Origin: Kordia zhangzhouensis
Lineage (GTDB): Bacteria; Bacteroidota; Bacteroidia; Flavobacteriales; Flavobacteriaceae
Length of the DNA: 64,000 nt
Direction of reading: 5' to 3'
Assembly: GCF_001005305.1 (NCBI RefSeq)
Contig: NZ_LBMH01000006.1
Span: forward strand, 248,001 to 312,000
Shown here: positions 1 to 64,000 of the stretch, in pieces
Layout of the letters: every line of letters begins with the position of its first letter
Numbering within the stretch: the stretch's first letter is position 1
The notes under the pieces: model-generated
Databases searched by the model: none
Seen by the model: only the letters and a program-made list of their open reading frames with translations
Told to the model about the DNA's origin: nothing
Position numbers and translations under genes: made by a program

Positions 1-62
1 TAGTCATAGCAAAGGGGAACGCATTGAAGTAAAGTAATCTTCGTATACATAAAAAATAAAAA

Positions 63-136
63 ACTGTCTGAAAGCTTTTTGGAAATATCATTTTGAATGT
101 TTGGTTCAATCTGACAAAACTAAGTTTTCAGACAGT
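63..136. repeat. 11-bp inverted repeat with 52-nt spacer
   Basis: The arm ACTGTCTGAAA at 63-73 is repeated in inverted form at 126-136. It lies at the left edge, beyond the 3' end of the leftward gene at 194-577. It could be the remains of a terminator for a gene outside the window or a structured RNA. I see no coding sequence in positions 1-193. Confidence 0.45.
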
Positions 137-144
137 CTATTTAT

Positions 145-178
145 AATAGAACTCTTTTTTGATTAAAAGAGTTCTATT
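145..178 (-). terminator. Strong hairpin after the acidic secreted protein gene
   Basis: The 14-bp arm AATAGAACTCTTTT (145-158) is perfectly repeated in inverted form at 165-178 with a 6-nt loop. It sits 16 bp past the stop codon of the leftward gene at 194-577. No clean T tract follows on either strand, so it is either a weak intrinsic terminator or a 3' stabilising hairpin. Confidence 0.55.
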
Positions 179-193
179 GATATGAGTATATCA

Positions 194-577
194 TTATATC
201 TTTTCTAGAGAGATGATTGTACGAATGCTAATCAACATATCTTCATCGTCATCATCTGCTACATTCTCAGTGATATAAGTAACTTTAAACTTCTTCCCTA
301 CAAATGATTTATCGGCAAGGTTGAACGCTTTTTTTACTTCAGGAGCCAATTTATCAAAAACGATATCACTTTCTTCTCCATCATTATCCATGTACGTAAA
401 TACAAATAATGTATCGTCCATACCTGTAAAAGTTGCTGTAATTACAACTGGCTCTTCTTGTTCCTCACTTTCTACTTCTTCAACTGCTTCTTCCTCTTCA
501 TTTTCTTGTGCAACGCAAGTATAAGTACTCACAAAAAATGCAAAAAGAAATAACGGTACTAATTTTAATTTTTTCAT
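194..577 (-). CDS. Secreted acidic protein of unknown function
   Basis: 127 residues. I do not recognise the family. Residues 1-24 form a clear Sec signal peptide (basic start, hydrophobic core, VAQ cleavage-type end). The mature protein begins with a run dominated by Glu and Val (about 25-45), then a compact region with a YMDNDGEESDIVF stretch, and ends with another acidic patch (DDDDED) before a hydrophobic tail. The acidic character could suit cation binding, but that is a guess. It has its own putative ECF-type promoter at 645-672 and a hairpin at 145-178, so it looks monocistronic. Its promoter motif is shared with four other local transcription units, which ties it to the sigma factor at 9810-10424. 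Confidence 0.75.
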   Translation of the reverse strand: MKKLKLVPLFLFAFFVSTYTCVAQENEEEEAVEEVESEEQEEPVVITATFTGMDDTLFVFTYMDNDGEESDIVFDKLAPEVKKAFNLADKSFVGKKFKVTYITENVADDDDEDMLISIRTIISLEKI

Positions 578-644
578 TGTTTTTAATTTAAAAGTTTTGT
601 TGTTTGTATGCTATCTATAATCTTGTTGCTTCGAAAAGCATTAA

Positions 645-672
645 TAAGACCCCAAAGTCGTAGGTAGGTCAC
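645..672 (-). promoter_or_regulatory. ECF-type promoter, site A
   Basis: On the minus strand GTGACC (672-667) is followed by GTCTTA (650-645), with 17 bp between GTGAC and GTCTTA. The same pair occurs at four more places (1220-1246, 7833-7859, 9639-9666, 10603-10629), always upstream of a gene start. It lies 68 bp upstream of the gene starting at 577. ECF sigma specificity is inferred from the motif shape and the sigma gene at 9810-10424. Confidence 0.65.
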
Positions 673-680
673 TATTTTTT

Positions 681-1148
681 TTAATCTACATCTTGATGAT
701 AACTAAGAGGCGTTGCATCTTCTGGTGGATTGAAAAAGGAATAGAGTTTTGATGTAAAAATCAACTCCATTTTAGACCGTTTTCCTTTCTTTTCGCTAAT
801 GGCCGCACACGTAGTATTAATTTGATTTTTAACATTTTGATCAAAAAGTTTTCTGTTCTTATAGAAATACTCTGAAAAAACTAAGAATGCTTTTTGTGCT
901 TCTACATTTCTTGCAATTAGGTCTTTGACTGTTTTTGCAATTGAGGCTTCTTCTTCTTTACTGGTTGAATATTTACACCAGTATTTTTGTAAAAAAGCTG
1001 CAACTTTCAATTTCTCTTCACGCCCAATAGCTTTATCGGCCATTGCCATAGCATAAAAAAGATGAGCTATCGCCACATAGTGACTAGCACTTTTGGTGGT
1101 TGGCTCATTCATACTAGTCGTTTTTTCTTGATACATAATATGCGTCAT
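681..1148 (-). CDS. TerB-like helical protein
   Basis: 155 residues, no signal peptide, all-helical by composition. Residues 24-60 (YVAIAHLFYAMAMADKAIGR, then EEKLK) resemble the first helices of TerB-like domains, where an acidic A-D-x-x-I-x-x-E-E pattern is typical. The family is associated with tellurite resistance and with membrane-linked stress functions, but many members have no known role. The second half has no motif I recognise. A second in-frame Met at residue 13 (MNEPT) is a possible start. The gene has its own ECF-type promoter (site B) 72 bp upstream, and lies downstream of the operon ending at 1295, from which it is probably transcribed separately. The TerB assignment is tentative. 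Confidence 0.6.
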   Translation of the reverse strand: MTHIMYQEKTTSMNEPTTKSASHYVAIAHLFYAMAMADKAIGREEKLKVAAFLQKYWCKYSTSKEEEASIAKTVKDLIARNVEAQKAFLVFSEYFYKNRKLFDQNVKNQINTTCAAISEKKGKRSKMELIFTSKLYSFFNPPEDATPLSYHQDVD

Positions 1149-1219
1149 TAGTGTTTAAATAAGATAAATCTTGAACTTTTTTTAATCTTCATATATACAA
1201 AAATTGATACATGATGTTA

Positions 1220-1246
1220 TAGGACACCAAATTTTGATTAGGTCAC
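1220..1246 (-). promoter_or_regulatory. ECF-type promoter, site B
   Basis: Minus strand GTGACC (1246-1241), then GTCCTA (1225-1220), with 16 bp between GTGAC and GTCCTA. One base differs from the other sites in the -10 element (GTCCTA against GTCTTA). It lies about 72 bp upstream of the TerB-like gene starting at 1148. Confidence 0.6.
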
Positions 1247-1294
1247 TTTTTAAAAACAGTAAATCATTCAAAATTATCTTTAACATCAATAAAA

Positions 1295-2248
1295 TCAATG
1301 TTTAAGAAATTGTATTATGTATGCGATTAGTACACTAACGATTAGTCCAAGGTTTACTTTGGCAAGATCTTTAGCAATTAACTTATACGATTTTTTTAAT
1401 TGCTCTTTTTGAAGAGTATATCCAAGAGCAAGTTCTCTTCCTGCCAATATTCCTATAAAAGCCCAAGTTGTACTCATAGGAATAGAACTGATATTTCCTA
1501 AAACAAGTAGTAAGATTCCATAAGTAAAATCTATAATTGTAGCCGAGCGAATGTTGGCAGTATTCGATTTCTTATTAACAATATCTTGAATACTTCCTCC
1601 TCTATTTTTAAATATGTACGCCATGATTGTTAAGATGATTCCCAATGCAATCAGCAGTTCTATAACGGTAAGCTGTCTTGGTAGAAAAACAAATATATTG
1701 GCAAAATCTTGAATTAACCATTGTGACCATAAAAACCCTGTAGAAAACCACTGAGCAACCAACCAATAGTGATGTTGTTTCTTAACATTCATAAGTCTTA
1801 TGGATGCACGTGATTCAATTTTTTTAGAAATAAAACCATATAATAGCATAGCAGATACAAATGCAATTGCGTATCCTAAAACAGATTTAAGAATCATCTT
1901 TTCTATAATTTGACTAGAAGAAAATATACTTAAAATCATAAATGTGGTACTGACAGGAATTCCAAATCTAGTTATTACCAACAAACAAAGAGGTGCTAAA
2001 AGATACCACCATTCGATGACCGATGGCAATGGAATTTTATTTAGTCTTCCATATGAAACATCTCCCGCATTTATAAACCAGCCGTAACAAAGCGTGAGGG
2101 ATAAGATGATTGCAGCAAAACTCCACAATAACCACCACTTTTTCTTTTCATTAGATGCCAAAAAAGTACCTAACGTTTGAATAACATCATTAGCGATTAC
2201 CGCATATGCAGTAATGATAAAACCTAAGTAAACGATAAAAATCTCCAA
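1295..2248 (-). CDS. PiT-family (PHO4) inorganic phosphate transporter-like membrane protein
   Basis: 317 residues, roughly nine to ten hydrophobic segments. The two inverted halves of the phosphate permease fold can be seen: residues 20-31 (NDVIQTLGTFLA) match the N-D-x-x-N-x-x-G-T motif of the first half, and IPVSTTFMIL (about 98-107) and IPMSTTWAFIGILAGRE (about 256-272) match the P-x-S-T-T-H-A motifs. The usual His after S-T-T is replaced by Phe or Trp, and the protein is shorter than typical PiT proteins (about 330-500), so substrate could differ from phosphate. Only a TTG codon (2246-2248) is available as start. The frame is open up to the stop of the epimerase gene 27 bp upstream. It is the last gene of the six-gene operon, so it may import or export a compound of that pathway. 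Confidence 0.7.
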   Translation of the reverse strand: MEIFIVYLGFIITAYAVIANDVIQTLGTFLASNEKKKWWLLWSFAAIILSLTLCYGWFINAGDVSYGRLNKIPLPSVIEWWYLLAPLCLLVITRFGIPVSTTFMILSIFSSSQIIEKMILKSVLGYAIAFVSAMLLYGFISKKIESRASIRLMNVKKQHHYWLVAQWFSTGFLWSQWLIQDFANIFVFLPRQLTVIELLIALGIILTIMAYIFKNRGGSIQDIVNKKSNTANIRSATIIDFTYGILLLVLGNISSIPMSTTWAFIGILAGRELALGYTLQKEQLKKSYKLIAKDLAKVNLGLIVSVLIAYIIQFLKH

Positions 2249-2275
2249 CTGATTTTTTTTAAATATGTATGAATG

Positions 2276-3334
2276 TTACTCAATTTTTCCTAACCCTGGC
2301 GAGTTTGATGGATATAATATCCCTTTTTTAAGAGTAAAAAGTGATTTAAAAGGATCGTTAATGATATCTAAGTGTCCGTCCAAATCAGCATATAATACAT
2401 TTTCTTGAGAAAGTGCAAAATGCAATCCTGCCGCAATTCCTAAACTACATTCATCAATACAACCAACCATGGCTTCGAGGCCAGCACTTTTTGCAACCGA
2501 ATTGATATGCATGGCTTCTTTAATGCCACCTACTTTCATAATTTTAATGTTTATCATGTCAATGTAAGCTCCTTTTGCTAGTCGAAAAGTATCTTTCACA
2601 CTTTTAATGCTTTCATCTGCCATTACGGGAATCGTAGTTTTATCAGTAACTTTTCCCAAATGACTGTCTAAACCTACAGCAATGGGTTGCTCAAAAAATT
2701 CAATAGAAATATGTTTGGTTTGCTCATAAAATGAAAGCGCTTGTTCAGGTGTGTATCCTTGATTTCCGTCAAAGCGAAGTTCAATGGTTGGAAACTGTTC
2801 TCGCAAACGAATCATTTTTTCAACATCTTCTGCTACAGATAAACCGCCTTTTAGTTTGATACTTTGAAAGCCTTGTGCTACAAACTCTTTGGCTGTTTTT
2901 AGTGTATCTTCTAGCGTAATAATTCCTATGGTAATACTTGTAATGATATGATGACGAAAACCTCCTAAATATTGATACAACGGAATGTCAAATTTACGAG
3001 CCGCAAGATCCAATAACGCAATATCAACCATTGCTAGGGCAGACGATTTTTGCGTCAGCAATGGTTTCAATTCTACAAGGATTTGCGATGACATAAAGGC
3101 GTTTTTTCCTTTTAAAAAGGGAATGATAACATTTTTAATATCACTTTCCACATCGTTTGCAGATTCTCTAGTAACTACTTTATCAGGTGCGGCACAACCA
3201 TAGCCAACAAATCCGTTTTCCGTTTCAACTTTTAGGGTAAAATTGACAGCTGTACTCACCGTTTCATACGCAATAGTATACGGCTCAGATAGCTGTAAAT
3301 CTAGTTTTTCGTAGGATATACGTGTTATTTTCAT
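2276..3334 (-). CDS. Dipeptide epimerase (enolase superfamily, L-Ala-D/L-Glu epimerase-like)
   Basis: 352 residues, cytosolic. The enolase-superfamily layout is complete: an N-terminal capping domain (1-120), then the barrel with catalytic K160-x-K162 (SIKLKGG), metal ligands D189 (DGNQG), E215 (EQPI) and D240 (ADES), and catalytic Lys 264 (NIKIMKVGG). The D317-L-D319 motif matches the DxD that binds the dipeptide ammonium group in Ala-Glu epimerases, which favours a true dipeptide substrate. The family epimerises the second residue of dipeptides such as L-Ala-D-Glu from peptidoglycan turnover. A relative paired with a DUF1611 protein (DgcA with DgcN) has been described in marine bacterial D-glutamate catabolism as an N-acetyl-Glu racemase, so that activity is the alternative. 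Its start lies 15 bp downstream of the creatininase-like gene's stop. Confidence 0.88.
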   Translation of the reverse strand: MKITRISYEKLDLQLSEPYTIAYETVSTAVNFTLKVETENGFVGYGCAAPDKVVTRESANDVESDIKNVIIPFLKGKNAFMSSQILVELKPLLTQKSSALAMVDIALLDLAARKFDIPLYQYLGGFRHHIITSITIGIITLEDTLKTAKEFVAQGFQSIKLKGGLSVAEDVEKMIRLREQFPTIELRFDGNQGYTPEQALSFYEQTKHISIEFFEQPIAVGLDSHLGKVTDKTTIPVMADESIKSVKDTFRLAKGAYIDMINIKIMKVGGIKEAMHINSVAKSAGLEAMVGCIDECSLGIAAGLHFALSQENVLYADLDGHLDIINDPFKSLFTLKKGILYPSNSPGLGKIE

Positions 3335-3348
3335 ATACGGTATTCGGA

Positions 3349-4149
3349 TTAATATCTTTTTTGATACAAATCGTCAAGAGGTGTATTTTTAATACTTTCT
3401 ACAAAAGCAACCATGTTCCGAATCATAATTTCCCACATTTTTTCTCCTTTCTCTGCACTTGCTTTAGTGGCATCACCCATAATTCCACTTTCAGAGATTT
3501 TATTGGTTCGTACATACCAACTTACGCTTCGCTCATCGTCAAAATCAAGAAATGTACTTCCAAAAGTTAAGGTTTCATTCACTGCTTTATCCATTTGTAC
3601 CATTTCAGGACGTAAAGCCAAGCTCGTACTGGTTTCTATTTCGCCTGCATGCGCATCGTTTGGCGTATCAATCAGATTGAGTAAATCAACATCACTAGTT
3701 TCTCCAGTATCAACGCAAACAAATATTTTTGCATCGCGGTTAATCATTTGTGCTGCATAACTCAACGTTGGAGCATTGTCACCATGTCCGTTGAGAATGA
3801 TTATTTTTTTGACACCATTTTTGGCAAGACTCATTCCTAAATCATATACGAATTTAGACAAAGCTTCATTGGTAACACTCAAGGTTCCTTTAAAATCTTC
3901 ATGATGGTAACTTACTCCAAACGGAATAGGAGGCAACACCAAAGGTCTTGGTTCTTCACACGCTTCTGCTACTTTATACGCCATATAATTGGCATCAAAA
4001 TAATCAATATCTACCGGTAAATGTGGCCCGTGTTGTTCAATGGCTCCACAAGGTAAAATTACCGTGTCTACTTTTTTTAAGTATGCTTCCAGTTCAGGCC
4101 AAGTTTTTTGTTCCCAAAGGAAGTCTACTTTTTTATAAGGTTCTTTCAT
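3349..4149 (-). CDS. Creatininase-family amidohydrolase
   Basis: 266 residues. The creatininase/MftE/formamide-hydrolase fold is indicated by the metal-binding motif GAIEQHGPHLPVDID (E38, H40, D49), then YHHEDFKGT (81-89), NGHGDN (120-125, normally NGHGGN) and HAGEIETS (167-174, E170). The family hydrolyses cyclic or linear amide bonds using two divalent metals; members include creatinine amidohydrolase, an F420/riboflavin-pathway formamide hydrolase and the mycofactocin peptidase. The substrate here is unknown. The start overlaps the end of the PP-loop gene by 17 bp and the epimerase follows after 15 bp, so the gene is translationally coupled within the operon. An amidase opening a lactam or cleaving a dipeptide-like product would fit, but this is inference. 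Confidence 0.85.
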   Translation of the reverse strand: MKEPYKKVDFLWEQKTWPELEAYLKKVDTVILPCGAIEQHGPHLPVDIDYFDANYMAYKVAEACEEPRPLVLPPIPFGVSYHHEDFKGTLSVTNEALSKFVYDLGMSLAKNGVKKIIILNGHGDNAPTLSYAAQMINRDAKIFVCVDTGETSDVDLLNLIDTPNDAHAGEIETSTSLALRPEMVQMDKAVNETLTFGSTFLDFDDERSVSWYVRTNKISESGIMGDATKASAEKGEKMWEIMIRNMVAFVESIKNTPLDDLYQKRY

Positions 4150-5656
4150 TTTCTTTATGTAAAAAATAAGGAGTTTCTATTTGCTCCTCTGTTAAGTTAG
4201 CAACTTGCCATTTTCTGTTAGTAAGTTGCGCTGTGCCATCCGTATATTTTGAAAAAATGTGTAGTAACGGTTTTCGAATATACTTAGGCATGTCTTCTAA
4301 ATTACTACGCTCAGTATCAAAACGTAGCATGGTAATTTCTTTATGTTCTTTGGCTAGTTTTTCCGTATGTGAATTTTTGGCAATCAATCCTTTTTGTAAG
4401 AGTAAATGGTATAGTTGTGCAGCATCACTTCCTATTTGTTTTACACTTTGAGAAGCCAATGCTTGTAATGCTTTTTGTATTTGTTCATCCGTATACCCGC
4501 AACGTTTTGGATCTTCATCTAGCGCTTTTAACATTCCGACAATCCGTCTGCATTTTTCACAGTTTCCGCAAGGCAACATTTTGCCATCTTCTTCGTGAGC
4601 AGCGTGACAAGAAACTTGTAATTTTTGTAATTCAGGATAGCGCTTTACTAGAATTTTCAAAATTGAAAGTTCTGATAATGAGCGTAAAATGGAAAACTGA
4701 TGAATATCCCAACCCTTCTTTTTATAATAGCGTGTGAGTGCATTGTCAAAATATTTGCTTTGGTCATACAAACCATTGTAATGCGTAATGCCTTGATAAT
4801 TACTTTTTACAGAAGTATCATATTCATTACCAATTAAAATATTCCCAATATTCCTTTTGCTTGCTACAGGCAATACACCAAATAGAAACACCGCAACTGT
4901 CCATAAACGAATTGGATAAATGTCAGCTCGGATATTTTGAAAGTTTTCTTTGATGAATGGCATTTGTCGAACCATCCAGTTAAAAATACGATCACTATTG
5001 CACCAAGGTTTTGCCGTATTTGGCTCGTTTTCACGAAAGTGATGATGTGCATTTACAGCAGTAAACCAATGACGACCACTCTCGTTGATATATACAGGAT
5101 GCGGTTCGCCAATTTCTTGAATCAACCCGTAGGTTAATAAACTATCTTTTCCGCCACTACTAAGAATTGCATACGCATCTTTGTTTGTTTCTACAACTTC
5201 TTTTTGAGGTTGAAGGTTTTCGTATTTTGTGTTAACAAATACAACGTTAGCCGCCGTGTAGCGTTCCATTTTTTCTGGTTGAATCGCATCAAAAGGAGCT
5301 TTGAGGAATTCGTTTTTACCGAAAAATTTGTGCACTAAAATTTCTCTGGAAGTGTTTTCCATCATGTCCAAAAGAAATCGTTTGTCAGTTGCATCATACA
5401 ATCCGTCAAAAGAAACGGTTTCAAAGAACAGTCCGTAATTAAGAGCAACTTGTGCCACCATCATAGAGGCCAAATTTACATCTGCTGGATTTTTTTTCTG
5501 AAAATACGCCGCATTGTACGAATAAATCAGTTCGTTGCTTACTTCTGTAAGATCATTTTTAACAATAGTATACGTCGCTTTTACACGTTTTGGCTCTATA
5601 ACCAACGTATGAATTTTTAAGGTTTTAAATACAACTAACGAGCGAATGGTTGTCAT
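4133..5656 (-). CDS. PP-loop ATPase with Cys cluster, resembling MurL-type glutamate epimerases
   Basis: 507 residues, cytosolic. The PP-loop motif SSGGKDS is at 166-172, as in enzymes that adenylate a substrate and release pyrophosphate. A probable zinc site is formed by C350 and the CGNCEKC cluster (C363, C366, C369). The order of PP-loop, LIGNEYDTS (274-282), a long helical region with LRSLSEL (324-330) and CxxCxxC matches my memory of MurL, the ATP-dependent enzyme that inverts the terminal L-Glu of UDP-MurNAc-L-Ala-L-Glu. QueC, another PP-loop/zinc enzyme, is much shorter (about 220) and starts with its PP-loop. The N-terminal 150 residues are unassigned. Its ATG shares one base with the TAA of the DUF1611 gene. 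With an epimerase for Glu dipeptides in the same operon, glutamate stereochemistry is a natural hypothesis. Confidence 0.7.
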   Translation of the reverse strand: MTTIRSLVVFKTLKIHTLVIEPKRVKATYTIVKNDLTEVSNELIYSYNAAYFQKKNPADVNLASMMVAQVALNYGLFFETVSFDGLYDATDKRFLLDMMENTSREILVHKFFGKNEFLKAPFDAIQPEKMERYTAANVVFVNTKYENLQPQKEVVETNKDAYAILSSGGKDSLLTYGLIQEIGEPHPVYINESGRHWFTAVNAHHHFRENEPNTAKPWCNSDRIFNWMVRQMPFIKENFQNIRADIYPIRLWTVAVFLFGVLPVASKRNIGNILIGNEYDTSVKSNYQGITHYNGLYDQSKYFDNALTRYYKKKGWDIHQFSILRSLSELSILKILVKRYPELQKLQVSCHAAHEEDGKMLPCGNCEKCRRIVGMLKALDEDPKRCGYTDEQIQKALQALASQSVKQIGSDAAQLYHLLLQKGLIAKNSHTEKLAKEHKEITMLRFDTERSNLEDMPKYIRKPLLHIFSKYTDGTAQLTNRKWQVANLTEEQIETPYFLHKENERTL

Positions 5657-6726
5657 TATAATTTTGAACCAATGAGTTTGACCAATTTATCAGTGCCGTG
5701 TGCTAATACATCAAAAGCAGGCAAATTGGTTTGTTTGGTTATGGTATCACAAGCTGGCACAATGTCTTCCGGCTGCATCCCTTCATGGTTTACCGTAATG
5801 GCGATGACTTTGACACCTGATATCATTTCAATAGCTTGTATTTGTTTTTTTAACGGATGCAATTTATATCCAGGAAACCCATCATATTCTTTACGCGTTG
5901 GCGCATGTTGTAGGATGACAAAATCAGGTCTTCCTGCTGCTAAAATTTCAAAACCTCCAGGATATGCAGGATTCATCAAACTTCCCTGCCCTTCAATTAC
6001 TATGACCTCTGGTTTTTCATTTTTGTAAGCACTGACTACGGCATGTTCAATTTCGCCCGACACAAAATCGTTGATACAGCTATCCATAATCATACTGTAT
6101 TTTGCACCTTGCATCCAAGCAGTTTGCCCAGTTCCAATCATTTCGGCAGTATGATTCGCTTTGCGAAGGCCTTGTACAATCAACCATGCAGTGGTACGCT
6201 TTCCAATAGCAGAATCGGTTCCTAACACCGCCAGTTTGAGCGCGTGTACGTTTTCAATTTCTCCTGTAAAAAAGTGCAAGGCATCTCGATCGGGTGTTTT
6301 ACGAACGTCACGAATACGGCAGTTGTTAGCTTCTGCAATTGCAACAAGTTCTTTATCATTTGTTAAGAAATCGTGCAAACCACTATCCACATTCCAGCCC
6401 ATATTAAGAGCCTGTTTAATAGTTGCTTTTGCTTCTTTTGGCAATCTTCCTCCATCGGGAGCTAAACCAATGACTAATGACTTTGGCAACACACCTTTGT
6501 CACGCAATTCTTTTACAGCAGTAGTTAGATCACCAAATATTGGGATACCATTATTTTTTCCATCAAGGACTTTTCCTGCATCTTTTCCTGCATAGGTGTT
6601 ATCAAGAACTCCTACAATTTCATAGCGTTCTGTAAAGCGTACCAATCCATGTGCTGTTTTCCCTTCAGGTGTATTGAAAGCTCCTTCGCAAAAAACGAGG
6701 GCGCGTCCGTCTATCTTTTTTTTCAT
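5656..6726 (-). CDS. DUF1611 family protein (DgcN-like)
   Basis: 356 residues, cytosolic. An N-terminal Rossmann-like half (about 8-150, with a YEIVGVLDNTYAGKDAG segment near the start) is joined to a P-loop half with the nucleotide-type loop GTDSAIGKRTT (169-179) and the VIEGQGSLMNPAYPG segment. This is the DUF1611_N plus DUF1611 architecture. A marine member, DgcN, has been reported as a D-glutamate N-acetyltransferase that works with an enolase-superfamily racemase, and such an enzyme is encoded three genes downstream. Whether this protein acetylates D-Glu, another amino acid or a dipeptide cannot be told from sequence. It starts 11 bp after the PLP enzyme gene and its stop overlaps the next start (TAATG). 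Confidence 0.85.
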   Translation of the reverse strand: MKKKIDGRALVFCEGAFNTPEGKTAHGLVRFTERYEIVGVLDNTYAGKDAGKVLDGKNNGIPIFGDLTTAVKELRDKGVLPKSLVIGLAPDGGRLPKEAKATIKQALNMGWNVDSGLHDFLTNDKELVAIAEANNCRIRDVRKTPDRDALHFFTGEIENVHALKLAVLGTDSAIGKRTTAWLIVQGLRKANHTAEMIGTGQTAWMQGAKYSMIMDSCINDFVSGEIEHAVVSAYKNEKPEVIVIEGQGSLMNPAYPGGFEILAAGRPDFVILQHAPTRKEYDGFPGYKLHPLKKQIQAIEMISGVKVIAITVNHEGMQPEDIVPACDTITKQTNLPAFDVLAHGTDKLVKLIGSKL

Positions 6727-6737
6727 TTTCTTTATAA

Positions 6738-7799
6738 TTAATGTTTTGCTGTTATGACAGCGACAAAACGATCAGGTTCAAAGTTTAATTGATCGTCTAA
6801 TTCTAATAATCCTATAAGTCCAGCCGTGGAAGCTGGTAATATTTTCATACCTTCTTTTTTTAATATAAAAGAAGCCATGTCTTTTAATTTTTTATCACTT
6901 ATGTGAAATGCTTCTCCTCCCGATTCGCGCAAAGCATATAGTGCTTCATCTCCATCAAAGCTGTGCCAGTTGATTAGCGGTTCATTATAGAGCGTTTCTT
7001 TAATCATTTTGGGATCAAGATCCACGCATTCAGAAAGTCCCAACTTGAACGAGCTTATGATTGGATTTTTTCGAGTAGACGAAGCTGCAATCATTTTGGG
7101 AATCCTCGAAGTTTTTCCTCGCTTATGGAGTGTTACAAAACCACGATAAATCCCTGCAAATAATGTTCCGTTAGATACTGGTGCTGCGCAATATTTTGGC
7201 GCATCTCCTAAATCGTCTACAATTTCGTTAGCAATTTGCGAATACGCCGTTATTTGTAAAGGAGTATTGGCTCCTCCAGGATTTGCATCGTACCAATCAT
7301 TTTTTGACGCAACTAAAGTACTTGACTTTACGACATCTTCATAACTTCCGTCCAATCTGATAATTTCTGCCTGTAAAGCTTCCATTTCTTTGATACGTTC
7401 TGTATGGTAACTAGCTGGAATAAATATTTTACATTGAATTCCTGCTAAGTTTGCCGCCAAAGCAACAGCTACTCCATAGTTCCCACAAGTCGCTAATGCG
7501 ATGGTATCAAAATCACGACGTAAGGCGTCATATACTTGAGCAAAAGCAATACGGTCTTTTTGAGTTCCTGTTGGATTATCGCCTTCGTATTTAATGTACA
7601 ATTGTCTGATATCAAATTCGCGTTCAATGGTTTTTACTCTTGACAAGCTTGTATCGCCAACTTCAATGTTGATGATGTCTTCAAAACTTTCTAAGCGATC
7701 TATCAACGTTTTGTTTTTATCTTTAACAAAATCACTTAGTTTTCGCGTTTCTGAAGAAACTTTTATTTCTACAGACTTAACACCGTCTCTTAGTATCAT
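6738..7799 (-). CDS. PLP-dependent enzyme of threonine synthase/cysteine synthase fold type II
   Basis: 353 residues, cytosolic. The pyridoxal phosphate Lys is K81 in YEGDNPTGTQKDRIA, and the substrate loop is ATCGNYGVA (103-111, the TSGNxG motif of threonine synthases). Further family signatures are VSNGTLFAG (phosphate-binding region) and LPASTAGLIGL near the end. Homologues carry out beta- or gamma-replacement or elimination on amino acids. It is too diverged and lacks the usual neighbours (thrA, thrB) for a housekeeping threonine synthase. It is the first gene of a tightly packed leftward operon, 34 bp downstream of the ECF-type promoter site C, so it probably supplies or consumes an amino acid in the same pathway as the epimerase, DUF1611 and PP-loop enzymes. 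Confidence 0.82.
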   Translation of the reverse strand: MILRDGVKSVEIKVSSETRKLSDFVKDKNKTLIDRLESFEDIINIEVGDTSLSRVKTIEREFDIRQLYIKYEGDNPTGTQKDRIAFAQVYDALRRDFDTIALATCGNYGVAVALAANLAGIQCKIFIPASYHTERIKEMEALQAEIIRLDGSYEDVVKSSTLVASKNDWYDANPGGANTPLQITAYSQIANEIVDDLGDAPKYCAAPVSNGTLFAGIYRGFVTLHKRGKTSRIPKMIAASSTRKNPIISSFKLGLSECVDLDPKMIKETLYNEPLINWHSFDGDEALYALRESGGEAFHISDKKLKDMASFILKKEGMKILPASTAGLIGLLELDDQLNFEPDRFVAVITAKH

Positions 7800-7832
7800 T
7801 TGATTTATTTAAAGTACGATTCTTTTGGCTAT

Positions 7833-7859
7833 TAAGACACAAAAATTGAATTAGGTCAC
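7833..7859 (-). promoter_or_regulatory. ECF-type promoter, site C (drives the six-gene operon)
   Basis: Minus strand GTGACC (7859-7854), then GTCTTA (7838-7833), with 16 bp between GTGAC and GTCTTA. The -10 element ends 34 bp before the ATG of the PLP enzyme gene at 7799. It shares CTAAT after the GTGAC with site B, so the two are the closest pair. Confidence 0.7.
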
Positions 7860-7933
7860 TTATTCAAAAGTGTATTTTATAAAATAAAAAAACTTACTGC
7901 TTTTATATTTTTTTCTAAATCTATAGTGCCGAT

Positions 7934-8995
7934 TTAGAGCCACTTTTTACGTTTGAAGAAATAAAACATAATTAGTGCTATTACAATCATAAATCCCCAC
8001 ATTACAAAGTATCCATATTTGTATTGTAGTTCTGGCACATATTCAAAATTAGTTCCGTAAATACCTGCTATGAATGTTAGTGGAATAAAAAGCACTGAAA
8101 ATATAGTCAGTACTTTCATCACATCATTAAGTCTAGAACTAATGGTTGTATGATATATATTGAGCTGATCGGATAAGATTTCTCGATAACTATCTGAAGC
8201 TTCAATTGCCTGATTGATGTTTGCTAATAATTCCTTGTAATGTACTTCATTTTTTTCTTCAATAAAGTCAGACTCCATTTTAGAAAGGTTGATAAACATT
8301 TCTTTAGCAGGATTTATGTTTTTACGTAAAAAATTTAGTTCTTTTTTTAGCTTGTTTATTTCCTTAAGTACATTTTTACTAGGCTTATTGAGAAGTTTTT
8401 CTTCTAAATCTTCAATTTTATCTCCAAGATCTCCAATGATATAAATGTAATTATCGATTACGATATCTAACAAAGCATACATTAAATAATCTGTTCCTGC
8501 CGTGATGATTCGTTTTTTATTGCGGATGCGTTCACGGACTGGTTCAAAAACATCGCCTGTGCGTTCTTGAAAAGAGATGAGTACAGACTTGGTAAGTATC
8601 AAACTAAGGTTTTCAACAGAAATGGTTCCTGTTTTTTCATCTAGCATGAGCATTTTTACAGAAATAGCCATGCAATTATCGTACTCGTACGATTTTGGTC
8701 TTGCTTGCGTATCCATTACATCAGCGAGAATCAATTTGTCCAATTGAAATGCCAATGCAATGTTTTTTAAAGCATCTGGATTGTGCAATCCGTCGATATT
8801 GAACCAAGAAACAGAATCGCGTTCTCGATATTTTATAGCTTCTTTCGTTTTGGAGATATTGATTTCTTCAAAATGATTTTCGCTATAATCAATAATGCGC
8901 AGCAATACATTTTCTATTTTCTTTTCACCTCTGAAAAAGAGTTCATCTGGAGCTCGTCCTATTTCGTGTTTACTTTTGTTTGTAAATCGTGCCAT
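7934..8995 (-). CDS. corA: CorA-family divalent cation transporter with a GTN signature
   Basis: 353 residues. A large cytosolic helical domain is followed by a long stalk (about 190-285) and two C-terminal membrane helices (about 290-311 and 328-347) ending in the basic tail KRKKWL, all typical of CorA. The pore-mouth motif, normally YGMNF, reads YGTNF here (G314, T315, N316). The codon is ACT. GMN is nearly invariant in Mg/Co transporters, whereas the zinc-transporting relatives (ZntB) carry GIN or similar, so the ion could differ. The loop EYVPELQYKYGY follows normally. The gene is alone: 135 bp separate its end from the ECF-controlled operon to its left, and I find no ECF motif before it. 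Confidence 0.9.
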   Translation of the reverse strand: MARFTNKSKHEIGRAPDELFFRGEKKIENVLLRIIDYSENHFEEINISKTKEAIKYRERDSVSWFNIDGLHNPDALKNIALAFQLDKLILADVMDTQARPKSYEYDNCMAISVKMLMLDEKTGTISVENLSLILTKSVLISFQERTGDVFEPVRERIRNKKRIITAGTDYLMYALLDIVIDNYIYIIGDLGDKIEDLEEKLLNKPSKNVLKEINKLKKELNFLRKNINPAKEMFINLSKMESDFIEEKNEVHYKELLANINQAIEASDSYREILSDQLNIYHTTISSRLNDVMKVLTIFSVLFIPLTFIAGIYGTNFEYVPELQYKYGYFVMWGFMIVIALIMFYFFKRKKWL

Positions 8996-9147
8996 GTAGC
9001 ATCTTTTTCATTGTTGATAAAACAAGCATGAGCAATGAAGTTATTTCACTAAACTCTGCTTATAAACTTGCCAAAGAACTGTTCTTCTGATAAAAAAGAA
9101 ACTCAACAAGTCTTGCTGGATTACTAAATTAAAAAAAATATTGTGCT

Positions 9148-9432
9148 TTAGAATTGAAATTTCAGGTCATCTGTAATTTCTCTCAACAGTTTTTCAAAAG
9201 CTTGATGTGTATATTTTACTTTTTTCTGTTCTTCAGAGAGATGTTGATCTTCATTTTTCTCTAATATCATCAAACTTTTCACATGTTCAAAATACGCTTC
9301 TTCTTTTTGAGAAATAAAAGAATGTAATTGATTTTCTGAAGAAAGTACACTTCTTTCAGGTGCATGATAATACGATAAGTAATCATCAATATCACTAAAA
9401 ACTCTATTTGAAGGAATGGCTCTTTTGGTCAT
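9148..9432 (-). CDS. Small helical protein of unknown function
   Basis: 94 residues, no signal peptide or membrane segment, not recognised. Composition (many Glu, Lys, Gln, Leu, few Gly or Pro after residue 25) predicts long amphipathic helices from about 34 to 90. The start ATG overlaps the stop of the 60-residue gene by 4 bp (ATGA), so translation is coupled. Together they form a two-gene unit behind ECF-type promoter site D. Its position just downstream of an ECF sigma gene would suit a regulator of that sigma factor, but there is no recognisable anti-sigma motif. Confidence 0.65.
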   Translation of the reverse strand: MTKRAIPSNRVFSDIDDYLSYYHAPERSVLSSENQLHSFISQKEEAYFEHVKSLMILEKNEDQHLSEEQKKVKYTHQAFEKLLREITDDLKFQF

Positions 9433-9611
9433 TCTTGCTTGTCTTCATCAAGTTTTATCTCGTTAAAAAAGCTTTCATCATTATCGACACATGAAAATTG
9501 GTTCGCACTTGACGTCATTTTGTTGACTTCATACATGACAACTTCCTTTAGGTCTTCGGGCACTTCTTTTAACGGTATTCCTATATATTTAAAAGGGTTT
9601 TCTTTTTCCAT
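9429..9611 (-). CDS. Small protein sharing an N-terminal motif with its 38-residue neighbour
   Basis: 60 residues, not recognised. Its start (M-E-K-E-N-P-F-K-Y-I, then VPEDLKE) matches the 38-residue protein encoded at 9701-9817 (M-N-E-Q-N-P-F-K-K-I, then PPEDLKQ), so the two are short paralogues. The rest is acidic and polar with one Cys. Small soluble proteins with a similar beginning are common right after flavobacterial ECF sigma genes; this is from memory. It lies 28 bp downstream of ECF-type promoter site D and overlaps the 94-residue gene by 4 bp. Feedback on the sigma factor is one possible role. Confidence 0.65.
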   Translation of the reverse strand: MEKENPFKYIGIPLKEVPEDLKEVVMYEVNKMTSSANQFSCVDNDESFFNEIKLDEDKQE

Positions 9612-9638
9612 ATACCCTAAAAATTTTAAATTATCATA

Positions 9639-9666
9639 TAAGACACCAAAAGAAAGGTTGCGTCAC
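9639..9666 (-). promoter_or_regulatory. ECF-type promoter, site D
   Basis: Minus strand GTGACG (9666-9661), then GTCTTA (9644-9639), with 17 bp between GTGAC and GTCTTA. The -10 element is 28 bp before the ATG at 9611. It lies between the 38-residue and 60-residue genes and would uncouple the small-protein pair from the sigma operon. Confidence 0.65.
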
Positions 9667-9700
9667 ATTGTACTAATTGCATGTTGTTTGCACTTCTGTT

Positions 9701-9817
9701 TTATGCTTCGTCGTTTTCTTCAATGTTTTCTTTAATCTCTTGAAGAATATCCTGTTTCAAATCTTCTGGAGGTTTGATTTCAGTTTCAATTTTCTTGAAA
9801 GGATTTTGTTCATTCAT
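9701..9817 (-). CDS. 38-residue protein translationally coupled to the ECF sigma gene
   Basis: A short open frame of 38 residues, ATG at 9815-9817 and TAA at 9701-9703. It overlaps the last 8 bp of the sigma factor gene, so it is in position to be translated from the same message. It is highly acidic and charged (M-N-E-Q-N-P-F-K-K-I, PPEDLKQDI, ending ENDEA) and has no membrane segment. Its first 24 residues match the 60-residue protein at 9429-9611, which argues that both are real. A role in controlling the sigma factor is plausible from position only. Confidence 0.6.
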   Translation of the reverse strand: MNEQNPFKKIETEIKPPEDLKQDILQEIKENIEENDEA

Positions 9818-10424
9818 TTTCTTGCAATTTTTGGTACACTTTAATCAGTTTAATACGCGCTCTTTTAAGTCGCATTTTCACAGCGCTTTCATTAATATGC
9901 AATAGGTTTTGTAGTTCTTTCACAGAGATATCATCTTGATATTTGAGCAATAATAAGGCTTTGTCGGCAGGTTCAATAAGATCAATTGCTTTTTCCAAAC
10001 CTGATACTTTCAGTTCAAATAAATCTTCTTCATCTACATCATCCACTTGTGTCAAATGTTTTTCGTTTTTATTTAGTTTTTCCCAACGTTCACCTAGTTT
10101 TTTACCTGTTTCTCTTTTTTTATAGTTCACCAAAAAATTATAGGTAAAAGAGTACAACCAAGTTGAAAACTTTGATCGTCCTTGGTATTTGTGAAGTTGT
10201 ACGAATAGTTTTAGAAAAATATCTTGTGTTAAATCTTGAGCCTCATCCGAATCTTCAGCAAAGCTATAACACTTATTGTATATTTTTTTACCATATCGAT
10301 CATACAATATCCCAAAAAGTGAAGGATCGTTTGTTTCAACGATGCGTTTTATCAACTCTTCGTCGGATAATAATCTTTTCTCTTTTTCGAGAGATGCACT
10401 AAATAAAATAATCATTCTTTTCAT
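9810..10424 (-). CDS. ECF RNA polymerase sigma factor
   Basis: 204 residues. Region 2 is seen at about 33-105, with DRYGKKIYNKCYSFAEDSDE and the AQDLTQDIFLKLF helix, and a region 2.3/2.4-type FSTWLYSFTYNFLVNYKKR. An acidic linker (VDDVDEEDL) leads to region 4 (about 145-200), whose helix-turn-helix is ISVKELQNLLHINESAVKMRLKRAR. The length is normal for an ECF factor. The first in-frame Met is used; a Met at residue 4 is an alternative. No classical membrane anti-sigma gene follows. Instead a 38-residue gene overlaps the 3' end. Five matching GTGAC/GTCTTA promoters within 10 kb surround this gene, so it is the obvious candidate to read them. I do not see that motif upstream of its own start. 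Confidence 0.92.
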   Translation of the reverse strand: MKRMIILFSASLEKEKRLLSDEELIKRIVETNDPSLFGILYDRYGKKIYNKCYSFAEDSDEAQDLTQDIFLKLFVQLHKYQGRSKFSTWLYSFTYNFLVNYKKRETGKKLGERWEKLNKNEKHLTQVDDVDEEDLFELKVSGLEKAIDLIEPADKALLLLKYQDDISVKELQNLLHINESAVKMRLKRARIKLIKVYQKLQENE

Positions 10425-10602
10425 TTTACGGTCTATAGACTCTTCATGTAATTAGCGACCTAAAAGATAAAAATTTGCTACTTCCCTACAAAGAGAATTG
10501 TTTCGTAAAATTTTATTTACGTATACAACTCCCCATAAATCTACTGAAAACAAGAACATTAACAATGTATCAACTTTTTTTCAAAAAAAATTAAATCATT
10601 GA

Positions 10603-10629
10603 GTGACTTTTTAGTTTTATGGTGTCTTA
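10603..10629 (+). promoter_or_regulatory. ECF-type promoter, site E
   Basis: GTGAC (10603-10607), 16 bp, GTCTTA (10624-10629) on the plus strand, 41 bp before the ATG of the Lys/Ala-rich gene at 10670. This is the only rightward copy of the motif; it points away from the sigma gene. Confidence 0.65.
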
Positions 10630-10669
10630 ATGTAAAAAATTATTATCAACAATTTTAAAACCAAACAAA

Positions 10670-10831
10670 ATGGGAGTAGCAAAAACAAGTAAGGCAAGCG
10701 ATGCACGAAAAAAAGCAGAAGAGCAAAAAGCAAAAAAGAAAGCTGCTAGAGAAACGAAGGCAAAATCTGTTGTTACTAAATCTAACAAGAAAGGACCTTC
10801 TTTAGTTTCTCAATCGAAGAAGAAAAAATAA
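10670..10831 (+). CDS. Lys/Ala-rich basic 53-residue protein
   Basis: 53 residues from ATG 10670 to TAA 10829-10831. About a third of the residues are Lys, with many Ala, a few Arg and Glu, no Cys, Trp, Tyr or Phe and no hydrophobic core, ending in SKKKK. The N-terminal half (KASDARKKAEEQKAKKKAA) would be a highly charged helix. Such proteins can bind nucleic acid or polyanions, like small histone-H1-like or ribosome-associated proteins, but no family is recognised. Coding status rests on a clean frame between an ECF-type promoter (site E) and a good terminator at 10872-10915. Confidence 0.7.
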   Translation: MGVAKTSKASDARKKAEEQKAKKKAARETKAKSVVTKSNKKGPSLVSQSKKKK

Positions 10832-10871
10832 TAGTGTATTTTAAACAACACTATATACTTACTATAATTTA

Positions 10872-10915
10872 AAATCTCAGTAAAGAATATTTCTTTTCTG
10901 GGATTTCTTTTTTTT
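10872..10915 (+). terminator. Intrinsic terminator of the Lys/Ala-rich gene
   Basis: AAATCTCAG (10872-10880) pairs with CTGGGATTT (10898-10906), with one G-T pair, followed by an 8-T run (10908-10915). Confidence 0.8.
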
Positions 10916-10933
10916 AACTTGTACCTGTTGTTA

Positions 10934-10947
10934 AGTGATATATCACT
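10934..10947. promoter_or_regulatory. 14-bp perfect palindrome upstream of the TerC-family gene
   Basis: AGTGATATATCACT, 22 bp before the ATG at 10969. It could be an operator for a dimeric repressor or an mRNA leader hairpin. No T tract follows. Confidence 0.35.
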
Positions 10948-10968
10948 AATTTGAAAATAATTTTACTT

Positions 10969-11925
10969 ATGGAAAATAGTTTACCTTGGATTGTCCTTTT
11001 TGTATATGTAGCTTTATTGTTGTGTATTGACTTTTTTATTTTACACAAAAAAAATAAGCCTGTTAGTTCTAAAAAGGCACTATACGAAACTATTTTTTTT
11101 ATTAGTAATGCAATACTTTTTGGCGGCATTCTGTATTGGTTTTATCAAAATGATTTGGTTGCCAATCCTAACCATTTAACTCCTTTAGATAGTATTATTA
11201 AGTACTATACGGGCTACATTATTGAACTTTCCTTGAGTGTAGACAATTTATTTGTGATTGCGATTATTTTTTTAGGGTATAAAATTCCGAGTCAGTACCA
11301 ACATAGACTTTTATTTTTAGGAATTTTAGGTGCTATTGTTTTTAGAGCTATTTTAATTGGTGTAGGTCTCATTCTTATCAATAAGCTACATCATATCACA
11401 ATTGTATTTGGATTGTTTTTATTGTATACTGCTTTTAAGATGTTAAAGAAAGAGGAGCAACAACCTCAATTTAATGAGAATAAAGGATTTGCAAAATATT
11501 TTAATATTTCGAATACTTTAGACAATGGTCACTTTACAACTATAGTGAATGGGAAAAGAGTTTTTACTGCACTTTTTGGAGCATTGTTGACGATTGAATT
11601 TACAGATCTTTTATTTGCATTAGATAGTATTCCTGCCATATTTGCAGTTACTAAAGATCCTTTCATTGTTTTTAGTTCCAATATTTTTGCCATTATGGGA
11701 TTAAGATCTCTGTACTTTTTCTTAGCAAATCTTTTAGAGAAGTTTAGCTATTTAAAGTATAGTGTTTTTGCAATTTTAATCTTTGTTTCTCTCAAACTCA
11801 TGGTTGCTAATTGGTTTGAAATTCCTGAATGGTTCTCTTTGTTATTTATTGGAATTTCTTTAGCTATGGGAATATGGATTTCAATACTAAAAATGAAAGA
11901 AGATTCTAAGGAAATAGAGAATTAG
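10969..11925 (+). CDS. TerC-family integral membrane protein (Alx/MntP-like ion exporter)
   Basis: 318 residues from the ATG at 10969. A TTG at 10951 would add six residues but is a poor choice. Eight to nine membrane segments. The TerC signature acidic residues in helices are visible: LSLSVDNLFVIAIIF (about 84-98) and ALLTIEFTDLLFALDSIPAIFAVTKDPF (second repeat), where Asp in SVDNLF and LDSIPA are characteristic. Family members such as Alx and YceF export manganese in some bacteria; others relate to tellurite or pH stress. The gene follows a terminator, so it is probably transcribed on its own from a promoter near the palindrome at 10934-10947. Confidence 0.88.
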   Translation: MENSLPWIVLFVYVALLLCIDFFILHKKNKPVSSKKALYETIFFISNAILFGGILYWFYQNDLVANPNHLTPLDSIIKYYTGYIIELSLSVDNLFVIAIIFLGYKIPSQYQHRLLFLGILGAIVFRAILIGVGLILINKLHHITIVFGLFLLYTAFKMLKKEEQQPQFNENKGFAKYFNISNTLDNGHFTTIVNGKRVFTALFGALLTIEFTDLLFALDSIPAIFAVTKDPFIVFSSNIFAIMGLRSLYFFLANLLEKFSYLKYSVFAILIFVSLKLMVANWFEIPEWFSLLFIGISLAMGIWISILKMKEDSKEIEN

Positions 11926-12056
11926 TGATGTATTGACAGGACTTCAAACCTAAATAATAGTTTACAAAAGACTTTCTTTATACTTCTCTTGGCAATACAC
12001 TTGTAGATTTGAAATTTATACGAAAAATATAACACAACATTCCTACTTCTTTGTAT

Positions 12057-13196
12057 TTATGGTTCTTGGTAATACGTAATTTCAAAAGTTATTTCCTCTT
12101 CTAATTCTTTTTTCCCATCAGTTAGTGTATACTGACGAATTATTTTAGGATTTCCTTTGTCGTCATATAAATACGCATATTCTACCGATTTAACATTAGG
12201 TTCGTCTTCTTGAGTGGTTTGCAAGTTTCCTATTACTTTATGCAAACGGTTTGCTTTGTCATAAACAAGCGTATATTTAGATTGACTATCACCAGCAATA
12301 ATTTGGTATGTTTTTAACTGGCCAGAAGCTGTGTATGTATAAGTTCCTGTTTGAATTTTGTCTTCTTCTGCTTTTGACAGTTTTGAATAATCAATACCAT
12401 CCATCAAATAATTATTACTGTACTCGCCTTCATGATATCGACTATAAGTTGTTTGATATTTCAGAAGTTGTTTTTTAGCAGTATATGTGTATGAAATCGT
12501 TTCAGTATTAATACTTTCATCATATTTACTGTATATCTTTTTTTCTTTTGGCAATCCATTTGTATAGCTTATTTTTTCTAAAGCACGATCTACAAACTGA
12601 CTTTTCCAAATAGTTACTGTTCCATCTTCATCATACGATTCCGAAAGTATGCTCTCCATATAACGTATTTGAGTTAGTTTGCCAGCGTTGTTATACGTAT
12701 AAGAAATGCTATCATTGGCATTGTAAAAAGTGACTAAACGGTCTTTTTCGTATATATAATAATCGTTAGGATCTAAAAACTCTTGCGCATAATCTGTACT
12801 CGCTGCAAATTCTTTTTTTAAAATTTTGATAGTCTGAGTTCCTTTTTTCTTTACTGTAAACTTTGGAGTTTTTAAATACTCTGTTTCTTCAGCACTTTCT
12901 TCCACACCATACCAATAAAACCGTTCAATTGATTTTTCTAGTTTTTGTTGTTTATTCATGTAAAAGGTTTCTATGGAACCAACCATTAGGGCTTCTTCTT
13001 CATGTGATTGCTTTATAGTTTTTACAACCTTTTTAACCTTTCCATAAAATTTTTCAGGATTTGAAATTTGTTCATTCTCCAAATATGCATAAAAATTATT
13101 CTCTGGCGATTCCAATCGTGGGAGTTCAATCTTTTGCGCATTTACTTTCACAAAAGTGACACACAGAAAGAATAATAGTGCAAGTTTATCATTCAT
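12057..13196 (-). CDS. Secreted YD-repeat-like protein of unknown function
   Basis: 379 residues with an N-terminal signal peptide (about 1-20, ending VNAQ). The mature part is rich in Tyr, Lys, Thr and Glu and contains repeated short beta units of the type Y-T-Y-N-x-x-G-K-L-T-x-I (about 165-177), ISYTYTAKKQLLKYQ, TYTYTASGQLKTYQI and LVYDKANRLHKVIGN, which resemble YD (RHS-like) repeats. Such flavobacterial proteins are usually extracytoplasmic and uncharacterised. There is no type IX sorting domain or lipobox, so it is probably periplasmic. It is flanked by gaps of about 130 and 360 bp and looks monocistronic. Confidence 0.75.
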   Translation of the reverse strand: MNDKLALLFFLCVTFVKVNAQKIELPRLESPENNFYAYLENEQISNPEKFYGKVKKVVKTIKQSHEEEALMVGSIETFYMNKQQKLEKSIERFYWYGVEESAEETEYLKTPKFTVKKKGTQTIKILKKEFAASTDYAQEFLDPNDYYIYEKDRLVTFYNANDSISYTYNNAGKLTQIRYMESILSESYDEDGTVTIWKSQFVDRALEKISYTNGLPKEKKIYSKYDESINTETISYTYTAKKQLLKYQTTYSRYHEGEYSNNYLMDGIDYSKLSKAEEDKIQTGTYTYTASGQLKTYQIIAGDSQSKYTLVYDKANRLHKVIGNLQTTQEDEPNVKSVEYAYLYDDKGNPKIIRQYTLTDGKKELEEEITFEITYYQEP

Positions 13197-13554
13197 AAAA
13201 AAAATGTTAGCCTGTTGAAAACAAAGGCAATATACAGATGAATTAGTGATTTTTTTAATTTATTTAGATAGATTTTTTGTCTTTTAGAAAAATACTTTGC
13301 TTCCTCAAAAACTTGATTTGCAAATCGATTGCTTGTTTTTTGGCTAAAATTGTAAATTTCTACTAATGAACACTTTATTTTTATTTTTGCAATAAAAACA
13401 GATGTACTTTTATTCTTAAAAGTTTTAATTTCTGTTTCTTAAAAAGTAATAAAGGTTTCCATATAGCCTCGTTAGTCATAAAAAATTCTCTAATTAGCTG
13501 CGTTTCTACACTCTTCCTACAGTATTATTTGATACTGCATTGCCAAAACATAAT
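13197..13554. other. 358-bp AT-rich intergenic region, no gene seen
   Basis: I see no open frame, tRNA-like fold or convincing hairpin. It must contain the promoter of the leftward gene starting at 13196, but I find no clear TAnnTTTG element. A short AAATCGATTG segment near 13320 is the only partly symmetric sequence. Confidence 0.5.
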
Positions 13555-14133
13555 TTATTTATGACGATTTTTTTTAGCTTTTCGCATCCGTTTAGGTCCG
13601 TACCAAAGCCAAAAACCTGTAATAGTAAACATGAGAAGAGATAAGCCCATTATACTAGAATAGATCAATTTGAACTGACCAGAAGTTCCTGCATAGTAAT
13701 CTAGAATTGAACCATCATGAATTTTTTCAATTAAGTCAGACTTTCGATGTCCAATAGATAATACTTTTCCTGTGGCTCCATCAAGTTGAATTCCCCAAAA
13801 ATGATCTTTAAATACAAATTTGACAATGCCTTTGTGTTTTCTAATGTCAATTCTATCGAGTTTTGTTGACAATTCAGTGGAAATTGAATCATGTAAAGTT
13901 TGAAATGCTATAGTTTGTAAACTGTCCACAGACAACCAATCTTTAAGCGTTGTAGAAGTTCCTTTTGCTGAATTTGGAAGAATATAACCGTTGCTATTTT
14001 TTTTCCACCCCAACAATGTTCCTGATATCGCCATAAAAAAGAAGCACACACACAAAAACACTCCCATTGTACGGTGAATACTTCTTGATATTCTTAATAT
14101 TTTCGCCTGTTTTCTTCGCTTGGTATCTGGCAT
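13555..14133 (-). CDS. PepSY-associated membrane protein
   Basis: 192 residues. Two membrane helices: one at about 20-45 (MGVFLCVCFFFMAISGTLLG), preceded by the basic RISRSIHR segment, and one at about 158-178 (IMGLSLLMFTITGFWLWYG) followed by a basic tail. The part in between (about 50-150) is periplasmic and includes GIQLDGATGKVLSIGHR, typical of a PepSY domain. This is the compact form of the PepSY-TM family, which is often linked to iron-siderophore reduction or metal handling. Neighbours give no further hint. It lies alone between intergenic gaps. Confidence 0.82.
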   Translation of the reverse strand: MPDTKRRKQAKILRISRSIHRTMGVFLCVCFFFMAISGTLLGWKKNSNGYILPNSAKGTSTTLKDWLSVDSLQTIAFQTLHDSISTELSTKLDRIDIRKHKGIVKFVFKDHFWGIQLDGATGKVLSIGHRKSDLIEKIHDGSILDYYAGTSGQFKLIYSSIMGLSLLMFTITGFWLWYGPKRMRKAKKNRHK

Positions 14134-14284
14134 TTGCAGCAGTCATTATGCAGTATATATTGATAAATACATTTCACAGCGACGCAAGATAGATAAAAAC
14201 ATTAGTGCAAAAGAATAAGATTATGTTAAAGTAATAGCGCAATACAACTAGCTTAGATTGTAGTTGAAAAGCTCTATAGATATA

Positions 14285-14971
14285 CTAAATTATTTCTGAA
14301 TTTAATCGTTCTTCTACAATTTCACCATTTTTTTTATAAACATAGAAAGAATGATTTTTTTCATTGAGAGATATTGATTTAACAGCTTTTCCATCTTCAA
14401 ATAAGATTCCCGAAAGATCATCACACGCATATCCATCCGTTAATATTCCATTGGCGATATTATGGTGAAATAAAGGTCGGCGTGATGCTTCTGAATGGTA
14501 ATGCGGACAATGACTATATGGCAAAAAATTAAACCCTTCTACAAATGTGAGTTGTTTTGGTCGTGAATCAGTAAATCCACCATTAAACCAACACAGCGAG
14601 CCTGCACTTCCGCCTGCTAAAATGATGCCTTTTTTATAAGCCTTCATTAACGCTTTGTCAATTTCGTGAGCTTTTAGCAAAGTCATCATATTGAGCGTGT
14701 TGCCACCACCAACAATAATAGCGTCCATTTCTAATAAATAGTCTTCAAAATCCCAGTCTTGCGAACTGGAACTAATCCATACTTTTAATACGTGTGGTTC
14801 TACATCCAAATCATGACAGAGTTCATACCAATAGTTAATGTACCATAGTGCATCGCCTGTGGCTGTTGGCAAAAAACAAATTCGTGGTTTTTCTTTTTTA
14901 GTAAGTGTTGCGGTGTATTTTACAAATTCACGATTTACTTGTCCGCCATAAATAAATAGAGTTGGTTTCAT
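14285..14971 (-). CDS. Peptidase family S51 protein (dipeptidase E/cyanophycinase-like)
   Basis: 228 residues, cytosolic. The nucleophile motif GGSAGSLCWF (Ser in G-x-S-A-G) and the preceding IIVGGGNTLNMM loop are those of S51 peptidases, as are the FLPTATGD stretch near the start and SHCPHYHSE in the second half. Dipeptidase E cleaves Asp-X dipeptides; cyanophycinases of the same clan cleave beta-Asp-Arg. The length matches dipeptidase E (about 230). It is a single gene with a 224-bp upstream gap. It could in principle act on acidic dipeptides together with the epimerase at 2276-3334, but nothing links them in the sequence. Confidence 0.85.
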   Translation of the reverse strand: MKPTLFIYGGQVNREFVKYTATLTKKEKPRICFLPTATGDALWYINYWYELCHDLDVEPHVLKVWISSSSQDWDFEDYLLEMDAIIVGGGNTLNMMTLLKAHEIDKALMKAYKKGIILAGGSAGSLCWFNGGFTDSRPKQLTFVEGFNFLPYSHCPHYHSEASRRPLFHHNIANGILTDGYACDDLSGILFEDGKAVKSISLNEKNHSFYVYKKNGEIVEERLNSEII

Positions 14972-15166
14972 GGTTGGGTTGTTATTGGTTTTAAGTTTTT
15001 AGATTATACACAATATGTTAAAAATAAATTCAAAACAATGCGATTAACCTATTTGTAACTATATTTTTGTTTATAATGGTAAGATATAGATTTTTTAATT
15101 CTGTAGAGACACTTACTATTCACAATTTTTGCCCAGTAAGTTTATGTTTTTTTAATAAAAAGACAT

Positions 15167-15191
15167 AAAAAAAGCGACGTACACGCCGCTT
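15167..15191 (-). terminator. Intrinsic terminator downstream of obg
   Basis: Read leftward, AAGCG...CGCTT forms a stem (15172-15191, one mismatch, short loop) followed by seven T residues on the minus strand. It lies 5 bp after the obg stop codon. Confidence 0.75.
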
Positions 15192-15195
15192 GTTT

Positions 15196-16194
15196 CTAAT
15201 TGTTTAACATTTCCCAAAGTTTGTCTTTCAATTCTGTAATACCTTGTTGTGCAACAGACGAGATAAACATATATGGCACATTTAAGTCCTTATCGAGTTC
15301 CTTACTCATTTCTGCTTTGAGTTCGTCGTCTAACATGTCAGATTTTGAAATGGCAATAAATCGCTCCTTATCTAACATTTCTGGATTGTATTTTTTTAAT
15401 TCATTGAGTAAAATGTCGTATTCTTTGGAAATATCTTTACTATCTGCAGGAATTAAGAAAAGTAAGGTCGAATTTCGCTCAATATGACGTAAAAAGTAAT
15501 GTCCTAACCCTTTTCCTTCGGAAGCACCTTCTATAATTCCAGGAATGTCTGCCATCACAAACGATTTGAAATCGCGATATTCTACAATTCCTAAGTTGGG
15601 TTTTAATGTTGTAAATTCATAATCGCCAATTTTTGGTTTTGCAGAAGTAATCACCGAAAGTAACGTTGATTTCCCTGCATTTGGAAAACCTACCAAACCA
15701 ACATCTGCCAATACTTTTAGTTCAAAAATGACGTCTTTTTCTTGACCAGGAATACCTGGTTGCGCATAGCGTGGCGTTTGATTGGTTGAAGATTTAAAAT
15801 GCCAGTTTCCACGGCCGCCTTTTCCTCCTTCTACTAAAATTCGTTCTTCACCTTGTTCCGTAATTTCAAAAATAACCTCGTTGGTTTCCTTATCACGAAT
15901 TACAGTTCCTAAAGGTACATCCAAATACACGTCTTGCCCATCGGCTCCAGTACTACGGTTTCCACTACCATGCTCTCCATGACCTGCTTTATAGTGTCTT
16001 TTTAATTTGTAGTGATATAAAGTCCAAAGGTTTTGATTCCCTCTTACAATGATATGTCCTCCTCGACCACCATCTCCTCCATCAGGACCTCCTTTGGCGT
16101 TGTACTTTTCCCGCAATAAATGCGCAGAACCTTTTCCTCCGTTTCCCGAAGAAAGGTGCATTTTTACATAATCTACAAAATTCCCATCCGTCAT
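15196..16194 (-). CDS. obg: GTPase Obg/CgtA
   Basis: 332 residues. Residues 1-157 form the Gly-rich Obg fold ([28 protein letters not shown]). The G domain follows with G1 GFPNAGKST (about 167-175), G3 [27 protein letters not shown] in the switch II region, and a G4-type ISKSDML. It binds the large ribosomal subunit and acts in its assembly and in stress control. The C-terminal OCT domain of some homologues is absent, which is normal for the short form (about 330). It is probably transcribed with the upstream DUF3050 and HPRT-adenylate kinase genes, a leftward run with gaps of 20 bp or less. Confidence 0.97.
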
Positions 16195-16213
16195 GATATC
16201 CTATTTTTATTGG

Positions 16214-17020
16214 TTACGCCAATTGACGTTTTTGAAGTACTTCTATTTGTTGCTCAATTGCTGTCCAAAGATCAATTCTATGCTGTAAAGCTTCTTTACT
16301 TACCGAGATACAATCTTCCCATTTTTGTGAATCATCTCCACAAAGTTCATTAATCATTTGTAAAGCCAATGGACCATGTTCATCTCCATCTAATTCAATA
16401 TGCCTTTCTAAATAGTAGATAAATTTATCAAGATTTACATGAATATGCTTGCGATCAATTCCTTTGACTATTTCCAAAAACATGTTCGGAATTAAATCTT
16501 CTCTGCCAAATGTAAAAACCGTAGCAATTTTGTGCACTTCGTTTGTTTCAATGATTGAAAAGGTAAAATTCACAAAATCTTGAACTGCTTTTGGTGCTTT
16601 GACAGCGTGTAAGCTTGTCCTAATATCTTCTCCTTTAGAAATATGATTGATACATTCCTCAATTAGTGTAGTAGCAGCATTTGAAGCTTTCATTGCTTCT
16701 ACATACATTTCGTAATGACTCAGCGGTTTACCATCTTGGTCTACATCACTTTCTTCTCCTAATACAATTTCATTAATAAAACGTCTTGTTATAGGATTTC
16801 CTTTAGGAGTCCAAGGCAATTGTGTTTGTGTTAAGTGTATTTGCAACGCTTTCAATAGTGACATAAAATCAAATACGGCAAATACGTGATATTCCATAAA
16901 TGCGTTCAAAGCCTCTACAGAATTTACTTTATTGTACAAGGAGTGCGACACTATTTTTTGTTGTAGTGGAGCTAGCTCTTGTGCTATTTTTTGTGTGTAT
17001 ATTTCTTTATTATAATTCAT
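16214..17020 (-). CDS. DUF3050 family protein (heme-oxygenase-like helical fold)
   Basis: 268 residues from the ATG at 17018-17020; a GTG at 17030-17032 would add four residues. All-helical. Features of the family are LNAFMEYHVFAVFDFMSLLK near the N terminus, EIVLGEESDVDQDG in the first half and YLERHIELDGDEHGPLAL near the end, with His and Glu residues placed as in heme-oxygenase-like iron proteins (EYH, H-x-x-L-D-x-x-x-H-G). The function is unknown. It overlaps the end of the HPRT-adenylate kinase gene by 11 bp, so it is translationally coupled to it, and obg follows after 20 bp. Confidence 0.82.
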   Translation of the reverse strand: MNYNKEIYTQKIAQELAPLQQKIVSHSLYNKVNSVEALNAFMEYHVFAVFDFMSLLKALQIHLTQTQLPWTPKGNPITRRFINEIVLGEESDVDQDGKPLSHYEMYVEAMKASNAATTLIEECINHISKGEDIRTSLHAVKAPKAVQDFVNFTFSIIETNEVHKIATVFTFGREDLIPNMFLEIVKGIDRKHIHVNLDKFIYYLERHIELDGDEHGPLALQMINELCGDDSQKWEDCISVSKEALQHRIDLWTAIEQQIEVLQKRQLA

Positions 17021-18116
17021 CAATAACGGCACTTAGTCGCCCTGTAATTTCTTCAATAGTTCCTATACCATTTACGCTGTAAAACTTGTTTTGGTTTTCG
17101 TAATAGTTAATTAAAGGAGCTGTTTTTTGATTGTACTCATCAAAACGATTTCTAATTTTGCTTTCGTCTTGATCATCTGCACGACCACTTACTTTTCCTC
17201 GCTCCAACAAACGCTTAATTAAGATTTCATCGTCTGCTTCGAGCGCAATGGTTCCAGAAATGATCATATTTTTTGACGCTAGGTAACTATCCAGTGCTTC
17301 TGCTTGCGCCGTGGTTCTTGGGAAACCGTCAAAAATAAAACCATTCGCTTCTGTATTTTTTTCTACTTCCGCTTGCAACATATTAATCGTTACTTCATCA
17401 GGAACCAAATCACCTTTATCAATGTATGATTTTGCCAAAACGCCTAAATCTGTTCCATTTTTGATATTATATCTAAACACATCACCTGTAGAAATGTGTA
17501 CTAAGTTGTATTTTTCTTTTAAAAAGTTTGCCTGTGTTCCTTTTCCGGCACCTGGCTTTCCGAATAAAATTAAATTGATCATGTTGTGTGTATGTAATTG
17601 ATAAACTTCGGGTAGATTGCGTCCCAACTCGTCATAATCTAGTCCGTAACCGACTATGAATTCGTTAGGTATTTCCATTCCGATATAATCTATATTGTAC
17701 TGTTTTGTATAGGCTTCAGGTTTAAAAAATAAAGTTCCAATCTTGAACTGCTTTACTTTTTTTGCTGTAAATATTTTGTGTAATTCGTCTAATGTATTCC
17801 CTGTATCAATAATATCTTCGAGTACGACTACAGTTCTACCTTCAATATCTTGTGAAAGACCAATTAGTTCTTTTATGTTTCCAGAAGAAGACGTTCCATG
17901 ATACGAAGCTAATTTGATAAAACTCATTTCACACGGATACGGGTATTTCTTCATAAAATCAGCAAAAAACATAAAAACACCATTCAAAATTCCAATAAAA
18001 ATAGGTTGTTCCTCTTTCAAATCGACAGCCATTTCTGTTGCCATTCTAGCAACTGCTTCTTGAATTTGCGCTTCTGATATGAATTTTTTAAAATATTTAT
18101 CGTGTAATTTGATCAC
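17010..18116 (-). CDS. adk: Fusion of hypoxanthine phosphoribosyltransferase and adenylate kinase
   Basis: 368 residues, two complete enzymes in one frame. Residues 1-178 are a purine phosphoribosyltransferase (PRPP loop VVLEDIIDTGNT at about 97-108, FKPEAYT, and GYGLDYDELGRNLPEV near the domain end). Residue 179 is a Met that begins a full adenylate kinase: P-loop GKPGAGKGTQ, HISTGDVFR, GFPRT and the LID arginines in LLERGKVSGRADD. The first half salvages hypoxanthine or guanine to IMP or GMP; the second balances ATP, ADP and AMP. An independent start at the internal ATG (17580-17582) could also give free adenylate kinase. The fusion is, as I recall, shared by several flavobacteria. It lies opposite purK, making a purine locus. 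Confidence 0.93.
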   Translation of the reverse strand: MIKLHDKYFKKFISEAQIQEAVARMATEMAVDLKEEQPIFIGILNGVFMFFADFMKKYPYPCEMSFIKLASYHGTSSSGNIKELIGLSQDIEGRTVVVLEDIIDTGNTLDELHKIFTAKKVKQFKIGTLFFKPEAYTKQYNIDYIGMEIPNEFIVGYGLDYDELGRNLPEVYQLHTHNMINLILFGKPGAGKGTQANFLKEKYNLVHISTGDVFRYNIKNGTDLGVLAKSYIDKGDLVPDEVTINMLQAEVEKNTEANGFIFDGFPRTTAQAEALDSYLASKNMIISGTIALEADDEILIKRLLERGKVSGRADDQDESKIRNRFDEYNQKTAPLINYYENQNKFYSVNGIGTIEEITGRLSAVIDEL

Positions 18117-18181
18117 TTGTATGATAAAGATTTAGCGATTGTTGTGTGTTTTATTTTAGTCTTTTTTCCTATAGAAAGGTG

Positions 18182-18189
18182 CAAAGATA
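18182..18189 (-). promoter_or_regulatory. TAnnTTTG -7 element for the HPRT-adenylate kinase operon
   Basis: The minus strand reads TATCTTTG, matching the Bacteroidota -7 consensus, about 65 bp before the ATG at 18116. No convincing -33 TTG is seen at the usual distance. Confidence 0.5.
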
Positions 18190-18243
18190 CAAATTGATTT
18201 ATGAATAACGTTTAACGAGTTTACTTTTACCAGTTTAGATTTG

Positions 18244-18251
18244 TACTTTTG
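18244..18251 (+). promoter_or_regulatory. TAnnTTTG -7 element for purK-purE
   Basis: TACTTTTG, a full match to the -7 consensus, 17 bp before the purK ATG at 18269. The transcript would have a leader of only about 10-15 nt. Confidence 0.6.
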
Positions 18252-18268
18252 TCGAAAATGAGCGTTTT

Positions 18269-19423
18269 ATGAATTATTTTTCTTCCAATTTCAAATTAGG
18301 AATTCTAGGTGGCGGCCAATTGGGCAAAATGCTACTCTATACAACACGAAAATTTGATGTTTTTACCAAAGTTTTAGACCCTAGTGCTGAGGCTCCATGT
18401 AAAATTGCATGCAATGATTTTCATCAAGGTGATTTAATGGATTTTGATACAGTATATAATTTTGGAAAAGAGGTTGATGTGCTTACATTTGAAATTGAGC
18501 ATGTAAATGTAGAAGCCTTACAAAAACTTGAAGAGGAAGGAGTTCGTGTATTTCCATCTGCCAATACATTACAAACAATTCAAAATAAAGGTGTTCAAAA
18601 GCTGTTTTATCAAAAAAACAATATTCCAACAGCGCCTTTTTCAATTTATATGTCATTGGAAGAATTGATTCACAGCGTTGAAAATGAAGTCATTTCGATT
18701 CCTTTTGTCTGGAAAAGCACACAATTTGGGTATGATGGAACAGGTGTAAAAATTGTACGCACTATTGAAGATTTAGAGCGATTGCCAAATGTAGAATGTA
18801 TGTGCGAAGAGTTGATTGATTTTAAGAATGAACTTGCTGTGATTGTGGCACGTAGTGTTTCGGGAGAAACTAAAACGTATCCTGTTGTGGAAATGGAATT
18901 TCACCCAGAAGCTAACCAGGTAGAATATGTAATTTGTCCTGCTAGAATTCCTGAAAATATTCAAGAAAAAGCAACAAAAATAGCTTTACAAGTTTCTGAA
19001 GGATTGCAACACACAGGTATTTTAGCCGTAGAAATGTTTCAAACAAAAAATGATGAAATTCTTGTAAATGAAGTAGCTCCAAGACCACATAATAGTGGAC
19101 ATTACAGCATTGAAGCGAGTTATACTGATCAATTTGAACAGCATATTCGAGCTATTTTAGGGCTTCCTTTAGGAAATACCGAAAGTATTGTGGCAGGTAT
19201 AATGGTAAATTTGGTCGGAGCTGAAGGTCATACAGGTGACGTTGTCTACGAACATATTGAAGAAATCATGAAATTGGATGGAGTAACTCCACATATTTAT
19301 GGAAAAAAACAAACACGCCCATTTCGAAAAATGGGACATGTAACAATTGTTAACAAAGATGTTGCAGAAGCTCGTAAAATTGCTCAAAAAGTAAAACAAA
19401 CAATCAACGTAATTAGTAAATAA
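18269..19423 (+). CDS. purK: N5-carboxyaminoimidazole ribonucleotide synthase
   Basis: 384 residues, ATP-grasp enzyme of purine synthesis that makes N5-CAIR from AIR, bicarbonate and ATP. The N-terminal LGILGGGQLGKML (about 10-22) is the PurK pre-ATP-grasp motif. Then come KSTQFGYDGTGV (the ATP-grasp loop) and the C-terminal signature EVAPRPHNSGHYSIEAS. The length is normal. purE follows after one base, so both steps of AIR carboxylation are encoded together. A Bacteroidota promoter sits just upstream. Confidence 0.97.
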   Translation: MNYFSSNFKLGILGGGQLGKMLLYTTRKFDVFTKVLDPSAEAPCKIACNDFHQGDLMDFDTVYNFGKEVDVLTFEIEHVNVEALQKLEEEGVRVFPSANTLQTIQNKGVQKLFYQKNNIPTAPFSIYMSLEELIHSVENEVISIPFVWKSTQFGYDGTGVKIVRTIEDLERLPNVECMCEELIDFKNELAVIVARSVSGETKTYPVVEMEFHPEANQVEYVICPARIPENIQEKATKIALQVSEGLQHTGILAVEMFQTKNDEILVNEVAPRPHNSGHYSIEASYTDQFEQHIRAILGLPLGNTESIVAGIMVNLVGAEGHTGDVVYEHIEEIMKLDGVTPHIYGKKQTRPFRKMGHVTIVNKDVAEARKIAQKVKQTINVISK

Positions 19424-19424
19424 T

Positions 19425-19910
19425 ATGGCAAAAGTGGGAATTATTATGGGAAGCACAAGTGATCTTCCTATAATGCAAGAAGCAATTGATATTTTAAAAG
19501 GATTTGATATTGAAGTTGAAGTAGATATTGTTTCTGCACATAGAACTCCTGATAAGTTATTTGATTATGGAAAAAATGCTCATCTACGTGGTATTAATGT
19601 AATTATTGCTGGTGCTGGCGGAGCTGCTCATTTACCTGGAATGATTGCTTCCTTGTCTCCTCTTCCGGTGATTGGCGTTCCTGTGAAATCAAGAAACTCC
19701 ATAGATGGTTGGGATTCTGTATTGTCAATCTTACAAATGCCCGGTGGTGTTCCAGTGGCAACTGTCGCTTTAGATGGTGCTAAAAATGCAGGAATCTTAG
19801 CGGCACAAATTATAGGAAGTGCTGATAAATGTGTACTAGATAAAGTTTTGGTATACAAAGAAGGATTAAAACAAAAAGTTATAGAAGGAGCTAAAAAAGT
19901 TTCTAGCTAA
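19425..19910 (+). CDS. purE: N5-CAIR mutase
   Basis: 161 residues, class I PurE that converts N5-CAIR to CAIR. The motif IIMGSTSDLPIMQ near the N terminus, SAHRTPDK (catalytic His), AGAGGAAHLPGMIAS and GVPVKS are all present. It starts one base after the purK stop and ends at a strong terminator (19933-19957). The presence of purK confirms the bacterial two-step route. Confidence 0.97.
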   Translation: MAKVGIIMGSTSDLPIMQEAIDILKGFDIEVEVDIVSAHRTPDKLFDYGKNAHLRGINVIIAGAGGAAHLPGMIASLSPLPVIGVPVKSRNSIDGWDSVLSILQMPGGVPVATVALDGAKNAGILAAQIIGSADKCVLDKVLVYKEGLKQKVIEGAKKVSS

Positions 19911-19932
19911 GTAAAATAGTATGTATAATGTA

Positions 19933-19957
19933 AAAGCCGCTTCAATGAAGCGGCTTT
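19933..19957 (+). terminator. Intrinsic terminator of purK-purE
   Basis: AAAGCCGCTTC (19933-19943) and its exact inverted copy (19947-19957) form an 11-bp stem with a 3-nt loop, 23 bp after the purE stop. The T tract is short (TTT). Confidence 0.85.
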
Positions 19958-20432
19958 CCTATCTTTACAAACCATTCAAAAATAAAACTAACCTACCATA
20001 TTATTAATCATTTTTTCATTCCAAAAAACAACTTGGAAAATTTCGGTTTGTAAGAATGTTCAAATGTATTGCTATGTTTATTTTTTTCACTTTTTCAATT
20101 AACAAAAAATTGTTTTCTCGTTTAACTGTGCCAACTTATCGATAAAAAACATCTTTTTACTTTCCTTTACTTTTTTACATAAAAAAACCCTTTAAAGGGC
20201 ATTTAAAGGGCTTTCAATCAACCAATCCATTTTAATTATTATACAGTTAATAGGGCTATCAACATTGTAATAATGCATCAAGTAGGTTACATATACTGTA
20301 TTATTATCATGAAAAAAAATATCTCTACTAAATCAACAGGACAAAATTCTTAATTCTCAAGTAATTCCTTTCATGAGCGCATTGCTTTTTCTCAAGAATC
20401 GATAACAAGCATGATTAATCGACAAAACGCAA
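19958..20432. other. 475-bp intergenic region between convergent purE and a secreted protein gene
   Basis: No open frame above 20 codons, and no tRNA-like structure. It holds the minus-strand terminator at 20181-20210. The rest is AT-rich with no other pattern I can support. Confidence 0.5.
20181..20210 (-). terminator. Intrinsic terminator for the leftward gene at 20433-21230
   Basis: Read leftward, CCCTTTAAA (20210-20202), a 5-nt loop, and TTTAAAGGG (20196-20188) are followed by seven T residues. It lies about 220 bp past the stop codon. The TTTAAAGGG unit occurs again in the loop region, so alternative pairings exist. Confidence 0.65.
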
Positions 20433-21230
20433 TTAATTTGTGTATTTGATTAGTTTTTTAATCATCTTTTCTCCCGAATCAGTTGTCAATAAAACAATAT
20501 AAACTCCAGAAGATAAATTATTTATGTGCACATTTTTAGTAAATTTTGTTTTTAATAAATTTTTGCCAGTTATTGTAAATAGCTCTATTCTTTGTAAATC
20601 TTTTCTATACGTTTGAATATGAAGTTTATTTGATGAAAAAAACACATGTGCATTTTTGGTGTTTTCTTCTATTTGATGGTCATCCAACGTAGAACGATTA
20701 TCAAAATTAATTTTAAAACGATTATGAACTTCTCCAATTTCGCCTGAAAAACTGTAGCTTATTTGTCTTAAATCTGTAAATGTGTTTTGATAAGTATCTT
20801 CTAGAATAATATCAAAATTTGGATCTATAAATTCAGCATCAATTGAAATTGTGTAAGTACCATTCGTAGTAAGCTCATAACCTAGTGGAACAGATACATT
20901 TGTCATGTTAAGTTCAGGTAAGGCTTGAATGGATAATCGTGTTGTTCCTAACAAAGAATAAAATTCGACGGCGGCTCCATCATTAATAAAGTGTCCATCA
21001 TATCCTTCATCAAAATTCACAGTTCCTTCAGGGATAAACCCTAATAGAATGGTCATGTATGAACCATTCCCTGCCAAACGAAGAGAAATTCTTCCATCTG
21101 TAGGACTGCTTAACCGATGACTATCTCCTTTTTCGAACGTGTTTTTAGAAAGGAAATTATTTTCTTTTTCTTGTGCTTTAAAAATATTTAAAAAGCACAT
21201 CAATACAGTTATAATTAATTTGACTTTCAT
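20433..21230 (-). CDS. Secreted protein with type IX (type A) sorting domain; short paralogue of the 815-residue neighbour
   Basis: 265 residues. A signal peptide (about 1-20) is followed directly by a domain matching the last 260 residues of the protein encoded at 21305-23752: DGRISLRLAG, LLGFIPEGT, SIQALPEL, GTYTISIDA and FDIILEDTYQNTFTDLRQ recur there with conservative changes. The last 75 residues are a type A sorting domain (IELFTITGKNLLKTKF, then LSSGVYIVLLTT, ending KKLIKYTN). The lectin-like and central parts of the neighbour are missing. The domain order signal peptide, this module and sorting domain looks complete, so it may be a functional short version rather than debris. It is 74 bp downstream of the large gene. 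Confidence 0.8.
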   Translation of the reverse strand: MKVKLIITVLMCFLNIFKAQEKENNFLSKNTFEKGDSHRLSSPTDGRISLRLAGNGSYMTILLGFIPEGTVNFDEGYDGHFINDGAAVEFYSLLGTTRLSIQALPELNMTNVSVPLGYELTTNGTYTISIDAEFIDPNFDIILEDTYQNTFTDLRQISYSFSGEIGEVHNRFKINFDNRSTLDDHQIEENTKNAHVFFSSNKLHIQTYRKDLQRIELFTITGKNLLKTKFTKNVHINNLSSGVYIVLLTTDSGEKMIKKLIKYTN

Positions 21231-21304
21231 TGTAGAGATAGTTTGGGGATTAATAATCTCTTATGAGGGAATTAAAGAAGCAATCTTTCGGTGTTCTTTT
21301 TGTA

Positions 21305-23752
21305 TTAATATGAACGTATTACTTTTTTTGTTACAGTAGCCCCACTAGCTATAGAGTACGTTACAATGTATACACCTTGCGATAATGATGGAACAGCAAT
21401 TAATTTTGAAAATTCTCCTTGTAATAACTGCTTCCCAGAAATATCATACAAGGAAAAAGTTTCTATATCAGAACGCTGAGTTAATGTTTGCAAAGTATTT
21501 CCTTTAAGTAATACATTAATCTGGTTTGCAATAGTTTCAACAGGCTCAATATTTAACGTGTTTCTGTATTGAACATTTAAAAAGAATCGGTCGTTCTCTT
21601 CAGTAGGATTACTCGTAAATGTGTAAGCTGCTTGTCTTAAATCGGTAAACGTTCCCTGATATCTATCTTCCAAAATAATATCAAAATCTTGTGATAAATA
21701 ATCTGCATCAATAGAAATTGTGTACGTCCCGCTTGACAATACTTGAAATCCTAATGGAATTTCTCTATCAATATTTGTCAACGCAGGTAGCGCCTGAATA
21801 GACATTTTATCAGTATTTAAATAGGAATAAAATTCAATTCCTGCACCTTCATTAATAAATGGCCCATCATACGTATCGTCATAAGTTTCAGTTCCCTCAG
21901 GCATAAACCCAAGTAATTGCGTAGCATACAAACCACTTCCTGCCATGCGAAGCGAAAGTCTTCCATCAGTTTGGCTATTGTTCGCACTTGTGGAATTTTC
22001 TGGAGAGAACATTCCATACTCATTACTTGATCTAAAAAATTGCGCATTATTTGCTACTACTCTGTGTGTGTTTTTAAATGTAACCGTTCCTCCTCCAGTT
22101 TTAGCTTGCACGGCAAATCCTTGTGCAGTTCCAATATTTCCATCGGCAGCACCAAGTGGATTTGAACCTGTATTATTGTACTCAATATAATCTGAAGCTA
22201 AATTATCTCCCACAGGAGCATCCGTTTGTCGCCAATAATATAATGTTCCTTGTATTACATCTGAATTGTCTTTTTGGAAAGATTCCCAATCAATTGCTGA
22301 CGGATATGGATTTCCGATGATATTATATCCTGATTCACTCGAATTTGGATCAACAGTATAGTATACAGGTTCTGAGATATCACCATTATTTACCGTTCCA
22401 GTAAAAATAGCTGTTTCTACATTGAAATGATTTGCTCTGAAGGCATAACCTCTTCCCACTTCCATATGAGTGTGATTATTATTCCAAAAAGCATTGCTTG
22501 CTGATGCATCCCAATAATAATTGTATCCTCCCACATTAGGAAAAATAGAAACGATTGTACTACTACTTTGATCAATTGGAGTAGACCAATAGGAGTAAAA
22601 ATATCTATTCGTATAATTTGGAGAATCACGCTTTATAATAAAATCGCCTGTTCCTATTATAGGAGTATTTTCTCGTGAAAGTAAAGCTCCATCATTTTCT
22701 ACAGTAATAGTTCCATTGTTGGTAAGGTCATAATTTACATCGAGTGTTGCTCCTGCATTTACAGTAATTGTTGCGGAAGACTGAACAGTTAGTTCTCCTA
22801 CAATTGTATGTCCTGTCAACACTGGGTAGTTTGTCGAAACTGGGATAATAACCGATTCTAATTTGCTAGCATCTGGCACAACTCCTCCAACCCAATTGCT
22901 TCCCGTAGTCCAGCTATTGGAACTCGCAGTTGCAGACCAAGTAATCACCGTTTTATTATTTGCAGTCCTAGAAGTAACAGCATCTGCATCATCCAGATAA
23001 TACATGGTGTCTCCATCCAAAGCTCCTACCAAATCATTTGTTCCTACAGAAGTAATTAAAACATCTTTATTTTCATCTATTTCAGTAGCCGTTCGAACGT
23101 CATTCCAAATTCTAAATCCCCAAATATTTCCTCCAAAATAGTTATTTGAATTTGATTGAGAATTATTATCGAAACAGTATTCAGAACTTCCTCCACTTGT
23201 CCATGTAGTACAATTTGGATATCTTATATTGGAGTCAGATCGCCCTAAATTTACATCTCCAGAATGATTTCTAATTTCGAAACCTGCTCTTGAGTCCATC
23301 AAGGTTCCGTTTAAATACCATTTAATATTTGTATTGTCTGATGCTGATATTGGATTATTTACTGGAGTAGATAAGTTATCAAAAACCAATGCGAAGTGAT
23401 ACCACGTATCATCACTGATTGGCTCTCTAAAATATGTTCCATCCCATCGAGGCGTGTAATCACTATTTGACCTATTATAAGCTCCAACTATTAAATAATT
23501 ATTCTCTACATATGCCATAATTCCTCTTGTACCACCACCTTCTTTGTATATAACTTGTCTACTTGTTCCATTGTCTACTTTAAAATAACCTTCAATGGTT
23601 CTATTGTTGATTGTGGTAGTGTTTATATTATCTGAATCTGTCAATTCAATGTAGTCGTTTGTCCCGTCAAGATAATATCCATCTGTAGATGGTTGCGCTA
23701 TAATATGAGACACTACAAGCAATAGTAACGTGAGTAATTGTATCTTTTTCAT
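21305..23752 (-). CDS. Large secreted type IX substrate with LamG-like domain
   Basis: 815 residues. Signal peptide at 1-19 (VSHIIAQ end). Residues about 25-225 form a LamG/concanavalin-like lectin domain (DGTNDYIELTDS, WYHFALVFDN, IKWYLNGTLMDS, GFRIWNDVRTATEI). A central beta region (about 270-560) has tandem ITVNAGATLDV-type repeats and GNPYPSAIDWESF, a motif common in flavobacterial surface proteins. A module shared with the 265-residue paralogue (about 590-730) is followed by a type A C-terminal sorting domain (FSLYDISGKQLLQGEF, then LSQGVYIVTYSI). It should be exported through the type IX system whose PorV and PorU are encoded at 60258-64000. Carbohydrate or surface binding is likely; the ligand is unknown. 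Confidence 0.88.
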   Translation of the reverse strand: MKKIQLLTLLLLVVSHIIAQPSTDGYYLDGTNDYIELTDSDNINTTTINNRTIEGYFKVDNGTSRQVIYKEGGGTRGIMAYVENNYLIVGAYNRSNSDYTPRWDGTYFREPISDDTWYHFALVFDNLSTPVNNPISASDNTNIKWYLNGTLMDSRAGFEIRNHSGDVNLGRSDSNIRYPNCTTWTSGGSSEYCFDNNSQSNSNNYFGGNIWGFRIWNDVRTATEIDENKDVLITSVGTNDLVGALDGDTMYYLDDADAVTSRTANNKTVITWSATASSNSWTTGSNWVGGVVPDASKLESVIIPVSTNYPVLTGHTIVGELTVQSSATITVNAGATLDVNYDLTNNGTITVENDGALLSRENTPIIGTGDFIIKRDSPNYTNRYFYSYWSTPIDQSSSTIVSIFPNVGGYNYYWDASASNAFWNNNHTHMEVGRGYAFRANHFNVETAIFTGTVNNGDISEPVYYTVDPNSSESGYNIIGNPYPSAIDWESFQKDNSDVIQGTLYYWRQTDAPVGDNLASDYIEYNNTGSNPLGAADGNIGTAQGFAVQAKTGGGTVTFKNTHRVVANNAQFFRSSNEYGMFSPENSTSANNSQTDGRLSLRMAGSGLYATQLLGFMPEGTETYDDTYDGPFINEGAGIEFYSYLNTDKMSIQALPALTNIDREIPLGFQVLSSGTYTISIDADYLSQDFDIILEDRYQGTFTDLRQAAYTFTSNPTEENDRFFLNVQYRNTLNIEPVETIANQINVLLKGNTLQTLTQRSDIETFSLYDISGKQLLQGEFSKLIAVPSLSQGVYIVTYSIASGATVTKKVIRSY

Positions 23753-23913
23753 TATTTAGCTTTTTAAATATATACGCAATTTCTCTATCTTTGGTTTTTA
23801 AAGAAGTATAGAAAAACTAATTTATATACAAGGTATATATTTCTCGTAAAGCTAGCTTTTTCTTACAAAAACATGAGTTCAATTTCGATAAACTATACAA
23901 TTCAATCGTTAAA

Positions 23914-25947
23914 ATGACAATCCTAAACAAAAAATTTCCTACAAAATATACAACTGCTCCTTTTTCAAAAATTCAAATAAACGAATTTAAATCAGCCATT
24001 GAAGCTGAAATTGTAAAGACAAAAGCAGAAATTGATGCCATTACTAACACGTCAGAAACGCCTACTTTTGAGAACACCATTGAGGCATTAGAATATTCAG
24101 GCGAGCAATTAGATCGTATTACAAGCATATTTTTCAATCTAAATTCTGCCGAAACCAACGAAACTATTCAAAAAATTGCGCAAGAGATTTCTCCAAAACT
24201 AACTGAACTGTCAAATGACATTACGCTCAATGAAGCCCTTTTTGAAAGAGTAAAAGCAGTATATTCTGAAAAAGAGCATCTCAATTTATCTACCGAACAA
24301 CAAACATTATTAGATAAAAAGTTTAAATCATTTTCTAGGAATGGAGCTAATTTACCTCAAGAAAAAAAAGAAATCTTACGAAACATTGATAAACAATTAG
24401 CAAAACTCAGTCTTACTTTTGGCGAAAACGTACTAGCAGAAACCAATAAATTTCAATTACACCTAACTCTTGAAAATGATGTAAAAGGAATTCCTGCAGG
24501 TGCTTTGGAAGCTGCCAAAACACTTGCAGAAAGCGAAAATAAAGATGGGTGGATTTTCACTTTGAATTACCCAAGTTACATTCCTTTCATGAAATATGCT
24601 GAAAATCGGGAATTGCGTCAACAAATGGCTACTGCTTTTGGCTCTAAATGCTTTAAAGGAGACGAATTGGACAATCAAGAAAATGTCCTACAAATTGCCA
24701 AACTACGTCATCAACGCGCCAACTTACTAGGGTATAAAACGCATGCCCATTTTGTATTGGAAGAACGTATGGCAGAAACACCTGAAAAAGTAATTTCTTT
24801 CTTGGAAGAGTTACTTGAAAAAGCAAAACCTGCGGCAGAACGCGAATTCAAACAATTATCAAACTTTGCACAAAAAATTGACGGTATTGAGCAACTACAA
24901 AGCTGGGACAATGCATATTATTCTGAAAAGTTAAAGCAAGAACTTTTTGACTTAGATGATGAAAAGTTAAAGCCTTATTTTAAGTTAGAAAATGTAATTG
25001 ATGGTGCATTTACAGTTGCCAACAAACTATTTGATTTACGCTTTAAACAAGTTTTTGATATCGATACGTACCACGAAGATGTTAAAACGTACGAAGTGTA
25101 CAATGGTGACGACAATTTTGTGGCTGTTTTTTATGCTGATTTCCATCCACGAAAAGGAAAACGAAATGGTGCATGGATGACTTCTTACAAGCCACAATTA
25201 CGAAAAAATGGAAGCGTTGAACGCCCACATATATCAATTGTATGTAATTTCACTAAACCAACAGCTTCCAAACCTTCATTACTTACATTTAATGAAGTAA
25301 CAACGCTATTTCATGAATTTGGACATGCATTACATGGTATGTTAGCAGATACTACATACCCAAGCTTAAGCGGCACCTCTGTTTTTTGGGATTTCGTTGA
25401 ATTGCCAAGTCAAATCATGGAAAATTGGTGCTACGAAGCTGAAGCCCTCGCCATTTTTGCCAAGCATTATGAAACAGGTGAAATAATCCCGATGGAATAT
25501 ATTGAAAAGATCAAGGCTTCTGCTACCTTCTTAGAAGGCATGGCTACTCTACGTCAGTTGAGTTTCGGGTTACTTGACATGAGCTGGCATGGAATTGATC
25601 CTTCTAGTGTTACAAATGTAAAAGAACATGAAGATAAAGCGTTTAACAAGACACGTTTGTTTCCTGAAAATCCTAAAACAGCAATGAGCACTTCCTTTTC
25701 TCATATATTTCAAGGAGGTTACTCTTCTGGATATTACAGTTACAAATGGGCAGAAGTATTAGATGCAGATGCTTTTGAATATTTTAAAGAGCATGATATT
25801 TTTAGTAAAGAGATTGCCAGTAAATTTGCGACACATGTATTATCAAAAGGTGGAACAGAACATCCTATGACACTTTACAAACGTTTCCGAGGTAGTGAAC
25901 CGAAACCTGAGGCCCTTCTCAAGCGTGCAGGCTTACTTACCGAATAA
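23914..25947 (+). CDS. M3 family metallopeptidase (oligopeptidase A/peptidyl-dipeptidase type)
   Basis: 677 residues, no signal peptide, so cytosolic. The zinc motif HEFGHALH begins at residue 467, with the third ligand expected in the downstream WDFVELPSQIMENW segment. The YNGDDNFVAVFYADFHPRKGKRNGAWM region and the C-terminal FSHIFQGGYSSGYYSYKWAEVLDADAFEYF stretch (split by the family's substrate-binding Tyr residues) are classic M3. It degrades short peptides, including signal-peptide fragments. Length agrees with the family (about 680). It is monocistronic and followed by a hairpin at 25987-26024. Confidence 0.95.
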   Translation: MTILNKKFPTKYTTAPFSKIQINEFKSAIEAEIVKTKAEIDAITNTSETPTFENTIEALEYSGEQLDRITSIFFNLNSAETNETIQKIAQEISPKLTELSNDITLNEALFERVKAVYSEKEHLNLSTEQQTLLDKKFKSFSRNGANLPQEKKEILRNIDKQLAKLSLTFGENVLAETNKFQLHLTLENDVKGIPAGALEAAKTLAESENKDGWIFTLNYPSYIPFMKYAENRELRQQMATAFGSKCFKGDELDNQENVLQIAKLRHQRANLLGYKTHAHFVLEERMAETPEKVISFLEELLEKAKPAAEREFKQLSNFAQKIDGIEQLQSWDNAYYSEKLKQELFDLDDEKLKPYFKLENVIDGAFTVANKLFDLRFKQVFDIDTYHEDVKTYEVYNGDDNFVAVFYADFHPRKGKRNGAWMTSYKPQLRKNGSVERPHISIVCNFTKPTASKPSLLTFNEVTTLFHEFGHALHGMLADTTYPSLSGTSVFWDFVELPSQIMENWCYEAEALAIFAKHYETGEIIPMEYIEKIKASATFLEGMATLRQLSFGLLDMSWHGIDPSSVTNVKEHEDKAFNKTRLFPENPKTAMSTSFSHIFQGGYSSGYYSYKWAEVLDADAFEYFKEHDIFSKEIASKFATHVLSKGGTEHPMTLYKRFRGSEPKPEALLKRAGLLTE

Positions 25948-25986
25948 GTTTAATATCTTTTATAAGATTCTAAAAAAATAGTAATA

Positions 25987-26024
25987 TATCGCTTTGGTTA
26001 CACTTACTACTGACCAAAGCGATA
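25987..26024 (+). terminator. Perfect 12-bp hairpin after the M3 peptidase gene
   Basis: TATCGCTTTGGT (25987-25998) is repeated in inverted form at 26013-26024 with a 14-nt loop, 40 bp after the stop codon. There is no T tract, so termination efficiency is uncertain. Confidence 0.5.
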
Positions 26025-26051
26025 GTATTCAATTTATTAAAAAACAAGAAT

Positions 26052-26077
26052 AAACTTTCAAAAAATATTGAAAGTTT
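26052..26077. promoter_or_regulatory. Perfect palindromic operator of the GbsR-type regulator
   Basis: AAACTTTCAA (26052-26061), 6 bp AAAATA, then TTGAAAGTTT (26068-26077): 10-bp perfect arms. The core TTTCAA-N6-TTGAAA and the following GTTTAAAATATA recur before the adjacent operon at 26647-26676. The right arm carries the TTG that serves as -33 element, so a bound dimer would block RNA polymerase. This points to autoregulation. Confidence 0.75.
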
Positions 26078-26096
26078 AAAATATATTATATATTTG
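26068..26096 (+). promoter_or_regulatory. TTG-N18-TAnnTTTG promoter of the GbsR-type regulator
   Basis: TTG at 26068-26070 and TATATTTG at 26089-26096 with 18 bp between them match the Bacteroidota primary promoter. The -7 element ends only 4 bp before the ATG at 26101, so the mRNA would be leaderless or nearly so. Confidence 0.65.
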
Positions 26097-26100
26097 TACT

Positions 26101-26604
26101 ATGAATTACTTAGAAGCAAAAGATAAATTTATTCAAACTTGGGGCTCACTTGGAACATTATGGGGCATTAACAAAGCTATGGCACAAATTCATGCGCTGC
26201 TATTAATTTCTCCTGAGCCATTATCTATGGAAGATATCATGGAGCAATTACAAATTTCAAGAGGAAATACAAGTATGAATTTACGACAGTTAATTGATTG
26301 GGGAATTGTATACAAAACTTCTATTGCTGGTGAACGTAAAGAATTCTTTTCATCAGAAAAAGACGTAAATGAACTAGCCAAACAAATAGCTCGTGAACGT
26401 AGTCGAAGAGAAATTCAGCCTACACTTAAAGTGTTAAAAGAAGTGAGCAATATTGAAGATGATGGAAGTGCTAAAACCAAAGAATTTATCAAACAAACGA
26501 AATCACTTCATGAGCTGGCAGAAACTGCTGATTCTATTATGAATCGTATCGTAAATCAAGAGTCTAATTGGCTTACAAAAACCTTTATTAAGCTCTTAAA
26601 ATAG
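26101..26604 (+). CDS. GbsR/MarR-family transcriptional regulator
   Basis: 167 residues. A winged helix-turn-helix covers about 25-85: LLLISPEPLSMEDIMEQLQI, then ISRGNTSMNLRQLIDWGIVYK (recognition helix and wing), with GERKEFFSS as the wing beta strand. The C-terminal half is helical and would dimerise. Members of this family control osmolyte or lipid genes in other bacteria. The operator at 26052-26077 overlaps its own promoter and recurs before the operon at 26685, so it most likely represses both. A terminator at 26606-26636 ends its transcript. Confidence 0.88.
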   Translation: MNYLEAKDKFIQTWGSLGTLWGINKAMAQIHALLLISPEPLSMEDIMEQLQISRGNTSMNLRQLIDWGIVYKTSIAGERKEFFSSEKDVNELAKQIARERSRREIQPTLKVLKEVSNIEDDGSAKTKEFIKQTKSLHELAETADSIMNRIVNQESNWLTKTFIKLLK

Positions 26605-26605
26605 T

Positions 26606-26636
26606 AAATAAAAGGAACTGAGCTTCCTTTTTATTT
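26606..26636 (+). terminator. Intrinsic terminator of the regulator gene
   Basis: AAATAAAAGGAA (26606-26617) pairs with the T-rich inverted copy at 26624-26636 with one bulged T; the right arm itself supplies the T tract. Confidence 0.7.
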
Positions 26637-26646
26637 TTAATCATTA

Positions 26647-26676
26647 TTTCAATATTTTTTGAAAGTTTAAAATATA
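26647..26676. promoter_or_regulatory. Second GbsR-type operator before the methyltransferase operon
   Basis: TTTCAA (26647-26652), 6 bp, TTGAAA (26659-26664), followed by GTTTAAAATATA. The stretch TTGAAAGTTTAAAATATA is identical to the one before the regulator gene. It lies just upstream of the ATG at 26685. Confidence 0.7.
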
Positions 26677-26684
26677 CAATAGTT

Positions 26685-27014
26685 ATGAAATTTATGTATT
26701 ACATCAACAACATCATTTATGTGCTCACATTAGTATTGTACACAACAATTATTTTCGGCATGTATATGCAAGTCCTTTTAGGCATAGTTCAAGTATTATT
26801 TTTTCTCATACTGCTTTTTAATTATGGAAAATTTAGCAAAACAATCCAGTTACATTTAAAGGTATATGGAATTATAACTACTGCGTTTTTGATTCTTTTT
26901 TGGAGTTTAGTCTCAAACACTAGTGGCTCAATCATATTTTTCTTTGTTGTTCCAATGCTTATCGGCACTTATTTCACCTACATCATCTATAAATTAAATC
27001 AACAAGTATTATGA
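26685..27014 (+). CDS. Small integral membrane protein of unknown function
   Basis: 109 residues with about four membrane helices (roughly 6-25, 26-48, 54-78 and 82-103) and almost no soluble part. Not recognised. It is the first gene of a four-gene operon controlled by the repeated operator upstream; its stop overlaps the methyltransferase start by 4 bp (ATGA). A Met at residue 4 is an alternative start. Company with a CMAS-like methyltransferase, a TIGR01777 oxidoreductase and an SRPBCC protein suggests a membrane-lipid role, as inference. Confidence 0.7.
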   Translation: MKFMYYINNIIYVLTLVLYTTIIFGMYMQVLLGIVQVLFFLILLFNYGKFSKTIQLHLKVYGIITTAFLILFWSLVSNTSGSIIFFFVVPMLIGTYFTYIIYKLNQQVL

Positions 27015-27901
27015 AAAACCTTTGTCTACTTTCTTATGTATCAAAAGAACTTTACAAACCAACTTCTGTAAAAGAACGTGTTATTGATTTTTATGATGGA
27101 GCAACAGAAGATTATCGATTTTGGAGTCGTGATTTAAACATGCATTTTGGTTACTATGTCCCTTTTCAAACTAGCTTATTGAAACGTGATACAATGTTGA
27201 ACCAAATGAATAAAGAAATTTTTAGTCGCTTACACGTTACTGATCAGAAAAAACATATTGTAGATCTTGGTTGTGGAATGGGCGGATCAATCCGATATGG
27301 TATTCAAAAATATCCAAAACTTGCAATTACAGGGCTGACTATTTCTCCTTTTCAAGTGAAAAAAGGTTATCAATTAATACAGTCAGAACGTGGCACTATT
27401 CTTAATAGAGACTATCAACGTACATTTTTTGAAAATCAATATTATGATGGAGCAATTGCGATTGAAAGTTTATGCCACTCAGGTTGCAACAAAGCTTCCT
27501 TAGAAGAAGCTTATCGGATTTTAAAACCAAATACATACTTTGTTATAGCCGATGCTTTTACGAAGAAAGATTATAGTCAAATGAATTCAATAGCAAAAAA
27601 TACGTATAAAGGATTGTGTCATTCCTGGAGTTTAGAAAGTTTAGCAAACATACATCAAGTAACTGCCAATTTGAAATCTATAGGATTCAAAGAGATTACA
27701 GTGGAAAACATTTGGTACAGAGTTGCTCCTTCAGTATTACATGTTCCCTTCTCTATAAGTGGCTTTATTTTGAAAAAATTTCTCAAGAAAGAAACCTTAA
27801 AACCAGAAACCATTCAAAACTTAAAAGGTTCCTTTTTTGCATTACTTTCTAGTCTAAGTCTATCAAACTTTGGATACTACATTATCACAGCTAAAAAATA
27901 A
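27011..27901 (+). CDS. Class I SAM-dependent methyltransferase, CMAS/tocopherol-methyltransferase-like
   Basis: 296 residues. Motif I of the SAM fold is IVDLGCGMGGSIRYG (about 84-98); the preceding NMHFGYYVPF (about 44-53) is typical of cyclopropane-synthase-like and tocopherol-type methyltransferases, which act on lipid or isoprenoid substrates. ITGLTISPFQVKKG matches their motif II region, and AIAIESLCHSG motif IV. The C-terminal 80 residues contain a hydrophobic stretch that could sit on the membrane. It overlaps the preceding membrane-protein gene by 4 bp and precedes the TIGR01777 gene by 5 bp. Lipid methylation is the likely role; the substrate is not known. Confidence 0.82.
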   Translation: MKNLCLLSYVSKELYKPTSVKERVIDFYDGATEDYRFWSRDLNMHFGYYVPFQTSLLKRDTMLNQMNKEIFSRLHVTDQKKHIVDLGCGMGGSIRYGIQKYPKLAITGLTISPFQVKKGYQLIQSERGTILNRDYQRTFFENQYYDGAIAIESLCHSGCNKASLEEAYRILKPNTYFVIADAFTKKDYSQMNSIAKNTYKGLCHSWSLESLANIHQVTANLKSIGFKEITVENIWYRVAPSVLHVPFSISGFILKKFLKKETLKPETIQNLKGSFFALLSSLSLSNFGYYIITAKK

Positions 27902-27906
27902 AAAAC

Positions 27907-28824
27907 ATGAAAAAAATGGTTATTGCAGGTGGCACAGGCTTTTTAGGTCAAGCTTTAGTTGCTCATTTTTTACCAAAAAACTATGAAATTGTCATCTTAT
28001 CAAGACAAGAAAAAAAGAACATTCAGGAAAATGTGCGGTATGTTCAATGGAATGCTGAAACAATAGATATTTGGATAACAGAACTCGAAGGAGCAGACGT
28101 ATTGATTAACTTAACAGGAAAGTCTGTAGACTGCCGTTACACCCAAAAGAATAAAACTGCCATTTTAAACTCGCGTGTCCAATCTACCTCAATATTAGGC
28201 AAGGCAATACAGGCATGTGTTGTACCTCCCAAAGTATGGATAAACTCCTCAACAGCGACAATTTATGAACATTCATTGCACCAAAAAATGACCGAAGAAA
28301 AAGGGAGTATCGGACACGATTTTTCAATGAGTGTTGCAACAGCATGGGAACAAGCATTTTTTACATGTAAAACTCCTCGAACTTTTAAAATTGCTTTACG
28401 CACTTCAATCGTGCTTGGTAAAAATGGAGGTGCATTTATTCCGCTACAGAATTTAGTAAAATTTGGTTTAGGCGGTACTCAAGGAAAAGGAAATCAAAAA
28501 GTAAGCTGGATTCACGAATACGATTTTTGTCGTGCAGTAGCATTTTTAATTGACGAGCATAAATATGGGATATACAATATCACAGCTCCAAATCCGATAC
28601 CCAACAAGCAATTCATGAAAATCATTCGAGATGTAATGAAAATACCTGTTGGACTATTTCAACCTGTTTGGGTATTGAAACTAGGCGCAAAAATAATAGG
28701 TACAGAAACTGAATTAATTTTAAAAAGCAGATATGTAATTCCTAAAAAGTTGGTAGAATCTGGATTCAAATTCAATTATCCAATTGTCAAAGAAGCTATC
28801 ACAGAAATCACTCAACGAACATGA
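27907..28824 (+). CDS. TIGR01777-family NAD(P)-binding oxidoreductase
   Basis: 305 residues, an atypical short-chain dehydrogenase/epimerase. The N-terminal dinucleotide motif is VIAGGTGFLGQALVAHFL (about 5-22). Family marks follow: ADVLINLTGKSVDCRYT, INSSTATIYEH (the S-x-x-x-x-Y region), TSIVLGKNGGAF and WIHEYDFCRAV. The function of the family is unresolved; in other bacteria it occurs beside CFA-like synthases, photolyases and SRPBCC proteins in light- or stress-induced clusters. Here it has a methyltransferase before it and an SRPBCC gene after it with a 4-bp overlap, the same company. Confidence 0.88.
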   Translation: MKKMVIAGGTGFLGQALVAHFLPKNYEIVILSRQEKKNIQENVRYVQWNAETIDIWITELEGADVLINLTGKSVDCRYTQKNKTAILNSRVQSTSILGKAIQACVVPPKVWINSSTATIYEHSLHQKMTEEKGSIGHDFSMSVATAWEQAFFTCKTPRTFKIALRTSIVLGKNGGAFIPLQNLVKFGLGGTQGKGNQKVSWIHEYDFCRAVAFLIDEHKYGIYNITAPNPIPNKQFMKIIRDVMKIPVGLFQPVWVLKLGAKIIGTETELILKSRYVIPKKLVESGFKFNYPIVKEAITEITQRT

Positions 28825-29273
28825 CCACTATCAAACTAACTACTCATATTAAAGCTCCCATTGAAGTAGTATTTAATATAGCTAGAGACATTTCAGAACA
28901 TGAACTATCAAACAAACATACGCATGAAAAAGCAATAGCAGGTATAACTTCTGGAAAAATTGGTTTAGGAGAAACCGTCACATGGCGAGCCAAACACTTT
29001 GGTATATACTTTCAACACACTAGTATAATTTCTGAGTTTAATTCGCCGACCTATTTTGTAGATAAAATGGTAAAAGGTGTTTTCAAAAGTATGCTACACG
29101 AACATATATTTGAAGAAATTAATAATGAAACTAAAATGACAGATGTCTTTACATATGAAGTTCCGTTAGGTCGTATTGGGAAACTCTTTGACACACTATT
29201 ATTAAGGTCATATCTCACTCGCTTTTTACTAAATAGAAACCGTCATTTGCAACAAAAGGCAACATTGACATAG
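28821..29273 (+). CDS. SRPBCC (START-like) family protein
   Basis: 150 residues. The pattern IKLTTHIKAPIEVVFNIARD at the N terminus (first beta strand plus helix), FKSMLHEHIFEEINNETKMTD in the middle, and the long C-terminal helix are those of the helix-grip SRPBCC fold, a hydrophobic-ligand-binding or cyclase scaffold. It overlaps the TIGR01777 gene by 4 bp and is the last gene of the operator-controlled operon. It may bind the lipid that the methyltransferase or oxidoreductase works on. The stop at 29273 is followed by about 90 bp before the next gene. Confidence 0.8.
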   Translation: MTTIKLTTHIKAPIEVVFNIARDISEHELSNKHTHEKAIAGITSGKIGLGETVTWRAKHFGIYFQHTSIISEFNSPTYFVDKMVKGVFKSMLHEHIFEEINNETKMTDVFTYEVPLGRIGKLFDTLLLRSYLTRFLLNRNRHLQQKATLT

Positions 29274-29361
29274 CCACAAAAAACAGCTATATCTTCTTAT
29301 GTATGTATAATTTTTTATTTCAACAATTATCAACTACATTTGAAAAAACAATTGCTCTCAA

Positions 29362-29916
29362 ATGCCAAACAATCAATTGGATCCAAACAACTGGATTACA
29401 CTCTATGCTGATTATCTCTTCAATTACACTATTGTAAGGGTAAAAGATAGAGAAACTGCCCAAGATCTCGTGCAAGAAACGTTTTTTGCTGGATTGAAAT
29501 CAATGGCGAACTTTAAGGGTGATGCTTCTGAGCGTACATGGCTTATCTCTATCCTAAAAAGAAAAATTATTGATTACTATCGTAAAATAAACTCTAAAAA
29601 GGGACAAGCAGAAGTTCGAATAGCCTATAATGCTGACACAGAATCGGAAGGCGATTGGCTGGAAGAACGTGTTGCAGATAATTTTGACCGAAACGCAGAA
29701 GATCAAATTCAAAATGAAGAACTCGGACTTGCTATTGAAGAATGTATTGATAAACTTCCTGAAAAGCAAGCAATGATTTTTAAAATGAAAACGATTTTAG
29801 GGTATGACACAGAAACAATCTGTAATGAACTGAATATTACAGCGTCTAACCTTTGGGTAATTATCCACAGAGCGCGTACAGCTCTCTCTGAATGTTTAGA
29901 AGAAAATTGGTATTAA
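29362..29916 (+). CDS. ECF RNA polymerase sigma factor
   Basis: 184 residues. Region 2: YADYLFNYTIVRVKDRETAQ, then DLVQETFFAGLKSMANFKGDASERTWLISILKRKIIDYYRK. Region 4: LPEKQAMIFKMKTILGYDTETICNELNITASNLWVIIHRAR, with an HTH of the ECF type. A small zinc-finger-like gene follows after 9 bp and is probably its anti-sigma or cofactor. It is unlike the factor at 9810-10424. No copies of the GTGAC/GTCTTA motif lie nearby, so its targets are not visible in the window. Confidence 0.92.
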   Translation: MPNNQLDPNNWITLYADYLFNYTIVRVKDRETAQDLVQETFFAGLKSMANFKGDASERTWLISILKRKIIDYYRKINSKKGQAEVRIAYNADTESEGDWLEERVADNFDRNAEDQIQNEELGLAIEECIDKLPEKQAMIFKMKTILGYDTETICNELNITASNLWVIIHRARTALSECLEENWY

Positions 29917-29925
29917 ATTGAAAAA

Positions 29926-30189
29926 ATGAGTACAAAAACTAAATATAAATTTTTTATTTCTTGTGAAGAAGCCAAACATATTTGTGACAAAGCACAATAT
30001 GGCGAAGCTACTTTTTGGGAAAAAGTAAAACTGAATGTGAGACTTTCTTGGTGTCACATTACAAGAGCCTACTCAAATAACAATGGTAAATTAACGAAAT
30101 TGATGAAAAAATCGAAGATTGATGCTATTGAGAGAGATAAAAAAGAAGAAATGCAACGAAAACTGCAAGAAGAAATGAAAAAATACTAA
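29926..30189 (+). CDS. Degenerate zinc-finger (ZAS-like) partner of the ECF sigma factor
   Basis: 87 residues, soluble, basic. The beginning (SCEEAKHICDKAQYGEATFW, about 12-31) is the start of the small anti-sigma zinc-finger pattern (C13, H18, C20). The usual H-x3-C-x2-C in the second helix reads R39-L-S-W-C43-H-I-T46, so one His and one Cys are lost. I recall flavobacterial homologues with the same change, so it is probably a conserved variant. The C-terminal 30 residues are a charged helix (KKEEMQRKLQEEMKK). It is 9 bp from the sigma gene and therefore likely modulates it. It ends 3 bp before a convergent gene with no terminator between. Confidence 0.75.
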   Translation: MSTKTKYKFFISCEEAKHICDKAQYGEATFWEKVKLNVRLSWCHITRAYSNNNGKLTKLMKKSKIDAIERDKKEEMQRKLQEEMKKY

Positions 30190-30192
30190 AGT

Positions 30193-31014
30193 TTACATAG
30201 TTAACAATAGTATCAACCATACAATCGGAATACTTTCCACCCAAAAAGCGGTATAGTATTTCGATTTTTTTATGCTTGAATACCAGATTGATAAAAACAA
30301 CAAACAGGCAATTGTCAACGTAACATACAAATGCGAGTCTAATTGATTTTGTAACAAATATGCAAAGAGTAAAAAAATTCCAATCCACACATAGGTAACA
30401 TATTTGGTATACTTGATTCCTATACGCTGTGGTAAAGTTCCTAAAGCTTCTTCATCATACGATAAATCACTAATCTCAAAAGGAATCATCAAAATCAAGA
30501 TTAAAATAAAACGCTGTACACATACAAGTACAATTGAAATGTCTGTAGCAAACAGGATATTTGCATTTGCCATGGGCAGAATTACTGTTACACCTGTCCA
30601 ACATAAAGCAACAATTGAAATCTTAAACCCTGGCAACGTTCTAAAGTTTTTTTGATTTGGCAAAAAAGGAATAATATATAAAGAAGAAAGCAAAGTCAAT
30701 CCTACAGCAATTAACAACGTAATTACTTGCAATTGAACCGCATAATAAAGTGCTAAAACAAAACACCCAAAACTAACCAATTGTATTACCTTTAAGTACT
30801 TGGTTTCCATAAAAAAATACTTTTTAGCAGAACTTCCATACTTAATAAAATTGTACGTCACAATTGTACCGTAAAATGTGAAATATAGCACAGCTTCATC
30901 ATACGGCAACCGAAAGTATAACAACGTAATATAAGTCAATGAATACACACTCAACCCTATATGAATACTGCTATCTAAGTAAAAATCGAAAAACTTTTTA
31001 AAAAGATTCATCAA
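30193..31014 (-). CDS. UbiA-like multi-pass membrane protein
   Basis: 273 residues with seven to eight membrane helices. The segment IPFEISDLSYDEEALGTLPQRIG (split about 178-200) matches the second Asp-rich motif of UbiA prenyltransferases (D-x-x-x-D-x-x-x-G-x-x-T-L-P-x-R-x-G). The first motif (N-D-x-x-D-x-x-x-D) would lie around residues 45-60, where the sequence is YGTIVTYNFIKYGSSAKK and lacks the Asp residues. Catalysis as a prenyltransferase is therefore uncertain. It converges on the sigma/ZAS pair and is divergent from gcvP. Confidence 0.6.
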   Translation of the reverse strand: MMNLFKKFFDFYLDSSIHIGLSVYSLTYITLLYFRLPYDEAVLYFTFYGTIVTYNFIKYGSSAKKYFFMETKYLKVIQLVSFGCFVLALYYAVQLQVITLLIAVGLTLLSSLYIIPFLPNQKNFRTLPGFKISIVALCWTGVTVILPMANANILFATDISIVLVCVQRFILILILMIPFEISDLSYDEEALGTLPQRIGIKYTKYVTYVWIGIFLLFAYLLQNQLDSHLYVTLTIACLLFLSIWYSSIKKSKYYTAFWVESIPIVWLILLLTM

Positions 31015-31110
31015 ACAAAAATAACCAAACTGTTCATAACCTTTATTTTTAGTTAAAAACTTTCCCTATGAGGATGTTTATAAAATTGTAAAGATGTAAT
31101 TTTTTAGTTG

Positions 31111-31118
31111 TACTTTTG
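31111..31118 (+). promoter_or_regulatory. TAnnTTTG -7 element for gcvP
   Basis: TACTTTTG, 40 bp upstream of the gcvP ATG at 31159. A TTG at 31086-31088 is 22 bp upstream, slightly longer than the usual spacing. Confidence 0.5.
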
Positions 31119-31158
31119 CATGCCATAAACGCAACTATAAAAAGAAAAAATATAGCTG

Positions 31159-34005
31159 ATGAAAACTGATTCTTTTTCATTGAGACACAACGGAATTCGC
31201 ACGCAAGATATTCCTCAAATGTTAAAAACTATTGGAGTTGACTCATTAGATCAATTGATTAATGAAACTATTCCTAACGACATCCGATTGCAAAAAGCTC
31301 TAGAACTTCCTGAAGGATTGAGTGAGTACGAATTTTTGTCGCACATGCAACATTTGGCTGGTCACAATAAAATTTTTAAAAGCTACATTGGATTAGGATA
31401 CCACGAAGCCGTAACTCCTCCAGTGATTCAACGAAATATTCTTGAAAACCCAGGTTGGTATACTGCGTATACACCCTACCAAGCAGAAATTGCTCAAGGA
31501 AGATTAGAAGCTTTATTGAATTTCCAAACAGTCGTCACTGAATTAACGGGGATGGAACTTTCCAATGCTTCTCTATTAGACGAAAGTACCGCAGCAGCAG
31601 AAGCCATGACTATGTTATATGCAGTGCGTTCTAGAACTCAGAAAAAAAATGATGTAGCAAAATTTTTCGTGTCTAATGAAGTATTACCACAAACAATCTC
31701 TCTTTTAAAAACAAGAGCTATTCCAATTGGAATTGAATTGGTTTTCGGAAATCATGAAGAATTTGATTTTTCTTCAGAATATTTTGGTGCATTACTACAA
31801 TATCCTGGAAAATACGGCCAAATTTTCGATTATAGAGCGTTTACAGAAAAAGCCAATGCAAACGAAATCAAAGTAGCAGTAGCTGCTGATATTTTAAGTT
31901 TAGTATTGTTAGAATCTCCAGGGAATTTTGGTGTAGATGTAGTGGTTGGAACTACACAACGTTTTGGAATTCCTTTAGGATATGGCGGACCTCATGCAGG
32001 TTTTTTCGCTACCAAAGAAGAATACAAGCGTTTCATTCCTGGGCGTATCATTGGAATCACTCGTGACACAGATGGAAACCGTGCTCTTCGCATGGCTTTA
32101 CAAACACGTGAACAACACATTAAGCGAGACAAAGCAACTTCAAATATTTGTACAGCGCAAGTATTACTAGCTGTCATGGCTGGAATGTATGCTGTATATC
32201 ATGGTCCTAATGGACTGCGCTATATTGCCAACAAAGTACACACTAAAGCTGTAAACTTGGCAAATACATTAACATCATTAGGATTTGAGCAAACCAACTC
32301 TACCTTTTTTGACACAATCGTTGTAAAAGCCAATGCTGAAAAAGTAAAAGAGATTGCCGAGCAAAACGATGTAAACTTTTTATATATTGATGAAGAAACG
32401 ATTGGAATTTCTATAAATGAAGCGACTACCGATCGTGATTTACAAGATATTATCTTCATTTTTGCTGCTTCTATTGAAAAAGAAACTGTAGAAGTTATAC
32501 ATACTGAAGAAACTAAAATAACGCCTTCTGTTGCTAGAAAAACTTCCTTTTTAGAAGAAGAAGTATTCAACAGTTATCATTCAGAAACTGAAATGATGCG
32601 TTACATCAAAAAACTAGAACGTAAAGACCTTTCTTTAAATCATTCAATGATAGCTTTGGGTTCTTGTACGATGAAATTGAACGCTGCCGCAGAAATGTTA
32701 TCACTAAGTTCTCCTCAATGGAATAATATTCACCCTTTTGTTCCTACAGATCAAGCCGAAGGTTACCAAATTCTGTTGAAAGAGCTTGAGCATCAATTAA
32801 ATGTTGTGACTGGTTTTGCTGGCACTTCACTACAGCCAAACTCAGGAGCTCAAGGAGAATTTGCAGGATTAATGGTTATTAGAGCCTATCACGAAGCCAA
32901 CAATGATTCGCACCGTGACATCTGTTTAATTCCTTCTTCTGCCCACGGAACCAATCCTGCAAGTGCTGTCATGGCAGGAATGAAAGTTGTGGTAACTAAA
33001 ACTACTGAAGACGGAAATATTGACGTAGAAGATTTACGTGAAAAAGCAGAATTACACAAAGATAATTTAGCGGCTTTAATGGTAACTTATCCTTCTACAC
33101 ATGGTGTGTTTGAAGCTACTATTAAAGAAATTACAAAAATAATTCACGATAACGGCGGACAAGTATACATGGATGGCGCCAATATGAATGCACAAGTAGG
33201 TTTAACAAATCCTGCTACAATTGGTGCGGATGTTTGTCACTTAAACCTTCACAAAACATTTGCCATTCCTCATGGTGGTGGTGGTCCTGGAGTTGGTCCT
33301 ATATGTGTAGCTTCACATTTAGCACCATTTTTACCAAGCAACCCGGTTATTAAAACAGGTGGAGAAAATGCTATTACAGCTATTTCTTCTGCTCCTTGGG
33401 GAAGCGCTTTAGTATGCTTAATTTCCTATGGATATATTGCAATGTTGGGGTCTAAAGGCTTAACAGATGCGACACAATATGCAATTTTAAATGCAAACTA
33501 TATCAAAGGCCGTTTAGAAAGCAAGTATACAATTTTATATACCAACGACCGCGGACGTTGTGCTCACGAAATGATTATCGATTGTAGACCATTCAAACAA
33601 AATGGTATTGAAGTTACAGACATTGCAAAGCGCTTGATGGATTATGGTTTTCATGCACCAACAGTATCATTCCCTGTAAATGGAACGATTATGATAGAAC
33701 CTACTGAAAGTGAAAGTATTGCTGAATTAGATCGATTCTGTGATGCAATGCTATCTATTTTTGAAGAAATCTCTGAAGCAAGTGCAAACGACACCAATAA
33801 TGTGATGAAAAACGCTCCTCACACTTTACAAATGCTAACTGCTGACGAATGGAATCTTCCTTACTCGCGACAAAAAGCTGCATTCCCACTTTCATATGTT
33901 GCCGAAAATAAATTTTGGCCTTCTGTTCGTAGAGTTGATGATGCTTATGGAGACAGAAACCTTATTTGTACATGTGCGCCAATTGAAGCATATGCTGAAG
34001 CCTAA
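31159..34005 (+). CDS. gcvP: Glycine dehydrogenase (aminomethyl-transferring), P protein of glycine cleavage system
   Basis: 948 residues, the single-chain form with two homologous halves. The N-terminal half begins with the FSLRHNGIRTQDIPQML region and contains GYGGPHAGFFA. The second half carries the PLP Lys at 699 in LNLHKTFAIPHGGGGPG, preceded by SLQPNSGAQGEFAG and SSAHGTNPASAVMAG. It decarboxylates glycine and passes the aminomethyl group to the lipoyl H protein. gcvT and gcvH are not in the window, so the system is split. The gene has its own promoter and a strong terminator. Confidence 0.98.
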   Translation: MKTDSFSLRHNGIRTQDIPQMLKTIGVDSLDQLINETIPNDIRLQKALELPEGLSEYEFLSHMQHLAGHNKIFKSYIGLGYHEAVTPPVIQRNILENPGWYTAYTPYQAEIAQGRLEALLNFQTVVTELTGMELSNASLLDESTAAAEAMTMLYAVRSRTQKKNDVAKFFVSNEVLPQTISLLKTRAIPIGIELVFGNHEEFDFSSEYFGALLQYPGKYGQIFDYRAFTEKANANEIKVAVAADILSLVLLESPGNFGVDVVVGTTQRFGIPLGYGGPHAGFFATKEEYKRFIPGRIIGITRDTDGNRALRMALQTREQHIKRDKATSNICTAQVLLAVMAGMYAVYHGPNGLRYIANKVHTKAVNLANTLTSLGFEQTNSTFFDTIVVKANAEKVKEIAEQNDVNFLYIDEETIGISINEATTDRDLQDIIFIFAASIEKETVEVIHTEETKITPSVARKTSFLEEEVFNSYHSETEMMRYIKKLERKDLSLNHSMIALGSCTMKLNAAAEMLSLSSPQWNNIHPFVPTDQAEGYQILLKELEHQLNVVTGFAGTSLQPNSGAQGEFAGLMVIRAYHEANNDSHRDICLIPSSAHGTNPASAVMAGMKVVVTKTTEDGNIDVEDLREKAELHKDNLAALMVTYPSTHGVFEATIKEITKIIHDNGGQVYMDGANMNAQVGLTNPATIGADVCHLNLHKTFAIPHGGGGPGVGPICVASHLAPFLPSNPVIKTGGENAITAISSAPWGSALVCLISYGYIAMLGSKGLTDATQYAILNANYIKGRLESKYTILYTNDRGRCAHEMIIDCRPFKQNGIEVTDIAKRLMDYGFHAPTVSFPVNGTIMIEPTESESIAELDRFCDAMLSIFEEISEASANDTNNVMKNAPHTLQMLTADEWNLPYSRQKAAFPLSYVAENKFWPSVRRVDDAYGDRNLICTCAPIEAYAEA

Positions 34006-34030
34006 ACTACAATAGTTAAAATAACTTCAA

Positions 34031-34067
34031 AAAAAAGGAACATTTTTCATAAATGTTCCTTTTTTTA
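34031..34067 (+). terminator. Intrinsic terminator of gcvP
   Basis: A 15-bp stem (34031-34045 with 34051-34065, core GGAACATTT) with loop TTCAT and a T tract, 25 bp after the stop codon. Confidence 0.88.
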
Positions 34068-34248
34068 TGATTATTCCCTAAACACACTTTAACATTTCTC
34101 AATAAAACCTATTCTAAATTAAAAATATTTCAAAACATTAACATTTGAATGCAATATCCTCAAAAATTGCAAATTTGTACATTTTGCTAAATAAAGAAAA
34201 AGTATAATCGTTAATTTAGTATTCATAAACCCTAAAATTCATAGCTGT

Positions 34249-35307
34249 ATGAACGTGAAAATCACAGGAACTGGATGCTATATTCCCTCTGAAGTTGAAA
34301 CTAATGAAAACTTTTACCAACATCAATTCTTAAATGATGATGGTAGCCCTTTTAAGCAAAACACCAATGTTATTATAAAAAAATTCAAAGCCATTACTGG
34401 AATTGGTGAACGCAGATATGCTAAAAATCATCACAATGCTTCCGATTTGGCTTTTTTTGCTGCCGAAAAAGCAATTGCTGATGCCAAAATTAACCCTGAA
34501 GAACTAGACTATATCATCTTTGCTCATAATTTTGGCGATGTAAAACACAATGCCATCCAGAGTGATATTTTACCAAGTTTAGCAAGTAGAGTTAAACACA
34601 GTTTACGTATTAAAAACCCTAAATGTGTTGCATACGATATTCTTTTTGGTTGTCCTGGTTGGGTTGAAGGAATGATTCAAGCCAATGCTTTTATCAAAGC
34701 GGGAATTGCAAAAAAATGTTTGGTTATTGGTGCCGAAACATTGTCGAGAGTTGTTGACAAACACGATAGGGATTCGATGATTTATTCTGACGGCGCTGGC
34801 GCTACCATCTTAGAAGCTACAAATAATGACGGTGGAATTATCGCACATGAAACAGCTACATTTGCATATGATGAGGCATATTATCTTTTCTTTGGAAAGT
34901 CAAACAATCAGGAGTTATGCAAAGACACACGTTATATCAAAATGTATGGACGAAAAATTTATGAATTTGCTCTCACCAACGTTCCTTTAGCCATGAAAGC
35001 TTGCTTAGATAAAAGTGGCAAAACAATTAAAGAATTAAAGAAAATCTTCATTCATCAAGCTAATGAAAAAATGGATGAAGCTATCATTCACCGCTTCTAT
35101 CAATTGTATGATCAAAAAGTTCCCGAAGGGATTATGCCTATGAATATTCATAAACTCGGAAATAGCTCTGTTGCAACTGTTCCTACACTTTTTGACATGG
35201 TAACAAAAGGAAAAGTGGAAAACCAAGAAATTCAAAAAGGAGATATTATTATGTTTGCGAGTGTAGGTGCTGGAATGAATATCAACGCTGTCATTTACCA
35301 GTATTAA
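34249..35307 (+). CDS. Beta-ketoacyl-ACP synthase III-like enzyme
   Basis: 352 residues of the thiolase fold. The catalytic triad is Cys 135 (DILFGCPGWVEGM), His 269 (IFIHQANEKM) and Asn 305 (HKLGNSSVATVP). Characteristic GxG-type loops such as YSDGAGATIL and FASVGAGMNINAVIY are present. It condenses an acyl-CoA with malonyl-ACP. FabH proper is about 320-330 residues and has the active-site sequence AC(A/S)G; here it is GCPG with an added N-terminal segment, so it may be a specialised member for branched, aryl or secondary-metabolite lipids. It stands alone, downstream of a 243-bp gap, and is followed by mscL. Confidence 0.9.
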   Translation: MNVKITGTGCYIPSEVETNENFYQHQFLNDDGSPFKQNTNVIIKKFKAITGIGERRYAKNHHNASDLAFFAAEKAIADAKINPEELDYIIFAHNFGDVKHNAIQSDILPSLASRVKHSLRIKNPKCVAYDILFGCPGWVEGMIQANAFIKAGIAKKCLVIGAETLSRVVDKHDRDSMIYSDGAGATILEATNNDGGIIAHETATFAYDEAYYLFFGKSNNQELCKDTRYIKMYGRKIYEFALTNVPLAMKACLDKSGKTIKELKKIFIHQANEKMDEAIIHRFYQLYDQKVPEGIMPMNIHKLGNSSVATVPTLFDMVTKGKVENQEIQKGDIIMFASVGAGMNINAVIYQY

Positions 35308-35371
35308 AATTATTTTATACCACATTCTATAACTAAAAAAAGGAGTGCTATTTTTGCCAAAAAATTATAGC

Positions 35372-35827
35372 ATGACACGAAGACTATTTAAAGAGTTCAA
35401 AGAATTTGCTGTTAAAGGAAATATGATAGACATCGCAATTGGTGTTATTATTGGTGCTGCCTTCAATAAAGTGGTAGATGTATTGGTAAAAGAAGTGTTT
35501 TTGCCGCCACTATCTTTATTGACAGATGAAATCAACTGGTCTGACAAAAAATTAATTTTACGTGAAGCCATTATAGAAGATACTACTGTAAAAGTTCAAG
35601 AAGTTGCTATTGCTTACGGTAAACTTCTTGAAGTATTAATGGACTTTGCTATTATAGGGTTTGTTGTATTTTTAGTAGTGAAATTCATGAACTCTATTCG
35701 AAATAAAGCACAAGATCCAAAAAACAAAACAGTCGCTACACCTAAAGAAATAGAACTATTGAATCGAATGACAGAATTGCTAGAACGTCAATTGGAAATT
35801 ACCGAAAAAAATGCGCTAAAAAAGTAA
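35372..35827 (+). CDS. mscL: Large-conductance mechanosensitive channel
   Basis: 151 residues from the ATG at 35372; the upstream GTG at 35345 would add nine residues without family support. The N-terminal helix KEFKEFAVKGNMIDIAIGVIIGAAFNKVV and TM2 (about 89-111, LEVLMDFAIIGFVVFLVVKFMNSI) are diagnostic, and the C-terminal amphipathic bundle (LNRMTELLERQLEITEKNA) is present. It releases solutes under hypo-osmotic shock, which suits a marine organism. The periplasmic loop (about 46-76) is somewhat longer than in E. coli. Confidence 0.96.
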   Translation: MTRRLFKEFKEFAVKGNMIDIAIGVIIGAAFNKVVDVLVKEVFLPPLSLLTDEINWSDKKLILREAIIEDTTVKVQEVAIAYGKLLEVLMDFAIIGFVVFLVVKFMNSIRNKAQDPKNKTVATPKEIELLNRMTELLERQLEITEKNALKK

Positions 35828-35832
35828 TCTTT

Positions 35833-37329
35833 CTATTTAATTTTAAATGTAGCCAGCCAATCATTCAATGCTGGAATCATTCGTAATTTGTAAATCAAAA
35901 ATCCATTTAAAAGCATGAACACTCCTACTTTGATTACGATGTCTAAAAGTGTTGAATTGGTTGCTGGAATTTGATACAGTAAACTTGCACTTCCCACGAA
36001 AGAAATAAGCAATAGAAGGTGTTTTTTTGTGAATGGTTGAATTTTATATTTTGTGTAGATAAACACTAATTTGACACTGTTGTACAACGTCATTGAGATC
36101 AATGTTGCATATGCGGCACCTTCAATTCCTAAATCAAGATATTTTATAAAATATATATTTAACGTAATATTTAATAGCACTAATATAGCAATAGCAATCA
36201 TGTTAAAACGATAGTACTTTGAATACAATAAAATATGAGAGTTAAAAGATGTGGTCATATCAATCACAACATTAAAACTCAAAATCAAGATTACCGGAAT
36301 GGTGTCCATTAAATTTTCTCGTGTAGGCAAAATAGAGAACAAATCTTCAACACCTAAGTAGATACAGCTAAATAGAAATCCTCCTATCGCAAACAATAAT
36401 TTAGACACTTCTTGATATTTTTTACCTAGGGAAGAAATATCGTCTTTGGCAATCAGCTCTGTGATAATTGGACTATAAATTGTGTACAATCCAATTGCTG
36501 GAATTGCCAATGTTGCTGCCAAAACTACACCAATACTATATGTTCCATTGGCTGTCATCGCATTGCTTCCTTCTATCAAGTTGGGCACCATAATACCATC
36601 AATCTTAAATGCTAATAAAGAACCGAGAATACTAAAAAAAGCAAAAAGACTATATTGAACATATTCTCTTCTAAAAGAAGGATTAAAGACTTCTTTCGGG
36701 CGAAAACGAAATTGAATACGAGACACTTTTATGACATATCGCAAAGCTACCAACATCAAGATAACAAAGCAAAGTGTATACACAAGCTTTCCTGTTTCAA
36801 CCGAAATATAATCTCCCAATAACAATAAAAAAATTAGAGGAAAAAACACTTTAACCGAAAAGCGTTCTAGTAACGTAGGAATTGCAATTTTCTTATAATT
36901 AGATGCTTGTCGCTTGCTTATATCCATAATTGCAAATGAAAATCCTACAACTATCGAATATCCTAAATAATCAAACGTGCGTATAGCTGGAAACAGATGC
37001 TTTAAAGAATTTGCTAATAATAAAAACATTACTGAAAATAGCATACTATTAATCACTACGACGAATAAGGTTGTTGAAAAAAAAGAATTCCGTTCGTTAC
37101 TTGAGTTTTTAAATCGTGGAAAATAATTCACCAACGATTGTGAAGTTCCAAACACAAAAAAAGCCATTAAAATTTGTGCACCGTCAAAAATATAACGGAT
37201 AATTCCTAGAAACTCTTTATTATTAGGGTAAATAAACAGCGTAGATACAATTCCGATAGCAGCACCAATATAATTAATGATACTAAATTTAAGCGTTTGT
37301 GATGATACTTCTTTTTGGTGATTTTCCAA
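35833..37329 (-). CDS. Oligosaccharide flippase family protein (Wzx-like)
   Basis: 498 residues and 12-14 membrane helices, with the N-terminal SSQTLKFSIINYIGAAIGIVSTL stretch typical of polysaccharide exporters of the MATE/MOP superfamily. It would translocate lipid-linked glycan units across the inner membrane. The nearby methyltransferase, the FkbM methyltransferase, the GT2 glycosyltransferase and the GDP-mannose enzyme support a surface-glycan role, though they are not one tight operon. It converges with mscL, 5 bp between stop codons and no terminator seen. Confidence 0.85.
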   Translation of the reverse strand: MENHQKEVSSQTLKFSIINYIGAAIGIVSTLFIYPNNKEFLGIIRYIFDGAQILMAFFVFGTSQSLVNYFPRFKNSSNERNSFFSTTLFVVVINSMLFSVMFLLLANSLKHLFPAIRTFDYLGYSIVVGFSFAIMDISKRQASNYKKIAIPTLLERFSVKVFFPLIFLLLLGDYISVETGKLVYTLCFVILMLVALRYVIKVSRIQFRFRPKEVFNPSFRREYVQYSLFAFFSILGSLLAFKIDGIMVPNLIEGSNAMTANGTYSIGVVLAATLAIPAIGLYTIYSPIITELIAKDDISSLGKKYQEVSKLLFAIGGFLFSCIYLGVEDLFSILPTRENLMDTIPVILILSFNVVIDMTTSFNSHILLYSKYYRFNMIAIAILVLLNITLNIYFIKYLDLGIEGAAYATLISMTLYNSVKLVFIYTKYKIQPFTKKHLLLLISFVGSASLLYQIPATNSTLLDIVIKVGVFMLLNGFLIYKLRMIPALNDWLATFKIK

Positions 37330-37388
37330 GCGCGCAGTAATTATAAAAACAAATGTACGGATTTTTGGATTGTGTCTCCGATGTTGTT

Positions 37389-38036
37389 CTATATGTTAAA
37401 ACAATTGTTACTTCTGTAGAATATAGATGTTTCCCATTCTCGATGATTGATAGGTCCTAATCCTTGAAAGTTGATTTTCTTGAATCCGTTTTGTCGAAAG
37501 TGTTCGTATCCTTCTTCATATTCGGTTCGGTCAGAGTTGTCCCAAATCACGATTCCGTCCTCTTTTAGCGCGTTGATGCAGTTTTTTGCACAAGCGACAC
37601 GATCTCTACCATCGATCACGATAATGTCAAATTCGTTCGTAAATTCAAGTATTTTAGCACTGTATCCTTCTTCTAACGGAATGCATTCATATGCTACGTT
37701 TGACAGCGCACTGATCTCGTTCTTTTTTAGATCAAAATATACTTTGTCATGTTCAACCGAAAGCATACTTTTTACTTTGGGAGCAAACCAAAGTGTTGAG
37801 TTTCCACTTCCATATTCAAATACTTTGAACGATGTGTTTTCTAGTTTTTGTGTGATGAAATGAATCGACGCATACGTAAACCAAGGCAATGGCGAATTGT
37901 GTTGATCAACTGGAGTTGATAAAAATCGACTTAAAAACCAACCTTTAGGCGTTAGGTATTTTTTAGAGAAAAAATACAATTCCAATACTCTTGCGGTAGG
38001 TTTATATTTTCGGAGTATTTTTTTTAAAAATTCCAT
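37389..38036 (-). CDS. SAM-dependent methyltransferase (class I)
   Basis: 215 residues. Motif I is FEYGSGNSTLWFAPKV (about 74-89), followed by SVEHD for the acidic ribose-binding loop and DIIVIDGRDRVACAKN as motif IV. The IVIWDNSDR segment closes the core. The pattern matches the small methyltransferases found in glycan and natural-product loci of flavobacteria. The N-terminal 40 residues (KYKPTARVLELYFFSKKYLT) are basic and helical. It lies between a flippase gene and a large adhesin-like gene, all leftward with gaps of 60-120 bp. Confidence 0.82.
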   Translation of the reverse strand: MEFLKKILRKYKPTARVLELYFFSKKYLTPKGWFLSRFLSTPVDQHNSPLPWFTYASIHFITQKLENTSFKVFEYGSGNSTLWFAPKVKSMLSVEHDKVYFDLKKNEISALSNVAYECIPLEEGYSAKILEFTNEFDIIVIDGRDRVACAKNCINALKEDGIVIWDNSDRTEYEEGYEHFRQNGFKKINFQGLGPINHREWETSIFYRSNNCFNI

Positions 38037-38154
38037 CTGTTGAGATAAAAAATGATCGCTTCGTTTAAAGTCACAATATTAATCATTTATTTTCCGAATG
38101 CCGTATTTTAACGTTGTTGTTTTACCAACTGCTTTCTACTTGTTTGATGAATTC

Positions 38155-41100
38155 TTATCGTCGTAGCGTGATGTTGGTAATATACGTTTGCGCTTGATCG
38201 TTTCTTGTGTAATTGATCAAAATCCAGTAATCGCTTGACGGAAGTGCTTTCCCTCTGTATGTTCCGTCCCATGCAGGAAATCGTGGCGTTAGCGTTTTGA
38301 TTAATTTTCCATAACGATTAAATATGTGTACGATGTAGTTACAACCTTGCACATCTTCCAAATACCATCCATCATTATAACCGTCGTTATTTGGTGTAAA
38401 AAATTTACGAACTCGAAAGCATTGTTCTGTTTCGTCTTCACAAGTTAATTGCAAAGAAGCAAACATGTCAGCACATCCTGTAAGGTTTTCTTCTACGACG
38501 ATATTCAGATATTCTCCAAACGGCAAGTTTTCAAGAACAATAGCACCTTGAGTATTCGCCACGGTAGATACTGTATTCGTTATTCCATTCAATTCATAAG
38601 AAACTGTGTACGTAGCGTTGGCGGTGGCTCCTTGAAAAGCGATCGTTCCGTCATTGACCTCACATTCGCTCGGATGCGTTATGTTTGGTATTAGAGTTAG
38701 ATTTGTACTTTGCAACACTTGATCATTCACCGTAGTGATACAATTCGTCGAGATCTCTTCTACTACTATCGAAGTGTACGTTCCTGCACCTAAATTGTTG
38801 ATCATTATTACTCCAGAAGCATCTGAACTTATCGTAAGCGTTTCGGTCGTGCCATTCAAATTGTACGAAACGACATAGTTTTCATTCGCTGAACCACCTT
38901 GAAGAATAATTTCTCCGTCGTTGATTCCGCATCCACTGGGATCGGTCACACTTGTGGTAAAAGTTATGTCTGTACTTTGCAACACTTGATCATTTACCGT
39001 AGTGATACAATTCGTCGCGATCTCTTCTACTACTATCGAAGTATAGGTTCCTGCGCCTAAATTGTTGATTGTAATCACACCAGAAGCATCTGAACTTACT
39101 GTAATCGTGTCGGTCGTGCCATTCAAATTGTATGAAACAGTATAGGTTTCATTCACTGAAGCACCTTGAAGGATAATTTCTCCGTCATTGATTCCGCATC
39201 CACTGGGATCGGTCACACTTGTGGTAAAAGTTATGTCTGTACTTTGCAACACTTGATCATTTACCGTAGTGATACAATTCGTCGCGATCTCTTCTACTAC
39301 TATCGAAGTATAGGTTCCTGCGCCTAAATTGTTGATTGTAATCACGCCAGAAGCATCTGAACTTACCGTAATCGTTTCCGTTGTGCCATTCAAATTGTAC
39401 GAAATAGTATAATTTTCATTCGCAGAAGCACCTTGAAGAGTAATTTCACCATCGTTGATTCCGCATCCACTTGGATCGGTTGTGTTTGCTGTTAACACTA
39501 ACGAAACTCCTTCTATTTCTAGCATTCCGATTCCATCCGTACATGGAGAAACCGTATCAACGACCATGATAGATTCATAGAGTCCTTCACTTAAGTTTGT
39601 AAGTAAGATTTCGCCGTTGGCATCTGCATTATAGGTATTTTGCACCAAGTTCGATTGATAAGAATAATCGACCACATAAGCTTGATTTGGCACTAATCCT
39701 GAGATCAGAATAGTTCCATTTGACGCATTGCAAGAAGATATATCAGTCTCAGTAAATGTCAGTACAAAGGCAGGTTGATCTATAAAAATATCTCCCAAGG
39801 CATCCATACAGTTCAAATTTGTATTGGTAACCTCAACGGAAGCATATACGCCACCCGTAAGATTGGAGATCAGTATTTCGCCACTAGCGTCAGACGTTGC
39901 GTTCAATACTTCTTGCACTCCATCAAGTTGATACGTTATTTGATAGGTTATGTTTGCTCCTAAATTGCTTATGAGAATGCTCGCGTCAGCAGCGCCACAC
40001 ATGGAAGGATCTTGCGTAACATAATTCGCATTGAGATTGCCACTTAGCGACACAGCACCTAGATTTTCGGAACATCCAATAGTGTTATCGCCAACAACAA
40101 TATTTGTATAGTTTCCAACAGACAAACCTACAATTGATGCTTCTCCGCTCACGTTTGAAGTCACAGTTTGCGTCATCATTGTTCCGTTGAGCTCATAGGC
40201 AATATTGTACGTCGTATTTGGACTTAAATTTCCCAGTGCAATTTCTCCGTCATTTGTACTGCACGAAGTAGGATTTTGCGTAGCTTCTATCGTAAAAGAT
40301 AATTCTCCGAGTTCTAGAATCCAAACGGCGCCTTTGTCATTACCATTTTCGCTGTCTTTATAAGCGCCAACGGCAAAGCGAATCGTTCCGGCATCATTCA
40401 GCACAGTAACAGCACCTCCAAAAAAATCGCCTGAGTTTAAGTTTCCTGAAAAACAGTTTTCACCAAATGTATACATACGTTCTTCCGAAACGGTTCCATC
40501 AGCATTTAACTCAATCAGAAAAAAAGCGCCTGTTTGAAGCAATGTCGTAGGGTTTTGTTGTCGCAACGCACCAACGACGATCTCAATTTTACCATCATTA
40601 TCAATATCAACAACACCATCAATAGATTCTCCAAAAAGAGCATCCGTAGAAATTGTTCCATTGAATCCTCCTGATAAATTTGATACTTTTTGATAGTTTT
40701 TTACCGTTCCATTCGAGTTTAAGAATAGTACGTAGAAACTTCCTGAATTGGTATTTTGATCGTCATCGCGGTACGCGCCCACCACGATATCCGTGACACC
40801 ATCTTGATCTAGATCGCCAACATTCGCCACAGATCCACCAAAATAATCTTCAAATGCTAGTGGTGCAAAAAAATTCCCTTGCGTATCGCTGATTTTTTGG
40901 TAGTTATTCACGGTAAAATCAGCATTCATAAATAAGATCCAAACCGCGCCTCTTCTAGAACCTCCGTCTGCATCTCTTCTTGAACCTACGGCCAAATCCT
41001 GTATTCCGTCACCGTTTAGATCGCCTATATTTTCTATATCCGTTCCAAAAATTGCGTCTCCATTTATAAACCCAGTAAAACCTCCTTGCGTGTCACTTAT

Positions 41101-41601
41101 TTTGGTATGAGAATTTACTGTTCCATCACTATTTAAACTTAAAATCCAAACAGCACCATGCCAAAAGCCACCGTCACCATCATAGTCTGCGCCTACTGCC
41201 AACTCGATTAAGCCATCATTATTAAGATCTCCCAAATAAGCAACTGCACCTCCAAATCTATCATTTGGATCTAAGCTGCCTGTGAAATTCCCACTCGTAT
41301 TACTAATTTTTGTATGAGAAATTACTTGATTGCTAGCATCTAAAAATAAAATCCAAACAGCTCCTTTATCAGTCCCGCCATCATCATCTGTATACGCTCC
41401 CACTGCTACGTCATTAATACCATCACCATTAAGATCGCCTATGTTATCTATCGAAATTGCAAAATTATCATTTGCATCAAGGTTTCCTGAAAAACCACCA
41501 TACAACTCATTGATTTTCTGGAAACTAGCAACTGAATAATTTTGAGCACAACTAAAGCATGTGAAGACAAAAAAAGAGAAGGCAACTAACCACTTTATCA
41601 T
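38155..41601 (-). CDS. Large FG-GAP and SprB-like-repeat surface protein with type B type IX sorting domain
   Basis: 1148 residues. A signal peptide (1-19) is followed by about six FG-GAP-like repeats of roughly 60 residues (20-430) with the Ca-binding form DLNGDGINDVAVG, as in integrin-type propellers. Then seven SprB-like domains of about 89 residues (about 440-1055) occur, each opening with DPSxCG and a NDGEI-type segment. The last 90 residues are the gliding-motility-type C-terminal domain (FFTPNNDGYNDGW, IFNRYGKLIKTL, WDGTYRGKALPSSDYW) that directs type IX secretion, class B. It should be attached to or released from the cell surface as an adhesin or gliding-related protein. Domains 4-6 are nearly identical, see the separate repeat entry. 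Confidence 0.9.
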   Translation of the reverse strand: MIKWLVAFSFFVFTCFSCAQNYSVASFQKINELYGGFSGNLDANDNFAISIDNIGDLNGDGINDVAVGAYTDDDGGTDKGAVWILFLDASNQVISHTKISNTSGNFTGSLDPNDRFGGAVAYLGDLNNDGLIELAVGADYDGDGGFWHGAVWILSLNSDGTVNSHTKISDTQGGFTGFINGDAIFGTDIENIGDLNGDGIQDLAVGSRRDADGGSRRGAVWILFMNADFTVNNYQKISDTQGNFFAPLAFEDYFGGSVANVGDLDQDGVTDIVVGAYRDDDQNTNSGSFYVLFLNSNGTVKNYQKVSNLSGGFNGTISTDALFGESIDGVVDIDNDGKIEIVVGALRQQNPTTLLQTGAFFLIELNADGTVSEERMYTFGENCFSGNLNSGDFFGGAVTVLNDAGTIRFAVGAYKDSENGNDKGAVWILELGELSFTIEATQNPTSCSTNDGEIALGNLSPNTTYNIAYELNGTMMTQTVTSNVSGEASIVGLSVGNYTNIVVGDNTIGCSENLGAVSLSGNLNANYVTQDPSMCGAADASILISNLGANITYQITYQLDGVQEVLNATSDASGEILISNLTGGVYASVEVTNTNLNCMDALGDIFIDQPAFVLTFTETDISSCNASNGTILISGLVPNQAYVVDYSYQSNLVQNTYNADANGEILLTNLSEGLYESIMVVDTVSPCTDGIGMLEIEGVSLVLTANTTDPSGCGINDGEITLQGASANENYTISYNLNGTTETITVSSDASGVITINNLGAGTYTSIVVEEIATNCITTVNDQVLQSTDITFTTSVTDPSGCGINDGEIILQGASVNETYTVSYNLNGTTDTITVSSDASGVITINNLGAGTYTSIVVEEIATNCITTVNDQVLQSTDITFTTSVTDPSGCGINDGEIILQGGSANENYVVSYNLNGTTETLTISSDASGVIMINNLGAGTYTSIVVEEISTNCITTVNDQVLQSTNLTLIPNITHPSECEVNDGTIAFQGATANATYTVSYELNGITNTVSTVANTQGAIVLENLPFGEYLNIVVEENLTGCADMFASLQLTCEDETEQCFRVRKFFTPNNDGYNDGWYLEDVQGCNYIVHIFNRYGKLIKTLTPRFPAWDGTYRGKALPSSDYWILINYTRNDQAQTYITNITLRR
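38677..39477 (-). repeat. Three in-frame tandem copies of a 267-bp unit
   Basis: Three units of exactly 89 codons (boundaries 39477, 39210, 38943) encode domains 4-6 of the surface protein, each starting at D-P-S-G-C-G. Adjacent units differ by few bases across long stretches, for example around the Thr/Asn-rich VVEEIATNCITTVNDQVLQS segment. Recombination could change the number of units without changing the frame. Confidence 0.92.
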
Positions 41602-41635
41602 GTGAAAAAATTGTTTAGAAGAGTTTTGATATCAC

Positions 41636-41643
41636 TATATTTG
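41636..41643 (+). promoter_or_regulatory. TAnnTTTG -7 element for the FkbM methyltransferase gene
   Basis: TATATTTG, 16 bp before the ATG at 41660. A TTG at 41611-41613 is 22 bp upstream. Confidence 0.5.
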
Positions 41644-41659
41644 CAATATACATAAAATT

Positions 41660-42559
41660 ATGAATCTACTGTATACAATTATCTATCAACCTGCAATTAA
41701 CAAGGCGCTTCGAAACCTAAGTTTTCTCTTCAAAAAAATCCTACCTTCAAAATTTCAGATCCATCCTTCAGGAAAACTGACCATTGCTGTTGATAAAGAC
41801 CATGATCCTTTTATTTTACAAACCAATCAAACCAGTTATATCAGCAAAGAGCTTTTTTGGGATGGCGCATCCAATTTTGAATATACGCCAGTGTTTATTG
41901 ATCTGATAAAGAAAGCCTCTGTTTTTTTTGATATTGGAGCCAATATAGGGTACTATTCTATTTTGGGATGTAATGTAAATTCACAATTGACCACGTACGC
42001 TTTTGAACCTGCTTTAGGTGCTCGCACATATTTAACCGAAAACGTAAAGATCAATAAGCTAGATCATCAAATTTTTGTGGAAGCTTATGCGTTGATGGAC
42101 AGTCCAGGTGAGATCGATTTTTTTGAGATCCGAAATAAAAAATACCCTGCTATCTATAATTTATCCGGAGAACATAATATTGGTACGAAAACGTATAAAT
42201 TGGCTACTAAAATTCGAGTGCAAGCCACTACACTTGATGCATATGTTGCAGATCGTACGATTGAAACCTTAGACCTCATTAAGCTGGATACAGAAGGTGC
42301 TGAATGTTATATTTTAAAAGGCGCCAGCAAGACCATTGAACATTATCAACCTATTATCATATGTGAATTATTGTTCAACAGAATTGAGAGAGAACTTGAA
42401 GAACTCATGAGCAAACACGAGTATACATTTTATGCACATACTGAGAAAGGTTTACAACTAATGAATACTTTGGTAAGAGAAGTAGACAATCAGGTGCGAA
42501 ATGTATTTTTTGTTCCAAAAGACAAACAAAACCTCGTGGACAAATGGATTATACGTTAA
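41660..42559 (+). CDS. FkbM family methyltransferase
   Basis: 299 residues. Motif I is FFDIGANIGYYS (about 93-104), followed by AFEP. The FkbM-type signature DLIKLDTEGAECYILKGA (about 211-228) and the IICELLFNRIE segment are present. Such enzymes methylate sugars or peptide-derived hydroxyls, often in surface-glycan pathways. A basic N-terminal 35 residues precede the core. The GT2 gene follows after 35 bp in the same direction, so the two probably act on the same glycan. A -7 element lies just upstream. Confidence 0.9.
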   Translation: MNLLYTIIYQPAINKALRNLSFLFKKILPSKFQIHPSGKLTIAVDKDHDPFILQTNQTSYISKELFWDGASNFEYTPVFIDLIKKASVFFDIGANIGYYSILGCNVNSQLTTYAFEPALGARTYLTENVKINKLDHQIFVEAYALMDSPGEIDFFEIRNKKYPAIYNLSGEHNIGTKTYKLATKIRVQATTLDAYVADRTIETLDLIKLDTEGAECYILKGASKTIEHYQPIIICELLFNRIERELEELMSKHEYTFYAHTEKGLQLMNTLVREVDNQVRNVFFVPKDKQNLVDKWIIR

Positions 42560-42594
42560 GATTCATTTTTTACCTTAAAAACTCAAAAAATTAG

Positions 42595-43452
42595 ATGCGT
42601 TATAGTGTTATCATTCCTGCACACAATGAAGCTGCGTTTATACAAATGACGCTACATTCTATTGTTTCGCAAACTTACTTACCTAAAAAAGTGGTTATAG
42701 TGAATGACAACTCATCTGATGATACAGAGAAAATTATTGATATTTTTACCCAACAACATCCTTATATCACTAAGGTTAACACAAATGCAAGCGATGCACA
42801 TTTGCCAGGCAGTAAAGTAATCGATGCATTTTACAAAGGATTTGAAACACTTGATAAAAACTTTGATATAATCGTAAAACTAGATGCCGATATCATTTTA
42901 CCTAAAAATTATTTTGAGACAATTTGTAATCATTTCAAAAACGATCCAAAAATTGGTATCGCAGGTGGCTTAGCCTTTGTTGAGCAGCAAGGAAAATGGG
43001 TTTATGAAACTGTTGCTGATAAAAATCACGTTAGAGGACCATTTAAAGCGTATCGAAAAGCTTGTTTTGATGAAATTGGAGGCTTACAAAAATCGTTAGG
43101 ATGGGACACTGCCGATGTTCTTTTGGCACGCTTTTACGGTTGGAAAATTTATGTAGATCAAAGTTTACATGTACAACACTTAAAACCTACTGGAAACGCT
43201 TATAAGCAAAAAGTACATCAGGATCACGGAGCTGTTTTTTACAAACTAGGGTATGATTTTTGGATTGCATTGATTTCTTCTGCAAAGATTGCTTTACAAA
43301 AGAGAAATGTTTCCATATTTATAGCTTATATGAAAGGTTTCTTGAAAGCAAGAAAAGCCAAAATTCCCAAAATGGTAACTAACAAACAAGCCTCTTTCAT
43401 CCGGTCTTATAGACGTGCACAGATGTTAAAAAAATTGAAGGCTATTTTTTAA
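42595..43452 (+). CDS. Glycosyltransferase family 2
   Basis: 285 residues of the GT-A fold. N-terminal YSVIIPAHNEAAFI, VIVNDNSSDDT for nucleotide binding and the DxD-type metal site in IVKLDADIILP (about 98-108) are seen. The KAYRKACFDEIGGLQKSLGWDTADVLLARF stretch contains the acceptor-side Asp residues of GT2 enzymes. The C-terminal 50 residues are basic and helical, perhaps membrane associated. It transfers a sugar from a nucleotide-sugar donor; donor and acceptor are unknown. It is in tandem with the FkbM methyltransferase. Confidence 0.9.
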   Translation: MRYSVIIPAHNEAAFIQMTLHSIVSQTYLPKKVVIVNDNSSDDTEKIIDIFTQQHPYITKVNTNASDAHLPGSKVIDAFYKGFETLDKNFDIIVKLDADIILPKNYFETICNHFKNDPKIGIAGGLAFVEQQGKWVYETVADKNHVRGPFKAYRKACFDEIGGLQKSLGWDTADVLLARFYGWKIYVDQSLHVQHLKPTGNAYKQKVHQDHGAVFYKLGYDFWIALISSAKIALQKRNVSIFIAYMKGFLKARKAKIPKMVTNKQASFIRSYRRAQMLKKLKAIF

Positions 43453-43563
43453 AAGTAAGTTAAGAATGTATTGTTATTTTTAAAAAAATTACAATCTTTC
43501 AAAAATTAACCGTAATTTGCTGTCATCGTTCTCTTTCAAATAACCCTAACATATAAATAGTTC

Positions 43564-44304
43564 ATGGCAAATGCTATCATCATTGAAGATGAAAAATCTT
43601 CTATGGAATATCTCGTTTCTATTCTAAAAAGAAATCACAAAAATATTAATATTCTAGGCTGGGCTACCAATGTTCAAGAAGCTATATCATTTATTGAAGA
43701 AAACGACCCAGATATTGTTTTTTTAGATATTCAGTTGAATGATGGCAATGGTTTTGAAGTATTAGACCTATTAAAAATACAAATGACTTTTGAGGTTATT
43801 TTTACAACAGGTTTTTTAGATTATAAAGAAAAAGCGATGGACTATTTTGCTTTTTATTATCTGAATAAACCTATACAAGAAACGGAGCTCAAAAAAGTAC
43901 TTGATATGTATCAACTAAAGATAAGTGCTTTCAATGTCAAGAAATACAACGCTTTCAAAGAACAAATCGAACAAAAAAACAAACGGATTACCATTTATGA
44001 AAAAGGACAATATATTTCTGTTCGATTAAGTGACGTAATTTATATTGAAGCTTTTGGAAACTACACTACTGTTTATACTGTGAATAACAAACAATCTGTA
44101 ATTTCCAAAAACTTAAAAAAAGTAGAAGACATGATTGAAGCAGATAATTTTTATCGAGTGCATCGTTCTTTTTTAATCAATACAAAATATATTGAAAAAT
44201 TCTCCAAAGGAGGAAACATCATCATGTCCAATCAAAAAGAAATTCCTATCTCTATTCGTAATCGAAAAAAAGTGTTAGAAATTTTAATGCTTCAAAACAA
44301 GTAA
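43564..44304 (+). CDS. LytTR-type response regulator
   Basis: 246 residues. A receiver domain (1-120) has the acidic pair E8-D9, the phosphoacceptor D55 (IVFLDIQLNDG) and a conserved Lys in YYLNKPIQ near 102-108. The C-terminal LytTR DNA-binding domain (about 140-246) has YISVRLSDVIYIEAFGNYT, the FYRVHRSFLIN strand and EIPISIRNRKKV. A cognate sensor kinase is not in the window, so the regulator is orphaned here. It lies after the glycan genes and converges with the phosphatase gene. Confidence 0.93.
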   Translation: MANAIIIEDEKSSMEYLVSILKRNHKNINILGWATNVQEAISFIEENDPDIVFLDIQLNDGNGFEVLDLLKIQMTFEVIFTTGFLDYKEKAMDYFAFYYLNKPIQETELKKVLDMYQLKISAFNVKKYNAFKEQIEQKNKRITIYEKGQYISVRLSDVIYIEAFGNYTTVYTVNNKQSVISKNLKKVEDMIEADNFYRVHRSFLINTKYIEKFSKGGNIIMSNQKEIPISIRNRKKVLEILMLQNK

Positions 44305-44309
44305 TCCCT

Positions 44310-46001
44310 TTATTTTTTCAACACATAATGAATAGGATTTCCTGTAGCTGCATTTGGCAATGATATTTCCAAAAGAGCCGAAATTGTAGGAGCAATATCT
44401 GTGATTTCAGTACGTTGCCAAGTTGCTCCTTGTCGAATTCCATTTCCATAAAATAATAATGGCACATGTGTATCATAATTAAATCCTGAGCCATGGGTTG
44501 AACCTGTTCGTGAATATGAAATCGTAGCAACATCTAACACAAAGCATACATCCCCTGATCGTTTTTGATGAAATCCTTTTTGCAATGCGCTTGCAATTCC
44601 ATAATTAAATTCACTTGTTGTTAAACTGTGACGCGTATATACTTTAGCTATTTGTTTATAGGCTAATAATTCCTTTTGCAGAGCGTTTTCTATCTCTTCA
44701 GCATTACGTCCTAATCGTTTAATTTCGTCATGATTAAAGAAAATCTGACCATTGGAAATGTTAGTAATTATATTTTCACTTCCATAATTGGTTTGCAGGA
44801 ATGCCTGTAAATGTTTTTTCAATAATCCTCCATCAAAATATCCCGAAGGAATTTTTTGATCTTGCAAATAGGATGGCACATGAACAGCCGCATGATCTGC
44901 AGTTAAGAAAACTGTATAGTTTCCTTTTCCAACTTCTTCATCTAATGCAATCAATAACCGTTCAATATCCTTATCTAAGCGAATATAGGTATCTTCTATT
45001 TCTTTCGAATTAACCCCAAATTTATGTCCTACATAATCTGTACTAGAGTAGCTTACTGCTAAAAAATCAGGGTATTCATCAGCTCCCAATTGCTCTCCTT
45101 TTATGGCAGCTATAGCAAAATCTGTAGTAAGATTGTTTCCATACGCTGTTCCTTTTAAAATATCAAACCCACCATTTTGATCTTTCAAAGCATTTAAATC
45201 ATAAGGAAAGCTCGTGTCGTTTTTTCCCCTGAATGTTCCTTCATAAGAGTTTTCATCTGCATCACTTTCTGTATAATTGGCAATATCATACAAAGTATTC
45301 CATGGTTTCATATATTTTTCAGCTTCATCAGAGGCATTGAAATCTTGTACCCAACCTGGAAGATTATCTCGATAATACGAACTTGTAATCCAATATCCCT
45401 TATCTTTTCCATAAAACCAGTATGCACCATTAGCAGCGTGTCCTGCAGGCAAGATAGCTCCACGATCTTTAATGGCTATACCAATAACCTTTCCTCGTTG
45501 TTGTGTATCTAAGCGTAATTGATCGGTTACAGAAGTTGTTTGCATACGATGCGGAGACATTTTTCCTTCATACTTATCTTCAACTCCTATAGATTTTTGA
45601 TTGGAGTCAGAAGCACAATACACATCTTCTTTTGTAAATTTATCATACCAATTGTTTGCTATTATTCCATGATTAGCAGGCGTTGTTCCTGTGTAAACGG
45701 AAGCATGTCCAGGCCCTGTATAGGTTGGGATATAGTTGTAATGGTTATTTTTACAATTAAATCCTTCAGAAATCATCCGCTTAAATCCACCTTCTCCATA
45801 TTTACGTTCAAAACGGGTTAAGTAATCATATCGCATCTGGTCTACCACAATACCTACTACCAATTTTACTTTTGAGGAAGATGAAGTGCGTGTGTTTGTT
45901 TGAGTCTGAACAACTTTATGTTCCGTTTTCGTTTTTTGCTTTACTGAAATACACTGCACAAAAAAGACAGACAAAATACCTAAAGTAATTACTTTCTTCA
46001 T
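44310..46001 (-). CDS. PafA-like alkaline phosphatase / nucleotide pyrophosphatase family, probable lipoprotein
   Basis: 563 residues. The N-terminal segment ends in FFVQC (Cys 17), a loose lipobox, so an outer-membrane lipoprotein or a secreted form is likely. The catalytic region is VVDQMRYDYL (metal Asp) followed by YIPTYTGPGHASVYTGT, where the Thr before GPGHA is the nucleophile of PafA-type phosphatases. The other metal ligands are in FLTADHAAVHVP and GSTHGSGFNYDTHVPLLFYG. The calcium-independent PafA family supplies phosphate from phosphomonoesters without phosphate inhibition. It converges with the LytTR gene, 5 bp between stops. Confidence 0.88.
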   Translation of the reverse strand: MKKVITLGILSVFFVQCISVKQKTKTEHKVVQTQTNTRTSSSSKVKLVVGIVVDQMRYDYLTRFERKYGEGGFKRMISEGFNCKNNHYNYIPTYTGPGHASVYTGTTPANHGIIANNWYDKFTKEDVYCASDSNQKSIGVEDKYEGKMSPHRMQTTSVTDQLRLDTQQRGKVIGIAIKDRGAILPAGHAANGAYWFYGKDKGYWITSSYYRDNLPGWVQDFNASDEAEKYMKPWNTLYDIANYTESDADENSYEGTFRGKNDTSFPYDLNALKDQNGGFDILKGTAYGNNLTTDFAIAAIKGEQLGADEYPDFLAVSYSSTDYVGHKFGVNSKEIEDTYIRLDKDIERLLIALDEEVGKGNYTVFLTADHAAVHVPSYLQDQKIPSGYFDGGLLKKHLQAFLQTNYGSENIITNISNGQIFFNHDEIKRLGRNAEEIENALQKELLAYKQIAKVYTRHSLTTSEFNYGIASALQKGFHQKRSGDVCFVLDVATISYSRTGSTHGSGFNYDTHVPLLFYGNGIRQGATWQRTEITDIAPTISALLEISLPNAATGNPIHYVLKK

Positions 46002-46145
46002 GGGAGATTTTAATTGATTTTAACTAAAAGAAGTTTTCCTTCTAAAATTTTTCAAAAATAATCGTTTTAAAATAAATAGCATTTAAGTAATCATTAATTC
46101 CATTAATTATTTTAATAGCTAATTCGAATAGTGTATTTTTAGCCC

Positions 46146-46883
46146 ATGATTTACCTAGAAAATATAGGACGCTATTTTTTAATGTTAAAAGGCGTATTTA
46201 GCAAAATGACCAAATGGTCAATGCTAAGAAATCTTATTTTTAAAGAAATCGATGATTTAATCATTGGTTCTATGGGAATAGTTTGTTTTATTTCCTTTTT
46301 TGTTGGTGGAGTTGTTGCCATTCAAACAGCTTTAAACATCAACAATCCTTTAATTCCAAAATATTTGGTAGGATTTGCAACGCGACAATCCGTAATTTTG
46401 GAGTTTGCTCCTACATTCATTTCCATTATTATGGCAGGAAAAGTAGGTTCATTTATTACTTCTAGTATAGGTACCATGAGAGTTACCGAGCAAATTGACG
46501 CTTTGGAAGTAATGGGAGTTAATTCATTAAATTATCTTATTTTCCCTAAGATAATTGCCCTATCATTATATCCTTTTGTCATTACTATCGCCATGTTTTT
46601 AGGAATTCTTGGTGGTTGGATGGCTTCTATATATGGAGGGTTTTCAACAAGTGCGGATTTTGTACAAGGGTTACAAATTGATTTTATCCCTTTTCACGTT
46701 ACCTATGCGTTTGTAAAAACATTTGTATTTTCGTTTATCCTAGCAACAATTCCATCATTTTATGGATACTACATGAAAGGTGGTGCACTTGAAGTTGGAA
46801 AAGCAAGTACGACTGCATTTGTATGGACGAGTGTAGTTATAATTTTGATAAATTACCTCATCACACAATTATTATTGACGTAA
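46146..46883 (+). CDS. mlaE: ABC transporter permease, MlaE family
   Basis: 245 residues with about five membrane helices. The MlaE core is seen in FFVGGVVAIQTALNI, VILEFAPTFISIIMAGKVGSFITSSIGTMRVTEQIDALEVMG (split for length) and the conserved coupling helix around it. The family moves phospholipids between membranes together with MlaF and an MCE protein. The stop TAA shares its last base with the ATG of mlaF. An MCE (mlaD) gene is not in the window after mlaF, where a different class of gene begins on the opposite strand. Confidence 0.93.
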   Translation: MIYLENIGRYFLMLKGVFSKMTKWSMLRNLIFKEIDDLIIGSMGIVCFISFFVGGVVAIQTALNINNPLIPKYLVGFATRQSVILEFAPTFISIIMAGKVGSFITSSIGTMRVTEQIDALEVMGVNSLNYLIFPKIIALSLYPFVITIAMFLGILGGWMASIYGGFSTSADFVQGLQIDFIPFHVTYAFVKTFVFSFILATIPSFYGYYMKGGALEVGKASTTAFVWTSVVIILINYLITQLLLT

Positions 46884-47653
46884 TGATCGAAGTAAAAAAC
46901 ATAAAAAAATCGTTTGACGGAGTAGAGATTCTCAAAGGAATTTCTACCACTTTTGAAAAAGGAAAAACTAATTTGGTAATTGGTCAAAGTGGTTCTGGAA
47001 AAACCGTTTTTTTAAAATCTTTACTAGGCCTTTTTACTCCTGAAGAAGGTTCTATTTTGTTTGATGGAAAAGACTACAAAACCCTTTCTGATGAACAAAA
47101 AAGAGAATTGCGAACCGAAATGGGTATGGTTTTTCAAGGAAGTGCCTTGTTTGATTCGATGACAGTTTCTGAAAATGTTATGTTTCCTCTTCGAATGTTC
47201 TCAAATCAACCATTAAGTGAAATGCAAGACCGTGTTGATTTTGTATTGAAGCGTGTAAATTTGATTGATGCGCACCACAAGTATCCGGCTGAAACTTCTG
47301 GTGGAATGCAAAAACGAGTAGCAATTGCACGCGCTATTGTGATGAATCCTAAGTATTTGTTTTGTGACGAACCAAACTCTGGACTAGATCCTCGAACTGC
47401 GATTGTTATTGATAATTTAATTCAAGAAATTACAGACGAATACAACATCACCACTGTAATTAATACGCATGACATGAACTCTGTTATGGAAATTGGGGAA
47501 AAAATTGTCTTTTTAAAAGACGGTCATAAAGCGTGGGAAGGAACCAACAAAGAAATCTTCAAGACAGATAACAAATCTGTCACTGACTTTGTATATTCTT
47601 CTGATTTGTTCAAAAAAGTACGCGAAGTGTATTTGAAAGAGTTGGAAGATTAA
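46883..47653 (+). CDS. mlaF: ABC transporter ATP-binding protein, MlaF family
   Basis: 256 residues from the ATG at 46883, which overlaps the mlaE stop by one base. An earlier in-frame start at 46823 would lie inside mlaE and adds residues without family support. Walker A is GQSGSGKTV, the Q-loop MVFQGSALFDSMT, the signature SGGMQKRVAIARAI and Walker B YLFCDEPNSGLDP. The nucleotide-binding subunit powers lipid transport by the MlaE permease. The gene ends just before a terminator-like hairpin that belongs to the opposite strand. Confidence 0.95.
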   Translation: MIEVKNIKKSFDGVEILKGISTTFEKGKTNLVIGQSGSGKTVFLKSLLGLFTPEEGSILFDGKDYKTLSDEQKRELRTEMGMVFQGSALFDSMTVSENVMFPLRMFSNQPLSEMQDRVDFVLKRVNLIDAHHKYPAETSGGMQKRVAIARAIVMNPKYLFCDEPNSGLDPRTAIVIDNLIQEITDEYNITTVINTHDMNSVMEIGEKIVFLKDGHKAWEGTNKEIFKTDNKSVTDFVYSSDLFKKVREVYLKELED

Positions 47654-47676
47654 AAAAAGCGAACCAAAGTTCGCTT
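47652..47676 (-). terminator. Intrinsic terminator of the lanthipeptide precursor gene
   Basis: Read leftward, AAGCGAAC/GTTCGCTT (8-bp stem 47657-47664 with 47669-47676, 4-nt loop) is followed by seven T residues. It lies 11 bp past the precursor stop at 47687 and just after the convergent mlaF stop. Confidence 0.8.
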
Positions 47677-47686
47677 ATAAAATTCA

Positions 47687-47917
47687 TTAACAAGTAGCGT
47701 TAGGACAACCTGAAAGGATTCCTGTTGGTTCTGGAGGACACGTCCATGAAACTGGAAGTGGTTCTTGTGGTATTGGATTGTGCGGCGCTGGTGCTGGCTT
47801 ATCTTTACACCATAACAATGTCCATAAAATATAAGCTCCTCCTGAAACTTGCTGGCTGTCCAATTTAGAGATTGACTCCTTGTGTAAGACCAAACTTTTT
47901 ACCTTCTTTTTTTTCAT
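47687..47917 (-). CDS. Class I lanthipeptide-like precursor peptide (orphan)
   Basis: 76 residues. The leader KKKKVKSLVLHKESISKLD, ending VSGG at 24-27, matches the Bacteroidota GG-type lanthipeptide leader (basic, LxLxKxxISKL, double Gly). The 49-residue core has four Cys (37, 60, 71, 76), six Ser/Thr and many Pro in the middle. Several Ser/Thr-Cys pairs near the C terminus (SWTC, GILSGC, NATC) could form thioether rings, but this needs enzymes. No LanB, LanC, protease or exporter gene lies within the window, so the modification machinery would be elsewhere or the peptide is an orphan. It has its own terminator at 47652-47676. Confidence 0.78.
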   Translation of the reverse strand: MKKKKVKSLVLHKESISKLDSQQVSGGAYILWTLLWCKDKPAPAPHNPIPQEPLPVSWTCPPEPTGILSGCPNATC

Positions 47918-48076
47918 AATTTCTATTGTTTTGTTTCGTTTCTCAAAGATCTGACCATCTTAAAAAATACTCAACGATAAAAACACTAATTATGAATAGG
48001 GAAAAACACCAAATTAACTATTGAGATGAAAACCTTTTATCAGAAGGTTAGTTCGTGGGGTTACTTTCTGTAAAAC

Positions 48077-48104
48077 AAAAAAGCGAACCGAAGCTCGCTT
48101 TTTT
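48077..48104 (-). terminator. Intrinsic terminator (bidirectional) after the DUF389 gene
   Basis: AAAAAAGCGAAC and GCTCGCTTTTTT pair with one mismatch around a CGAA loop; runs of A and T on both sides allow termination in both directions. It is 24 bp past the DUF389 stop codon at 48128 and resembles the hairpin at 47652-47676. Confidence 0.75.
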
Positions 48105-48127
48105 AAGTATAAGATTTTTTCTAATTT

Positions 48128-49612
48128 TTACTTTATGCGTTCAATGATTAATGTATCTAACGTTAATTCATCTCTTAACCATTGTTTAAGTTCCTGCTCA
48201 CGCACTGTTTTTACACTGTCAGACAATTGCGCATTCCATTTAACAGCTGCCACAGGAATTGTATCTACTTTGATAAAATCAGTTGAGTTTAACATTTTCG
48301 CAAAACCAAACTGACGCAAATCTGCATATCGGATTTTGGCATCTTTAGCAACTTTACTAAACTTCACATAGCTATCATTTTCTACAGAAGCTCTTGATTC
48401 TAACTGTGAATTTAAGTTTGAAATTTCTTGTTTAAGTTCTGCTATTTGTTTTTGCAAACCATCAATAATATTTTTGCTTTCATCCAAATCTGAATAAGCC
48501 CTTTCTAACGATTCTGAAAGTTGATCAACACTTCGGGTTTTGTTTCCGCTTACAACCAATTCAAAATCTTTTATGTATTCGTATTTTTCTAATGCTGCAC
48601 GATAATCCGCTTCTAAAGCTGGAGGCACTTCGCCATTAAAGTGCAAGGATATTTTTTTCTTATCTATATCCAAGTCTTTATCGCGCTTTTGCAACCAAAC
48701 TTCAGTATTTTCAGCAATTGGTTTTATAAATAAGTTATAATCTCTTCGTATGTTAGATTCTTGTAATACATTCCAAAAAGTCCAAATTGCTGGAATCATC
48801 ACCGCCAACGCAATGACTGATGCTAACTGAGAAATACGCTTCCGTTTTTGGGAGTTTGCATATTTTAGCATCGGGAATCGAAGCAACTTCAATACCAAAA
48901 AAGTCGCTAATGCAATAAAAATGGTGTTGATTGTAAATAAATACATCGCTCCACCCGCATATCCTAATCCTTGTGATCCTCCTTTTGCCAATCCGTAACC
49001 AACTGTACATAATGGTGGCATTAAAGCTGTTGCAATTGCCACCCCAAAAATTACCGAAGCAATGGTTCCTTTTTTAGTACGAGCAATAATTAATGCTAAT
49101 CCACCAAAGAAGGCTATTAATACATCTCGAATATCAGGTTGTGTTCTCGCTAATAACTCTGATGAATCTTCCTGTAACGGAAAGAATTTAAAAAATAAGA
49201 ATGCTGTTAACACGCTTAAAAAAACCATGACACCAAAGTTGACTAATGATTTTCGCAGTGTATATATATCATTAATCGCTATAGACATTCCCATTCCCAA
49301 AATTGGTCCCATAAGTGGAGAAATTAACATGGCTCCAATTACTACAGCAGGTGAGTTAGCATTCAACCCAATAGATGCTATAAATATGGAACAAACTAAA
49401 ATCCAAGCGGTAGCTCCTTTAAACGGAATGTCTTTTTTAACATCTTCGATTGTTTGATCTTTATCTACATCATCTCGAATATCTAAGAGTTTATATATAA
49501 AACTTTTTAATCCTTCCCACAACCCTTTTGGGTCATCATTTGCAGGCGTTGTTTGTGTATTCTCTTTTGGTTTGTCTTCAGAGAAATTGAATTTGCTTTC
49601 TTCTGTACTCAT
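48128..49612 (-). CDS. DUF389 family membrane protein
   Basis: 494 residues. The first 270 residues contain about seven membrane helices with the family signature SPAVVIGAMLISPLMGPILG (about 88-107) and GVAIATALMPPLCTVGYGLA. The remainder (about 290-494) is extracytoplasmic or cytosolic and includes a coiled coil (SLERAYSDLDESKNIIDGLQ and KQIAELKQEISNLNSQLE segments, about 380-425). Function is not known. Stop and start codons leave 5 bp to the mannose-1-phosphate guanylyltransferase gene upstream, so the two are co-transcribed. Confidence 0.85.
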   Translation of the reverse strand: MSTEESKFNFSEDKPKENTQTTPANDDPKGLWEGLKSFIYKLLDIRDDVDKDQTIEDVKKDIPFKGATAWILVCSIFIASIGLNANSPAVVIGAMLISPLMGPILGMGMSIAINDIYTLRKSLVNFGVMVFLSVLTAFLFFKFFPLQEDSSELLARTQPDIRDVLIAFFGGLALIIARTKKGTIASVIFGVAIATALMPPLCTVGYGLAKGGSQGLGYAGGAMYLFTINTIFIALATFLVLKLLRFPMLKYANSQKRKRISQLASVIALAVMIPAIWTFWNVLQESNIRRDYNLFIKPIAENTEVWLQKRDKDLDIDKKKISLHFNGEVPPALEADYRAALEKYEYIKDFELVVSGNKTRSVDQLSESLERAYSDLDESKNIIDGLQKQIAELKQEISNLNSQLESRASVENDSYVKFSKVAKDAKIRYADLRQFGFAKMLNSTDFIKVDTIPVAAVKWNAQLSDSVKTVREQELKQWLRDELTLDTLIIERIK

Positions 49613-49617
49613 AAATT

Positions 49618-50700
49618 TTATCCGTATTGTTCTCCAAAAGTATTTTTTACCTTTTGTAATACTTGTTTAATGTCTTGCTCTTTAGTTTTTGGATAAATAA
49701 GCAAAACATCATCGTTATCAACCACAATATACTCATTTAATCCATCAATCACCACAACTTTTTTCCCTGTGGTACGAATCATATTTCCACTTGCATCTTG
49801 CAAAACTGTTCGTGCATTAATCACTGCATTTTCTCCTTCATTTTTTTGTAGTTTGTCATACAAACTTCCCCAAGTTCCTAAATCATTCCAATCAAACGTA
49901 GCTAGCAACACATATACTTGACTTGCACGTTCCATAATTGCATAGTCGATAGAAATATTCTCGGCACGGCTGTAGTTATCACGAATAAAATCGTCTTCAA
50001 AATCTGTATTATATACAGTCATTCCTTCATCAAACAAATCATACAGTTTGGGTTGAAAATTTTGAAAAGCAGTAATGATAGTATTCACACTCCAAATAAA
50101 TATTCCTGCATTCCACAGAAAGTTCCCACTTTCAAGAAATTGTTTTGCTGTTTCGTAATTGGGTTTTTCTGTAAATTGATGTACTTTTTTGATTGGTTTT
50201 TCACTTTTTTCAAAATTTATATAACCGTATCCAGTATTAGGAAATGTAGGTTGAATGCCAAGTGTCATCAATACATTTTCTTTTTCACACTTTCGAAAAC
50301 ATGTTTGCAAGTCATTTATAAAAGCATCTTCATCTTCAATCCAGTGATCACTTGGAGCAACAACCATAACTGCATTCGGATTTTCCTTTTGAATTTTCAA
50401 TGAAGCATATAAAATACATGGTGCTGTATTACGCATTGCAGGCTCTAATACTACTTGTTTTTGAGCTACATCGGGCAATTGTTCTAGTACCAAATCATTG
50501 TATTTTTCATTTGTAAGAATGAAAATATTTTCTTTAGGAATAAGCTTTGTAAGCCTATTGAATGTTTTTTGAATGAGTGTTTCTCCTGTTCCTAACATGT
50601 CATGAAACTGTTTGGGAAAGCTCGAAGTACTAACTGGCCAAAAACGTGAACCAACGCCACCAGCCATTAGAATTGCATAATAATTCGTGTTCATATTCAT
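49618..50700 (-). CDS. manC: Mannose-1-phosphate guanylyltransferase
   Basis: 360 residues, a nucleotidyltransferase. The activator motif AGGVGSRFWPVSTSSFPKQF is at about 14-33; FTEKPN (about 167-172) and the DWNDLGTWGSLYDKL region (about 270) follow, as in GMP-type ManC. It makes GDP-mannose from mannose-1-phosphate and GTP for surface glycans. The phosphomannose isomerase domain of bifunctional ManC proteins is missing, which is usual for this shorter form. A Met at residue 3 is an alternative start. DUF389 follows in the same transcript. Confidence 0.93.
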   Translation of the reverse strand: MNMNTNYYAILMAGGVGSRFWPVSTSSFPKQFHDMLGTGETLIQKTFNRLTKLIPKENIFILTNEKYNDLVLEQLPDVAQKQVVLEPAMRNTAPCILYASLKIQKENPNAVMVVAPSDHWIEDEDAFINDLQTCFRKCEKENVLMTLGIQPTFPNTGYGYINFEKSEKPIKKVHQFTEKPNYETAKQFLESGNFLWNAGIFIWSVNTIITAFQNFQPKLYDLFDEGMTVYNTDFEDDFIRDNYSRAENISIDYAIMERASQVYVLLATFDWNDLGTWGSLYDKLQKNEGENAVINARTVLQDASGNMIRTTGKKVVVIDGLNEYIVVDNDDVLLIYPKTKEQDIKQVLQKVKNTFGEQYG

Positions 50701-50773
50701 GTAAATTCAGTGTAGAATTATGAATTAGCAAGATACTACAGATTGATGAGAAAAATAATAAAAGTCACAATTA

Positions 50774-51373
50774 TTAACTTCTCAATAACTCAACTTCTGC
50801 ATTTGGATTGAATAAATAAACCCGACCTGTAGCGACTTCCAAACATTCATAGCGTTTAATGCGTTTATTACCGCGTTTGAATATTTTTCCATTATGCAAA
50901 CGGAAGGTACTTCCTAGTGGAATTTCAAAAACATAATGCTTGTCATTTTCAGGGTCGTATTGTTTGAGTGCTAAAGCAAATTTCGCATCCGTATCACTGC
51001 TAGCGCGTGGATTTTTAAAATGATTAGCTACAATAGGCAAAATACGTGTGGGAAATACTTGTGGATTGATAAAAGGCAACATGAGTTGCTGAAAAGTTCG
51101 TTTCCACTCAATCCCGTGTGGCTTAATGAAACGTCCGTATTTTTCAAAAGCGACCAAGTGTGCTATTTCGTGAATAAGTGTTACAAAAAATCGATACTTA
51201 TTTTCTCCTGCATTTACAGTGATTTGATGTTTTCCATCAGGCGTTTTTCGATAATCACCATGACGTGTTACCCGTTGATTCACGATTTTTAAATGTACTT
51301 GATGTACTTTGATTAATTGAAAAGTTTCATCGACAGCACGTTCGGGAATGTATTTTGCTAAAATATCTTTCAC
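50774..51373 (-). CDS. SprT-like metalloprotease-fold protein
   Basis: 199 residues. The zinc motif HEIAHLVAFEKYGRFIKPHG (H-E-x-x-H at about 88-92, with the later His in KPHGIEWK as third ligand) identifies the SprT family. The C-terminal 60 residues are basic, with KIFKRGNKRIKRYEC. Eukaryotic relatives (Spartan) cut DNA-protein crosslinks; bacterial members are unstudied. No zinc-ribbon motif follows. It is a single gene, separated from manC by a 73-bp gap. Confidence 0.85.
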   Translation of the reverse strand: MKDILAKYIPERAVDETFQLIKVHQVHLKIVNQRVTRHGDYRKTPDGKHQITVNAGENKYRFFVTLIHEIAHLVAFEKYGRFIKPHGIEWKRTFQQLMLPFINPQVFPTRILPIVANHFKNPRASSDTDAKFALALKQYDPENDKHYVFEIPLGSTFRLHNGKIFKRGNKRIKRYECLEVATGRVYLFNPNAEVELLRS

Positions 51374-51436
51374 TATTCAAATGTAAGGATTTGTTTTTTT
51401 GAATGAAAAGATTGAATGATTGAAAATTAAAAAACA

Positions 51437-51491
51437 GAGTACAATCAAAAACTGCGAAATGGATTTTTTTCTATTGTTTTTGACTGTACTC
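51437..51491. repeat. 16-bp inverted repeat with 23-nt loop
   Basis: GAGTACAATCAAAAAC (51437-51452) and GTTTTTGACTGTACTC (51476-51491) pair with one mismatch. It lies between the stop of the DUF4349 gene (51511) and the SprT-like gene start (51373), both leftward. A terminator without a T run, or a mini-element end, are both possible. Confidence 0.6.
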
Positions 51492-51510
51492 AATATGAGT
51501 TTAACCACTA

Positions 51511-52428
51511 TTATTTTTTTGTTTTCTTCCAGCGTTTAAATACAATAATTGCAATAGTTACAACTAAAATAAAAGGCCAAATATGCAACATTCCAATTAT
51601 AACATTCTGGATGAATTGCCAACCAGCAATCAATCCTTCTTTTGCTTTAGCACCAAACCCTTTTTGATACGTTACTGGTTTTTCTTTATAGGTAATTGTT
51701 TCATACAACTCTACTTGAATTGTACTATACGCAACTCGGTTGGACATATATTTAATTTTTCCTTGTACTGCTTCAATTTCTTCTTGAAGAACACGCAATT
51801 GACTTTCAGTATCTAATATATCTTTAACTGTTTTAGCATTTTTGCGTAATACAGCTTCTAAACGAGCTTTTACTTCCAATTTAGTTTGCAAGCGTGTTTG
51901 TGCATCCATATATTTTTCAGTTACATCAGTTGTTGATATGTTAACATAATCTGTTTCTTCTGCAAACTTTTGAATTCCATCTAGCATTTGATCAAAATTT
52001 TCTTTTGGTATTTTGATTGTAAATCTATTTTTCTTTTCCTGATAGTTTTTATCAAACCGCAACTCTGATATATAACCTCCTTGTACGTACATTTCTTGTT
52101 TAATTGCTATTAATGCTTCCGATATATCCTTTACTTTATAGCGTGTGCTTGCTGTTTTTATAATTTGTAAGTTTTCAGGAATATTTGAAGTCACAGACAC
52201 TTTATCAGAAGATGTAAATCCTGTAGTTTGCTCTTGATGAGATTGTTCTATTTTTTTTAAAGAGGGAGAACTCTCTATTCCGTTATAATCATTCCGTAAA
52301 TCGACTGTTTCTATCGTGAGTTCTTCCGTTTTATACTTTGCTGCATGTTCATTACAAGACATAATTGTTACTAGAAGAAATGTAAATACATATAATTTTA
52401 GTGTTTGTTTTCGTGTGATTGCATTCAT
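51511..52428 (-). CDS. DUF4349 lipoprotein
   Basis: 305 residues. The signal ends in a lipobox TIMSC (Cys 25), so the protein is lipid-anchored. The DUF4349 core (about 85-265) contains IIKTASTRYKVKDISEALIAI, FTIKIPKENFDQMLDGI, a coiled-coil part (ARLEAVLRKNAKTVKDILDT and ESQLRVLQEEIEAVQGKIKY), then RVAYSTIQVELYE. A single C-terminal membrane helix (about 272-296) precedes the basic tail KRWKKTKK, so the protein is anchored at both ends. The function is not known; the fold resembles proteins with long helical hairpins in the envelope. It is divergent from the gene at 52563. Confidence 0.88.
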   Translation of the reverse strand: MNAITRKQTLKLYVFTFLLVTIMSCNEHAAKYKTEELTIETVDLRNDYNGIESSPSLKKIEQSHQEQTTGFTSSDKVSVTSNIPENLQIIKTASTRYKVKDISEALIAIKQEMYVQGGYISELRFDKNYQEKKNRFTIKIPKENFDQMLDGIQKFAEETDYVNISTTDVTEKYMDAQTRLQTKLEVKARLEAVLRKNAKTVKDILDTESQLRVLQEEIEAVQGKIKYMSNRVAYSTIQVELYETITYKEKPVTYQKGFGAKAKEGLIAGWQFIQNVIIGMLHIWPFILVVTIAIIVFKRWKKTKK

Positions 52429-52562
52429 AATTTTTTATTTTTAAGGATTACAGACACAAACCTATTGGGATGCCATCAAAAAACTTTGTAAAAGAGTTGT
52501 AAGCGTCTTGTAAATTATTTTACAAATTACAATCTATTAAATATCAACATATTAACCGTTAA

Positions 52563-53474
52563 TTGAATTCTCAAGAAACATATCTCTTTTCATTACTAAA
52601 ACAGCATATAACGACTACTTTTTTAGCTTCTCATACTGCTGAAAACGATATTCGTATGTGGAAGGGAAATACAATTACAGATTTCCAAGAAGACCTAAGA
52701 AGAAAAACCAAAGGTAGCATTAGTGAAAAATGGTTTTATACATACATCAAAAAAGAAACAGCTAAACTTCCGCGTATTGATATGCTAAATTTATTGAGCG
52801 TATACGTAGGTTATAACAATTGGAATGATTTTGTACAACAACATGTAAATAAAGACAAAATAGAAGATTCATCTAAAAAAGCTAAAACGTCGTATCAAAA
52901 GTTTATGTGGTTATTACTATTACCTTTTGTTGCTTTTGGAATTTATAGGTTGTATCCAACAGAAAATATATTTTCTTTTTGTTTTGTGGATGCTGATCAG
53001 CAAAAAGCCATCACGAAAATTCCGTTGGATATTGTTATATTGAGAAAGCATGAATCACCTGTGTATATTAAAACGGATAGTTTAGGTTGTTTTTCTTATA
53101 CAACTACTGAAGACGAACTTAGGTTTGTAGTCAAATCGCCTTATCATAAAACAGATACTATTGTTCGACACATCAACTCTAGCAACCACAAAACAGTCAA
53201 ATTGCAAACAGATGATTATGCCCTAATGTTACTGTATTATGCTAATGGAAATAAAGAAGATTGGCAAAAAAGAAGAGATCAATTAAATATGCTAATTGAC
53301 GATCAAGCTCAAATTTACCGTGTATTTAAAAATAATTTAGGAATTGAATTATACACTAAAAAGGAGTTTATCAATCTATTAACAATCCCAACAAGTACCT
53401 TGAAGAAAATGCATGTACTAGACAAAGTATACGTTGATAATAAAATTGTAAAACTTAAATTTATGATCCAATGA
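52563..53474 (+). CDS. Single-pass membrane protein with helical cytosolic and beta-rich extracytoplasmic parts
   Basis: 303 residues, not recognised by name. Residues 1-100 are helical and cytosolic and share a pattern I recall from flavobacterial proteins: FQEDLRRKTKGSISEKWFY and RIDMLNLLSVYVGYNNWNDF. A single membrane helix lies at about 118-137 (FMWLLLLPFVAFGIYRLYP). The remainder is extracytoplasmic, with an IVILRKHESPVYIKTDSLG section like a small beta sandwich. The start is a TTG immediately after an in-frame stop; a Met is not found until residue 32. The next gene overlaps by 4 bp and encodes a lipoprotein, so the pair may work together at the envelope. Confidence 0.65.
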   Translation: MNSQETYLFSLLKQHITTTFLASHTAENDIRMWKGNTITDFQEDLRRKTKGSISEKWFYTYIKKETAKLPRIDMLNLLSVYVGYNNWNDFVQQHVNKDKIEDSSKKAKTSYQKFMWLLLLPFVAFGIYRLYPTENIFSFCFVDADQQKAITKIPLDIVILRKHESPVYIKTDSLGCFSYTTTEDELRFVVKSPYHKTDTIVRHINSSNHKTVKLQTDDYALMLLYYANGNKEDWQKRRDQLNMLIDDQAQIYRVFKNNLGIELYTKKEFINLLTIPTSTLKKMHVLDKVYVDNKIVKLKFMIQ

Positions 53475-54019
53475 TACGAAAGGTTGTTTTTATTTTATTG
53501 TTGCTTTTGAATTTCTCTTGCTCTAATTCAACACAAAAGGCAGAAAATACTGTTGCTACAGAAGAAGCAACTGAAAGTGAATTAGCAAACGATCGCCACA
53601 TAACTTCACAAACCTATGTAGATGCAAAAAAAATAAAAACCACATATACATCTTTGTTACAGAGTATGCACTCAGAAATTGAAGAAAAATTGCAAGCTAG
53701 TTATGAAGCATCTGTATTGATTACAAAACACCCAGAATTCAAAGATGCCATTGTAGAACAATTAGCCCATTCTAATAAGTTCGCTACTTTGTTATCAGAT
53801 TCTATTCAGTCCATTAAAATAAAAGACATACAATATATTGATAATCTAGAAGTTATTAATGACAGTATCGCCGTTCAAAAAATTCGATATGCAATGATCG
53901 TAAATTCAGTACATTCACTAAAAGACAGTGCTAATTTGGTAATGAAACAAACGATTGTAGAGGTTGAAAATAGAAAAAAAGTGCAGACTTCTTTTACGTT
54001 TCAAATTATAAAAGAGTGA
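53471..54019 (+). CDS. Small lipoprotein of unknown function
   Basis: 182 residues. The signal ends in LNFSC (Cys 17), a lipobox, followed by a Ser/Thr/Glu-rich linker. Residues 50-182 are helical and polar with no recognisable domain. The ATG overlaps the stop of the preceding membrane-protein gene (ATGA), so expression is coupled. It may bind the extracytoplasmic part of that protein. No terminator is visible before the thioredoxin gene 84 bp downstream. Confidence 0.7.
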   Translation: MIRKVVFILLLLLNFSCSNSTQKAENTVATEEATESELANDRHITSQTYVDAKKIKTTYTSLLQSMHSEIEEKLQASYEASVLITKHPEFKDAIVEQLAHSNKFATLLSDSIQSIKIKDIQYIDNLEVINDSIAVQKIRYAMIVNSVHSLKDSANLVMKQTIVEVENRKKVQTSFTFQIIKE

Positions 54020-54103
54020 GAAATCATCTGCATAAAAACCAAGGCAAACATTTTTTGACCTCATTTTTTTAGTTAACTTTAAGTCGTAATTAAATTTTAT
54101 TGT

Positions 54104-54865
54104 ATGAAAAATGTATTGCTACTCCTCTTATGTTGTGCTACCAGCTTAACTTTTGCGCAAACTGAGCTAACAGACCAAACCGCAGAAGCAAAACTACTAG
54201 TAAACAACGATCGCTTGATTGTTTTGGATTTTTACGCTACTTGGTGTGGCCCTTGTAAACGCATGGATCCGATTTTAAAAGAATTAGAAGCTAAATATAA
54301 AGATCGTGTAGATTTTTATAAAATAGACGTAGATAAGAATCAAATAGATGATGCATTAGGAATTAATGCAATGCCCACATATTTGTTTATTAAAAATAGC
54401 ACAAACTTAGAACAAATAGAAGGTGCAATGAGTAAGACAACAATGGAAAACTTGATAAAAAAACACATGAATAACGAAGCAAGCACTACCACTGTTTCTT
54501 CCAATTCTGGTGACAGTAGTTATTACGACGTAAGTGCTAATCATGGTAATTCTGATGAGTTTTCTCAATCAACATTAGATGAAATTTGGAACTCTTCCAG
54601 CAAGTTAAATTCTCTTGCTTGGCATGCATACCAAAAACATGATAACGTAAAGCATTTGCTCAAAGCTATTAAGATTGTAGAACGTTCTATTGAATTAGAA
54701 AAAAACTATTACAATGTAGATACACATGCTGCTTTATTGTATAAAACAGGCAATTACACCAAAGCCTTAAAAAGAGCAAAAGAAGCCGTAGATATTGCAA
54801 AAAAAGAAGGACTAAGTTATAGTTCTACTACAGAATTGATTGAAAAGATTATTGAAGAAATGTAG
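54104..54865 (+). CDS. Secreted thioredoxin-fold protein with helical C-terminal extension
   Basis: 253 residues. Signal peptide at 1-19 (CATSLTFAQ end). The thioredoxin domain (about 22-122) has the active site ATWCGPCKRMDP (C48, C51) and the cis-Pro in NAMPTYLF. The C-terminal part after a Ser-rich linker (about 126-155) is helical with a TPR-like segment (KHLLKAIKIVERSIELEKN, TKALKRAKEAVDIAKKEG). It should act as a periplasmic reductant or chaperone. A strong terminator follows (54881-54910). Confidence 0.92.
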   Translation: MKNVLLLLLCCATSLTFAQTELTDQTAEAKLLVNNDRLIVLDFYATWCGPCKRMDPILKELEAKYKDRVDFYKIDVDKNQIDDALGINAMPTYLFIKNSTNLEQIEGAMSKTTMENLIKKHMNNEASTTTVSSNSGDSSYYDVSANHGNSDEFSQSTLDEIWNSSSKLNSLAWHAYQKHDNVKHLLKAIKIVERSIELEKNYYNVDTHAALLYKTGNYTKALKRAKEAVDIAKKEGLSYSSTTELIEKIIEEM

Positions 54866-54880
54866 TAGTTTAATAGACAT

Positions 54881-54910
54881 AAAAAAGGAAGCTGTTTAGC
54901 TTCCTTTTTT
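54881..54910 (+). terminator. Intrinsic terminator, bidirectional
   Basis: AAAAAAGGAAGCT (54881-54893), loop GTTT, and its inverted copy (54898-54910) form a 13-bp stem between the convergent thioredoxin and SDR genes. T runs occur on both strands. Confidence 0.88.
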
Positions 54911-55590
54911 TATGGAGTCGAACTAGATACTTGCAGTATTTTTCCGTTGTAATATTTATTTCCGTTAAGCGAAAAATAAAAAATATATTCTGCCATCTCC
55001 AATGCTGATAGTGGCGCTTTATAACCTGGAAAGGCTTCTGCCAACATTTCTGTTTGCACAGCTCCTAACGCTAGAACGTTAAAAGCGATTCCTTGATCTT
55101 TGTGTTCTTCTGCCAATAATTCGACTAAAGTAATAACAGCTCCTTTGGAAGAACTATAGGCCGCCAATCCTGGAAATTTCATACTTCCTTGAATACCTCC
55201 CATAGAACTAATTGTTACCACATGACTTCCTTCAACCATAAAAGGTAACAACACACGACTCAATTCGGCGACTCCAAATACATTTACTTTGTATATCCAT
55301 TCAAAATCTTCCATAGTCGTTTCCGAAAAAGCTCTATTAAGCAAAGCTCCTGCGTTATGAATTACCACATCAACTTGTTGCCAATTATCTTTTACAAAAT
55401 CCGTAACTCGCTGATAATCTTCCTGCTTAGTCAAGTCAAAAGCAAAAGAAGTAATATTGTCATAGGTTAGATTTGAAATTGGTTTTTCATTTCTAGAAAG
55501 TGCCAATACATTGTGTCCTGCAGTAGCAAATAAATGTACCAATTCAAACCCAATTCCTCTACTCGTACCAGTAATGATGATGTTTTTCAT
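54910..55590 (-). CDS. Short-chain dehydrogenase/reductase (SDR)
   Basis: 226 residues. The nucleotide motif TGTSRGIGFELVHLF (about 7-21) is followed by DVVIHNAGALLN (NAG motif), SSMGG (catalytic Ser) and YSSSKGAV (Tyr-x3-Lys). All catalytic residues are in place. The short length (226) is typical for small classical SDRs. The substrate is not predictable. It lies between the convergent thioredoxin gene and an M28 peptidase gene, 35 bp from the latter, so the pair may be co-transcribed. Confidence 0.93.
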   Translation of the reverse strand: MKNIIITGTSRGIGFELVHLFATAGHNVLALSRNEKPISNLTYDNITSFAFDLTKQEDYQRVTDFVKDNWQQVDVVIHNAGALLNRAFSETTMEDFEWIYKVNVFGVAELSRVLLPFMVEGSHVVTISSMGGIQGSMKFPGLAAYSSSKGAVITLVELLAEEHKDQGIAFNVLALGAVQTEMLAEAFPGYKAPLSALEMAEYIFYFSLNGNKYYNGKILQVSSSTP

Positions 55591-55625
55591 CTTTCTTATT
55601 TTTTGATTACTCTATCAAAGGATAT

Positions 55626-56576
55626 TTATTTTGCTGAAGAATTCAGTAAGATTTCTTTTGTAGGCGCATTAACCGCTTTTTTTACTGCTGGAATGAAAGT
55701 GTTTACAAAACTCGCCATATGATTGAAATTCATCTTTTCTGCTTCATCGCCTACTTTATGATAGTGTTGAAAGTTGGTAAAGTCAAATGTTGAAAATGTT
55801 TGGCAAGGCACTCCAAACTCTTGAAAAAACGGATAGTTATCAGAACGCATAAACAATCTGTATTCACCTGCTTTTGGAAGAAACCCAGCAATTTTCTTTC
55901 CTGCATATTCATTCATCTTTTCTGCAAGGTTCGATGTATCAAATCCCGTCACATAGGCTATGTAATCTTTATCTACCAACGGAACACCTACCATTTCAAA
56001 ATTAAGCATTATGTAAAGATCTATATTCTTTTCTTTTAAGGTTTTTGCAAGGTATTTTGACCCTAATAATCCTTTCTCTTCCGCAGAAAATAATGTAAAG
56101 AGAATGCTTCGTTTGTTACTTTTAGTTTTTGCAAAATACTTTGCCATTGCCATTACAGTACCCACACCTGCTGCGTTATCATTTGCTCCATTAGCAATTG
56201 TATCGTCTCCATCTGCTTCTCCATATCCAATATGATCATAGTGTGCTCCTAATATTACAAATTCATCTTTTAGCACAGGATCAGTTCCTTCTAAATATCC
56301 TATAACATTGTATGCTTCTTTTCCTCTGACCGTAAAATTATCTCTGTATGTGTCAAAATAAGGTTTTACTCCTAACCCCTTAAAGTAGTTTTCAATGTAG
56401 ATAGCCGCCTTCTCAATACCTTCACTTCCTGTGTCTCTTCCTTCCAATTCATCGGAAGCTAAGTACGTTACAATATCATCAACTTCTTCTGCTTGAATAA
56501 TTATTTCTTTGGTTTTACATGAAAAAACCAATAAACTTAAACAAAAGAGAGCGACATAGTGTGCAAAATGTTTCAT
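55626..56576 (-). CDS. M28 family zinc aminopeptidase, lipoprotein
   Basis: 316 residues. The signal ends in LLVFSC (Cys 20), a lipobox. Catalytic features are GAHYDHIGYGEADGDDT (first zinc His and Asp), NGANDNAAGVG (bridging Asp), FSAEEKGLLGS (general base Glu and ligand Glu) and FQHYHKVGDEAEKM (last His). The family removes N-terminal residues from peptides. Being lipid-anchored it would act in the periplasm or on the cell surface, matching the nutritional style of flavobacteria. The SDR gene lies downstream. Confidence 0.93.
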   Translation of the reverse strand: MKHFAHYVALFCLSLLVFSCKTKEIIIQAEEVDDIVTYLASDELEGRDTGSEGIEKAAIYIENYFKGLGVKPYFDTYRDNFTVRGKEAYNVIGYLEGTDPVLKDEFVILGAHYDHIGYGEADGDDTIANGANDNAAGVGTVMAMAKYFAKTKSNKRSILFTLFSAEEKGLLGSKYLAKTLKEKNIDLYIMLNFEMVGVPLVDKDYIAYVTGFDTSNLAEKMNEYAGKKIAGFLPKAGEYRLFMRSDNYPFFQEFGVPCQTFSTFDFTNFQHYHKVGDEAEKMNFNHMASFVNTFIPAVKKAVNAPTKEILLNSSAK

Positions 56577-56610
56577 AGTGTTTTTTTTTGATTGATGATT
56601 ATTTCTAAAA

Positions 56611-56639
56611 AATAAAAAATCCCACTCACGTGGGATTTT
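56611..56639 (-). terminator. Intrinsic terminator after pdhC
   Basis: AAAATCCCAC (56616-56625), loop TCAC, GTGGGATTTT (56630-56639); leftward reading gives a stem followed by further T residues. It is 15 bp past the pdhC stop. Confidence 0.85.
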
Positions 56640-56653
56640 ATGATGATATATTA

Positions 56654-58306
56654 TTAAGCTAGCATGGTCACAGGGTTTTCCACGTACTGTTTTACAGTTT
56701 GTAAGAATTGCGCTCCTGTTGCCCCATCTACAGTTCTATGGTCGCATGCTAAGGTAACTTTCATTGTGTTTCCTACAACAATCTCACCGTTTTTCACTAC
56801 TGGTTTTTGAACAATAGCTCCTACTGAAAGAATTGCAGAATTAGGTTGATTGATAATAGAAGTAAACTCTTGAATACCAAACATTCCTAAATTTGAAATA
56901 GTGAATGTACTTCCTTCCATTTCCGCAGGAGAAATCTTTTTGTTTCTTGCTTTTCCTGCTAATTCACGCACTTGACTTCCTATAGTTGTTAGACTCATTT
57001 GATCGGTAAATTTCAATACAGGAACTAACAACCCTTCATCAACAGCTACGGCTACACCAACATGAATATACTTATTGTAACGTGTTGTATCTCCATTCCA
57101 AGAGGTATTTACTTGTGGATGTTTACGTAATGCCATTGCACAAGCTTTCACAATCATATCATTGAATGATACTTTTACATCTGGAATTTCGTTAATCGTT
57201 TTACGAGAAGCGATTGCATTATCCATATCTAACTCTATCGTTAGGTAGTAGTGAGGTGCAGAGAATTTTGACTCCCCTAAACGACGTGCAATCGTTTTAC
57301 GCATTTGAGAATTTTTCACTTCTTCACTACTCTCTTCGCCTGCAGGCACAAATGGTGCTGGAGCCGAAGTTTCTTTTGCTATAGGAGTTTCTTTAGCAGG
57401 AGTTGGTTTAGCTTCCGTTACAGGTTGATAGTTTTCCACATCACGCTTTATGATACGTCCATGATCTCCTGTTCCTTTTACTTTTGACAAATCGATTCCT
57501 TTATCTTCTGCTATTTTCTTTGCTAAAGGAGAAGCTATGATACGACTGTTAGAACTCTCTGTTTTTCCTTGGTTTGATGCTGATTCTTGAGATTCTTCAA
57601 CAACTTTAGTTTCTATCGATCCAGTTTCTTCTTTGTTTGAAGATTTCTTTGAACTTCCGCCAGATTTAGCTGCATTCAACACCGCATCTACATCTGTTCC
57701 TTCTTTTCCGATGATTGCTAAAATACTATCAACTGGAGCAGTTTCACCTTCTTGAATTCCTATATATAATAAAGTTCCTTCATAAAATGATTCGAACTCC
57801 ATCGTTGCTTTATCTGTTTCGATTTCAGCTAAAATATCACCTTCTTCTACTTTGTCTCCTACTTGTTTTAACCAAGTTGCTACTGTTCCTTCCTCCATAG
57901 TATCGCTCAAACGCGGCATTGTAACTACTTCAGCTCCATCGGGCATTTTTACACTTTCAGAAGATGGCTCTTCTTTTATTTCTTCGCTTGCCATATTTTC
58001 TTCAGCAACTTTGCTTTTCTGTTCTGTATTATTGGAGCCACCATTGATTAGTCCGTCAATGTTTTCTCCTTCTTTTCCAATAATAGCTAGCAAGGCATCA
58101 ACAGGTGCAGTTTCTCCTTCTTGTACACCAATGTACAACAAAGTTCCTTCATGGAAGGACTCAAACTCCATCGTTGCTTTATCCGTTTCAATCTCAGCCA
58201 GTATATCTCCTTCTTCTACTTTGTCTCCTACTTGTTTTAACCATGATGCCACGACACCTTCTTCCATAGTGTCACTAAGTCTTGGCATGTTTATAATTTC
58301 TGCCAT
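56654..58306 (-). CDS. pdhC: Dihydrolipoamide acetyltransferase of pyruvate dehydrogenase (E2)
   Basis: 550 residues. Two lipoyl domains, with lipoyl Lys 43 and Lys 165 in identical ETDKATMEFES contexts, are joined by a Glu/Ser linker. The peripheral-subunit-binding domain is at about 255-295 (ASPLAKKIAEDKGIDLSKVK), then a Pro/Ala linker and the catalytic domain (about 325-550) with DHRTVDGATGAQFL (H523, D527). It transfers acetyl groups from E1 to CoA. The two lipoyl domains are nearly identical, a duplication common to this E2 form. It is 3 bp downstream of pdhA. E1-beta and E3 genes are not in the window. Confidence 0.96.
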   Translation of the reverse strand: MAEIINMPRLSDTMEEGVVASWLKQVGDKVEEGDILAEIETDKATMEFESFHEGTLLYIGVQEGETAPVDALLAIIGKEGENIDGLINGGSNNTEQKSKVAEENMASEEIKEEPSSESVKMPDGAEVVTMPRLSDTMEEGTVATWLKQVGDKVEEGDILAEIETDKATMEFESFYEGTLLYIGIQEGETAPVDSILAIIGKEGTDVDAVLNAAKSGGSSKKSSNKEETGSIETKVVEESQESASNQGKTESSNSRIIASPLAKKIAEDKGIDLSKVKGTGDHGRIIKRDVENYQPVTEAKPTPAKETPIAKETSAPAPFVPAGEESSEEVKNSQMRKTIARRLGESKFSAPHYYLTIELDMDNAIASRKTINEIPDVKVSFNDMIVKACAMALRKHPQVNTSWNGDTTRYNKYIHVGVAVAVDEGLLVPVLKFTDQMSLTTIGSQVRELAGKARNKKISPAEMEGSTFTISNLGMFGIQEFTSIINQPNSAILSVGAIVQKPVVKNGEIVVGNTMKVTLACDHRTVDGATGAQFLQTVKQYVENPVTMLA

Positions 58307-58309
58307 ATT

Positions 58310-59308
58310 TTATAGTTTATGAGGTAAAAATGGATAATCTTCTTGCTCGTACACAGTATCGTACATTACGTTTTTCGCTGGATAAGGTGATTCTTCTGCA
58401 AATTTTTCGCATTCTCTTACTAAATCTTTCACACGTTTATCCATTGCTGCAATATCATCTTCAGTTGCGTATTCGTTTTCTAGAAGAGTTTCTTTTACTT
58501 GCGTAATTGGATCAATTTTTTTGTACTCTTCCACTTCGTCTTTTGTACGATAGTGTTGTGCATCAGACATAGAATGACCTCTATAACGATAGGTTTTCAT
58601 TTCTAAAAATGTAGGTCCATCACCTCTTCTAGCGCGTTCAACAGCTTCATATACTGCTTCTGCCACTTTTACAGGATTCATTCCATCAACAGGACCACAA
58701 GGCATTTCATACCCTAAACCGAGTTTCCATATATCTGTATGATTTGCGGTTCTTTCTACGGAAGTTCCCATTGCGTACCCATTGTTTTCACAAATAAAGA
58801 CAACCGGAAGTTTCCAGTTCATCGCCATATTGAAGGTTTCATGAAGAGAACCTTGACGCACCGCTCCATCTCCCATGTAACAAAGTGTTACCGCATCTCT
58901 TTTGAAATATTTATCTGCAAAAGCTAACCCTGCTCCAAGAGGAATTTGTCCTCCTACAATTCCGTGTCCTCCATAAAATCCATTTTCCGGCGCAAAGATA
59001 TGCATAGAACCTCCTAGACCTTGAGATGTCCCAGTAGCTTTTCCATATAGTTCTGCCATTACTTTTTTTGGATCAACGCCCATACCAATTGGTTGCACGT
59101 GATTTCTATACGCTGTAATCATTTTGTCTTTTGACAAATCCATTGCGTGTAATGATCCTGCTAAGACAGCTTCTTGACCATTGTATAAATGAAGAAATCC
59201 TCGCACTTTTTGCTGAATATATACAGCGGCTAACTTATCTTCAAATTTTCTCCAAAATAACATATCCTCATACCATTTGAGGTATACTTCTTTAGTGATT
59301 TTTTCCAT
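58310..59308 (-). CDS. pdhA: Pyruvate dehydrogenase E1 component, alpha subunit
   Basis: 332 residues. The thiamine diphosphate motif GDGAVRQGSLHETFNMAMNW (GDG...N, about 165-190) and the regulatory-loop region YRYRGHSMSDAQHYRTKDEVEEY are clear, and GGSMHIFAPENGFYGGHGIVG is the active-site channel. It is the alpha2 half of the alpha2beta2 E1; the beta gene must be elsewhere, a known arrangement in flavobacteria. pdhC follows after 3 bp. A 251-bp gap lies upstream; TATTTTTG on the minus strand at 59401-59408 could be its -7 element. Confidence 0.96.
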   Translation of the reverse strand: MEKITKEVYLKWYEDMLFWRKFEDKLAAVYIQQKVRGFLHLYNGQEAVLAGSLHAMDLSKDKMITAYRNHVQPIGMGVDPKKVMAELYGKATGTSQGLGGSMHIFAPENGFYGGHGIVGGQIPLGAGLAFADKYFKRDAVTLCYMGDGAVRQGSLHETFNMAMNWKLPVVFICENNGYAMGTSVERTANHTDIWKLGLGYEMPCGPVDGMNPVKVAEAVYEAVERARRGDGPTFLEMKTYRYRGHSMSDAQHYRTKDEVEEYKKIDPITQVKETLLENEYATEDDIAAMDKRVKDLVRECEKFAEESPYPAKNVMYDTVYEQEDYPFLPHKL

Positions 59309-59559
59309 TTATTTCAAATTGGTTGTCCTTGTCTTGTTTCCTGTTGACAATTCCGTTTTAAGGTTTATAGCTTCTTGTTGTTTGTTTCTTATACAAATAA
59401 CAAAAATACTATTTTAATAAGAAGGGAAAAAATGTAGCGGTAAATTATCGTGCTTTTAACATGAAATATTCATTCGAAAACGTTTGAGAAAAATAGAATT
59501 TTAATTACATATGTTATTTTACTCTGCTGCAAATGATTTTTTTGTTAGTTTTTTAAAGT

Positions 59560-60042
59560 TTACAAATATGTTTTATCAAAAACCAACGGCAACAAATCCT
59601 TTAAAGAATTGGATTTCATGATTTTCCCTTCGCCTCCCATGAAATAAATTTCAATAGCTTCATCTTGACGCATTTCATATTCTGCAATAGATTGTCTACA
59701 CGCCCCACAAGGAGGTATTGGAGTTTTATTTACATGAAGATCTGACGTAGCGGTGATGGCAATTTGTTTAATTTGCACACCTGGATATTTAGCTCCTGCA
59801 TGAAATATAGCAACTCGTTCTGCACATAGCCCTGAAGGATACGCAGCATTTTCTTGATTATTCCCTGTAACTACTTCCCCATTGGCTAGTAATAAAGCAG
59901 CTCCAACTCTAAAATTAGAATACGGAGCATACGCATTTTTTCTAGCTTCAACCGCATGTTCCATTAATTTTTGTGTCTGCTGAGGCAACTCATTTATATG
60001 ATCGTAACACGTAAGTATTGTCGTAATTTTTATTTCTTGCAT
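59560..60042 (-). CDS. cdd: Cytidine deaminase
   Basis: 160 residues. The zinc site is CAERVAIFHAG (Cys 84-type position with catalytic Glu) together with PPCGACRQSIAEY (two Cys), the classic CAE/PCxxC motif. The substrate region YAPYSNFRVGAALL and NQENAAYPSGLCAER is typical of the tetrameric form. It deaminates cytidine and deoxycytidine to uridine forms in pyrimidine salvage. The gene is monocistronic, with gaps of about 215-250 bp on both sides. Confidence 0.96.
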   Translation of the reverse strand: MQEIKITTILTCYDHINELPQQTQKLMEHAVEARKNAYAPYSNFRVGAALLLANGEVVTGNNQENAAYPSGLCAERVAIFHAGAKYPGVQIKQIAITATSDLHVNKTPIPPCGACRQSIAEYEMRQDEAIEIYFMGGEGKIMKSNSLKDLLPLVFDKTYL

Positions 60043-60200
60043 CTGAAATTTGTTTACTCTCCGTTTTTTGTTTTGTATTCACAAAAAATCAGCTTAGAAA
60101 GATACTAAATTATTTATGGAATGTAGAACTATTTACATTACAGTATGTCGATTCCCTTTAAAGTCATTGTCAACAATCGCAAAAAGATAAGTATTGGACA

Positions 60201-60240
60201 TAAAAAAACCTTTCAAAGTATTATTTGAAAGGTTTTTTTA
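60201..60240 (-). terminator. Intrinsic terminator of porV
   Basis: A 17-bp perfect stem, arms 60201-60217 and 60224-60240 (core AACCTTTCAAA), 18 bp past the porV stop at 60258. T runs on both strands suit termination in either direction. Confidence 0.88.
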
Positions 60241-60257
60241 TGTGTTTTTATAGAATT

Positions 60258-61499
60258 CTAGAATTCATCATAGGTTTCTCCAAGATTGAATGTCAAAGAA
60301 AAGCGCAAGGTATTTTCTAAAGGATTTCTCACTTTTGAAGCTGAGAATAGATAGGAAACATCAATTTTTACAGCACTGTATTTGAAACCAGCTCCTAATG
60401 TAAAGAACTTTCTTGCTCCTTTGATTTCGCTTTCATTAAAGTATCCAACTCGCAATGCAAATGAATCTTGATACCAATATTCTGCACCTAATGCCCATGT
60501 AAATTCTTTTAACTCTTCACTGAATCCGCCTGGCGCATCTCCAAACGATTGAAAAATTCCTGAGACAAAACCTACATTATCATCTTGTCCTTCAACAATA
60601 ATTGTTGGTTCACTTTCGTCAACATCTGGAGTTGAAAGGTCGTCAGAGTCTTGATTCCCGTCATCATCTTTATCAACAAAACCGAGAATTGGTGGCGTAG
60701 GCACTAATAGCTTGTTAACTTCAGCACTTACCGCTAGCTTGTTGTATTCGTCAAAAATAAAATCAAATCCACCACCTAGTTTTAACTGTGTTGGCAAGAA
60801 ATTTTCTTGTCCTAATTCGTCATATTTTAGTTTTGGTCCTAAGTTAGAGATATTAAATCCTGCTCTCCAACGCCCGTTATAATTGTCATACGCAATTTCC
60901 TCTGATTGATAATAACCCGCAATATCCACTGCAAATGTACTTGCTGCATTCGCTTCTACATCTTGTTGTGATTGAAGTTTTAAATCTGATCGCAAGAAAC
61001 GTCCTGTTACCGACATTGAAAATTGATCACTTAAACGCAACGCATACGAAGCATCAATTGCTAATTCGTTAGGACGTTCAATTAATGGAGTAAAGTTTCC
61101 TATATCTGCTTGTTGTTGTGTAATAATTTCTATTTCACCCAAACTAAAATATTTAATACTAGCCGACCACGCACTACGTTCATTGATACGATTATAGAAT
61201 GTAAGATTTCCTAAAAAGATATCATTTACCAAATCACTTAAGTATGGTGTATAGCTAATCCCCACTCCTATTTGTTCATTAGCAAACGCATATTTTGCTG
61301 GGTTCCATTGTTGTGAATAGGTATCTGGTGAAGTTGCCACACCTAATTCTCCCATTCCGCCTGCTCTAGCATCTGGCGTAATTAATAAGAAAGGAACACC
61401 TGTTGTGATTACTCGTGTATCATTTGGGTTTGTGACAGTAGTTTGCGCCATCATTCCTACTGGAATTAAGCACAATATAAATAAGATTAGCTTCTTCAT
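60258..61499 (-). CDS. porV: Type IX secretion outer-membrane protein PorV (LptO)
   Basis: 413 residues. A signal peptide (1-19, GMMAQ end) is followed by ITTGVPFLLITPDARAGGMG, the PorV signature, and a 14-strand FadL-like beta barrel ending in RFSLTFNLGETYDEF. A loop at about 275-300 (DKDDDGNQDSDD) is acidic and probably extracellular. PorV binds the C-terminal domains of secreted proteins and hands them to the PorU sortase. porU lies 32 bp upstream in the same direction, as in other Bacteroidota. It can also be transcribed from its own promoter at 61516-61545. Confidence 0.95.
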   Translation of the reverse strand: MKKLILFILCLIPVGMMAQTTVTNPNDTRVITTGVPFLLITPDARAGGMGELGVATSPDTYSQQWNPAKYAFANEQIGVGISYTPYLSDLVNDIFLGNLTFYNRINERSAWSASIKYFSLGEIEIITQQQADIGNFTPLIERPNELAIDASYALRLSDQFSMSVTGRFLRSDLKLQSQQDVEANAASTFAVDIAGYYQSEEIAYDNYNGRWRAGFNISNLGPKLKYDELGQENFLPTQLKLGGGFDFIFDEYNKLAVSAEVNKLLVPTPPILGFVDKDDDGNQDSDDLSTPDVDESEPTIIVEGQDDNVGFVSGIFQSFGDAPGGFSEELKEFTWALGAEYWYQDSFALRVGYFNESEIKGARKFFTLGAGFKYSAVKIDVSYLFSASKVRNPLENTLRFSLTFNLGETYDEF

Positions 61500-61515
61500 T
61501 CAGTTAAAATTTTAA

Positions 61516-61545
61516 CAAATATAGGTTTTATTTATAGGATTACAA
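61516..61545 (-). promoter_or_regulatory. TTG-N19-TAnnTTTG promoter of porV
   Basis: The minus strand reads TTG (61545-61543), 19 bp, TATATTTG (61523-61516). This matches the Bacteroidota consensus in sequence and spacing. The -7 element lies in the porU-porV gap and the -33 in the last codons of porU. The porV start is 17 bp further on. Confidence 0.6.
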
Positions 61546-64000
61546 GTTTTTCAAATTTTTCAACTTTCTGATTAGTTAACGGAGATTTTACCGTAATCTT
61601 GTATACGTAGACTCCTTTTCCTAGTTTATCTCCAAAATCATCTTTACCGTCCCACACAATATCTCTCGACAATGAGCTATAATCTTTACTTGTAGCTTCA
61701 GCGTTCGTTTTCCCTACTAGTGTACGTACCACTTTTCCGGAAACAGTAAAGACTTGCACCATGATATCTAATTCACTTGAGCTATTGTGATTGAACCAAA
61801 ATTCAGTATAGCTTACAAATGGATTTGGATAGTTTAACACATTTGTAATGGTTAACGAGTTGTTTTCGTTGAAAACGGTAAATTGTATTTCTGTTGTTGA
61901 GGAATTATTATACACATCCCATGCTTTGAGAGATAATGTATGTGTTCCATCTTCTAAATCGCGCAAAGGAAATTTAACAATTCCTCTTGTATAGTCATTT
62001 AGTTCTGTCTCATAATAATCGTTTAGAATGAACGGATTTACTTCATCTCCATCAAGAATGGCCACTATATCATGACCTATTCCACTAGCCGTATTGATTC
62101 CGTTTTCATCAGAGAGTTTGGCTAATAAGAAAGGAGATTCATTTGTAATTCCTCCAGAAACAAAACTTTCATCATTCATATATAGATTAATAACAGGCGG
62201 CTCATTATCTACTGGTGCATCTTCATTAAGCTCACCCACTTTGAAACTTTCATTAAATCCTGTGTGATCTTCTAACACCCCTTCTTTTTCAGCATAAAAA
62301 CTGACACGACCATTTCCGACAGGAATGGTAATATCTCTAGGCACTACAAATTCAAATTCAAAGGTACCATCTACTACTTCAGCTTTTCCTCTAAAGATGA
62401 TTTCTCCTAATGTTTCGAAGTCTAATATAAAAGGAAAATCGTTTGCTAATGTTTGTCTTTGAATTTTTTTATCATAAATCGTTGAAAAAACAGTTCCATT
62501 GTACGTATTCATTATATTACCCGCTTCATCAGTAATATTTCCTGCCATTTTTATTCTACTTAGTGCCTTCAATGTATCTGTTGGCTGCGTGATTGGCACA
62601 TCGTTGATTGCTGTAAGATTGACTCTTGGCTTAGGAATAGCCAATTTTAATGCAGGATCGCCAATGTAGAATACTGTACGTTTATTGCTAGTTGTAACTA
62701 GATTTTTTGTTTGACGCAATGCTTCTGATATTGGTTGATATTCATTAGAACCATACGAGAAGAGATAACGAGCTAGTAATTCGTTAATACTTACACCTAC
62801 ATTTTGGAATATTTGACGTGTTGTTGTTAGTAAAGATATTGCACCTCCATTTTCATTCCAAAACATAAATTCACCTGCAGTATCACGCAGAGGATTATCA
62901 AAACGAGTATATTCACATGTAATTGTAATAAATAAAGGAAGTCTACAATCATTTGCCAGTTCTTGCGAATCTACTTTTTCAAAAATTCGTTCTCCTGCTA
63001 GTCCGTCTTCTCCTCCATGCCCAAAATAATTCACAACTAATGAACCAAGCGCAATATTATCTTTAATTGCCTCATTTACTTCTGGATATCGCTCACCAGC
63101 AGCAGATGATTGCTGCACATAGGCGTCTGAGTGAATTTTAGAAATGTTGATAAATGGTTTTTCTTGCGCAATTGTATTTCCAAGTGCATCTAAGTCAACT
63201 TCTAAATCTTTGTCTGAATTATTTTCCGCATCATCTGAAACAATCGTTACTGTATTTCGCCATCTTCCATAGGCTTCTTTACTATAATAAGTAAGTGTTT
63301 TATCAACCATTTCTTTAGCCTGATTCACATCATTAACCAGCATTCTTCCAAGCGCAATATCCAAACGGTCTGACACCGCAAGTGTTCCTTCATTTTGATC
63401 CATCATTCCATAAAAATCATCACTCATAAAACCTCTTGTTAGGTTAAAACTATCATACGCATGATATACAGGAACGATATTTGAGTTGCCAGCAATACGG
63501 TTTTTATAATCGTACGAAGCATCACCAAAAAAACAAACATATTTCAGTCGATTATCTAAACTACTTGCATTATCGTACACATATTTAATAAAGTTACGAA
63601 TAGCTCCTATATCTGGATTTCCAGTATTGAATTCATTGTAAATTGAGGTTAAGGTTACAACTTTCACATTCATTCCTGAATAATTACGATGAAAATCAGC
63701 TAAACGCTCTGCTTGTACTGTAAAGTGATCAGGAGAAACAATAATATAGTCTACATCGCCATCATTGAAGATAGTTCCTTTTAAGTCTTGATTTGCCACT
63801 AGGCTATTCGGTTCGATTGTTGGAATTAAGAACTGTGAGCCATCCACTGCAATATATTCTCTTATTTCACCCATTGGTGCTGTAAATGAAAAGGCACTAG
63901 CCGCAGTATCATTTGAAATTTTACGTATATTCCATATATCAGTAATATCCCAAACTTGTGTTATTGAAGATGCGTTAGAGAAAACATATTCACCAATTCC
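61532..64000 (-). CDS. porU: Type IX secretion sortase PorU (C25 peptidase family), 5' end outside the window
   Basis: 823 codons are visible; the frame stays open to the right edge of the window, so this is the C-terminal part of a protein that is usually over 1100 residues. A Met at 63874 is not the real start, because the upstream codons (GIGEYVFSNAS, VWDITDIWNIRK) are PorU-like. The catalytic His is in VNYFGHGGEDGL and the Cys in LFITITCEYTRFDNP, as in gingipain-type C25 peptidases. The C terminus has a sorting-domain-like NYPNPFVSYTEFWF followed by MVQVFTVSGKVVRTL and KGVYVYKITV. PorU removes the sorting domains of secreted proteins. porV follows after 32 bp. Confidence 0.95.
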   Translation of the reverse strand, partial: GIGEYVFSNASSITQVWDITDIWNIRKISNDTAASAFSFTAPMGEIREYIAVDGSQFLIPTIEPNSLVANQDLKGTIFNDGDVDYIIVSPDHFTVQAERLADFHRNYSGMNVKVVTLTSIYNEFNTGNPDIGAIRNFIKYVYDNASSLDNRLKYVCFFGDASYDYKNRIAGNSNIVPVYHAYDSFNLTRGFMSDDFYGMMDQNEGTLAVSDRLDIALGRMLVNDVNQAKEMVDKTLTYYSKEAYGRWRNTVTIVSDDAENNSDKDLEVDLDALGNTIAQEKPFINISKIHSDAYVQQSSAAGERYPEVNEAIKDNIALGSLVVNYFGHGGEDGLAGERIFEKVDSQELANDCRLPLFITITCEYTRFDNPLRDTAGEFMFWNENGGAISLLTTTRQIFQNVGVSINELLARYLFSYGSNEYQPISEALRQTKNLVTTSNKRTVFYIGDPALKLAIPKPRVNLTAINDVPITQPTDTLKALSRIKMAGNITDEAGNIMNTYNGTVFSTIYDKKIQRQTLANDFPFILDFETLGEIIFRGKAEVVDGTFEFEFVVPRDITIPVGNGRVSFYAEKEGVLEDHTGFNESFKVGELNEDAPVDNEPPVINLYMNDESFVSGGITNESPFLLAKLSDENGINTASGIGHDIVAILDGDEVNPFILNDYYETELNDYTRGIVKFPLRDLEDGTHTLSLKAWDVYNNSSTTEIQFTVFNENNSLTITNVLNYPNPFVSYTEFWFNHNSSSELDIMVQVFTVSGKVVRTLVGKTNAEATSKDYSSLSRDIVWDGKDDFGDKLGKGVYVYKITVKSPLTNQKVEKFEKLVIL

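Follow-up and report, generated by a model that had tools for sequence, protein, structure and literature searches.

Five enzyme genes on the minus strand of the window (the whole 64,000-nucleotide stretch of Kordia zhangzhouensis DNA analyzed here) form a conserved operon, THR-DUF-PPL-CRE-EPI (7799-2276), and the set consists of two modules, THR-DUF-EPI and PPL-CRE. The encoded enzymes probably invert the stereochemistry of a small compound of the amino-acid type, and the substrate is probably not glutamate. An earlier note on this DNA had described six packed, overlapping genes, and all six ORFs are present at the positions listed in Table 1, with a TAATG at the DUF/PPL junction (5656) and a 17-bp overlap between PPL and CRE (4133-4149).

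Table 1. Coordinates and family assignments of the operon, the downstream gene and the upstream element
Feature	Position in window	Strand	Family or method
THR, PLP enzyme	7799-6738	minus	PALP (Pfam)
DUF, DUF1611 protein	6726-5656	minus	DUF1611_N/_C, PF17396 and PF07755 (Pfam)
PPL, PP-loop protein	5656-4133	minus	no Pfam family at E 0.001
CRE, creatininase-like hydrolase	4149-3349	minus	Creatininase (Pfam)
EPI, dipeptide epimerase	3334-2276	minus	MR_MLE_N/_C (Pfam)
PiT-like membrane protein, downstream	2248-1295	minus	PHO4, 21.0 bits (below cut-off 33.7)
Upstream element GTGACCTA-N11-GTGTC	7836-7859, before operon; second copy 1223-1246	minus	pattern scan

Conservation and modularity of the operon

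The comparison covered 31 stretches, made up of the window and 30 relatives that include one duplicate. The earlier note had considered that the genes might lie scattered in relatives rather than in the same order in other Bacteroidota; among the 29 distinct related loci, 21 have THR-DUF-PPL-CRE-EPI as an unbroken run. Besides the five genes, no ORF cluster occurred in more than five of the 31 compared stretches. Because the order is so often intact while other ORF clusters are so restricted, the five-gene grouping is far beyond chance and the conserved operon is real. A literature search for the five-gene set found no description of it, in agreement with the earlier view that it is undescribed.

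PPL and CRE were adjacent or fused in all 29 distinct related loci, and in seven of these they form one ORF of 774-802 aa. Nine genomes were found with an EPI orthologue scoring above 500 bits and no PPL, and the loci of eight were read. All eight carry THR-DUF-EPI without PPL or CRE alongside, and DUF directly adjoins EPI; where all five genes are present, as in the window, only PPL-CRE separates these two. PPL-CRE, for its part, occurs without close DUF or EPI relatives in Flavilitoribacter and one Lewinella MAG, and the step it carries out may therefore lie outside epimerisation. Of 12 more distant epimerases from Bacteroidota, 11 also have DUF1611 as a neighbor. DUF1611 and epimerase are thus a recurrent pair like DgcN-DgcA, with a new substrate specificity to find.

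Whole-genome counts taken within Bacteroidota showed a patchy distribution, with 11 positive genomes among 395 of the phylum and 11 among 397 of the family. Neither of two further Kordia genomes had PPL, and a plasmid search for PPL relatives gave zero matches.

Families and conserved residues of the five proteins

The best PDB matches of EPI were the dipeptide epimerases 1jpm, 3jva and 3rit, and the top single match, at 221 bits, was the Ala-Glu epimerase of B. subtilis. EPI scored below the cut-offs of both the L-Ala-D/L-Glu epimerase model (NF041118; 233.9 bits against 500) and the DgcA model (NF042940; 145 bits against 400). The DxD signature described in the earlier note was upheld. K160, K162, K264 and D317/D319 are conserved in 32 of 32 orthologues, a set that leaves out L042, where EPI runs off the contig. 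K162 and K264 correspond to the catalytic lysines K162 and K268 of YkfB (1jpm), the roles of which are given in passages of a review (PMC5808125).

EPI shares its fold, catalytic lysines, Mg-site residues and DxD with YkfB and the M. capsulatus epimerase (3rit), but differs from them in an E24 plus D51 signature. Position 24 is E in 31 of the 32 orthologues and Q in the other, and D51 is invariant; together they mark all but one of the 32 orthologues and none of 18 other relatives, among which L104 is poorly aligned and L102 has an unread residue at position 51. Rules of dipeptide-epimerase specificity were reportedly set out in a PNAS paper of 2012. In L-Ala-D/L-Glu epimerase, position 24 is an Arg that contacts the Glu side chain. 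The acidic residues at EPI positions 24, 51 and 294 suggest a cationic substrate residue. The M. capsulatus enzyme, which was solved with L-Arg-D-Lys, has D294 (position 298 in YkfB) and an acidic residue 51 in common with EPI. The charge argument is weak, however, because D294 is also common among outgroup epimerases and the M. capsulatus enzyme has Arg at position 24.

DUF scored 158.6 bits against the DgcN model (NF041892), for which the cut-off is 480, and aligned with PDB entries 2g0t, 7xrj and 2obn. It contains a Walker-A-like motif, G-T-D-S-A-x-G-K-R-T-T, at residues 169-179, each letter of which except x is kept in at least 14 of 15 members. DUF is a DgcN relative and probably an N-capping (acyl transfer) enzyme. 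In DgcN-DgcA, the N-acetyltransferase and N-acetyl-Glu racemase of D-glutamate catabolism, DUF1611 is likewise encoded with an enolase-superfamily epimerase, and capping followed by inversion would be a further likeness in the scheme proposed below. The resemblance that the earlier note saw to this system held for the kind of gene pair, but not for the scores. DUF and EPI both lie far under the equivalog cut-offs, so their reactions may differ; in addition, EPI is closer to dipeptide epimerases and retains DxD, and the operon described here has three further enzymes.

PPL carries the motifs SSGGKDS and C-x12-C-x2-C-x2-C in a 14-member alignment. Its structure model had a mean pLDDT of 84.4, with low confidence at residues 242-244, 278-282 and 296-298, and some conserved stretches fall in low-confidence parts. 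The best Foldseek match was QueC (3bl5; E 1.9e-3, TMt 0.65, TMq 0.28), LarE and Cap9 were also among the first matches, and none was at E 0.001 or below. The modeled fold thus points weakly to QueC as the nearest relative, a modest match. PPL resembles QueC and Cap9 in fold (Cap9, 9nto, TMt 0.60), in the SGGKDS loop and in the four-Cys motif, also a feature of QueC. It differs in having about 155 more residues ahead of the PP-loop and an operon context that is not a deazaguanine pathway, and the Pfam QueC family (PF06508) was matched by only one of 14 members, at E 0.14. Grouping of the PP-loop protein with base-modification enzymes, which the earlier note had set against its own proposal, was accordingly seen in part, the nearest fold being that of a deazaguanine-pathway enzyme.

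The likeness to MurL that the same note had proposed was retained as a remote sequence relationship, although the score is far from the model's cut-off and the nearest fold is that of QueC. PPL scored 23.8 bits against MurL (NF041275; cut-off 700) over residues 269-372 only (about 100 residues), and 10 of 14 members matched the model at E up to 1 (best 1.4e-5). ATP-to-AMP chemistry would be a second point in common. PPL differs from MurL in that its partner is a creatininase-like hydrolase, with no Mur ligase among the six genes of the run by Pfam, and in that the genome has a murI. The absence of murI that had been considered was not borne out, since TIGR00067 gave 217 bits against a cut-off of 146.65. 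A MurL-like route replacing MurI was ruled out on this ground.

CRE is a creatininase-family metal amidohydrolase (PF02633, 234.9 bits against a gathering threshold of 31.3). It scored below the cut-offs of the MftE model (147.2 bits against 172) and the creatininase model (114.6 against 235). The metal ligands of creatininase are two Glu, two His and one Asp. Four of these five correspond to CRE E38, H40, D49 and H122, each kept in 14 of 14 members; the fifth, a Glu, corresponds to D124 in 13 members and to Gly in one. CRE shares the Pfam family and four of the five ligands with creatininase and MftE, but has Asp for Glu at the fifth and is coupled or fused to a PP-loop protein.

THR belongs to the fold-type II PLP enzymes and carries the annotation threonine synthase (PRK06381 type). 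Its score was above the cut-off of the PRK06381 model in NCBIfam (NF004996; 406.7 bits against 266) and below that of TIGR00260 (96.8 against 167.1), and K81 is kept in 16 of 16 members. The phosphate site of Thermus threonine synthase consists of T88, S155, R160 and N188. Three of these four residues are missing from THR: T88 corresponds to Y108 (15 of 16 members), R160 to Q182 (all 16) and S155 to a site that varies among the 16 members. N188 alone is kept, as N210, in all 16. A separate thrC is present elsewhere in the genome. The data suggest that genes of the THR type, although labeled threonine synthase, may have another function.

Proposed pathway and alternative readings

From the observed gene order, fusion, modularity, families and conserved catalytic residues, we infer a set of reactions, their order and a class of substrate. 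The reading that we put forward, tentatively, is a conserved modular accessory amino-acid pathway in some Bacteroidota that would cap and epimerise its substrate in the manner of DgcN-DgcA, then activate and uncap it. DUF1611 would cap a free amino acid at its amino group by acyl or aminoacyl transfer (compare DgcN acting on D-Glu), and EPI would invert the alpha carbon of the amino acid held as a dipeptide-like amide. By beta/gamma elimination or replacement, THR would form or degrade this amino acid. PPL, as a QueC/MurL-like enzyme, would adenylate the carboxylate of the same amide with ATP, and CRE, the partner to which PPL is fused in some species, would cleave the amide. The substrate would be an amino acid other than Glu, possibly a cationic one.

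A bolder form of this proposal, which we regard as unlikely, is that PPL-CRE is a new two-domain machine in which carboxylate adenylation is coupled to amide cleavage, pulling the reversible EPI reaction one way. The operon would then represent a third type of system for peptide epimerisation in the primary metabolism of bacteria, with MurL-like and enolase-superfamily relatives in one operon, acting on a non-glutamate, perhaps cationic, amino acid. The authors of the 2018 review (PMC5808125) knew of just two machineries that epimerise peptides in the primary metabolism of bacteria, MurL and the Ala-Glu epimerase. The operon holds relatives of both, that of MurL being remote, together with the PPL-CRE pair fused in seven loci. 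The five proteins, with their clear catalytic residues, make an enzymatically testable set.

Biosynthesis of a specialised metabolite, such as a modified dipeptide, amide or lactam, is possible but doubtful. THR would then make an unusual amino acid, PPL would form an amide from the adenylate as QueC does, CRE would trim the product or close a ring, and EPI would set the D configuration. The patchy distribution and the QueC-like fold of PPL are consistent with such a role, as are the beta-lactamase-like and transporter-like genes near some loci (see below). However, with other ORF clusters confined to at most five of the 31 stretches, the loci share neither an exporter nor a tailoring enzyme, and the core THR-DUF-EPI stands alone in other genomes.

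Slightly more doubtful is a catabolic role, with a D-amino-acid dipeptide or an N-acylated amino acid from the environment as the substrate; CRE and PPL would open the amide, DUF and EPI would bring it to the L form and THR would deaminate it. A patchy distribution would fit this as well, and THR lacks phosphate-site residues as a lyase might; a Beta_elim_lyase gene or an ORF of the same length beside EPI in four loci points the same way. Against this, the loci have no uptake system or regulator in common, and the costly cap needed by DUF1611 would be surprising where the substrate is an amide from the start.

The glutamate version advanced in the earlier note, a DgcN/DgcA- and MurL-like route making or recycling a D-Glu dipeptide or muropeptide fragment, is improbable: the matches of DUF to the DgcN model and of EPI to those for DgcA and Ala-Glu epimerase are well above noise, most PPL members weakly match MurL and the top PDB match of EPI is an Ala-Glu epimerase, but all of these scores are far below the curated cut-offs, the Glu-binding R24 is replaced by E in all but one orthologue, and murI is present.

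Neighboring genes and upstream element

The PiT-like transporter had been counted by the earlier note as the end of the set. A relative was found beside the operon in one of 17 loci of one comparison set (L014) and in none of 13 loci of a second, although absence tells little in L008, L042 and L052, where the contig stops at or soon after EPI. With one of 30 loci positive, the transporter was ruled out as part of the pathway. No transporter, regulator, exporter, uptake system or tailoring enzyme was common to the loci among the 31 stretches compared, and hence no shared neighbor hints at the compound, a point against the proposed pathway.

A beta-lactamase-like gene lies near the cluster in five loci, and four of these five also have a transporter-like gene; for these, the Pfam run covered the copies in L009 and L014. 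Beta-lactamase-like, PPDK_N and HEAT-transporter neighbors were left out of the set, as they occur in just four or five loci from a few genera. A GNAT-nitrilase protein is encoded near four loci, possibly by chance. In L094 a threonine-aldolase-like gene (Beta_elim_lyase) adjoins EPI, and L092, L093 and L098 have an ORF of the same length at that place.

The single promoter proposed earlier has a real basis in a repeated element, GTGACC-N(12-16)-GTGTC, while its assignment to the ECF type stays putative. In a script scan of 29 upstream stretches, those of the window and 28 others, the element was present in the window but was not conserved upstream of THR in relatives, with a variant in L014 only. 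The window contains both copies of the element listed in Table 1, against 0.02 expected. In the 4.03-Mb assembly, GTGACCT-N(11-14)-GTGTC has exact matches at those two places only, and with up to three mismatches this longer form gave four matches in the window, against 0.81 expected.

Gene order and separable modules

The six closely packed ORFs described in the earlier note were all present on the minus strand; a 17-bp overlap spans 4133-4149 and a TAATG junction falls at 5656, also as described there. Relatives of the PP-loop protein (PPL) were collected by a contig scan that reaches close relatives only. This gave 17 PPL-encoding loci, with record titles naming Bacteroidota genera or Bacteroidetes MAGs; 13 further regions were added and L047, from the same organism as L004, was dropped, leaving 29 distinct loci besides the window. 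Of 395 genomes searched in the phylum, 11 carried PPL, as did 11 of 397 searched in the family (the window's genome among the 11 each time); the family search found it in neither of the two other genomes of the window's genus (0/2). A plasmid search returned no PPL relatives.

Features of the gene run, its upstream element and fused ORFs at related loci
Feature	Position	Strand	Remarks
THR (PLP enzyme annotated threonine synthase)	6738-7799	minus	Pfam PALP; 5'-most ORF of run
DUF (DUF1611 protein)	5656-6726	minus	Pfam DUF1611_N/_C
PPL	4133-5656	minus	no Pfam family
CRE (creatininase-like hydrolase)	3349-4149	minus	Pfam Creatininase
EPI (dipeptide epimerase)	2276-3334	minus	Pfam MR_MLE_N/_C
PiT-like membrane protein	1295-2248	minus	PHO4 match, sub-threshold (Pfam)
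GTGACCTA-N11-GTGTC	7836-7859	minus	upstream of operon
GTGACCTA-N11-GTGTC	1223-1246	minus	upstream of gene 681-1148, different transcription unit
Fused PPL-CRE ORF	L016:9986-12310; L041:8393-10744; L043:9238-11592; four more

The search for this gene order in other Bacteroidota recovered it: THR-DUF-PPL-CRE-EPI ran uninterrupted in 21/29 loci, counting L042 and L052, each with one end gene truncated at a contig end. About 8 kb of other genes separated DUF from PPL in L009 and L051 (2/29), and one stretch (L003, 1/29) begins within the cluster. Five loci held partial sets, namely PPL-CRE only (L011, L012), THR-PPL-CRE (L015) and THR-DUF-PPL-CRE (L017, L046). The five proteins were approximately 44-87% identical to the window's copies across loci; an enolase-family match in L011 was rejected as an EPI orthologue at 25% identity. 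Across the 31 stretches compared, ORF clusters besides the five were each confined to 5 stretches at most. PPL and CRE were adjacent or fused in all 29 loci, and in seven (L016, L041 to L046) they formed a single ORF of 774-802 aa, with genome-search open frames of 784-803 aa consistent with fusion for six of the seven. The two activities are therefore tied together. Searches of open papers returned no description of this gene combination.

When 390 genomes of the phylum were searched with an EPI alignment, a clear gap separated 18 genomes scoring above 500 bits from the next match at 308; G062, whose gene is apparently split across two contigs, brings the number with an orthologue to 19. The orthologue was present in 10 of the 11 PPL genomes of the phylum search (exception, G183), and the remaining 9 of the 19 lacked PPL in that search. 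In 8/8 PPL-free loci covering about 20 kb around EPI, THR, DUF and EPI were grouped with no PPL or CRE alongside, THR being divergent in L096 and L097. Short flanks of EPI in the ninth PPL-free genome (L070) held DUF and part of THR. EPI above 300 bits was absent from G183 and the genomes of L011, L012, L015 and L017; the best DUF1611 match was no better than 38-40% identical in G773 (L011) and G775 (L015), and G774 (L012) had none. THR-DUF-EPI thus stands without PPL-CRE alongside it, and PPL-CRE without close EPI or DUF relatives, which makes them two modules that can be separated but frequently occur together.

The DUF1611-epimerase pair and its possible substrate

A DUF1611 gene lay within the 1.5-kb flanks of 11/12 more distant Bacteroidota epimerases (L079-L090), and the two form a recurrent uncharacterised pair in Bacteroidota. 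G773 and G183 carry such a pair away from the PPL cluster; flanks of the weak epimerase matches L102, L104, L106 and L107 held no DUF1611 (0/4). When L101 and L103 are included, the genes adjoin in 13/14 cases, with Lys at epimerase position 24 in most. DgcN-DgcA, a pathway named in passages of PMC10845958, has the same arrangement; passages of PMC11747546 name a D-Glu N-acetyltransferase and an N-acetyl-D-Glu racemase. The resemblance previously claimed to DgcN and DgcA holds for this pairing, but DUF scored 158.6 bits against a DgcN cut-off of 480 and EPI 145 against a DgcA cut-off of 400. By this score test both therefore fall outside those families, and membership was rejected. The DUF1611 protein keeps a Walker-A-like GTDSA-x-GKRTT.

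Modelled fold and sequence predict that EPI is a dipeptide epimerase, with 1jpm, 3jva and 3rit as top Foldseek and phmmer matches (model mean pLDDT 82.6). EPI keeps K162 and K264, equivalents of the YkfB catalytic lysines K162 and K268, as given in passages of PMC5808125. The DxD dipeptide signature claimed for the epimerase is present (D317, D319). Position 24, an Arg in YkfB that we take to contact the Glu side chain, is Glu in 31/32 EPI orthologues, the exception having Gln; all 32 keep D51 and D294. Among 18 other epimerases, position 24 is Lys in 11 and Glu without D51 in two, and the E24/D51 pair occurs in none; D294 is common there and was rejected as an EPI signature. The M. capsulatus epimerase, solved with L-Arg-D-Lys, has acids equivalent to those at 51 and 294, like EPI, but Arg at 24, unlike the Glu of EPI (counted by eye). 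We take this residue pattern as evidence against the Glu substrate proposed in the earlier note, which was not borne out, and as no more than a hint of a cationic one. Since murI, the possible absence of which had been raised, is present (glutamate racemase, 217 bits; cut-off, 146.65), the operon is not required as a replacement route to wall D-Glu.

Predicted chemistry of THR, PPL and CRE

At 406.7 bits THR cleared the cut-off of 266 set for the 'threonine synthase' model PRK06381, but with thrC TIGR00260 it scored 96.8, below the cut-off of 167.1; a separate thrC lies elsewhere in the genome (292.3 bits). If the phosphate-site residues of Thermus threonine synthase are, as we assume, T88, S155, R160 and N188, THR retains just N188, with R160 replaced by Q182 in 16/16. 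The housekeeping threonine synthase is probably a protein other than THR, and THR may not be a threonine synthase of any sort.

Fourteen PPL members share SSGGKDS, ESGRHW, WCN.DR, RADIYPIRLWT and C-x12-C-x2-C-x2-C. The PPL model had a mean pLDDT of 84.4, with values below 50 in a few conserved stretches, and no Foldseek match to it reached E 0.001. The nearest was QueC 3bl5 (E 1.9e-3, probability 1.00, TMt 0.65, TMq 0.28), then LarE (5udq) and Cap9 (9nto, TMt 0.60); grouping with base-modification enzymes, which the earlier note named as counting against its reading, is partly supported, the nearest fold being a deazaguanine-pathway enzyme. MurL was the sole NCBIfam match at E 0.001, the likeness suggested earlier extending over residues 269-372 at 23.8 bits against a cut-off of 700; 10/14 members matched the MurL model at E up to 1. 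By these tests PPL is neither MurL nor QueC. MurL, as described in passages of PMC8788868 and PMC5808125, has no recognised conserved domains and inverts terminal Glu one way, converting ATP to AMP, probably via an adenylate. PPL would perform carboxylate adenylation. CRE fell under the MftE and creatininase cut-offs. Of five presumed creatininase metal ligands, four align to CRE E38, H40, D49 and H122 (14/14), and the fifth, Glu, to D124 (Asp in 13/14, Gly in 1/14).

What was observed is the order of the genes, the fusion of two of them, the modular make-up and the conservation of key residues. The best-fitting reading, put forward tentatively, is that DUF and EPI, in the manner of DgcN-DgcA, would cap and then epimerise an amino acid, probably one other than Glu, joined to ATP-dependent activation and amide cleavage by PPL-CRE; we infer these reactions, the order of steps and the substrate.

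Upstream element and neighbouring genes

Two copies of GTGACCTA-N11-GTGTC occur in the window against 0.02 expected, with no further exact match in the 4.03-Mb assembly; allowing mismatches added two weaker sites, about chance level. Upstream of THR the element was absent in the 28 relatives scanned, except for a palindromic variant in L014. A looser copy can be made out by eye near 662-681 (minus). An ECF-type sigma factor gene is located at 9810-10424 in the window and similar genes near three other clusters (L010, L014, L016), which may be chance because such genes are common.

A beta-lactamase-like protein was encoded near the cluster in five loci (L006, L007, L009, L014, L051), four of which also had a TLC/HEAT transporter-like protein (939-944 aa) and four a PPDK_N-type protein; Pfam assignments for these neighbours come from the L009 and L014 copies only. 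Downstream of EPI in L014, PiT-like and beta-lactamase-like genes overlap end-to-start. Homologous proteins of 506-519 aa lay near 4/29 clusters (L009:13425-14954, L040:15260-16780, L041:13456-15015, L051:5797-7326), the L009 copy combining GNAT and carbon-nitrogen hydrolase. A threonine-aldolase-like gene (Beta_elim_lyase) adjoins EPI at L094:7950-8969 (+), and ORFs in L092, L093 and L098 match it in length and place. In two Lewinella-type genomes a different enolase-superfamily protein follows PPL-CRE (L011:12902-14302, L012:10685-11995) and, judged from the L011 copy, is sugar-acid-dehydratase-like.
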